A stretch of 36,267 nt of DNA. Origin: an uncultured Verrucomicrobiota bacterium. Lineage in GTDB: Bacteria > Verrucomicrobiota > Kiritimatiellia > Kiritimatiellales > Tichowtungiaceae. Shown piece after piece: positions 1 through 36,267 of this stretch. The first letter of the stretch is position 1; every line of letters starts with the position of its first letter. The notes beneath the pieces were generated by a model. The model was not told where the DNA came from. It saw only the letters and a list, made by a program, of their open reading frames with translations, and did no database searches. A program made the translations under genes and the position numbers. Where the stretch lies: positions 1 through 36,267 of the forward strand of contig CAIKGD010000069.1 of NCBI GenBank assembly GCA_903826865.1, in the 5' to 3' direction.

Positions 1-23
1 CCTTTTAATTTAACAGTGCTTGG

Positions 24-80
24 CGGTTTCGTGAAGTTGTAACTTGCAAGTGAACTACTTCACGAAACCGTTTTTCTTTT
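24..80 (+). terminator. Strong hairpin with T-tract, probable terminator of a gene left of the window
   Basis: Arms at 24-37 and 57-70 are perfectly complementary over 14 bp. The 19-nt loop region contains its own 10-bp palindrome at 42-51. A T-rich tract follows at 71-80 on the + strand, which fits an intrinsic terminator for a rightward gene outside the window. It could also limit leftward readthrough from the gene at 125-895, but no T-tract lies on that side. Confidence 0.7.
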
Positions 81-124
81 GGCGCTCAATCAATTCAGCC
101 CATGATCGGCGCTATTGCTTCTTC

Positions 125-895
125 TCATGTATCTCCTACTGAGCTATCGCTCTCGATTAGAAGTGTTATTGATAGCCATTTCGTAATTCGCTCAATCTCC
201 TTTTGTGTCAAATCCAGAGGGGCGTTGACCGTGATCTTGCGACGTTTTTCTTTATCCAGCGGTAAAATATGAGTGTGTGTCCCCTGACTGGCTTGTTCCT
301 GCATCGAACTCCCTATAGGAGGGATAATTTGTGGTGGTGGTAATACCTCTAGTGTCGGTTTTTGGTCGGCAGATTCAATGGGAACGGATGACCCGCCAAC
401 AACACCGTCCGGCGAAAGCATCTGTGCAAACTTCAAAGATGCTAAAAAAGCATTGGCGCACAGCATGGCGCAGGCCGGCGTCAAATTAAAGCGCGTTGCA
501 ATGCCATTGCGCACAAACTCTGGATTTAGTTTTTTGCCAACATTTTTACCAATATATTCGGTGTAAAAAGGGATCGCCATAACCGCATCAATCAACGATT
601 GCCGCTTAATCCCCTCACTGTCTGGGCGCATATAATCTTTGGCTCGCTTGGTAAGCTCCGCGCCAGATTGAGAGAGCATACCAAACAATTTCGCGGCAAG
701 AGTGCGGCGATAAAATGGGGATGACGTTGCCGATGCGTAGCCAAACTCCTTGGCAACTTCGGGCATCGTTTGCGTTTCTACCCCCTTATCATGGATTTTG
801 ATGACAAATTCCGTGATTTCCTGTAAGTTAATCACAGGTAGCTCGCTGGTAAAATCCTTCAGCTTGCTGCGTGGCGTTTCTGTTTGTGTACTCAT
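125..895 (-). CDS. Hypothetical protein, winged-helix-like, accessory
   Basis: 256 aa. I do not recognise the family with certainty. The first ~140 residues are helical and read like the DUF5343-type winged-helix proteins found in accessory regions: a segment resembling an HTH around 45-75, a block with R-x-S-L-I-D-A-V around 98-110, and an F-N-L-T-P-A-C-A-like helix after it. Residues ~165-205 are a Pro/Ser-rich linker. The C-terminal ~45 residues start with a basic stretch (KRRKITVNAP) followed by D-L-T-x-K-E-I-E-R-I-x-x-W-L, a small conserved-looking cap. No membrane segment or signal peptide. Base composition is visibly more AT-rich than the housekeeping genes to the right, suggesting acquisition. 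The start is set by a -35/-10 pair ending only about 9 nt upstream, with no Shine-Dalgarno. It stands alone, next to a decayed phage-type gene. Confidence 0.75.
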   Translation of the reverse strand: MSTQTETPRSKLKDFTSELPVINLQEITEFVIKIHDKGVETQTMPEVAKEFGYASATSSPFYRRTLAAKLFGMLSQSGAELTKRAKDYMRPDSEGIKRQSLIDAVMAIPFYTEYIGKNVGKKLNPEFVRNGIATRFNLTPACAMLCANAFLASLKFAQMLSPDGVVGGSSVPIESADQKPTLEVLPPPQIIPPIGSSMQEQASQGTHTHILPLDKEKRRKITVNAPLDLTQKEIERITKWLSITLLIESDSSVGDT

Positions 896-904
896 AGTGC
901 TCGA

Positions 905-933
905 AATCTAGCGCACCTATAAATTGCTGTCAA
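905..933 (-). promoter_or_regulatory. Promoter giving a near-leaderless transcript for the gene at 125-895
   Basis: On the - strand a perfect TTGACA (928-933) is followed after exactly 17 nt by TAGATT (905-910). The expected transcription start is near 898, only about 3 nt before the ATG at 895-893, and there is no purine-rich ribosome-binding site between. This is the cleanest sigma70-type promoter in the window. Confidence 0.65.
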
Positions 934-1059
934 CAAGAAAAAGCGAGAAAAGGATTGAAACAATAATTTGGTAAAAATAAGCCGAAATCTATGGTGTTGT
1001 ATGGAAACTCCAAATTAGGACACTACCGCCTGTTCAAAACCAGCCTAAAAACCGAAGGA

Positions 1060-1496
1060 TCAGTCCTGATGGAAGCCGATCCGTCTTTTCGGCGGATCGG
1101 GCGGCGGAGCCAGCAGAGGTTGAAGCTGCTCCCAGATCAATCCAATCGCTTGATCATGTTCCAACAGTGTTTTATCAATTTCCGCCAGCCGTTTCAGGAT
1201 TGCCGCATTGGCAGCAAGCTGTTCACGCATCCGGACAAAGGCCCGTATCACAAACAGACTCATCGCCACCGCTTCCGGACTGTTCAGCACCATAGCCGCC
1301 ATCAACGCGCCGTGTTCGCTAAAAACAGCATGAAGTTGCTGCGAAAATCGGCGCTGTGCGAGGTGGTCACAATTTGTGACCTTAAAGACCCAGCTTCTTC
1401 TTCCTCAGCGAGTTGAAAACTTGAAGTCGCAAATTGCGACTTCAAGTTGCGCCACTCCTGAGCGATCCATTGAAACATTAAATCGCTTCAACATTG
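1060..1496 (-). pseudogene. Decayed ORF6N-domain (phage antirepressor-type) gene
   Basis: The last 81 residues (1060-1305) match the conserved tail of ORF6N-domain proteins: M-V-L-N-S-P-x-A-V-x-M-S-x-F-V-I-R-A-F-V-R, then a helical region and the ending P-P-K-R-R-I-G-F. Reading further upstream on the - strand recovers, in shifted frames, F-S-E-H-G-A-L-M (1306-1329), L-R-S-Q-I-V-T-T-S (about 1360-1390), N-L-K-S-Q-F-A-T-S-S (about 1425-1455) and D-L-M-F-Q (about 1470-1484). These are ORF6N landmarks in the right order. One frameshift lies near the T-run at about 1321-1325. Another disrupts the sequence just before D-L-M-F-Q, and the first ~40 residues are missing, replaced by a hairpin repeat at 1507. 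ORF6N proteins bind DNA and are typical of phages and mobile regions. The copy is non-functional as it stands. Confidence 0.8.
1365..1448. repeat. Two related perfect palindromes inside the ORF6N remnant
   Basis: 1418-1448 is a 31-bp palindrome (15-bp arms around one base at 1433) with core GTCGCAAATTGCGAC. 1365-1381 is a 17-bp palindrome with core GTCACAATTTGTGAC. The cores differ at symmetric positions so that both stay self-complementary. On the coding strand they specify the two S-Q-x-x-T motifs of the ORF6N remnant. Confidence 0.75.
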
Positions 1497-1506
1497 AGAT
1501 GCCGAC

Positions 1507-1568
1507 TGGAGGGACGGCTTCCACGCCGTCCGTTATTAAAAGCGGCGCGGGTGGAACCGCGCCCTCCA
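1507..1568. repeat. Paired-hairpin (REP/BIME-like) element, copy 1
   Basis: Outer arms TGGAGGG (1507-1513) and CCCTCCA (1562-1568) enclose two hairpins. Hairpin one: 7-bp stem GGACGGC/GCCGTCC (1512-1518, 1525-1531) with loop TTCCAC. Hairpin two: 7-bp stem GGCGCGG/CCGCGCC (1544-1550, 1557-1563) with loop GTGGAA. The two loops are exact reverse complements. The same architecture recurs at 7186-7232 with partly different stems. Function is unknown; the layout is that of REP pairs mobilised by RAYT-type transposases, none of which is in this window. Confidence 0.75.
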
Positions 1569-1641
1569 AATTCGGTCTAGCGGCATTTCAACCGTTAAAT
1601 GCTCTAAATCCCCCCGGGAACGAGTTCTTAACCGGAAAAGA

Positions 1642-1672
1642 AAAAGCCGCCCCGGAGACCGGAGCGGCTTTT
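1642..1672 (-). terminator. Intrinsic terminator of gap
   Basis: Arms 1642-1650 and 1664-1672 (AAAAGCCGC/GCGGCTTTT) continue past one C-A mismatch into CCGG/CCGG around a 3-nt loop (1656-1658). On the - strand the stem is followed by a T-rich stretch (complement of the A-run at 1636-1645). It lies about 20 nt beyond the gap stop codon. Confidence 0.85.
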
Positions 1673-1691
1673 GCACTGAGTCGGTGTCAGT

Positions 1692-2775
<1,084 letters not shown>

Positions 2776-2793
2776 TCCTCTGCGCCCGCAAAC

Positions 2794-2822
2794 TTGACAC
2801 CCCTGTCCAAAGCCCCGACACT
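2794..2822 (+). promoter_or_regulatory. Candidate promoter for the M50 protease gene
   Basis: A perfect TTGACA at 2794-2799 is followed after 17 nt by GACACT (2817-2822), a weak -10 match (3 of 6). It would start transcription about 15 nt before the ATG at 2844. The divergent gap promoter lies immediately to the left. Confidence 0.35.
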
Positions 2823-2843
2823 CTCCATCAAACAAAGGATTTT

Positions 2844-3611
2844 ATGATTAAACGTTCCTATCTGATTACACGCGTCATGGGTATTCCGGTACGGATGCAC
2901 ATTACGCTGATCATACTCTTAATCATTTTGGGCTTTTCGTACGGTCTGCTCGGTCTGCTCTACGCCGTCGCACTTTTTGCCAGCGTAGCTTTGCATGAGC
3001 TGGGTCATTCATGGGTCGCCATCCGCAAGGGGTGCCATGTGCGGGAAATCATGTTGCTGCCGATCGGCGGCGTCGCAAAAATGGACAGCATTCCCTCGCG
3101 CCCGAAAGATGAATTTCTTGTAGCCGCAGCCGGCCCGCTGACGAGTCTCATACTGGCCGTTCTGTTCGGCTGGCTCGGTCAGTCCGTTTTTCTTTTTATC
3201 TCTCTGCGTAATGTGAATTTGATGCTGTGTCTCTTCAATCTGCTGCCATCGTTTCCTATGGATGGCGGACGCATCTTCCGCGCCGCTATGACACCGCGAC
3301 TCGGTCGTTTAAAAGCTACCGCACTGGCGGCTCGTATTGGACGCATTCTGGCCGTCGCTTTCGGGATTTTCGGCCTGTATCACGGAAACTTCATCCTCAT
3401 CCTGATCGCCATTTTCATCTTTCAGTCAGCCGGCGCGGAATACCGCGCCGTCTACATGCAGCAGATGAGTCAGGAATGGTTCACCGGAGGGCAGCCCGCC
3501 GACATCGAAGTGAGCCCGCCGCCCTACGCACGCAAAGCGCCGCCGTTCCGGGCCGGATGGAAAAACAAAATCAACAGATTTTTCACCGATTTATTCAAAA
3601 ATTGGAACTGA
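2844..3611 (+). CDS. M50-family (site-2-protease-like) intramembrane zinc metalloprotease
   Basis: 255 aa integral membrane protein. The zinc motif H-E-L-G-H is at 51-55 in the second hydrophobic segment. The second zinc ligand region N-L-L-P-S-F-P-M-D-G-G-R is at 132-143. Five to six hydrophobic segments lie between residues 18 and 200. The tail from ~205 is soluble, Pro-rich and basic. Unlike many bacterial M50B homologues there is no C-terminal CBS-domain pair, and no PDZ domain. The ATG at 2844 has an AAAGGA ribosome-binding site 4 nt upstream. The reading frame stays open far to the left, but only as antisense of gap. The family cleaves membrane-embedded substrates (anti-sigma factors, small membrane proteins); the substrate here is unknown. 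Confidence 0.88.
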   Translation: MIKRSYLITRVMGIPVRMHITLIILLIILGFSYGLLGLLYAVALFASVALHELGHSWVAIRKGCHVREIMLLPIGGVAKMDSIPSRPKDEFLVAAAGPLTSLILAVLFGWLGQSVFLFISLRNVNLMLCLFNLLPSFPMDGGRIFRAAMTPRLGRLKATALAARIGRILAVAFGIFGLYHGNFILILIAIFIFQSAGAEYRAVYMQQMSQEWFTGGQPADIEVSPPPYARKAPPFRAGWKNKINRFFTDLFKNWN

Positions 3612-3891
3612 AACCGGTTCTGTCTTTAAGCTCATCATTTGTTTGGCAAATCGCCGTTCTTCCCCTATTCTCACCCGAATTTTGGAGTGGATTATTTTAT
3701 GGTTTCCAGACAACAGTCATTATCGATTGGAAAAGCGTTGAGAGCGTACGTGACATTATCTCTCACCGCTGTTTTGATCTGGATGCCGGGGAAGTTTTCG
3801 ATATCTGCCAGACACGCATCCCGCCGCCTCATGCAATGATCAAACAAATGATTTCTGATTTAAACAACCATTCTGACAGCAAAGGTTAGAC
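3612..3891 (+). other. 280-bp spacer between the protease and carB, possible small protein at 3699-3839
   Basis: No clear terminator or RNA fold. An ATG at 3699 with GGAGTGG about 8 nt upstream opens a 46-codon frame to 3839: a basic N-terminus, a hydrophobic stretch (A-Y-V-T-L-S-L-T-A-V-L-I-W-M) and a basic end, so it could encode a small membrane peptide. A competing frame ends at TAG 3887-3889, immediately before carB, and reads through the same DNA. I cannot tell which, if either, is real. Only AAAGG at about 3881-3885 is available as a carB ribosome-binding site. Confidence 0.3.
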
Positions 3892-7110
<3,219 letters not shown>

Positions 7111-7135
7111 CCGCTTCGGGCACGGAAGTTTTTCT

Positions 7136-7162
7136 CACAGAGCCGCAAAGCTCGCAGAGATT
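7136..7162. repeat. Short ~9-10-bp periodic repeat after carB
   Basis: Three imperfect units of the form C-x-CAGAG / CGCAAAG / CGCAGAG follow one another directly downstream of carB. This is similar in style to the 10-bp periodic repeat at 36081-36108. No obvious transcription terminator is present; only a weak 4-bp stem before a T5 run lies at about 7113-7134. Confidence 0.45.
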
Positions 7163-7185
7163 TTCACGATCAGGATGCTTTATAC

Positions 7186-7232
7186 TGGAGGGTCGCGTTC
7201 CACCGCGACCGGGGACGGCGTGGATGCCGTCC
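7186..7232. repeat. Paired-hairpin (REP/BIME-like) element, copy 2
   Basis: TGGAGGG (7186-7192) leads into hairpin one, stem GGTCGCG/CGCGACC (7191-7197, 7204-7210) with loop TTCCAC. Hairpin two has stem GGACGGC/GCCGTCC (7213-7219, 7226-7232) with loop GTGGAT. Compared with copy 1 the first stem has an entirely different but still complementary sequence, whereas loop TTCCAC and the lead TGGAGGG are identical. The right outer arm is degenerate here. Confidence 0.75.
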
Positions 7233-7270
7233 ATCACGACGTTTCAATCGTTATCGGCTCTAGGAAAAAC

Positions 7271-7389
7271 TGTAGCCGGTTATTTTCGGGACACCCCAAC
7301 GCAGACGAGGCTTCCAGCCTCGTTTGCATGAGACAGGTGTGTGGTTTGACTGAACGGGGCTGGAAGCTTCGTCTGCGATAACGGCTACA
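7271..7389. repeat. Nested palindromic element (~119 bp, MITE-like)
   Basis: Outer arms: TGTAGCCGGTTAT (7271-7283) against ATAACGGCTACA (7378-7389), one bulged base. Inner arms: CGCAGACGA (7300-7308) against TCGTCTGCG (7368-7376), perfect. Inside them lie two small hairpins with loops TTCCA (stem CGAGGC/GCCTCG, 7306-7322) and TGGAA (stem ACGGGGC/GCTTCGT with two G-T pairs, 7354-7372), again mutually complementary. No coding potential and no target-site duplication recognised. It looks like a non-autonomous mobile or structural repeat. Confidence 0.65.
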
Positions 7390-7448
7390 ACTTTGCGAAA
7401 ATTGCTCTAAAAAATACCAATTGTTCAAACCGCGACTGCGCGCGCCGG

Positions 7449-7661
7449 TTATTTTTTGAAGAACGCAATGGTTGATGCAAGTCCTTCATCAAAGCTGGAG
7501 GCCGACTTGAAGCCGTCCGCGAATTCATGCTTGAAGCCCTGAAGGTTTTTCAGATAGCCCGAACGCAGATTATCGAGCACCCGAACTTCTGCTTTTCCCT
7601 GAAAATGCTCCACCACATGGCTGCCGATAAACCCGGCACCGCCGGTTACTAAAATTCTCAT
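7449..7661 (-). pseudogene. NAD-dependent sugar-nucleotide epimerase with internal in-frame deletion
   Basis: 70 aa. Residues 1-47 are a textbook start of an extended SDR epimerase (GalE/WbpP type): M-R-I-L-V-T-G-G-A-G-F-I-G-S-H, then L-D-N-L-R-S-G. Residues ~48-70 (D-G-F-K-S-A-S-S-F-D-E-G-L, ending F-F-K-K) match the far C-terminus of the same family. The roughly 240 intervening residues, including the S/T-Y-x-x-x-K catalytic site and the substrate domain, are absent, and the frame is kept across the junction. It overlaps the upstream kinase by 4 bp, so it was the last gene of that operon. It cannot be an active epimerase. Whether the short product is made is unknown. Confidence 0.8.
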
Positions 7662-8779
7662 TTATACTCCTTAACTATGCGCTGCATGACTTCCGCCTGC
7701 CGCTCCATGGACTGTACCATCTTAAACTGCTTGCGGCAGCGGTCTATATTCTGCCCCTCGCGATGCGTTTTAAAATAAACATCGCCCTGCAGATAATCAG
7801 TCAAAAACCGCAGGCCGATTTCAAAGGTGATCAGCCGCCCCGAGAACGGCAGCAGTTCGCGTTCTTTCGGCGTCAGAAAACCGGAGGCTGTTTCAAGATA
7901 GCCTTTCGTGAGCGCCCGAAAATAGTTGATGTCCATCTCGACCCGCGAGAGGTCGCGTTCGTCCTCAACCGCCTGATTCGTGGTGGTGCGCACCATATCG
8001 CCGAAGTCGTACAGCACGGAACCGGGCATAACGGTGTCGAGGTCGATCACACACATGCCTTTGCCGGTCGCTGTGTCGATCAGCACATTGTTGAGCTTCG
8101 TGTCATTGTGTGTCACGCGCTCCGGCAGTTCCCCGGTCTTCATCAGATCAATGACGACATCGACCATTTCCTCGCGGGTTTTTGCAAATTCAATCTCCGC
8201 CTTGACACCAGCCGCGCGGTTGAACCGATCCTCTTCAATCGCGTTTGCCAGCACATTGAAACGGGAGCGGGTGTGGTGAAAGTCAGGAATCGTTTCATGC
8301 AGCCGTCCGGGCAGATCGGCGAGCTGGCACTGGAATTCCCCGAAAGCTTTCGCGGTCTCGAAGGCCTGCGCTGTATTTTCGACTACGTCAATGCCCAGCG
8401 CACCTTCGATAAAAACATAGGTGCGCCAGTAATCACCTTTCGTATCCTGATAAAAAATTCCGCCGGTGCGGGTCGGAACCAGCGTCAGCACGCGCCGGTC
8501 GAGCTGGTCTGCGCCGGCCGCGCTTAATTTCCGGCGCTGATGCTGAATGACGCGCCCGATGTTTTCCATCAGTTCCGGAACCTTTTTGAAAATATTATTA
8601 TTGATGCGCTGATGGATGTAATGCACCTCGCGCCGGTTTTGTTCATAGATCACGCGAAACGTGTCGTTGATGTGCCCGCTGCCGTAAGGCTTCTCCCCGA
8701 TGTATTTTCCGGGGACAGCAAAATTAGCGGCCATTTCTTCTTTATGCACCAGACTGGTTCCGCCCGCATTCATGCTCAT
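7658..8779 (-). CDS. APH-fold sugar kinase, N-acetylhexosamine 1-kinase (NahK)-like
   Basis: 373 aa. The kinase fold has an N-terminal lobe with G-H-I-N-D-T-F-R-V (35-43) and Q-R-I-N-x-x-I-F-K-x-V-P-x-L-M-E-N-I (57-74), a block characteristic of NahK-type proteins. The catalytic loop H-N-D-x-K-x-x-N is at 224-231 and the metal site D-L-D at 246-248. NahK phosphorylates the anomeric OH of GlcNAc or GalNAc; relatives are often misnamed mucin desulfatases. Here it sits between nagB and an epimerase remnant, overlapping both by 4 bp, so amino-sugar substrates are likely. Because NagB needs glucosamine 6-phosphate, the exact position phosphorylated is uncertain. An internal ATG at codon 16 is an alternative start; the ATGA overlap with nagB favours the one given. 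Confidence 0.82.
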   Translation of the reverse strand: MSMNAGGTSLVHKEEMAANFAVPGKYIGEKPYGSGHINDTFRVIYEQNRREVHYIHQRINNNIFKKVPELMENIGRVIQHQRRKLSAAGADQLDRRVLTLVPTRTGGIFYQDTKGDYWRTYVFIEGALGIDVVENTAQAFETAKAFGEFQCQLADLPGRLHETIPDFHHTRSRFNVLANAIEEDRFNRAAGVKAEIEFAKTREEMVDVVIDLMKTGELPERVTHNDTKLNNVLIDTATGKGMCVIDLDTVMPGSVLYDFGDMVRTTTNQAVEDERDLSRVEMDINYFRALTKGYLETASGFLTPKERELLPFSGRLITFEIGLRFLTDYLQGDVYFKTHREGQNIDRCRKQFKMVQSMERQAEVMQRIVKEYK

Positions 8780-9564
8780 GCATCCTGCTGCCAGTCCGGC
8801 TTGTTGTCATATACCCAGCGGTAATAATCGCTCAGCTTAAGTTTTGCTGCAGCCGCTTCATCGAGAAATATTTTTGCCGCCGGATGATGCTGAAGAATCG
8901 ACGCCGGCATGACAGACGCCACCGGGCCTTCAACGGTCGCGGCGACTGCTTCTGCTTTATCCTCCCCGAAAGCGAGCAGCAGGTTTATCCGGGCGTCCAT
9001 AATGGTTCCGATACCCATGGTTAGGCAGTGGTGCGGAACCTTTGATTCGTCGCCGTCAAAAAACCGGGCATTATCCGCGACCGTCTGCCGGGTCAGCGTT
9101 TTAATGCGGGTGCGCGATGCAAACGAAGAGGTCGGTTCGTTGAATCCGACATGCCCGTCCGAGCCGATCCCCAGCACTTGCAGACCGATACCGCCTGCAC
9201 CGGTGATGGCCTGCTCATATTTTGCACAGCAGGCCGGAATGTCTTCAGCCATGCCGTCGGGGATATGCACATTTTCAGGACGGATATTGATGTGCCGGAA
9301 AAGATTTTCCCGCATGAAGTGGTGGTAGGACTGCTCATGATCGGCAGGCAGGCCGACATATTCATCAAGGTTGAAGGTGGTGACACGACTGAAGTCCAGC
9401 CCTTCTTTCCGATGCATACGGATCAGTTCATTATAGAGTATCAGCGGCGTGCTGCCGGTCGCCAGACCCAGCACCGCATCCGGTTTTTCACGGATCAGTC
9501 TTGCCACCACCCGTGCGGCCGCATGACTGCCCTCCGTGGCATTCTGTTTAATAATAATTTCCAT
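8776..9564 (-). CDS. nagB: Glucosamine-6-phosphate deaminase
   Basis: 262 aa, normal length. It converts glucosamine 6-phosphate to fructose 6-phosphate and ammonia. The phosphate loop is G-L-A-T-G-S-T-P (33-40). The acid-base pair region N-L-D-E-Y is at 65-69, the catalytic G-S-D-G-H-V-G-F-N-E-P at 134-144 (Asp136, His138, Glu143), and the T-M-G-I-G-T-I block at 182-188. The start lies 11 nt after the PIG-L stop and the stop overlaps the kinase start (ATGA), so the genes are translationally coupled. Two positions of the usual G-x-D-G-H-I-A-F-N-E-P differ (V-G instead of I-A), a mild variation. No nagA is present in the cluster. Confidence 0.95.
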   Translation of the reverse strand: MEIIIKQNATEGSHAAARVVARLIREKPDAVLGLATGSTPLILYNELIRMHRKEGLDFSRVTTFNLDEYVGLPADHEQSYHHFMRENLFRHINIRPENVHIPDGMAEDIPACCAKYEQAITGAGGIGLQVLGIGSDGHVGFNEPTSSFASRTRIKTLTRQTVADNARFFDGDESKVPHHCLTMGIGTIMDARINLLLAFGEDKAEAVAATVEGPVASVMPASILQHHPAAKIFLDEAAAAKLKLSDYYRWVYDNKPDWQQDA

Positions 9565-9575
9565 TTACGGCTCCC

Positions 9576-10385
9576 TCAAAACAGCTTGTTGAAATTGTCT
9601 TTCATCGACAGCATGCGGCCCGGCGCGGTTCTTTTCACCAGGCAGCCCTTCTCCCACCGGCTCAAACGGTACAGAGTCGCAAACGTAAAGTCCGGAACCG
9701 AACCGCCCTGCCCTCCGACCAGCTCCCCGCCGCGCCGTACATTATCCTGCATCCAGGCCGGAAGCGACAGGTGATACGGATTGCGTTCCACTTCTTTCAC
9801 GTGGAAAGAAATCGCCGCTACCAGTTCAGCCAGCGTCGCGGCATCCGCTTCTATCATCAGGTTCGGGTCATCCATCGCGCCCCAGAATTCGGTTTCGATG
9901 ACCGTGCAGGAAAAACTTTTTTCCATTTCCGCGAGAGCAGCCGTCACCAGAAAGTGGGTGGAAATATGGCGCGAGTTCCAATCTTTGGAATGCGGCATAA
10001 AGACAACGGACGGCCGAACCGTCTGAAGGATTTCGACCACATCCTCTTTTTCCAGAATCCGGAACCCTTCCGTCCGTTGGAAAATTGTCCAGCCAAGAAA
10101 GCCGCAGGCGTTTTTAAGTTCTTCGGCGCGGCCCGGCTGCCGTTCCATATTACTGCCGAAAGTGACCGGCACGTTGATGATTCTCATTCCCGTCTCGCGC
10201 ATGAGGCGTAAAGGCAGCAGACCGGTGATGCACTCGTCGTCCGGATGCGGCGAAAACAGCAGAACCCGCGGCGCAGCGTCCGGAAGTTTCCTCGCACCGC
10301 ACGGCTCAAGGCCGCCCGCCGGCAGTTTTTTCGCTGATTGAAACTGTTCTTCGATCTGTTGAACAAACTTCAGATACGGGTTCAT
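9576..10385 (-). CDS. PIG-L (LmbE-like) zinc deacetylase
   Basis: 269 aa. The zinc motif P-H-P-D-D-E is at 46-51 and the second metal-ligand motif H-I-S-T-H at 140-144, the signature of LmbE/PIG-L N-deacetylases acting on N-acetylglucosaminyl groups. An N-terminal extension of ~38 residues precedes the Rossmann-like core. No signal peptide, so it should be cytoplasmic. It is preceded by AAAGGA 9 nt upstream of the ATG. Position immediately before nagB, and absence of nagA, suggest it removes acetyl from GlcNAc or a GlcNAc derivative to feed NagB (inference). The family also includes deacetylases for mycothiol and bacillithiol precursors and chitobiose, so the substrate needs testing. Confidence 0.85.
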   Translation of the reverse strand: MNPYLKFVQQIEEQFQSAKKLPAGGLEPCGARKLPDAAPRVLLFSPHPDDECITGLLPLRLMRETGMRIINVPVTFGSNMERQPGRAEELKNACGFLGWTIFQRTEGFRILEKEDVVEILQTVRPSVVFMPHSKDWNSRHISTHFLVTAALAEMEKSFSCTVIETEFWGAMDDPNLMIEADAATLAELVAAISFHVKEVERNPYHLSLPAWMQDNVRRGGELVGGQGGSVPDFTFATLYRLSRWEKGCLVKRTAPGRMLSMKDNFNKLF

Positions 10386-10397
10386 GGTTCTTTCCTT

Positions 10398-10613
10398 TCA
10401 GATCAACGGAAGGCTGGCGGCCGCAACCGCCTGCCCGACGCGCCGGCTTTTTTCATCGGGCACATGAATCTGAACTTTTTCCGCAAACTCTGGAAACTCA
10501 TTCTCAATCACCCTGCGCGCGGTCTCAAGCGTTTTTTCTCCGCCGCAACCGGAGGTGATCCGTCCGAGAATGCAGAAAACCGTCCTCCCTGTGGATGCAG
10601 AAAGCGGGATGCC
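10398..10613 (-). pseudogene. C-terminal remnant of a probable ROK-type sugar kinase
   Basis: A 71-codon frame without a start codon, bounded upstream by TAA (10614-10616). It reads T-V-F-C-I-L-G-R-I-T-S-G-C-G-G-E-K-T-L, then I-H-V-P-D-E-K, and ends R-R-V-G-Q-A-V-A-A-A-S-L-P-L-I. The glycine-rich strand-turn-helix and the G-Q-A-x-A-A-A-S-L-P end resemble the C-terminus of ROK-family glucokinases/GlcNAc kinases, but I assign this from memory only. The symporter gene ends at 10627 and the deacetylase starts 12 nt after this frame stops, so a full kinase gene once stood here and about three quarters are gone. Confidence 0.5.
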
Positions 10614-10626
10614 TTATCCGGCATCA

Positions 10627-12531
10627 TTACTTTGACACCCGGCCGTCATCCGTATCGTCCCGCACTTTAGAGGAAAGCACGCCAACCATTTTTTTAATGT
10701 CTCTGATCCCGCCAATTGAAAACCAGATGATAGTCACAACGGCCAGTGACAATGTTAAGTAGATATAAAAATGCCACCAGTTCGACCAGAACTTCAGCGG
10801 CAGCCCGCGGAACTTGCCGATCAAGGTAACCACAACAAAAAATCCGAAAAGCCCAAGCGTCCAGCCGGTCACCAGCAGATACATCAGTTTATCCCGCCGG
10901 GAAAATTCAGGCGTGATCAAGGCTTTTAAGCCGCGGGCAGGCAGAACGCCTTTATTACTTCCTTCTGCACAAGCACCCCGGTGCAACATCTCATCGAGAT
11001 TGAATTTTTCCCGTCCCAGCAGCGAAACACCGATATACACCGACAGAGCCGCCAGCATGGTAATGCCATTCATCTCCATCCCCGACAGCGGGAAATCAGG
11101 CCAGACGCGCATGATCACAATGCCGCTGATGGCCAGCACAGACCCGGTAATCATCGTCGCCCAGGCCGCCGCAGTGGTGCCGCGCCGCCAGTACAAACCG
11201 CCGATAATCACCGCGCCCGCCCCGCCCAGAAAAATCGCGCCGGTAATACTGAAGAACATGGCTATATAAACGGTCTGCCTGAAGAGCAGGCTGAAAAAGA
11301 AGGCAAAGAGCGCTACGCCGCAAATGGAAAGCCTCAGCCAGCGAATGTGCTGTTCGGGCGACAGCGGCCTTCCTTTCCGCAAGGGAAGAAGGACGTCCTG
11401 AATCAGAATGCTTCCCCATGAGTGCAGATAAGGCTGATCTGTTGTAATCATGGCGCAAAACATCATGGCGCAAAATAATCCCACGAAGCCGGGGGGCAGC
11501 ATATAACGCAGCACCACGGGCACTGTCATCTGCTGCTGTATGTACGTGCCGTCCGGAATGGCGGAAAGTGTGGAGGAAATTTGCTGCGCCAGCGCTGCAT
11601 GCACCGCGCTGTTCATAACCAGTACGGCACACAGCGGCAGTACCATCATCAGCATCGCGACAATCAGCTGCCTCCACTGCCCGAGCACCTTGGCCATCAG
11701 CGCTTCGTGCGGAGAGCTGGCGGAAGCATTAAATCCGGACCGGCCCTGCCATCCGATATTATTGAAAAACATAGCGGCCGTACTGATTCCGAAAAAAACA
11801 AAGCCAAACTGGTCGCTCTTGTTCTGAAGCGGATCCACCATGGCCGCACCGCCCGGCGAAGCAAGCAGCCCGGAAATCAATTCGTTCCACGGGTACTTCC
11901 ACATGCAGAAAAAAATGAGAACCGTGAAAACCACAAAGCCGAACATCCCCTGGAAGAAATCCGTGATCAGCACCGCGATCTGTCCGCCCACAAAAACATA
12001 CCAGAGTGCAATAGACAGTATGCCCGCCAGCAGAACCGGATAAGCCGGCACGCTGATACCGGCCAGCATAAAGTGTTCGGGAATCCCGCAGAAATAAATG
12101 AAGAAGCGGGCGCTGACCGCCGGGAAAATGCCGTAGTTAACGACACCGGCTACATAGGCCAGGATTCCGGCGAAAATGCGGAATTTACGGCTGTACCGCA
12201 TCTCGAAAAACTGTGCCAGCGTAAGCGCACGTGTCTGCCGGTAGCGGTAGATCACCCAGCCGGTCATCGCAATGATGATGCCGATCGGCAGTTGCAACAG
12301 CTTCCACCAGGCCGGACCGAAACCGGAATTGTAGTGCATCTCGAAAAAAACGACGACCGTAATGGCGCCCAGCATGGCCGCGCCTTCAGAAACGCCGAGG
12401 ACATACCGCCCGGCACAGCGGTTCGCGGCCATAAAGTCCGCCACACTGCGTGTCAGTTTTCTCGTCCATAAAACCACCGCCGTAGTAGCCATCATAACGG
12501 CCGCAAGAATCATCCAGTCAATCAACTGCAT
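10627..12531 (-). CDS. Sodium:solute symporter (SSS family)
   Basis: 634 aa with about 14 strongly hydrophobic segments. It begins M-Q-L-I-D-W-M-I-L-A-A-V, a typical periplasmic N-terminus and first helix of SSS carriers. T-L-A-Q-F-F-E-M-R-Y after the third segment and the G-x-G-A-V-I-I-G-G-L-Y-W region match the SglT/PutP-like layout. The C-terminus is extended by a further membrane pair, as in many PVC and Bacteroidetes SSS transporters. The ATG at 12531 was chosen because AAAGGA lies 8 nt upstream; a TTG 18 nt earlier is possible but has no site. As the only transporter of the operon it probably imports the amino sugar or derivative processed by the downstream deacetylase, kinase and NagB (inference). 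Confidence 0.88.
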   Translation of the reverse strand: MQLIDWMILAAVMMATTAVVLWTRKLTRSVADFMAANRCAGRYVLGVSEGAAMLGAITVVVFFEMHYNSGFGPAWWKLLQLPIGIIIAMTGWVIYRYRQTRALTLAQFFEMRYSRKFRIFAGILAYVAGVVNYGIFPAVSARFFIYFCGIPEHFMLAGISVPAYPVLLAGILSIALWYVFVGGQIAVLITDFFQGMFGFVVFTVLIFFCMWKYPWNELISGLLASPGGAAMVDPLQNKSDQFGFVFFGISTAAMFFNNIGWQGRSGFNASASSPHEALMAKVLGQWRQLIVAMLMMVLPLCAVLVMNSAVHAALAQQISSTLSAIPDGTYIQQQMTVPVVLRYMLPPGFVGLFCAMMFCAMITTDQPYLHSWGSILIQDVLLPLRKGRPLSPEQHIRWLRLSICGVALFAFFFSLLFRQTVYIAMFFSITGAIFLGGAGAVIIGGLYWRRGTTAAAWATMITGSVLAISGIVIMRVWPDFPLSGMEMNGITMLAALSVYIGVSLLGREKFNLDEMLHRGACAEGSNKGVLPARGLKALITPEFSRRDKLMYLLVTGWTLGLFGFFVVVTLIGKFRGLPLKFWSNWWHFYIYLTLSLAVVTIIWFSIGGIRDIKKMVGVLSSKVRDDTDDGRVSK

Positions 12532-12575
12532 CCCGTCTTCCTTTATCAAAACTTCATAAACTCCGCCTTGATCCT

Positions 12576-12988
12576 TTACGCTCCGTTTAACACGCCCGCA
12601 TACTGTTGCTGCACCAGAATCTGTCCGTCAACCCGTTCCGGTGCCAGTGAAAATTCTGAAGAAGTTCCGGAATGCACCACATCCAGCAACAGATCGTAAT
12701 TGTAATGCCGGAGCCGGCCACTCAAGTGATAAACCGTTTCCTCCGCATAAGGATGGGATAACGCGCTCATCTCAAAGGGGAAAACCGCCCCGCGTGTTTT
12801 CGTTCGTTCAACAGAGAAGCGCCGGGCGGCAGTGTGCGGCACATATCCCATTTCGCGGGCTTTTTCTTAATCAGTGCTCTTTTTTCATCGCCAGTCCGGA
12901 TGAGCCGGCTGTTCAGTACAGAGGAAACGGCGACCTGGGAAACTCCCTCATACTCTGCGATATCCTGTATTCCGACAACTCCGCTCAC
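12576..12988 (-). pseudogene. LacI-family regulator, frameshifted and truncated
   Basis: A GTG start at 12988 with AGGGAG just upstream opens a LacI helix-turn-helix: G-I-Q-D-I-A-E-Y-x-G-V-S-Q-V-A-V-S-S-V-L-N. After K-K-K the frame breaks: one base appears to be missing near 12857-12862, and the expected A-R-E-M-G-Y-V-P continues in another frame. That frame runs through the start of the effector domain (G-A-V-F-P-F, then Y-N-Y-D-L-L-L-D) to a stop at 12576. About 138 of the usual ~340 residues remain, so the sugar-binding core is lost even if the frameshift were a sequencing error. By position it was the local regulator of the amino-sugar operon. Confidence 0.85.
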
Positions 12989-13042
12989 ACGAACTCCCTG
13001 TTGCTATAATCCGCCAGAAAAGGAAAACATGCGGGCAGCGGA

Positions 13043-14461
13043 TCAATACCGGTAGTGTGCCGGCTTGAACGGGCCGTTCGGCGAAATGCCGAGATATTTT
13101 GCCTGTGCACGTGAAAGTTTTTCCAGTTTCACACCGACTTTTCCCAAATGCAGCCGCGCAACTTCTTCGTCGAGTTTCTTCGGCAGGGTGTAAACACCGA
13201 CCGGATACTTGCCGGGGTTGCAGAAGAGTTCCATCTGAGCCAGCACCTGATTGGTGAAGCTGTTGGACATTACAAAGCTCGGGTGCCCGGTGGCGCAACC
13301 GAGGTTCACCAGCCGTCCTTCCGCCAGAAGCAGAATGCTCTTCTTGTTCGGGAAGGTGATTTTATCGACCTGCGGCTTGATGTTGCTCCATTTATATTTC
13401 TTCAGTTTTTCAACCTGAATCTCACTGTCGAAGTGGCCGATGTTACAAACAATCGCCATGTCCTTCATTTTCCGCATGTGTTTTTCGGTGATAACATCGC
13501 AGCAGCCGGTCGTGGTGACAAACAGGTCGCCGATGGAGCAGGCGTCATTCATCGTCATGACTTCATAACCTTCCATCGCGGCCTGCAGAGCGCAAATGGG
13601 ATCTATTTCCGTAACGATAACCCGCGCGCCCTGTCCTTTGAGCGACTGACAGGAACCTTTGCCGACATCGCCGTAGCCCGCAATGACGGCGATCTTGCCT
13701 GACAGCATCACGTCGGTGGCACGCATGATTCCATCCACCAGCGAGTGACGGCATCCGTAAAGATTATCGAACTTCGATTTGGTCACCGAGTCGTTCACGT
13801 TGAAAGCCGGGAAGAGCAGTTCGCCGCGTTCCATCATCTGGTAGAGCCGGTGCACGCCTGTCGTCGTTTCTTCACTGACACCGATAATACCTTTGGCGAT
13901 GCGCGAAAAACGTTTCGGATCCTTGTTGAGCGCCGTTTTCAACTGCGCCAGCAGCACTTTTTCTTCGTGACTGCCCGGCTTGCGGTTCAGAATGAAGGGA
14001 TCACTCTCGGCTCTCAGGCCGAGGTGCACAAAAAGTGTAGCGTCGCCGCCGTCGTCAAGAATCATGTTCGGACCCTTGCCGCCGCCCCAGTCGAGGATGC
14101 GGTCGGTATAGTCCCAGTATTCTTCCAGCGACTCGCCCTTCACCGCAAATACCGGCGTACCGGTAACGGCAATAGCGGACGCCGCGTGATCCTGTGTTGA
14201 AAAGATATTACAGCTCGCCCAACGAACTTTTGCGCCGAGAATCTGCAACGTCTCAATCAGCATCGCCGTCTGAATTGTCATGTGGAGCGACCCGGTAATT
14301 CGCGCGCCTTTGAGCGGCTTGTCTCTTCCGTATTTTTCGCGCAGAGCCATCAGGCCGGGCATTTCATGCTCGGCCAGCTCCATTTCCCTGCGGCCGAACG
14401 ACGCCAGTGAAAGGTCTTTAACAACGTAATCCGGATTCTTTGAAATCATTTTTTTCGCCAT
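13043..14461 (-). CDS. ahcY: S-adenosyl-L-homocysteine hydrolase (adenosylhomocysteinase)
   Basis: 472 aa. It hydrolyses SAH to adenosine and homocysteine, relieving product inhibition of methyltransferases. The NAD-binding [11 protein letters not shown] motif is followed by the acidic strand end [20 protein letters not shown] and the C-terminal F-K-P-x-H-Y-R-Y are family signatures. It is the long bacterial form with the ~40-residue insertion (around W-G-G-G-K-G-P-N and after). The start follows the sahR-like gene stop by 2 nt, with CGGAG as ribosome-binding site, so the two are co-transcribed. No riboswitch-like leader exists because there is no intergenic space. Cytoplasmic. Confidence 0.97.
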
Positions 14462-14463
14462 AT

Positions 14464-15411
14464 CTATTTACTCCGTTTCTTCTCTTCTTTGGTTGCAACA
14501 ATCATCACTACAGAAAAAGCCGGCTCCGGCCCTTCCAGAGTTTGGAAAACCTCCATTTTCAGTCCGGCTCCGGCCAGCCAGCCGCGCAACTCGCGCTCAT
14601 CGAACCCCAGCCACTGATCCGCCCACTCACTGCGCACCCACTCCTGGTCGTGATGAGCCAGATCAAGCAGAATCAGCCGTCCGCCCGGCTTTAAAATACG
14701 CGCCGCTTCAGCCAGCGCTTTGCCCGGACGCGCAACGTGATGCAGCACCTGGCTCACAAAAGCCGCGTCCATACTGCCGGTATCCAGAGGCAGTTTTTCC
14801 AGATCGCCTCGTTCCACCGTCACACGCCGCGCCGCGCCTGCTTCCGCAGAACGCTCCTGCACGACGCGCAGCATCTGTGCAGAAAGATCAACCGCCACCA
14901 CCCGTTTTGCAAAGCGTGCCAGCAACAGTGTCAACTCGCCCTCGCCGCAGCCGATATCGGCCACCGTCTGTCCGGTAAACCCGGCGGCCAGCGCGGCGGC
15001 CATAGCCTGCCAACCGCCGCCCGGTTGCGTAAGCGAGCCGTAGCGGCCGGCGATTTCGTCAAAAAACTTTGTACTTTCCCGGCGGCGCAGTTCAATGGCC
15101 CGGTCAACCGCCGCACGATCACGGCTTGCACCGCGCAGTTCAGCCAACTTTTCGCTCATCAGCTGCGCAAAGGCCTGATCCTGAAAAACAGGTCCGCGCC
15201 GGTAATAGACCGAAGTGCCTTCGCGACGGGTGTCGAGCAGCCCGCTGTCGCGCAGCGGTTTCAGGTGGCGGCTTACCGATGACTGCGGCATTTTGAGCGC
15301 CTGCACAATTTCAGCCACCGACAGCTCGGCGATTTCCACCGCGCGCAGAATGCGCAACCGGACCTCGTCGCCCAGCGCTTTGAAAACCTCAAGAATGTTG
15401 GTTTCGGTCAT
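14464..15411 (-). CDS. ArsR-type regulator fused to a SAM-dependent methyltransferase domain (SahR-like)
   Basis: 315 aa. Residues ~1-85 form an ArsR winged helix: [13 protein letters not shown], then recognition helix Q-S-S-V-S-R-H-L-K at 43-51 and wing R-R-E-G-T-S-V-Y-Y. No metal-binding Cys pair is present. Residues ~105-310 are a class I methyltransferase fold with motif [11 protein letters not shown] (150-159), acidic V-A-V-D-L (172-176), and the post-motif L-K-P-G-G-R-L. This fusion followed by ahcY is the arrangement of SahR, the SAH-responsive repressor of methionine-cycle genes described in Proteobacteria; SAH as ligand here is inference. A promoter and an 8-bp inverted-repeat operator candidate lie immediately upstream. 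The C-terminus is strongly basic. Confidence 0.88.
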
Positions 15412-15417
15412 ACTTCC

Positions 15418-15463
15418 TTTATCCGCTTGTCCGGATAAAAGGATATTTGAGCCGCCGAATCAA
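15418..15463 (-). promoter_or_regulatory. Promoter and candidate operator of the sahR-like/ahcY operon
   Basis: On the - strand TTGATT (15458-15463) and TTTTAT (15435-15440) are spaced by 17 nt. A perfect 8-bp inverted repeat TTTATCCG-N6-CGGATAAA (15418-15439) overlaps the -10 box, the predicted start point (~15428) and the ribosome-binding site. That is where a repressor such as the ArsR-type product of this operon would act. Autoregulation is inferred. Confidence 0.6.
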
Positions 15464-15550
15464 GGTTTTTCCAACGCATGAATGCCCGGCGGAGCGAAAA
15501 CGGCAACCGCCACGTAATGATCCAGCCAGCCAGATGAATCATCCAGATAA

Positions 15551-17044
15551 TCAGTTCCGGTCCCACTCGACAATCTTTCGACAGACATTCTGTCCGCAGA
15601 GCACCACCATCGGCATTCCGCCGCCGGGATTTACTGAGCCGCCGGTGAAAAAGAGATTGTCATAGAGCGGACTCTGCTTCGAACTCTTGAAAGCAAAGTT
15701 TTTCCAACGGCTGGAAACCACGCCGTAAATCGAGCCGTGATTGGAATAGTAGTTTTCCTGAATGTCGAACGGAGTCCAGACGTGTTCAAAAACGGTATGC
15801 TTGCGCAGATCGTGCAGACCCATGCGTTCGAGTTTATCAACAATCCGCTCTTTGAACGCCAGATAGTCTTGGCGGGTATACGGATGCTTTTCGTTAAGAT
15901 AAGGAATATGCGGCAGGATTTTGAGACAATCACAGCCCGGGGGCGCAACGGTCGGATCGGTGCGCGAAGCAGCAACCAAATAAATGGTGGGATCGTCGGG
16001 TAGCCTCTTTTCGCAAAAGACGGTTGAGAAATGCTTTTTCTGATTTCCGGAAAAGAAAAAATTGTGATGGGCCAGCTGTTCGTATTTGCAGTCGAGCCCC
16101 AGATCAAGCACCAGTCCGGAGCAGGCCGGTTCAAGTATTTTTTCCAGCCGGTTGACGAAGGTGCTGCTTTCTTTCAGCAGATCCCGGCAGACCGGAACGA
16201 CCTCCATATTGGAAACAATGATATCAGCCGTGACACGGGTTCCATCCTTAAGAGTCAAACCGGTCACCCGCCGCCCCTCTTTTTCAATGGCCGCCACTTC
16301 GCTGTTGAGATGTACGCGGATACTCAGCTCCTCCATCAGACGTCCGAGACCGAGCGCGATGTTGTACATGCCGCCGTCGGCGTACCACAGATCGTGCCGG
16401 AACTGAATGACCGGCAGGCAGTTCATGAAGCCGGGCGCGTCATAGGCCGATGAGCCGACATACTTGATGAAAAAATCAAAAACATCCCGCAGATGCGGCT
16501 CGCCGATATGCCGCGCAACACCGCCATGCATGGAGCGGAGAAAGTCGAACTGCATGAAACGGAATAAGCCGTAAAATCTCCAGAAGTCGCGGACGTTATC
16601 CAACCCTTGCTGGAAATATCCTCTGTCGGTCAGATCGTACTGTTTAGCCGCATAGTCGAGAAACCGCCGCACCTGCCTTGCCGCTCCGGGCGCAACCCGT
16701 TCGGCCTCCGCATCCATTTTGTCCGGCTCCGGATAGAGGTTGATCACCGTGCCGTCGTCGAAAAAATTCCGCCAGTGCGGACGAACCGGACGAATGGAAA
16801 AATAGTCGGACATTTTGCGTCCGGAACGCTCAAAGAGTCTCTCGAACAGGTGCGGCAAAGTCAGGATGGAAGGTCCGAGATCAAAGGTATATCCTTTGGC
16901 ATTCAGAAAATTGAGCTTTCCGCCGATCCGGCTGTTCTTCTCGTAGAGGTCGACCGGATAACCCTCCTGCGCCAAAGAGATCGCGGCGGAAAGTCCGCCC
17001 AGTCCGGAACCGATGACTGCCACATTTTTATTTTTTTGCTTCAT
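15551..17044 (-). CDS. Carotenoid desaturase/oxygenase, CrtI/CrtN/CrtP superfamily (copy 1)
   Basis: 497 aa FAD-dependent amine-oxidase-fold enzyme. The dinucleotide motif V-I-G-S-G-L-G-G-L-S-A-A is at 10-21, followed by Y-E-K-N-S-R-I-G-G-K (34-43) and Y-T-F-D-L-G-P-S. The C-terminal CrtI signature F-F-T-G-G-S-V-N-P-G-G-G-M-P-M-V is at about 468-483. Enzymes of this group desaturate phytoene or diapophytoene, or oxidise terminal methyls of C30 carotenoids (CrtP). Sequence reading alone does not separate these. It overlaps the upstream TPR gene by 4 bp (ATGA) and is one of two such paralogues in the locus, with an aldehyde dehydrogenase between them. That pattern suggests one desaturase and one terminal oxidase. 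Confidence 0.88.
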   Translation of the reverse strand: MKQKNKNVAVIGSGLGGLSAAISLAQEGYPVDLYEKNSRIGGKLNFLNAKGYTFDLGPSILTLPHLFERLFERSGRKMSDYFSIRPVRPHWRNFFDDGTVINLYPEPDKMDAEAERVAPGAARQVRRFLDYAAKQYDLTDRGYFQQGLDNVRDFWRFYGLFRFMQFDFLRSMHGGVARHIGEPHLRDVFDFFIKYVGSSAYDAPGFMNCLPVIQFRHDLWYADGGMYNIALGLGRLMEELSIRVHLNSEVAAIEKEGRRVTGLTLKDGTRVTADIIVSNMEVVPVCRDLLKESSTFVNRLEKILEPACSGLVLDLGLDCKYEQLAHHNFFFSGNQKKHFSTVFCEKRLPDDPTIYLVAASRTDPTVAPPGCDCLKILPHIPYLNEKHPYTRQDYLAFKERIVDKLERMGLHDLRKHTVFEHVWTPFDIQENYYSNHGSIYGVVSSRWKNFAFKSSKQSPLYDNLFFTGGSVNPGGGMPMVVLCGQNVCRKIVEWDRN

Positions 17045-17808
17045 TCACCCATCGCCTCCAATTTTTCCCGCGCCGGCTTGTAACAGGAGTTGTGCCTCAG
17101 AGCGGCCTGATAACAGCGGCGCGCACTTGCCGTATCACCCTCTTCTGCAGCCAGACTGCCGAGCAGTGTAAAACATTCGCTGAACCCCCAGCGCGGCGCG
17201 CGGCCGGCAGGCGGCAAGGCCTGCTCATTTTCAAAAAGCTGTCCGGCTTTTCTCAAATGTTCAACGGCTTTTTGACCATTCCCAAAAGGCTTCGGCGCGC
17301 GATGACAGCCTGCGCCCGCAAGATACTGCACCCGCGGATCGTCCGGGCCGTTTTTCAATGCGGCCGTCTGCAACGAACCGAGTTCGGAACCGAGCCAAAC
17401 CGCCATCCATGGATGCGCGGCAATCCGCCGTCCGTACAGCACAGACAGCATGGCGCGGCATTCGGCATCCTGAGGGTTGATTGCAATGGCCGCTTTCAGC
17501 GTCTGCTGTGCGGCTTTACGCAGCACCTCCTCGGCCTCCCGGTCTTCAACTCCCGACTCAGGTTCGCCGTAGTAAAGCACCAGAAAAAACTCCGCTACGC
17601 CGCGCCAGTAAAATGGTTCATAGACGCCCGGCGACCGATCCGCAACACGGGAGAACAACGTCCGGGCAGACTCCATTTTTTCAGCATTCCATTCGGAATA
17701 TCCCTCATGAAACATGGTTACGCCTTGATCAAGCGGCAACGGCTTTTCGCTCTGAGCAGAAACTGCCAGTCCAATCCACACCACAAAAATGAACCGTATC
17801 GTATACAT
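17041..17808 (-). CDS. Exported tetratricopeptide-like protein of the carotenoid locus
   Basis: 255 aa from the ATG at 17808, chosen because it gives a proper signal peptide (M-Y-T-I-R-F-I-F-V-V-W-I-G-L-A-V-S-A-Q). The longer frame adds 46 residues that overlap the divergent aldehyde dehydrogenase gene. The mature part is helical with TPR-like pairs near residues 30-60 (W-N-A-E-K-M-E-S-A-R-T-L-F), 85-125 and 200-250 (A-A-E-E-G-D-T-A-S-A-R-R-C-Y-Q-A-A-L). It is probably a periplasmic scaffold. The coupled overlap with the CrtI-type gene links it to pigment synthesis or placement, but no function can be assigned. Confidence 0.72.
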   Translation of the reverse strand: MYTIRFIFVVWIGLAVSAQSEKPLPLDQGVTMFHEGYSEWNAEKMESARTLFSRVADRSPGVYEPFYWRGVAEFFLVLYYGEPESGVEDREAEEVLRKAAQQTLKAAIAINPQDAECRAMLSVLYGRRIAAHPWMAVWLGSELGSLQTAALKNGPDDPRVQYLAGAGCHRAPKPFGNGQKAVEHLRKAGQLFENEQALPPAGRAPRWGFSECFTLLGSLAAEEGDTASARRCYQAALRHNSCYKPAREKLEAMGE

Positions 17809-17857
17809 AGCCACTTGACGGCAGTTTACGCAGAGCAGAGCATACCGCCAAGGTAAG

Positions 17858-19240
17858 ATGCATACAGATTTCCAGATAGACGGCATGAAAGCCTTTTTTG
17901 TCAAAGGTTCCTGTGCGAACATTGCCTTCCGCAGAGAACAGCTCAATAAACTGGCGCGTGCACTGGACGTCCATGAACATTTTTTGCATCAGGCGCTTTA
18001 CGACGATCTGAGAAAATCCCCTGTTGATGCCTATGCTTCCGAAACCGGCTTTATCCGGAGCGAAATACGATATGCATTGAAAAACCTGCACAGATGGACA
18101 CGCCCGCAGCGCGTTGCCACCCCGGCAGGGCTCCAGCCCGCGCATTCCCGGATCATACCCGAACCGAAAGGCACCGTGCTGATTATCGGTCCGTGGAACT
18201 ATCCTGCGCAACTCGTCCTCTCTCCGCTGGTTTCGGCGCTGGCCGCCGGATGCTGTGCCGTACTGAAACCGTCAGAACTCACCCCGCACACTTCGTCGGC
18301 ATTACACAATTTGATTAACAACACCTTTGATCCGGAAATTGTCCGGGTAATCGAAGGCGGACGGGAAACTGCCGAAGCCTTGCTGGAGCAGCCGTTCGAC
18401 CATATCTTCTTCACCGGCAGTGCGGCGGCCGGACGCAGCATAATGGCCGCAGCAGCGCAAAATCTGATTCCGGTCACACTGGAACTTGGCGGAAAAAGTC
18501 CTGCCGTTCTCGGTGCAGATGCAAACCTCGCCGTGGCGGCACGACGCATTGTCCGCGGCAAGTTCATGAATGCCGGGCAGACCTGCGTGGCACCCGATCA
18601 TGTCTGGGTTCCGCGCCAATTAATTACTCCGTTCATCAAGGAACTGCAGCAGACCATCCGTCAGTTTTACAGCGGGAGTCCGCAACACAGTCCGGATTAT
18701 GGGCGGATCGTCAACCGCCGCCACTTCGACCGGCTGACCGCACTGCTGGAAGGATCACACGTTGCTTGCGGAGGTCAGATCGACACGAAGGAGTTATACA
18801 TTGCACCGACGATCCTGACCAACCCGCCATCCGGCGGTACATTGATGCAGGAAGAAATTTTTGGTCCGCTGCTGCCAGTATTGCCGTACGATGATGAACA
18901 GGAAATCATCCGTTTCTGCCGGCTCCGCCCGGCTCCGCTGGCACTCTACCTGTTCACGCAAAACCGCAGCGCCCAAAAGCGGCTGATGGAAGCCATTCCG
19001 TCGGGCGGCGTCTGCATCAACGACACTGTCAGCCAGCTGATTCCCAAAGGGCTTCCGTTCGGCGGACGGGGTGCGAGCGGCATGGGAAGCTGTCACGGAA
19101 AGGCCGGCTTCGATACCTTCACTCACTTCCGCAGCGTGCTGAGACGATCAACCCGCTTTGATATTCAGGCGTTTTATCCGCCGATGAAGGTTTCACTGGA
19201 GAACCTGAAGCGGGGCTACCGTTTTTTTGCGGGTGCCTGA
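17858..19240 (+). CDS. Aldehyde dehydrogenase, class 3 type (candidate carotenoid-aldehyde dehydrogenase)
   Basis: 460 aa, the short ALDH3-like length. It contains G-P-W-N-Y-P near 109 (substrate/cofactor loop), F-F-T-G-S near 179, catalytic Glu in L-E-L-G-G-K-S-P (about 203-210) and nucleophilic Cys in G-Q-T-C-V-A-P-D (about 236-243). E-E-I-F-G-P-L-L-P and the F-G-G-x-G-x-S-G-M-G end motif are also present. It oxidises aldehydes to acids with NAD(P)+. Divergent from the TPR/CrtI pair and facing the second CrtI-type gene, it is well placed to act like the staphyloxanthin-pathway AldH, turning a diapocarotenal into the acid (inference). ATG 17858 is preceded by AAGGT; a second ATG lies 9 codons in. 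Its last 25 bp overlap the convergent DUF116 gene. Confidence 0.9.
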   Translation: MHTDFQIDGMKAFFVKGSCANIAFRREQLNKLARALDVHEHFLHQALYDDLRKSPVDAYASETGFIRSEIRYALKNLHRWTRPQRVATPAGLQPAHSRIIPEPKGTVLIIGPWNYPAQLVLSPLVSALAAGCCAVLKPSELTPHTSSALHNLINNTFDPEIVRVIEGGRETAEALLEQPFDHIFFTGSAAAGRSIMAAAAQNLIPVTLELGGKSPAVLGADANLAVAARRIVRGKFMNAGQTCVAPDHVWVPRQLITPFIKELQQTIRQFYSGSPQHSPDYGRIVNRRHFDRLTALLEGSHVACGGQIDTKELYIAPTILTNPPSGGTLMQEEIFGPLLPVLPYDDEQEIIRFCRLRPAPLALYLFTQNRSAQKRLMEAIPSGGVCINDTVSQLIPKGLPFGGRGASGMGSCHGKAGFDTFTHFRSVLRRSTRFDIQAFYPPMKVSLENLKRGYRFFAGA

Positions 19241-19677
19241 TTTTTCAGCATAGACCGGACAGCTTCGCGCACACACTCCGGATCAAGCCGGGTATTGCGG
19301 CACGGACCGTTGGTTTGAATATTCAGCACGGCCAGAACCGGCTTGGGGAAAACAGCACAAATCCCTTGAAAAAGCTCCTTCTCGCAGGCTACGGCCACTA
19401 CCGCTTTGACCTGCCGGTTCGCGACAAAGGCCAGTGCTTCGCGCCCGCCCGCCGCCAGACTGCACCGAATACCGAATTCGTCACGGATCGTCAACAGATC
19501 GGCCACATTGCAATTTCCGCATACTTTGCAGTCGTTCAGTGTTTCGCCAAGTGTTTGGGCACACCCGGTTTTCTGCAGGCAGCGAGGAACCAGCAACAGC
19601 AGATGTTCCGGTCTAACCCGTACGCGGCGGATACGGATAAACAGGTTATTCAAGCTGACAAATAAACGGCCGAACAT
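19216..19677 (-). CDS. DUF116-family cysteine-rich protein
   Basis: 153 aa. It matches the DUF116 pattern: C-L-Q-x-x-x-C, then D-C-K-V-C-G-N-C-N, A-G-G-R-E-A, V-A-V-A-C-E-K-E-L and L-N-x-Q-T-N-G-P-C-R-N-T-R. Six or seven conserved cysteines suggest an iron-sulfur or metal site; no biochemical role is established. The N-terminal ~25 residues are hydrophobic/basic, as in homologues that carry a membrane anchor. The ATG at 19677 is 10 nt after AAAGGAG; a TTG two codons earlier (19683) is 4 nt after it and is a fair alternative. It is convergent with, and overlaps, the aldehyde dehydrogenase gene, and divergent from the second CrtI-type gene. Confidence 0.82.
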   Translation of the reverse strand: MFGRLFVSLNNLFIRIRRVRVRPEHLLLLVPRCLQKTGCAQTLGETLNDCKVCGNCNVADLLTIRDEFGIRCSLAAGGREALAFVANRQVKAVVAVACEKELFQGICAVFPKPVLAVLNIQTNGPCRNTRLDPECVREAVRSMLKNQAPAKKR

Positions 19678-19789
19678 GAGCAAGAAGCTCCTTTTGATAG
19701 AAACATCCTATCGTCAGCCGGTTTAAAAAGAGACTTTTTTTTCTATGAAAAGAGCCTTATGGTCGGTTCGCGCAACCGAAAGAACAGCT

Positions 19790-21313
19790 ATGAAAAAATT
19801 TTCTGGTGACAAACACATTCTTATTACAGGTGCCGGACCGGGGGGTCTTACGGCCGCGATGATTCTGGCCCGGCGCGGATTCCGGGTTTCGGTCTATGAG
19901 GCCAAAGATCAAGTCGGCGGCCGCAATGGCGCTTTCCGGCTCGGCTCTTACACATTCGATATCGGCCCCACCTTTCTGATGCTCAGATCCATTCTTGACG
20001 AAGTATTCGAAGAAGCCGGCACGCACACCGACGACCTCATGGATATGCGACGTCTTGAGCCGATGTACCGGCTGCAGTTTAAAGATCGTTTTATCGAACC
20101 CGCCACGAATCACGGACGGATGGAGGCTGAGATCGCCCGCTGTTTCCCGGGACAGGAAACCCGCTACGCCCGTTTTTTTGAACGGGAGAAACAGCGGTTT
20201 GACGCGCTCTACCCCTGCCTGCAAAAGTCCTACCACAGTCTGAGCGCATTCCTCTCGCTCCGCCTGATGAAAGCCGTGCCGCATCTGGCGCTCGGCCGAA
20301 GCCTGTATGACGTGATGTATAAAAATTTCCGCGAACAGGAGCTGGCTCTATCTTTCACCTTTCAGGCCAAGTATCTCGGTATGTCGCCGTGGGAATGCCC
20401 CGGCCTGTTTGCCATCATTCCTTACATTGAGCACGCTTTCGGCATTTACCACCCTATCGGCGGCCTCAGCCGGATTTCTGAATGCATGGCCGAAACCGCC
20501 CGCATCAACGGTGCCGCAATTCACCTCGGCGCGCCGGTCAAACAAATCATCGTCCGCAACGGAAAGGCCCGTGGCGTTGAGCTCAAAAGCGGCGAGAAAA
20601 TCGAAGCGGACGAGGTGATCATCAATGCCGACTTTTCCTATGCAGCCGAAACCCTTTTTGCGCCCGGTGTGCTGAAAAAGTACTCGCCGGAAAAGCTGAA
20701 GAAAAAAAAGTTCTCCTGCTCCACCTTCATGATCTATCTCGGACTGGATAAACAGTACGCCCTGCCCCACCACACCATTCTATTTGCCAAAGACTACCGT
20801 AAAAATGTGGATGACATCTTTCATTTGCGCGAGCCCGGCAACGATCTCTCCGTTTACATCCGCAACGCCAGCGTCACCGACCCGACGCTCGCTCCCGAAG
20901 GTCACTCTGCCGTCTACGTACTGGTGCCCATGCCCAACCTGCGCAGCGGCACCGACTGGAAAGAAAAACGGGCGGCATTTCGTGAGATCATTCTGGGTAT
21001 CATGGAAACGCGCGGCGGCATGTCCGGCCTGCGCAGCCATATCATGCAGGAAAAAGTCATGACCCCGGCGGACTGGCGCGAAGATCTCAATGTCTATGCC
21101 GGAGCCACCTTCAATCTGGCGCACAGCCTCGACCAGATGATTCACCTGCGCCCTCGCAATAAATTCGAAGAGGTGGATCACTGCTATCTGGCTGGAGGAG
21201 GAACACATCCGGGCAGCGGACTGCCAACCATTTATGAGTCGGGCCGCATTGCCGCCAATCTAATCTCGCGCAAATACAAAGTTCCCTTCGTATCCGCCAA
21301 CCACTTTGCGTGA
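19790..21313 (+). CDS. Carotenoid desaturase/oxygenase, CrtI/CrtN/CrtP superfamily (copy 2)
   Basis: 507 aa from the ATG at 19790; an upstream in-frame ATG at 19745 adds 15 residues and has no ribosome-binding site. The FAD motif I-T-G-A-G-P-G-G-L-T-A-A lies at 12-23, followed by Y-E-A-K-D-Q-V-G-G-R and the conserved F-D-I-G-P-T-F. Y-H-P-I-G-G-L-S-R-I marks the substrate domain and A-G-G-G-T-H-P-G-S-G-L-P the C-terminal signature. It is only distantly similar to copy 1 (different spacing and substrate-region sequence), so the two probably do successive steps. A bidirectional terminator follows. No phytoene/diapophytoene synthase, HpnCDE set, glycosyltransferase or acyltransferase is visible in the window, so the pathway is incomplete here. 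Confidence 0.9.
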   Translation: MKKFSGDKHILITGAGPGGLTAAMILARRGFRVSVYEAKDQVGGRNGAFRLGSYTFDIGPTFLMLRSILDEVFEEAGTHTDDLMDMRRLEPMYRLQFKDRFIEPATNHGRMEAEIARCFPGQETRYARFFEREKQRFDALYPCLQKSYHSLSAFLSLRLMKAVPHLALGRSLYDVMYKNFREQELALSFTFQAKYLGMSPWECPGLFAIIPYIEHAFGIYHPIGGLSRISECMAETARINGAAIHLGAPVKQIIVRNGKARGVELKSGEKIEADEVIINADFSYAAETLFAPGVLKKYSPEKLKKKKFSCSTFMIYLGLDKQYALPHHTILFAKDYRKNVDDIFHLREPGNDLSVYIRNASVTDPTLAPEGHSAVYVLVPMPNLRSGTDWKEKRAAFREIILGIMETRGGMSGLRSHIMQEKVMTPADWREDLNVYAGATFNLAHSLDQMIHLRPRNKFEEVDHCYLAGGGTHPGSGLPTIYESGRIAANLISRKYKVPFVSANHFA

Positions 21314-21318
21314 ACGGA

Positions 21319-21347
21319 AAAGGCGCCCCGGAATCCGGAGCGCCTTT
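21319..21347. terminator. Bidirectional intrinsic terminator
   Basis: Arms AAAGGCGC (21319-21326) and GCGCCTTT (21340-21347), then a C-A mismatch and a 4-bp inner stem around loop 21332-21334. It serves the + strand CrtI-type gene and the convergent rubredoxin-like gene. The internal core (CCCCGG, loop, CCGGAG) matches that of the gap terminator at 1642-1672. Confidence 0.75.
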
Positions 21348-21366
21348 AACGCCGAAGGCTCCCCTC

Positions 21367-21702
21367 TCAACCCCATTTGCCTTTTTTCATATGACCCTGC
21401 ATTTCTGTCAGGGAAAGTTTCATCATCTGCCATGCCAGTGCGCGGGATTTTGTGAAAACGTCCACGCAACCGGGATCGAGCTCGTCTTTGATTCCCGCAT
21501 TGCAGGCTGATTCAACCTGACGAGCCAGATCAATGACGTGCGCATGCAGAGTGTTGGTGTGGCGCGAACGCTCCACCAGTTTGGCGGCGGCTTCGTCAAG
21601 CTGCTTGAACTGCTCTTTCGGTGCTCCGCATTTTGGACACTTGCAGGGCGCTTCATCACCGTCGTGAATATATCCACAGACTTCACATTTCCATTTTTTC
21701 AT
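21367..21702 (-). CDS. Small rubredoxin-like domain protein
   Basis: 111 aa. The N-terminal ~35 residues are a rubrerythrin-type rubredoxin knuckle: W-K-C-E-V-C-G-Y (Cys6, Cys9) and C-K-C-P-K-C-G-A (Cys22, Cys25), a CxxC-x12-CxxC iron site. The remaining ~75 residues are two amphipathic helices with several His and no di-iron E-x-x-H pair, so it is not a full rubrerythrin. The ATG at 21702 has AGGAGA 7 nt upstream; the 6-codon longer frame overlaps that site. It may act in electron transfer or oxidative-stress defence. It stands alone between terminators. Confidence 0.82.
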   Translation of the reverse strand: MKKWKCEVCGYIHDGDEAPCKCPKCGAPKEQFKQLDEAAAKLVERSRHTNTLHAHVIDLARQVESACNAGIKDELDPGCVDVFTKSRALAWQMMKLSLTEMQGHMKKGKWG

Positions 21703-21740
21703 TGGCATCTCCTCTCTCAAATTTTCAAACCCTATTTTTC

Positions 21741-21770
21741 TTTACTGGGGTTTTACTCGCTCCAAGTCAA
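21741..21770 (-). promoter_or_regulatory. Candidate promoter of the rubredoxin-like gene
   Basis: On the - strand TTGACT (21765-21770) and AGTAAA (21741-21746) are spaced by 18 nt, about 40 nt before the ATG. The -35 match is good and the -10 poor. Confidence 0.35.
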
Positions 21771-22010
21771 GCCCGACTTGCTGTATAGGCTGCTGAACTT
21801 TACGCTTCGAAAACGATGACGCTCAAAATGCTGCTCCGGGAAGAGAGAATAATCTCTAATAAAAATACTTTATATGCCTGTTTGCCGGCTTCTCGCAGTT
21901 ATCAAAGCATTGCCCAACGGAGCCGGAGGTCTGTTCAACAAACAGGCCGCAAACCTGAACATTTCATTAAAACGGCTCAGCCCGTCTGTCGCTGTTTGCA
22001 GGATTCCTGC
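21771..22010 (+). other. 240-bp spacer with a possible 53-aa Cys-containing frame (21874-22035)
   Basis: This AT-richer stretch has no recognised RNA. An ATG at 21874 opens 53 codons ending at TAA 22033-22035 with residues such as V-I-K-A-L-P-N-G-A-G-G-L-F-N-K-Q and three Cys, but no ribosome-binding site precedes it and the frame runs across the promoter of the next gene. A 13-bp palindrome GCAGGATTCCTGC (21998-22010) abuts the -35 box of that promoter and could be an operator. Confidence 0.25.
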
Positions 22011-22038
22011 TTGTAAAAAAGGCTTGAGCCACTAAAAT
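22011..22038 (+). promoter_or_regulatory. Promoter of the GT-C-like membrane protein gene
   Basis: TTGTAA (22011-22016) and TAAAAT (22033-22038) are spaced by 16 nt, about 36 nt upstream of the ATG at 22074. The -10 box matches five of six consensus positions. Confidence 0.5.
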
Positions 22039-22073
22039 CCCGCCCATTGTTTCAAACAGGGAGTTCTTGCTTT

Positions 22074-24098
22074 ATGAGTAACAAAAAATCGCTTGGCCTT
22101 GTTCTGGTTGTTCTCGGCTTCATTCTTCTCGCCCTCACCGGAATACGCACTATCAGCAGTCCCGATATCTTCACGCATATTGCGCTGGGACAGGCCGGCA
22201 GCGTTAAAGCCGATATGCTCACCTACACCATGACCGGCAAACAGTGGATCAATATGAATCCGCTTTACAACAGTCTGGTCTATTTCCTCTGGTCGCTGGG
22301 CGGCGCTAAATTTGGTGCAGGACTCGTCACAATAATCCATGTTCTCGTTGTTTTAACTGCCTTCCTGCTAATGTCCCGCTTCAGCAGAGAATGGGGTGGC
22401 CCGCTGAGCCGGGGACTGGCGTTGCTGCTCTGCGCACGGTTGATGCTCCCCGTATTCAATCCCGGCCCTGATGCTTTCTTTATGCTTTTCACTGCACTGT
22501 TTCTAACACTGCTTTATCGCGTAAAAAATTTCAATCTGCTGGCCGCTCTTCTGCTGGTTCTGCAGATCCTCTGGACCAATATACATCCGTCGTTCCTTTT
22601 TGGTCCGGCTCTTATTTTATTTTTCGCATTTGAAAACTGGCTGGAAATCCGGGCCGCCTCTCGAACCGCCATGGTGACTCCGCTGACGGCCAAACTCTTC
22701 GGTCTCACAGTTGTCGCGCTGCTGGTTACACTGATCAACCCGAACCTGATCAACCTGCACCGTCATATTTTCGCCAACTGGATTCTGCTGACCGGAACGG
22801 AAAATCTGGAATGGATTTCGCTCTTCAGCAGCCTCTTCCCGCAGGGGTTCATCAAAAGTCTGACCGTCTTTGCGCTGATCCTCGGTGCCGGCGGATTGAT
22901 CACTCTGCAGAAACGACTCCCGGCTATGATCACTACGATAGCACTGGTCGGTGCGTTTCTGACCGTACGCTCAGTCGGCTCACTGCACCTGTTTGCCTTC
23001 CTCGCTTTCCCCTTCATGGTACTGAGTTTTAACGCCGTCAGTGAATATCTCGTCCGCACATTGACCGCCGCTTTCAAAACCAGTGAAGATCTGCTTCACG
23101 ATCTGCTTTCGCTGGTTGCGCTGGTTCTGATAATCGTTTCGATGGGATCGTTGATCACCAATCACGCCTACACTAACATCGGCAGCGCTTCGCGCTTCGG
23201 GCTGGGTGTCGAAGAAGGCGTTTTCCCGGTTGCCGCTGCGGGCATTCTGTCACGCGCCGATTTCCCTAAAAAAATCATTAACATCGCACATGACGGCGGC
23301 TATATTGCTCTGCAGAATCCGGATCGTAAAATTTTCTGCGACACCCGCACGTCGTTCTACGGAGTCGAATTCTACAAAACGCTTAATAATGCACTGCTCG
23401 GCCAGCAGGCCGCTTGGAATTCCATCCGGTCAGACCTGAATCCGCACGCCGTCGTCCTCAACGGATGCTGGCCGGATGCCGGCGCATTGGCCAGCCGGCT
23501 GATTGCTTCCGCCGCCTGGAAACTGGTCTATTTTGACGGTGCAACTGTCATTCTGGTGGCTGACCGGCCAGAATACGCGACACTTATCAAAGACCCGGCT
23601 ATTCAGAAATACGGTGTGAAAGTTCTGGAAGAAGATCAGCGCGAATATCTCAAAAAGAGCAGCCGTTTTGTCAAGGCCGGTAATCCATCACGGTTGATCG
23701 GTGCCGGTGGTATTTATCTGGCGCTCTACCGCGCACAAGAGGCGGAAGAGATTTACACCGCGCTCGTTAGAAACAGCCCGAACATGGCCGGAGCCTTCCT
23801 CAATCTCGGACAAAGCCTTATTCTCCAGAAACAGTTTTCCAAGGGACTCGAATACATGGAGAAGGCCGCAAAGATAACTCCGCAAAACGGGCGGGTCTGG
23901 ATGGGTCTCTTTCAGGCCTATCGTCTGAAAGGCGACGAAGCCAAAGCGCGTGCCGCCGCTGATCAGCTCAACAAGTTCTTCCGGGCTGAAAAAGCGACGG
24001 TTGAGCAGCAGGAAGCCAAAACGCAAAAAAAAGCGGCAACTGCCATACCGGCACAGAAATCCGCATTGGATGTGCAGATGCCGGCCGAGCTGAAATAA
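22074..24098 (+). CDS. Large polytopic membrane protein with C-terminal TPR region (GT-C-like)
   Basis: 674 aa. It starts with a membrane helix (L-G-L-V-L-V-V-L-G-F-I-L-L-A-L) and an extracytoplasmic S-S-P-D-I-F-T-H loop, the position where GT-C glycosyltransferases carry a catalytic Asp. About ten further hydrophobic segments run to residue ~350. A ~200-residue soluble domain follows (H-D-G-G-Y-I-A-L-Q near 405; D-T-R near 420). Two or more TPR units occupy ~545-635 (A-F-L-N-L-G-Q-S-L-I-L-Q-K-Q), and the tail is Lys/Ala-rich. This order is seen in uncharacterised PVC membrane proteins related to the O-mannosyltransferase/ArnT shape. Lipid-linked sugar transfer is a guess. The ATG at 22074 is preceded by AGGGAG 11 nt upstream; a start 9 codons earlier is less likely. 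Confidence 0.7.
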   Translation: MSNKKSLGLVLVVLGFILLALTGIRTISSPDIFTHIALGQAGSVKADMLTYTMTGKQWINMNPLYNSLVYFLWSLGGAKFGAGLVTIIHVLVVLTAFLLMSRFSREWGGPLSRGLALLLCARLMLPVFNPGPDAFFMLFTALFLTLLYRVKNFNLLAALLLVLQILWTNIHPSFLFGPALILFFAFENWLEIRAASRTAMVTPLTAKLFGLTVVALLVTLINPNLINLHRHIFANWILLTGTENLEWISLFSSLFPQGFIKSLTVFALILGAGGLITLQKRLPAMITTIALVGAFLTVRSVGSLHLFAFLAFPFMVLSFNAVSEYLVRTLTAAFKTSEDLLHDLLSLVALVLIIVSMGSLITNHAYTNIGSASRFGLGVEEGVFPVAAAGILSRADFPKKIINIAHDGGYIALQNPDRKIFCDTRTSFYGVEFYKTLNNALLGQQAAWNSIRSDLNPHAVVLNGCWPDAGALASRLIASAAWKLVYFDGATVILVADRPEYATLIKDPAIQKYGVKVLEEDQREYLKKSSRFVKAGNPSRLIGAGGIYLALYRAQEAEEIYTALVRNSPNMAGAFLNLGQSLILQKQFSKGLEYMEKAAKITPQNGRVWMGLFQAYRLKGDEAKARAAADQLNKFFRAEKATVEQQEAKTQKKAATAIPAQKSALDVQMPAELK

Positions 24099-24146
24099 TT
24101 TTAATATCCGGCTTAAAAACTTCCACTCATTCGACAGGGACGTTTC

Positions 24147-25319
24147 TCACCGGGTTACGGTCAGCGCCTTCCCTTTCACCGTCGGCCGGTGGTTTTCAAA
24201 AAGGTGGGAATAGGCAAACAGCGCATAGCCGCAGCAGCCTGCCTTGCGTACCGCAGCGATCTGGCGGCGGATTTCAGACGTACTGGCCTTGCAATCGATC
24301 CCAACCACCAGTTGTGAGGAGACCGCGCTGCGGCCCAGCGACTTGCGCATTTTATTGAGCCGCTCGTCAAAAAGCTGCGGATTGTAGTTCATCGGCACCA
24401 GCCAGTCGACCATCTGCTCTTTGGCCCAGCGGCGGCTGTCCTGAAACGCCAGATCATATCCCTTGTCAAAATCAGCCAGTACGCTGGATGATACAACGCA
24501 TTGCGGCCCGCGCCGTTCCTTGAAGGTCTGGCGCAATCCGGCAACAACCTGCGAAACCGCATCGCGCCGGTATGCACCCCAATTGCCGCTGTAACGCTGC
24601 CGGACCTGCTCTGTAGAAAACCGGTCATAGGAAAAGTCCGATCGCTTTTTAATCTCCTCCGGTGAAGCTTTTGGATAAATTTGAGACGCCACGTCTTTAT
24701 AGTCGTAAGGAAAACGGATGTAGTCGAGGTGCAGCCCCGCAATATCGTAACACGCCAGTTCGGCAGCCAGCTGCGTCAGGTGCCGACGGACTTCCGGCAA
24801 CGCCGGATTCAAAAAAGAATACCAGCCGCTGGTCGGGCGCATACGCTGACCGAGCGAATCGACCATGAACCATTCTGGATGTGCCGTCCAGTTTTGCCCC
24901 GCTGAGCGCGGAGGCGCTGAGAGCCCCCGCCAGCCGGGCAGTACATTCATGTAGGCATGCAGACGAATGCCCCGCTTTTTGGCACTGTCAGCAGCTGTTC
25001 GGAGAGGATCCCATCCCGGATTCCGTCCGGTGGTAGAGGCGTTTTCGCTCGTAAGCTCAAAGGCCCACGGCTCTGTTCGGCTTGGAAAAAAAACGGTGCC
25101 ATTGCCGCGAATCTGGAAAAAGATGTCCGTAAATCCCGCACGGGTGCAGTTGGCGATAATCGCCTCCACGTCAGCCGGTTTCTGGTAGTCAAACCGGGTC
25201 ACCCAGATTGCGCGCACCTCCGGCTGATGCGCTGTTTTGGCTCCGGTAAAAAGCATGGAAATCAGCAACAATAGAAGAACTGGAATGACCGATGGAGTTT
25301 TTTTCATATGGCGAAGCAT
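24147..25319 (-). CDS. Secreted GHL10-family glycosidase-like protein
   Basis: 390 aa with a signal peptide (M-L-R-H-M-K-K-T, then V-I-P-V-L-L-L-L-L-I-S-M-L-F). The mature protein is a TIM-barrel of the GHL10/DUF187 type: V-R-A-I-W-V-T-R-F-D-Y, D-I-F-F-Q-I-R-G-N-G, W-D-P-L-R-T, H-A-Y-M-N-V-L-P, L-H-L-D-Y-I-R-F-P and D-W-L-V-P-M-N-Y. These hydrolases act outside the cytoplasm on glycans including denuded peptidoglycan; activity of this member is unproven. The start was set by GGAGA 8 nt upstream of the ATG at 25319; the ribosome-binding site is part of a TTCCA/TGGAA palindrome that belongs to the divergent promoter region shared with tolQ. Confidence 0.85.
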   Translation of the reverse strand: MLRHMKKTPSVIPVLLLLLISMLFTGAKTAHQPEVRAIWVTRFDYQKPADVEAIIANCTRAGFTDIFFQIRGNGTVFFPSRTEPWAFELTSENASTTGRNPGWDPLRTAADSAKKRGIRLHAYMNVLPGWRGLSAPPRSAGQNWTAHPEWFMVDSLGQRMRPTSGWYSFLNPALPEVRRHLTQLAAELACYDIAGLHLDYIRFPYDYKDVASQIYPKASPEEIKKRSDFSYDRFSTEQVRQRYSGNWGAYRRDAVSQVVAGLRQTFKERRGPQCVVSSSVLADFDKGYDLAFQDSRRWAKEQMVDWLVPMNYNPQLFDERLNKMRKSLGRSAVSSQLVVGIDCKASTSEIRRQIAAVRKAGCCGYALFAYSHLFENHRPTVKGKALTVTR

Positions 25320-25327
25320 AATTGATT

Positions 25328-25405
25328 TCTCCAATCTTTGGAAAAAAAACTGTACTGTTTTTCCAAACACTGGAGAATACGGGACGCCTTTCCCAAACAT
25401 TTGAA
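25328..25405. repeat. Three helically phased TTCCA-N5-TGGAA palindromes between the GHL10 gene and tolQ
   Basis: Copies: CTCCA-ATCTT-TGGAA (25329-25343), TTCCA-AACAC-TGGAG (25361-25375) and TCCCA-AACAT-TTGAA (25391-25405). Each has at most two deviations from TTCCA-N5-TGGAA. Centres at 25336, 25368 and 25398 are 32 and 30 bp apart, close to three helical turns. Read in one orientation the central five bases favour AACAC/AAGAT, so sites have polarity. They fill the whole divergent control region. Confidence 0.75.
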
Positions 25406-25422
25406 CCCGGAGATGACACATT

Positions 25423-26172
25423 ATGAATATACTGTTTTCACCCCTGATGCTGGCCAGTATCGGTCTGGCATTCCGTCAAAGCGAGCTGAACGGAAAAGTG
25501 ATTGTGCTTATACTGGTTTTTATTTCAGTAGGTGCCTGGACGGTGATGCTGACCAAATTCTCCCAGTTGCATGCCGCCCGGCAGGCAAGCAACCGTTTCT
25601 TGAAAGTTTTCCGCGAACAGGCCCGCGCGACCAATCTGTTTGTTAAAAAACAGCACATGCCGGAAACCCCGCTCGACGCAATCTATGGTGCAGGATGCAA
25701 AGCGCTGATCGAGCAACTTATCCTGATCGGCGTTGACCGCGACGAAATTCTTATGGGTAACGTCTACCCGCAGGGACAAAGACGGCTTGATACACATCAG
25801 ATGGATGTCATACGCGATGCGGCAGATTGCGCGCTGGCCGATAAGGCCCTTGAACTGGAAAGCCTTATGGGTCTGCTGGGAACCGCTGTCAGTGTCGGCC
25901 CGTTCCTCGGCCTGCTGGGAACCGTGTGGGGCGTAATGGGAACGTTCAGCGGAATGGCAACGGCCGGATCCGCCACGCTTTCTGCCGTGGCTCCCGGTAT
26001 TTCGGGCGCGCTGCTGTGTACCGTGGCCGGACTGCTGGTGGCGCTGCCCGCCACAATCGGATACAGTCTGCTGGCAACCCGCATCCGCTATCTCTCGGTG
26101 CAGATGGATAATTTTTCACAGGAGTTCACCGGACGTATTCAGCAGGAATTCATGCTGAATTACTCTAAATAA
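25423..26172 (+). CDS. tolQ: TolQ/ExbB/MotA-family proton-channel subunit
   Basis: 249 aa inner-membrane protein of the Tol-Pal energising complex. Three membrane segments: ~25-43, ~150-175 (L-L-G-T-A-V-S-V-G-P-F-L-G-L-L-G-T-V-W-G-V) and ~190-217 (A-P-G-I-S-G-A-L-L-C-T-V-A-G-L), with a cytoplasmic loop of ~100 residues between the first two, as in TolQ. G-P-F-L-G-L-L-G-T-V-W-G-V-M is the family signature. First gene of tolQ-tolR-tolA-x-tolB-pal. Only 11 nt separate it from tolR. Preceded by the phased palindrome cluster. Confidence 0.9.
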   Translation: MNILFSPLMLASIGLAFRQSELNGKVIVLILVFISVGAWTVMLTKFSQLHAARQASNRFLKVFREQARATNLFVKKQHMPETPLDAIYGAGCKALIEQLILIGVDRDEILMGNVYPQGQRRLDTHQMDVIRDAADCALADKALELESLMGLLGTAVSVGPFLGLLGTVWGVMGTFSGMATAGSATLSAVAPGISGALLCTVAGLLVALPATIGYSLLATRIRYLSVQMDNFSQEFTGRIQQEFMLNYSK

Positions 26173-26183
26173 AGGAGCCGCGC

Positions 26184-26600
26184 GTGAGAAGGAGAAGAAG
26201 AAAAACCAGTCTGATCGCGCTCAGGGAAAGCAATGAAATCAATATCACTTCCCTGATGGATATTATCGTTCTCCTGCTGTTCGCTTTCATCATTACGATG
26301 CCCATTATCGAACAGAGCCTCCCCGTCAACCTGCCGAAAGGAAGGGCCGGAGCGATGGATTTAACGCAGAAACACCATACTATCGAACTGTCCATAAAAA
26401 ACGGATTGTCTCTGGATGGTGCGGCAATTTCTGTGCAACGGCTGGAAGAAAAAATGAAAATAATCGGCGCGAGTAATCCGGAAATGCCGGTCTATGTGCG
26501 CGCCGATGAAAAGCTGGACTATGGCAAGGTGGTGGAAGTTATACAGGTTTTAAAAACTGCCAAGATCAAGACTATGGGATTGGTGACACAGGCCGAATAA
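26184..26600 (+). CDS. tolR: TolR/ExbD-family protein
   Basis: 138 aa. A very basic cytoplasmic tip (six Arg in the first seven residues) is followed by one membrane helix containing the proton-path Asp26 in T-S-L-M-D-I-I-V-L-L-L-F. The periplasmic domain includes P-V-Y-V-R-A-D-E-K-L-D-Y-G, matching the ExbD/TolR fold. GTG start with AAAGGAG 6 nt upstream. It works with TolQ as the proton-driven motor. Confidence 0.92.
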   Translation: MRRRRRKTSLIALRESNEINITSLMDIIVLLLFAFIITMPIIEQSLPVNLPKGRAGAMDLTQKHHTIELSIKNGLSLDGAAISVQRLEEKMKIIGASNPEMPVYVRADEKLDYGKVVEVIQVLKTAKIKTMGLVTQAE

Positions 26601-26615
26601 GCGCTGTATAAGAAC

Positions 26616-27476
26616 GTGAAAAATTCCCTGGCAAAAAAGGTATTCGGGCGGGTTTCCATCACGCATGGACTCGTAATCTTGCTGACAATTTTTCTATCGT
26701 CTTTCCGCGGATGCACTCCGAAATCGAAAGACGTTACCCTTGTTGATCTTTCCGGGGCCCCGGCCCCAGCTTCCGAGCCCGAACCTGCGGCGGCTCCTGA
26801 GCCGGAAATCAGGTCTGCCGAACAAAAACCGAAGCCAAAACCCGAGTTGAAGCCTGAAAAAAAATTGTTGCCTAAACCGGTTGTCACGAATACCCCGCCT
26901 AAAAAAGCCGAAACTAACTCGCCGCCAAAAAAACCGGAGAGTAAAAAGCCGGCTGTTACCAATGCTGCGCCTAAAAAAGCCGAAACCAACGCTCCCGCCA
27001 AAACAAAAACAGAAGCGGAAAAACTGGCGGCCATCCGTCAGGACAATCGGGTGCCGAATCCAAACGCAAAAGCCAACACATTAACACGCCCATCCATCGA
27101 CTACAGTGGACTTAGAAATGCCCTTAACAGCTCGGCAACAGGTTCGGGATCAGGGCCAAGCTCAGGATCAAGCTCAGGGACGGGCTCGGGTTCCGCCGGC
27201 GGGATGTACAGCCCGTTTGCCGGTTACTATGACAGTATTAAACAGCAAATGTATGCCGTGTGGCAGCAACCGGCAGGAGTCGGTCTGCGCGCAATTGCCG
27301 CCGTCCGGGTTGAGCGCGACGGAACAGTTTCCTTAAAGTCCATCACCCTCCGTTCTGGCAATGGCGCGTTTGATCAATCCGTGCAAAACGCCCTGAATGC
27401 TACCGTTCGGCTCCCTATACCGCCCGCTGACCTGCCCGACCGCACTATTTCCATCGAATTTTTACTTTCCGATTAA
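26616..27476 (+). CDS. tolA: TolA-like energy transducer with TonB-type C-terminus
   Basis: 286 aa, GTG start. N-terminal membrane anchor ~14-31 (I-T-H-G-L-V-I-L-L-T-I-F-L). Residues ~45-140 are a Pro/Lys/Glu/Ala-rich spacer with repeated P-P-K-K-A/P-E-T-N/S blocks. Residues ~172-195 are a Gly/Ser-only linker (encoded by 27142-27200, degenerate hexamer-like DNA repeats). The last ~85 residues (Y-D-S-I-K-Q-Q-M-Y-A-V-W, then A-A-V-R-V-E-R-D-G-T-V and S-I-E-F-L) fit the TonB C-terminal fold. Position in the operon makes it the TolA equivalent bridging inner and outer membrane. The name is by role; the long Ala-rich helix of enterobacterial TolA is absent. Confidence 0.82.
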   Translation: MKNSLAKKVFGRVSITHGLVILLTIFLSSFRGCTPKSKDVTLVDLSGAPAPASEPEPAAAPEPEIRSAEQKPKPKPELKPEKKLLPKPVVTNTPPKKAETNSPPKKPESKKPAVTNAAPKKAETNAPAKTKTEAEKLAAIRQDNRVPNPNAKANTLTRPSIDYSGLRNALNSSATGSGSGPSSGSSSGTGSGSAGGMYSPFAGYYDSIKQQMYAVWQQPAGVGLRAIAAVRVERDGTVSLKSITLRSGNGAFDQSVQNALNATVRLPIPPADLPDRTISIEFLLSD

Positions 27477-27514
27477 AGTTTAAAAAACACCGTCATGTGT
27501 TATTATATTCGACT

Positions 27515-28477
27515 ATGAAGACAATTTGTTTAATTGCTTTGTCGGCTGTGTATATTTCTGCGTTGGCATCGGTGCTTCCTTTTACAGAACCGTTTGAAAC
27601 TCCCGCCGTAACAAATGGAGCCATTAACGGCCAAAACGAATGGATGCTCACCGGCGGAACCAATGCCATCGTCCAGACTGATGCTGTTCAGAGCGGATCA
27701 CAGGCGCTTAAGATACAGAATTCGCAGGTTGCTCATGCGCTTTCCAACACGCAAAACTCTGTCTGGCTCAGTTTTCACGCCCGTATCACTGCCGCGCCGG
27801 ATATAAATCCCGTTGTAACCAACGCCAATACCAGCATTGCCTTTTTTGTAGACACCAACCGGTATCTGGTGGTCTATAGCGGCACCAATCAGATCGTGCT
27901 CTCCAGCCAAATACCGGTCGCTGTCTGGACCCGCTTTGATATTTACTGTGATTATGCCCGCACCAACTGGATGATCAGCGTTAATGGAACTAATGCGGCA
28001 TATGGATTGTCGCTTTATTCTGATAATCGGCAGCTCCAATCTGTTCTGATAGACAACAACAGCACAAATGCCGTCTATTTTGATGAACTGGCTGTGCAGG
28101 AAGTTGAACCGACAAATCTTGTGGCGAATATTGACAAAGACCGCGACGGGCTTCCGGACTGGTGGGAGCAGCACTATTTCGGCAGCATCACGAATGCTGC
28201 GACTAATTCGGTGGGGTCAAACGGCTTAACCCTCCTGCAATCGTATATCGCCGGACTCAACCCCGGTGATGCAGCAGATACCTTTGATCTCACCCGGCTG
28301 GCTGAAAAAAAATTCAGTTGGGTTCGCAAATCCGGACGGCAGTATGATGTATACTGGACTTCCAATCTCACCTCCGGGTTCACCTATATTGAAACGGCCG
28401 CCGGAAGTGAGTTTGAAGATACGTCCACAAACCGCACCTTGAAACCTTCCGGATTCTATCAGATCCGTGTACATTAA
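27515..28477 (+). CDS. Secreted protein with Ca-binding-like DxDxDGLPDWWE module
   Basis: 320 aa from the ATG at 27515, chosen for its signal peptide (M-K-T-I-C-L-I-A-L-S-A-V-Y-I-S-A-L-A-S). Residues ~25-195 look like a concanavalin/LamG-type beta-sandwich, rich in Asn/Thr (G-S-Q-A-L-K-I, V-W-L-S-F-H-A-R, W-T-R-F-D-I-Y, Y-F-D-E-L). Residues ~208-250 hold D-K-D-R-D-G-L-P-D-W-W-E-Q-H-Y-F-G-S and L-T-L-L-Q-S-Y-I-A-G-L-N-P-G-D, an EF-hand/thrombospondin-3-like module common in secreted proteins of Verrucomicrobiota and Kiritimatiellota. The C-terminal ~60 residues form a further small beta domain. No ribosome-binding site is obvious. It sits between tolA and tolB, where no such gene is expected. 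Confidence 0.75.
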   Translation: MKTICLIALSAVYISALASVLPFTEPFETPAVTNGAINGQNEWMLTGGTNAIVQTDAVQSGSQALKIQNSQVAHALSNTQNSVWLSFHARITAAPDINPVVTNANTSIAFFVDTNRYLVVYSGTNQIVLSSQIPVAVWTRFDIYCDYARTNWMISVNGTNAAYGLSLYSDNRQLQSVLIDNNSTNAVYFDELAVQEVEPTNLVANIDKDRDGLPDWWEQHYFGSITNAATNSVGSNGLTLLQSYIAGLNPGDAADTFDLTRLAEKKFSWVRKSGRQYDVYWTSNLTSGFTYIETAAGSEFEDTSTNRTLKPSGFYQIRVH

Positions 28478-28546
28478 CAGGCGAAAGCCGGTTCCCCGGA
28501 AAAATCCGCTTCCATCTTCGGAATCATTACGTTAAGGATAGACCCC

Positions 28547-29746
28547 ATGAAAAGGTGTCTGCTTATTTCTTTTTGTCTGGTTCTGATCGCGCCGGCAATC
28601 CCTGCCCAGGTGCGTGTCGTTAAGTCTGCTGACCGCAAGATTGCCATTGATCTTTCCGGCCTGCGCACAGCGGGCGATCCTGCTTCACAGACGTTTTCCA
28701 AAACGCTGGAAAAAGATCTGCAGCTTTCGGGCTGGTTTGATCCGGTGCGCGGCGGAGGGGAAATCAGGATAAACGGAACAGTTGAGCCCTCCGGCGGCGA
28801 TCTGAAAGCCGGCTGTCAGGTTCTGCGCCTGCATGATCAAGCCGTGCTGCTTTCCAAAAATTACGACATGCAGATTGCCCAGACCCGTGCGCTCGCCCAT
28901 CGTATGGCGGATGATATTGTTGAGGCCGTCACCGGCCACAAAGGATTTGCTTCCATGCGTATCGTGCTGATCGGCAACCGCACCGGAAAAAAAGAACTCT
29001 ACCTTTGCGATGGAGCCGGCGGGGAAGTGCGGCCGCTCACCGGTGAGGGAAAAATTGTGGTAGGACCAAGCTGGGGCCCGGACGGGAAAAGTGTCATTTA
29101 TACCTCCTACATACGCGATTTCCCCGATATCTGCCGGATTGACCTGACCCGCAACCGTCGTGAAGTGCTGGCGAACTACGGCGGACTGAACACCGGCTCG
29201 GCGATTTCACCGGACGGTAAAGATCTGGCGCTGATTCTCTCAAAAGACGGCAATCCTGAGCTTTACATCAAAAACCTTCGCAGCGGAAAACTGACCCGTT
29301 TGACCAATTCCGCACGCGCCACTGAAGCCAGCCCGTCGTGGTCGCCGGACGGACAATATCTGGTCTATGTCTCCGACCATAGCGGAAAACCCCAACTCTA
29401 CATTCTCCCCCGCGAAGGCGGCACACCGAAGCGTATCAGCACCCGTGGAACTGAAAACGTCGCCCCCGACTGGGGAGCCAACGGCCTGATTGCCTGCTCC
29501 AGCCGAACCGGCGGAAGTTACACTATTGCCGTCATCCAGCCGTCCTCCGGGCAAACCACCTATCTGGTCAGCGATGGTGCGGATTATGAAGACCCTTCAT
29601 GGGCTCCGGACGGGCGGCATATCGTCGCAGCCCGTTCCGTTAATTACCAATCATCAATCTACCTCCTTGACACAGTTAGCGACCGTCCGGTAGCTTTACT
29701 TCAAGGTAGCGGAAGCTGGTATTCGCCAGCTTGTTCGGCGCAGTAG
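28547..29746 (+). CDS. tolB: TolB, periplasmic Tol-Pal beta-propeller protein
   Basis: 399 aa with signal peptide (M-K-R-C-L-L-I-S-F-C-L-V-L-I-A-P-A, cleavage near A-Q). Residues ~22-130 are the TolB N-terminal domain (F-S-K-T-L-E-K-D-L-Q-L-S-G-W-F). Residues ~140-395 are propeller blades with repeated W-S-P-D-G/W-G-P-D-G/W-A-P-D-G motifs and the normal end G-S-G-S-W-Y-S-P. It links Pal to the inner-membrane complex. Good ribosome-binding site AAGGA 8 nt upstream. The last codons contain a 7-bp inverted repeat AAGCTGG-TATTCG-CCAGCTT (about 29711-29730). Confidence 0.93.
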   Translation: MKRCLLISFCLVLIAPAIPAQVRVVKSADRKIAIDLSGLRTAGDPASQTFSKTLEKDLQLSGWFDPVRGGGEIRINGTVEPSGGDLKAGCQVLRLHDQAVLLSKNYDMQIAQTRALAHRMADDIVEAVTGHKGFASMRIVLIGNRTGKKELYLCDGAGGEVRPLTGEGKIVVGPSWGPDGKSVIYTSYIRDFPDICRIDLTRNRREVLANYGGLNTGSAISPDGKDLALILSKDGNPELYIKNLRSGKLTRLTNSARATEASPSWSPDGQYLVYVSDHSGKPQLYILPREGGTPKRISTRGTENVAPDWGANGLIACSSRTGGSYTIAVIQPSSGQTTYLVSDGADYEDPSWAPDGRHIVAARSVNYQSSIYLLDTVSDRPVALLQGSGSWYSPACSAQ

Positions 29747-29775
29747 AAACAAGTTAACAGCGAGGTCTAGTTGTC

Positions 29776-30297
29776 ATGAAGAAAAGTACGTCATTTATTA
29801 CAGTTATATGTGTATTGCTGGCTGCCTCATCTCTCACGGGCTGTAAAAGCCTGTTTAAGAAAAAGAATCCGGCCGGCGTTTACGGCTCAAGCGGCCTGTA
29901 TGGTGACGGTGCTGGCGGATCTCTTGCCATGGGCGACCGTTTTACGGGCGGCACGGAACATCCCGGTATGTTCACTCCGGTTTACTTCGATTATGACAGC
30001 TCCCAGGTAGCCGATGGCGAGCGCTCAAAAATAGAAACCGTTTCACAGCACCTCAAACAGAACAACGCAGTTGCGGTAATCGTCGAAGGCAATTGCGATG
30101 AACGCGGCAGCAATGAATACAATCTCGCTCTGGGTGAACGCCGCGCACAGGCCATTCGTGCTTATCTGGCCGGTCTCGGCATCGGCTCGGAACGCATTCA
30201 GACCAAGAGCTACGGCGAAGAAAAACCGGTCAATCCGGGACATGACGAAGCGGCCTGGGCTGCTAACCGTCGCGGCGAATTCGTGCTCTATTACTAG
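29776..30297 (+). CDS. pal: Pal, peptidoglycan-associated outer-membrane lipoprotein
   Basis: 173 aa. Lipobox L-T-G-C with lipidated Cys23. A Gly-rich linker covers 35-60. The OmpA-like peptidoglycan-binding domain from ~65 has Y-F-D-Y-D-S-S, V-E-G-N-C-D-E-R-G-S-N-E-Y-N (diaminopimelate-binding loop) and L-G-E-R-R-A-Q-A-I-R-A-Y-L. Typical Pal length and last gene of the tol set. It anchors the outer membrane to the wall and needs TolB for recycling. Confidence 0.94.
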   Translation: MKKSTSFITVICVLLAASSLTGCKSLFKKKNPAGVYGSSGLYGDGAGGSLAMGDRFTGGTEHPGMFTPVYFDYDSSQVADGERSKIETVSQHLKQNNAVAVIVEGNCDERGSNEYNLALGERRAQAIRAYLAGLGIGSERIQTKSYGEEKPVNPGHDEAAWAANRRGEFVLYY

Positions 30298-30329
30298 CAC
30301 GGGCCGCGCTCCCCTGAAGCGACCTTTAC

Positions 30330-31511
30330 ATGCTGAGTTCCATTCTACAGCTTTCAGCGGCGGCACAGCTGCCTTTGGCGCAAGCCGGGCAGCTGTTGCT
30401 TGTAGTGGTTGTTTCGTTTGCGGTTATCACCTTGATCAGCAGTACGTACCGCTTCCACCGGATGATCCAGCTCAGCGAGACGGCACTCACTACTGTTGAA
30501 GACTGCGATGACTTCTTCTTCGTTCAAGTCACTCGCTATCTAAGCAAAATCAACCGCACAGCCTCAGGCTTCGGCGTTTTCATTGTGCAGTTCCGCACCG
30601 GGGCACCGAATAAGCGGCGCGTGCAGGAAGACCTGCTTAACGAACTTAAAAAATATGTCCGGAATGCAGACGATAAAGTCTGCCTTTTCCGCGACGATTG
30701 CGTGACGGCCATAATCGACTCCGAGGAAACCAACATGCCCGCTGTGGCGCAACGTATAACAGCCGACCTGAAAAAAGTCGCGTCCGCTGTCTCCGGCGTG
30801 AATGTCTTCCGCGTCGGCATCAGCAGCTTTCCCATGCATGGCGCCACCACACAGCAACTCATTGATACAGCAACCGGCGCACTCGAAACCGCAGGATTTG
30901 AAGATCCGCTCCCGTTCCGCATAGCCCCTGCACAGGAAACAACAAAGATGGAAAAGACTTCCGGGGAAATCGGCGCGCTAAGCCGGGAGGATAAAAACGC
31001 TGCGCTAGATCCTCTCACCGGCGTACTCAAGCCTACCGTCGTCGGTTCCTACATGCGCAAATACCTCGACGAAATCCGCCGGCAAAAAAAACCGGCCGTT
31101 CTGCTCTGCATCGGCATCAACCGCATCGATCAGATCATACAGCTACACGGCGAAGCGGCAGCCGACGACGTAATCGCCGGTGTCAGCAAAGTGCTCCAAC
31201 GACTGACACGGGACTGCGATCTCGTCGGGCGCTTTCACCGTGATGATTTTATCGTGCTCTCCCCCTGCACCCTTCAGCAGGGTCAAATGATTGCCACCCG
31301 TCTGCGCGAGGCCGCTCAGAAAGAGGTTTTTATCTCCGGCGGCAAGCAAATCAAAGCCGCTGTCAGTATTGGCATCACCGCACATCCGCAACACGGCCGC
31401 AACCTGCGCACTCTATTCAGCGGAGCGCACCGGGCGCTTGAGGTCGTCCGTGACTGGAATACCACGGCCTGTCTGGTGTATGATCCCGCGCAACACGCAA
31501 AAAAAGATTAA
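30330..31511 (+). CDS. Membrane-anchored protein with two degenerate GGDEF domains
   Basis: 393 aa. One membrane helix at ~19-38. First GGDEF-fold at ~75-200 (G-F-G-V-F-I-V-Q-F strand, L-F-R-D-D-C at 119-124 in place of the signature, R-V-G-I-S-S-F-P at 161-168). Second at ~225-385, opening D-P-L-T-G-V-L-K (227-234), with I-G-I-N-R-I-D-Q-I-I and R-F-H-R-D-D-F (301-307) where G-G-D-E-F is expected, then V-S-I-G-I-T-A-H-P. Both catalytic loops have lost the glycines, so cyclic-di-GMP synthesis is unlikely; binding or structural roles are possible. It follows pal by 32 nt and precedes pdxJ by 2 nt, hence the same transcript. Confidence 0.82.
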   Translation: MLSSILQLSAAAQLPLAQAGQLLLVVVVSFAVITLISSTYRFHRMIQLSETALTTVEDCDDFFFVQVTRYLSKINRTASGFGVFIVQFRTGAPNKRRVQEDLLNELKKYVRNADDKVCLFRDDCVTAIIDSEETNMPAVAQRITADLKKVASAVSGVNVFRVGISSFPMHGATTQQLIDTATGALETAGFEDPLPFRIAPAQETTKMEKTSGEIGALSREDKNAALDPLTGVLKPTVVGSYMRKYLDEIRRQKKPAVLLCIGINRIDQIIQLHGEAAADDVIAGVSKVLQRLTRDCDLVGRFHRDDFIVLSPCTLQQGQMIATRLREAAQKEVFISGGKQIKAAVSIGITAHPQHGRNLRTLFSGAHRALEVVRDWNTTACLVYDPAQHAKKD

Positions 31512-31513
31512 GC

Positions 31514-32248
31514 ATGAACCGTTCTCTAAAGCTGGGTGTCAACATTGACCATGTCGCGACCCTGCGGCAGGCGCGGGGCACACTCTACCCCGACCCCCTT
31601 GAAGCTGCAAAAGTCTGCGCAAAAGCCGGTGCGGTCAGCATCACCGCCCACCTGCGTGAAGACCGCCGGCATATTCAGGATGCCGATATCTACCGGCTCA
31701 GCAAGGCCTGCCCGCTTCCCCTTAACCTCGAAATGGCCAACGCTGAAGAAATCATCCGTATCGCACTCGACGTCAAGCCGGCCGAAATCTGCCTCGTCCC
31801 CGAAAAACGGCAGGAACTCACCACCGAAGGCGGCCTCGATGTCATTAAAAATTTTCAGGCATTAGAAGAAACCGTCAGCCGGCTTCAGGACAACGGCTCG
31901 GTCGTCAGCCTTTTTGTCGAGCCGGATCCAAAAACGCTCGAAGCCTGCGCAAAAACCGGAGCACGGGTTGTTGAACTGCACACCGGATCATTCTGCGACG
32001 CCACCGATCCGGCCAAAGCGGAAATGCTCCTGAAAAAACTAATCGGCGGCGCACAGTGTGCGCATGACCTTGGCTTGCAGGTCAACGCCGGCCATGGCAT
32101 CAACCTCGCCAATATCGCTGGCATTCTGAAAATGCCCCATCTGGATACCCTTAACATCGGCCACAGCATTATAGCCCGTGCCGTTTTCCATGGGCTGGAA
32201 AATGCAGTTCGCGAAATGATCGCCGCTATGTCAGAATACAAAGCATGA
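31514..32248 (+). CDS. pdxJ: Pyridoxine 5'-phosphate synthase
   Basis: 244 aa, normal length. It condenses 3-amino-2-oxopropyl phosphate with 1-deoxyxylulose 5-phosphate to pyridoxine 5'-phosphate in the DXP-dependent vitamin B6 route. Signatures: G-V-N-I-D-H-V-A-T-L-R-Q-A-R (8-21), H-L-R-E-D-R-R-H-I (47-55), L-E-M-A, E-L-H-T-G, N-A-G-H-G and L-N-I-G-H-S-I. The stop overlaps the next start by 4 bp (ATGA). The usual acpS neighbour is missing between pdxJ and the NAD(P)HX repair gene. Confidence 0.96.
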   Translation: MNRSLKLGVNIDHVATLRQARGTLYPDPLEAAKVCAKAGAVSITAHLREDRRHIQDADIYRLSKACPLPLNLEMANAEEIIRIALDVKPAEICLVPEKRQELTTEGGLDVIKNFQALEETVSRLQDNGSVVSLFVEPDPKTLEACAKTGARVVELHTGSFCDATDPAKAEMLLKKLIGGAQCAHDLGLQVNAGHGINLANIAGILKMPHLDTLNIGHSIIARAVFHGLENAVREMIAAMSEYKA

Positions 32249-33753
32249 AAACCGTTTCTGCGGCGGAAATGCGCGAACTCGACCGGCGCACCATTGAAAG
32301 CGGCACGCCGGGCGAAGAGCTTATGCGCCGCGCCGGACAGGGCGTCGCCGATATCGCCGGCGATGTACTTGCCAGCCGCGGCGGACATTCGATTCTGCTG
32401 ATCGCCGGAACCGGCAACAATGGCGGCGACGTCTTCGCCGCCGCCACGTCACTCTCTGAAACCGACCTCGATATCGAAGTCTGGATCTGCGGATCGCAGA
32501 GTCACATCAAAGGCGATGCACAACTCCATCTCAAAAAAATGACGCGCGCCGGTATCATCCCCAAAGAAGTTCGCAGCGCGAACGACCTTTCCCCGAAAAC
32601 GTGGCCCGACCTGATTGTAGATGGACTGCTCGGTACCGGCTCCAAAGGCGCGCCGCGCAGCTTCATGGGCCCGCTCATTGAATGGATCAACAACGAAGCG
32701 CAGCACGCCTTTGTGATTTCCATAGATATTCCGTCCGGCATTGATGCAGACAGCGGTATCGCCGCCGGGCCTGCCGTCAAAGCCGACCTTACCGTCACCA
32801 TGGGCCTGCCGAAAACCGGACTCATCCGCCCCGAAGCGCTTCCATACGTCGGAACTGTTGAAACCGTTGACATCGGTATTCCGCTCGAATTTATTGAAGA
32901 CACTGAAGGTTGCGAAGAAGCGGTGCTGATTGACCGCTCCGATCTTTTTATACCGCGTCGCGAACGTGACAGCCATAAAGGAACGTACGGTCACGTCCTG
33001 CTCATCGGCGGTTCAAAAGGGTTCACCGGGGCCATTGCCATGGCTGCGCGTGCGGCAGTCCGCTCCGGCACAGGGCTGGTGAGTGTGCTGACCCCCGAAG
33101 AGGTTTATCCGATCATCGCGCTCGCCGCCGGGCCCGAAGTAATGGTTCATCCGTTTTCAAACTCAGGAAGCGTTCCGAAGCTTTTTTCAAAGCATTGGAA
33201 CAAGTGCAGCGCAGTTTTGATCGGCCCCGGTCTTGGCCGCTCAAATGAAACCCTCGCGCTGGTCGAAGCACTGCTTGAAACCTGCGGCGTTCCATTGGTG
33301 CTCGACGCCGACGCACTCTGCGTTGCACCTGAAAAAATCGCCGCCGCCAAATGCCCCGTGGTTCTCACGCCCCACCCCGGCGAATTTGAACGGCTCTTCG
33401 GCAGACCTGTCACCGAACGCTGGACACAGGCAAAAGAAGCCACCTACAAAACCGGACAGACCATTATTTTAAAAGGCTCCGGTACCGTAGTTGCCGCAAA
33501 GGGCAAAAAGCTGGCGGTCAATCTGACCGGCAATCCCGGCATGGCCACCGGCGGTTCCGGCGACGTATTGGCGGGGCTGCTGACAGGCCTGCTCGGACAG
33601 GGAATGGAAACATTTGATGCGGCGATGACGGCGGTTTATTTGCATGGCATCGCGGGAGATATCGCAGCGCATGATTGTACGCAGTCTGCTTTGGTTGCCA
33701 CCGATATCATCGAAGCCCTGCCCGACGCGTTCCGCTTTCTTCAGTCGCGCTGA
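32245..33753 (+). CDS. nnr: Bifunctional NAD(P)HX epimerase/dehydratase
   Basis: 502 aa. The N-terminal YjeF/NnrE epimerase part (~1-215) has G-T-G-N-N-G-G-D-V (55-63) and D-I-P-S-G-I-D-A-D. The C-terminal NnrD ADP/ATP-dependent dehydratase (~235-500), ribokinase-like, has G-T-Y-G-H-V, G-P-G-L-G-R, L-T-P-H-P-G-E-F and the catalytic T-G-G-S-G-D-V-L-A-G. It repairs hydrated NADH and NADPH. Translationally coupled to pdxJ. Its TGA abuts the stop of the convergent pfk gene with no spacer. Confidence 0.95.
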   Translation: MKTVSAAEMRELDRRTIESGTPGEELMRRAGQGVADIAGDVLASRGGHSILLIAGTGNNGGDVFAAATSLSETDLDIEVWICGSQSHIKGDAQLHLKKMTRAGIIPKEVRSANDLSPKTWPDLIVDGLLGTGSKGAPRSFMGPLIEWINNEAQHAFVISIDIPSGIDADSGIAAGPAVKADLTVTMGLPKTGLIRPEALPYVGTVETVDIGIPLEFIEDTEGCEEAVLIDRSDLFIPRRERDSHKGTYGHVLLIGGSKGFTGAIAMAARAAVRSGTGLVSVLTPEEVYPIIALAAGPEVMVHPFSNSGSVPKLFSKHWNKCSAVLIGPGLGRSNETLALVEALLETCGVPLVLDADALCVAPEKIAAAKCPVVLTPHPGEFERLFGRPVTERWTQAKEATYKTGQTIILKGSGTVVAAKGKKLAVNLTGNPGMATGGSGDVLAGLLTGLLGQGMETFDAAMTAVYLHGIAGDIAAHDCTQSALVATDIIEALPDAFRFLQSR

Positions 33754-35049
33754 TTATGCATTCACCATGCGGGCGGGCTGATGCGTCGTCTGCAAGACCG
33801 CCTGCCAGTTCCATCCGTGAGGATCAACCAGTTTGCGCGCGCCGATCATAGGGAAAGGCATATGCACAAGACGGTTGTTGTGCAAGCCGACCACCATACC
33901 GGTTTTACCGGCCATCGCAGCGTGCATTGCATTGTACCCGAGAGAAAGACAGTATTCCGCATCATTGGCATTGGCCGGCGTACTGCGGATCAAATAACTG
34001 GGATCAAAATATTTGATGTTGATTTCGCAGTTCTTTCCGGCAAACCAGCGATACATTTCGTCGCGCAGGAAAGTTCCAATGTCGGCCAGCTTTTTATTGC
34101 CGGATTTATCTTTGGCTTCTGCCTGCGCAAACAGATTCTGTCCGGCACCTTCGGCAACCACCACCACCGCGTGGTCTTTGCGTTCCAGCCGCTGACGAAG
34201 GTGTTCAAAAAAACCGTTCGAACCGTCAATATCAAACGGCACTTCCGGAATCAGGCAGAAATTGACGTTGCTGTTAGAGGTAGCGGTCGAAGAGGCAATC
34301 CAGCCCGACTCGCGCCCCATCAGTTTAACCAGCCCGACGCCATGCCGGTAGGCTTTAGCCTCTGCATGAGCGCAGTTGACTACGCCCCAGGCTCCTTGCA
34401 CAGCCGTTTCATAGCCGAACGACCGCTCAATCAGACCGATATCATTATCAATCGTCTTGGGCACACCGATAACGGCAATCTGAATCCCTTGCGCTTCGAT
34501 CTCCTCCTGAATGGATCGCGCGCCGCGCAACGTGCCATCGCCGCCGACCGTGATGAGGATGTCCACCTTGTAATGACGCAGCGAACGGACGATCTCCTTG
34601 ACATCCTGCGGGCCGCGCGAAGATTTCAGAATAGTGCCGCCTTTTTCATGAATGTCGTCGGTGTTATCGGTATCCAGTTCGACCGGTGGATGGAAATATT
34701 TAGAAACCAATCCTTCGTAACCGTACTGAAAACCTAAAACCCGCTTCACGCCGTAGCCTTCAATCGCACAGAAAGTCACCGCACGGATAACGTCATTAAG
34801 TCCCGGACAGAGCCCGCCGCAAGTCACCACGCCGACGGTTACATCCTCCGGCTTGAAATAAATCTTTTCGCGGGCCCCCGCCCGCTGAAAATATTCGATT
34901 TCATCCACCGAGGAGCCGGCCGGGTAATCCAGCGAATGCACCCGGTAAATCACTCCGTTATCGTCATTAAAAAAATTCTGCTGCTGAGCCAGAAACGGCG
35001 AATCAATTTTGCACTCGCCCAGCGTATCAATTGGAATAATTTTACCCAT
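33754..35049 (-). CDS. pfkA: 6-phosphofructokinase, long 'clade X'/TP0108-type
   Basis: 431 aa, longer than the ~320-aa E. coli enzyme. G-V-V-T-C-G-G-L-C-P-G-L-N-D-V (73-87) binds nucleotide. G-G-D-G-T has Gly at the position (E. coli Gly104) that indicates ATP rather than pyrophosphate as donor. P-K-T-I-D-N-D-I carries Lys at E. coli position 124, so it is the mixed Gly/Lys type known from ATP-dependent plant, protist and spirochaete enzymes. M-G-R-E-S-G-W-I-A is the fructose 6-phosphate site. The N-terminal ~65 residues are an extension. The start lies 9 nt downstream of the pheS stop, so pheS and pfkA share a transcript. Confidence 0.92.
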   Translation of the reverse strand: MGKIIPIDTLGECKIDSPFLAQQQNFFNDDNGVIYRVHSLDYPAGSSVDEIEYFQRAGAREKIYFKPEDVTVGVVTCGGLCPGLNDVIRAVTFCAIEGYGVKRVLGFQYGYEGLVSKYFHPPVELDTDNTDDIHEKGGTILKSSRGPQDVKEIVRSLRHYKVDILITVGGDGTLRGARSIQEEIEAQGIQIAVIGVPKTIDNDIGLIERSFGYETAVQGAWGVVNCAHAEAKAYRHGVGLVKLMGRESGWIASSTATSNSNVNFCLIPEVPFDIDGSNGFFEHLRQRLERKDHAVVVVAEGAGQNLFAQAEAKDKSGNKKLADIGTFLRDEMYRWFAGKNCEINIKYFDPSYLIRSTPANANDAEYCLSLGYNAMHAAMAGKTGMVVGLHNNRLVHMPFPMIGARKLVDPHGWNWQAVLQTTHQPARMVNA

Positions 35050-35058
35050 GGATGCCCG

Positions 35059-36045
35059 CTAAAACTGCGAAAGGAACCGCACGTCGTTTTCGTAGAGCAT
35101 GCGGATATCTTTGATGCCGTACATGATCATGGCGAGGCGTTCAATGCCCATGCCAAAGGCGAAGCCGGTGACTTTGTCCGGATCGTAACCAACTTTGCGG
35201 AAAACGTTCGGATCGACCATGCCCGCGCCGAGAATTTCGATCCAGCGGCTTTTGCCGCCGACTTCGAAGAAGAAATCGACTTCAAAGCTCGGTTCGGTGA
35301 ACGGGAAAAAGTGCGGCCGGAAACGGATTTTCACTTCGTCGCCAAGAAACTGTTTAGCGAAGTAGGCCAGCGTTCCTTTGAGATCGGCCATCGAAACTTT
35401 TTCGGCTACAAAGAGCCCTTCCACCTGATGGAAGTTGGCGCTGTGCGTGGCGTCCGGTGTATCGCGGCGGTAGCAGCGTCCGGGTGCGATGATACGGATC
35501 GGCGGCTGATGGCTTTCCATGTAGCGCACCTGCACCGGCGAGGTGTGGCAGCGCAGCAGGTCGCCGCTGTTCAGATAAAACGTGTCCTGCTCGTCACGCG
35601 ACGGATGGTCGGCAGGCGTATTGAGCGCGTCAAAGTTGTTCCAGACCGTTTCAATGTCCGGCCCGTCGGCAACGGTAAACCCGAGCGTCTGGAAAATTTC
35701 GACAATGCGCGCGGTCACTTTACTGATCGGGTGTTCCGAGCCGATTTCCGGCCAGAGGCCGGGCAGCGTCGGATCGAAAGGCGCGCCGGATTTCGCGCCG
35801 GAAGTCAGTGTGCCCTGCCGTTCTTTAATCAGTTCGGCCAGTTCGTTCTTGAGGGCGTTCGCTCCTTTGCCGAAAGCGGGCTTCTCTTCGTTCGGCACCT
35901 CTTTGAGCTGCGCCATCACGTCGGGAAGCAGCCCGTTGCGGCCAAGGTATTTAATACGTACAGCTTCGAGCGCGGCGGCATCCGCCGCGCCGCGGGCTTC
36001 CGCCAGCGCCGTCTCTCTGATCTGATTGAGTTCCTGTAAATTCAT
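35059..36045 (-). CDS. pheS: Phenylalanine-tRNA ligase, alpha subunit
   Basis: 328 aa. N-terminal coiled coil (~1-75) for tRNA binding, then class II aminoacyl-tRNA synthetase motifs: motif 2 P-G-R-C-Y-R-R-D-T-P-D-A-T-H and F-H-Q-V-E-G, then R-P-H-F-F-P-F-T-E-P-S, and motif 3 G-F-A-F-G-M-G-I-E-R-L. The ATG at 36045 is preceded by GTGGGAA at 5 nt; the frame stays open 37 codons further but only over the repeat-filled promoter region. No pheT is adjacent; instead pfkA follows, an unusual pairing. Confidence 0.96.
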   Translation of the reverse strand: MNLQELNQIRETALAEARGAADAAALEAVRIKYLGRNGLLPDVMAQLKEVPNEEKPAFGKGANALKNELAELIKERQGTLTSGAKSGAPFDPTLPGLWPEIGSEHPISKVTARIVEIFQTLGFTVADGPDIETVWNNFDALNTPADHPSRDEQDTFYLNSGDLLRCHTSPVQVRYMESHQPPIRIIAPGRCYRRDTPDATHSANFHQVEGLFVAEKVSMADLKGTLAYFAKQFLGDEVKIRFRPHFFPFTEPSFEVDFFFEVGGKSRWIEILGAGMVDPNVFRKVGYDPDKVTGFAFGMGIERLAMIMYGIKDIRMLYENDVRFLSQF

Positions 36046-36080
36046 ACTATTCCCACTTTCCAATGCCCGAAACTTTAACC

Positions 36081-36108
36081 GCGAATGGACGCGAATAAAC
36101 GCAAATTT
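36081..36108. repeat. 10-bp tandem repeat GCGAATnnAC upstream of pheS
   Basis: Three units starting at 36081, 36091 and 36101 (GCGAATGGAC, GCGAATAAAC, GCAAATTTTC) have an exact 10-bp period. They lie in the expected 5' leader of pheS, directly beside the palindrome cluster. Confidence 0.6.
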
Positions 36109-36231
36109 TCCCACTGTTTGGAAAAAATCTATACGTCCCGACGCTTTCGGTTCCAAAGAGCTGGAAAAAGTAGCGGTTCAGGCTTCCAGTGTCTGGGAAA
36201 ATCGATGGCAAAAGTTCCAAACTCCTTGGAA
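36109..36231. repeat. Four helically phased TTCCA-N5-TGGAA palindromes upstream of pheS
   Basis: Copies: TCCCA-CTGTT-TGGAA (36109-36123), TTCCA-AAGAGC-TGGAA (36151-36166), TTCCA-GTGTC-TGGGA (36184-36198) and TTCCAA-ACTCC-TTGGAA (36215-36231). Centres at 36116, 36158.5, 36191 and 36223 give spacings of about 42, 32 and 32 bp. One arm of the second copy is the -35 box of the candidate pheS promoter, and the first copy covers the predicted start point. Confidence 0.78.
36128..36156 (-). promoter_or_regulatory. Candidate pheS-pfkA promoter
   Basis: On the - strand TTGGAA (36151-36156) and TATAGA (36128-36133) are spaced by 17 nt. The predicted start is near 36121, giving a leader of about 75 nt that carries the 10-bp repeat. 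The -35 is weak by consensus, which fits activation or control through the overlapping palindrome. Confidence 0.45.
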
Positions 36232-36267
36232 AGTGCACTCACCGACCGCGCCGACAGGTTATTTTAC

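Follow-up and report, generated by a model that had tools for sequence, protein, structure and literature searches.

Helically phased palindromes upstream of tolQ and pheS belong to a class-limited, apparently undescribed genome-wide motif in Kiritimatiellae

The region between a GHL10 glycosyl-hydrolase-like gene and tolQ in the window (the whole 36,267-bp stretch of DNA analysed here) is filled by copies of the dyad TTCCA-N5-TGGAA, and the same dyad recurs in helically phased arrays throughout many genomes of the class Kiritimatiellae. Literature searches returned no published description of the motif, or of repeats in this class, and the arrays form a real and apparently undescribed system that spans whole genomes and is confined to this class. 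The palindromes are probably the sites of one cooperative dimeric protein, a putative chromosome-wide DNA binder.

Palindrome arrays in front of tolQ and pheS

The GHL10 gene (24147..25319, minus strand; Pfam PF02638, E 3.9e-30) and tolQ (25423..26172, plus strand; PF01618, with TIGR02796 the best match but under its cut-off) are divergent, and the 103 bp between their start codons at 25319 and 25423 are occupied by three palindromes. The initial annotation had placed three copies here with centres 32 and 30 bp apart, and these positions were confirmed, the centres being 25336, 25368 and 25398. Copy 1 (CTCCAATCTTTGGAA, 25329..25343) adjoins the GHL10 start and fits the dyad at 9 of 10 positions, as does copy 2 (TTCCAAACACTGGAG, 25361..25375), the conserved core copy upstream of tolQ; copy 3 (TCCCAAACATTTGAA, 25391..25405; 8 of 10) lies just upstream of the tolQ ribosome-binding site. 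None of these elements has an assigned strand. The gene tolQ is the first of a cluster with the order tolQ-tolR-tolA-like (TolA/TonB-like)-(unknown)-tolB-pal, in which Pal scores over its profile cut-off, and a GGDEF (diguanylate cyclase) gene follows pal (30330-31511). We did not retain the earlier description of the GHL10 product as a peptidoglycan-type hydrolase, as GHL10 is a glycosyl-hydrolase-like family for which no evidence points to peptidoglycan.

Among relatives in the genus, copy 2 is retained and the outer copies 1 and 3 show gains and losses. Copy 2 is kept as TTCCAAACnnTGGAG followed by AATAC and preceded by CTGTACTG in G414, G026, G411 and G412 (with one further change in G412), and is also kept in G409, with a small change after the palindrome. 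Copy 1 has decayed in G414, G026 and G409, and copy 3, weak in the window, is perfect in G411 and lost in G414 and G026. The GGAG within copy 1 could serve as the GHL10 ribosome-binding site, as had been suggested, but it is not kept in G414 and G026, and the overlap of copy 1 with that site is therefore not a conserved feature. The linker between copies 1 and 2 (25344..25360, no strand assigned) holds a conserved block, CTGTACTG, identical or near-identical in six genus members, which is perhaps a promoter element common to the divergent GHL10 and tolQ genes; a simple consensus scan of the window's GHL10/tolQ intergenic region gave no match to a sigma-70-like promoter. The block AAACTGTACTGTTT in the same linker is itself near-palindromic around GTAC and is kept in the genus.

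A second array, which the initial annotation had placed before pheS and had attributed to the same signal and not to chance, is real. Its centres at 36191, 36159, 36116 and 36065 are spaced by 32, 43 and 51 bp, that is, 3, 4 and 5 helical turns, and its copies match at 8-9 of 10 positions (36184..36198, 9/10; 36152..36166, 8/10; 36109..36123, 9/10; and TTCCAATGCCCGAAA at 36058..36072, 8/10; all without assigned strand). Both promoters carry the motif in relatives as well. In the sister family f2 the tolQ palindrome lies between apparent -35 and -10 elements, TTGCTT-TTCCnnnnnTGGAAA-TATsTT, and at pheS TTGCCA is followed by the palindrome and then by GATGAT/GATAGG, these hexamers having been read by eye. 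In two families, sites that overlap the apparent promoters of tolQ and pheS have been retained. In G047 and G084, which are free of the motif genome-wide, the apparent promoter elements of both genes are kept and the palindromes have decayed, a pattern to be expected if a trans-acting binder had been lost. It had been proposed to compare the tolQ upstream regions of relatives, with close relatives lacking the palindromes at unchanged promoters taken as evidence against a shared signal. The outcome is mixed: the copy at the presumed promoter is kept, the outer copies come and go in close relatives, and promoters unchanged without palindromes are seen in the more distant G047 and G084.

The functions of array-fronted genes bear on the suggested link between envelope genes and pheS. 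The genes preceded by an array, 58 in all, match 101 Pfam families and have no common pathway, so that a special co-regulated pair of tolQ and pheS is not supported. Genes of the tolQ type, GHL10 and pheS do recur among array-fronted genes, partly at least since orthologues of the same loci were sampled. What stands of the suggestion is that both promoters bear the same signal; this signal is not specific to these genes, nor does it single them out, since dozens to hundreds of sites per genome occur with genes of all kinds. Three intragenic sites within the window, again without assigned strand, match at all ten positions: the perfect site TTCCAATCTTTGGAA in a PIG-L deacetylase gene (9976..9990), one in an ArsR-methyltransferase fusion gene (14533..14547) and one in an amine-oxidoreductase gene (15702..15716). 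In the stretch 13043-15411 the ArsR-type HTH-methyltransferase fusion adjoins an S-adenosylhomocysteine hydrolase gene and is a plausible SAH-linked regulator.

Genome-wide abundance, phasing and lineage dialects

The palindrome is a duplex-DNA motif that occurs above chance. Enrichment is mild in the window alone (25 matches at up to two mismatches, against 18.4 +/- 3.8 in shuffles), whereas the window's 2.64-Mb genome holds 114 copies of TCCAANNNTTGGA against 2 of the reversed control, and 14 phased close pairs against 0. When all 5-base dyads with gaps of 1-11 were scanned without bias, the top ranks in every motif-positive sample went to TTCCA-N5-TGGAA and its sub-form TCCAA-N3-TTGGA, with 59 observed versus 1.0 expected in 420 kb of G000 and 107 versus 1.35 in 400 kb of G079; the same scan gave no comparable dyad in G003, G047, G038 and G020. 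Sense-strand G.U and A.C mismatches are equally rare, a balance which indicates that the motif is read as duplex DNA and not as RNA. An RNA hairpin, attenuator or terminator was rejected on this ground, G.U not being tolerated above A.C.

Neighbouring sites are separated by gaps of 22, 30-33, 40-43, 52-53, 61-65, 72-76, 83-85 bp and so on, with a period of 10.45 bp (Rayleigh p~3e-28; one gap per cluster, n=120 gaps). Phasing persists when the 30-33 peak is removed (p~1e-6) and among pairs with both sites inside genes (p~7e-11); the control motif gave no pairs at all.

Arrays were found in 74 of the 164 genomes of class Kiritimatiellae, with up to 1351 pairs per genome and none for the control in any of the 164; genomes sampled from other classes contained no arrays. 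For the strict form TTCCAANNNTTGGAA the highest count in a genome is 1339 (G009), as compared with 0-3 for controls. Otherwise positive families include array-free genomes, namely G047, G084 and G298 in f2 and G003 and G017 in f3. The outer arms, the TTCCA half-site, are constant, and the inner five bases vary by lineage: TTCCAANSNTTGGAA in the window's genus, where the flanks are A/T-rich and the centre is G or C, TTCCATTSAATGGAA in G240, TTCCATGSCATGGAA-like in G265 and TTCCACRSYRTGGAA-like in parts of family f10. Inner bases also differ genome-wide within a genus (G240 versus G254/G363 in g46, G265 versus G071 in g14), as though all sites of a genome had changed dialect together.

Judged by named relatives of its TolQ, the window belongs to the order Kiritimatiellales (Pontiellaceae and relatives). 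In this order some two thirds of the perfect sites are intragenic, using all three reading frames and the whole gene length, the fractions being approximate because genes were taken from a simple codon-usage caller. Perfect sites within genes exceed the expected number tens of times over, and an amino-acid cause (FQxLE, frame 0) was ruled out by the use of all three frames. An intergenic excess is nonetheless significant in all genomes that were tested (p from 0.007 to 3e-39). Sites of family f4 are nearly purely intergenic (54 of 54 in G009) and those of f1 and f2 mostly intragenic, and the role of the sites may differ by lineage accordingly. Arrays also lie between convergent genes, with 6 of 24 in G009.

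A putative chromosome-wide binding protein and its alternatives

Under the reading we favour, each dimer would recognise TTCCA-N5-TGGAA in double-stranded DNA, and dimers two, three, four or more turns apart would share one face of the DNA, bind cooperatively and perhaps wrap it. At tolQ and pheS the best-kept copy would lie within or against the core promoter, where its occupancy would hinder or modulate RNA polymerase, and the outer copies would make binding stronger. The sites at other places, including those inside genes, would form a nucleoid (chromatin-like) layer addressed by sequence. The turnover of inner bases within a genus is faster than is usual for a global regulator and counts against this reading. 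A more far-reaching, tentative proposal is that part of Kiritimatiellae possesses a nucleoid system in which a cooperative protein reads a phased palindrome code that extends through genes, the perfect sites numbering up to about 1,300 in a genome, and in which TTCCA stays fixed, the inner dialect switches between species, and the specificity of the protein and hundreds of sites change together.

The intergenic enrichment and the promoter-overlapping sites kept across two families would also be expected if the palindromes were ordinary operators belonging to a single transcription factor whose regulon is very large, with the intragenic single sites weak, decoys or accidental. We regard this as unlikely, given that accident does not explain intragenic sites that are both far in excess and helically phased, that arrays occur between convergent genes too, and that the targets share no function. 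High copy number, patchy presence and lineage-specific inner bases would also suit a dispersed repeat family (REP/MITE-like) or a DNA-uptake-type word spread by recombination, and in family f16 some arrays are indeed alike over 140 bp, linkers included. In the lineages of f1, f2 and f4 that were sampled, however, the linkers are unrelated and have nothing in common except A/T beside the palindromes, and most arrays are therefore not duplicated repeat units; helical phasing has no obvious meaning for a repeat or an uptake word, and the sense strand lacks the G.U bias of an RNA hairpin. We consider this origin improbable for the system as a whole. Other dispersed repeats of f16 are apparently present at L215 (G240:C19), where, besides the array at 2358-2498, stretches at ~2123-2217 and 6855-6976 match many places in G363 and G438.

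Known Lrp-type sites are 15-bp palindromes on one helix face with centres two or three turns apart and with wrapping of the DNA (PMC2995911, PMC4046817), and the array layout fits Lrp biology best. The arrays described here resemble those of Lrp/AsnC proteins (FFRP, e.g. Ss-LrpB) in the size of the palindromes, their spacing on one face and their broad reach, but they have another half-site and number hundreds to more than 1000 sites, compared with 37 ChIP peaks for Ss-LrpB (PMC4046817, PMC2995911). The sites could accordingly be those of a single conserved Lrp/AsnC protein forming oligomers on palindromes so spaced, and all 41 array-bearing genomes that were chosen first for this search encode a PF01037 protein. 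Most genomes that lack the motif encode the same protein too, and its HTH is almost identical in G047 and G157; its presumed recognition helix varies within genus g1, where the motif is constant; and its own upstream region has no array, only single sites being found in G079 and G029. A conserved Lrp as the binder is therefore disfavoured, and we give this identification little credence. The Lrp/AsnC-like protein is near universal in the class (L168-L187), mostly with one per genome, and its C-terminal part is conserved and its HTH more variable.

Other candidates for the putative binder were rejected in turn. No LysR protein is present in the motif-positive genomes G000, G009, G062, G145 and G160, and no TetR protein in the motif-positive G148, G044, G160, G112 and G336. 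Genes adjoining the few arrays in genomes poor in the motif were searched for the binder and yielded only unrelated enzymes, PIN, HARE-HTH and AbiEii-like proteins and the like.

Relation to known dispersed palindromes

Noc-binding sites and the matS sites of MatP are palindromic sites along the chromosome, each read by a dedicated protein and numbering in the tens. They share with the palindromes described here their dispersed, palindromic nature and are set apart from them by description, not by sequence; we know of no helically phased arrays, and no intragenic abundance of this order, in those systems. REP/BIME elements are many short intergenic palindromic elements in tandem groups, which have similarity beyond the palindrome and can form hairpins, unlike the present arrays with their unrelated linkers and negative strand test. 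Nucleoid proteins of model bacteria are mostly AT-guided. If the favoured reading of one chromosome-wide binder is true, these bacteria would possess a precise, sequence-coded binding system across the chromosome, and it would become testable how sites spread and persist within coding regions, and how a DNA-binding protein of global reach changes specificity along with hundreds of sites. Arrays (17 pairs) are present in the culturable P. sulfatireligans (F21, taken as G406), so the putative binder could be isolated.

The archaeal SegB sites, TCTAGA-S-TCTAGA, offer a further parallel: they number 32-46, are mostly intragenic and clustered near segAB, and are interpreted in terms of chromosome organisation (PMC12284271). 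The two systems share an odd palindrome with a central G/C and a dispersed, mostly intragenic location (as in f1 and f2 here), and they differ in the small number of SegB sites, in their proximity to segAB and in that SegB sites are not known to form 31-bp phased arrays. Among IMG/VR viral contigs, strict arrays were found on only four stretches from three contigs (L188-L191), and the same palindrome sites may be present in phages or prophages of these hosts.
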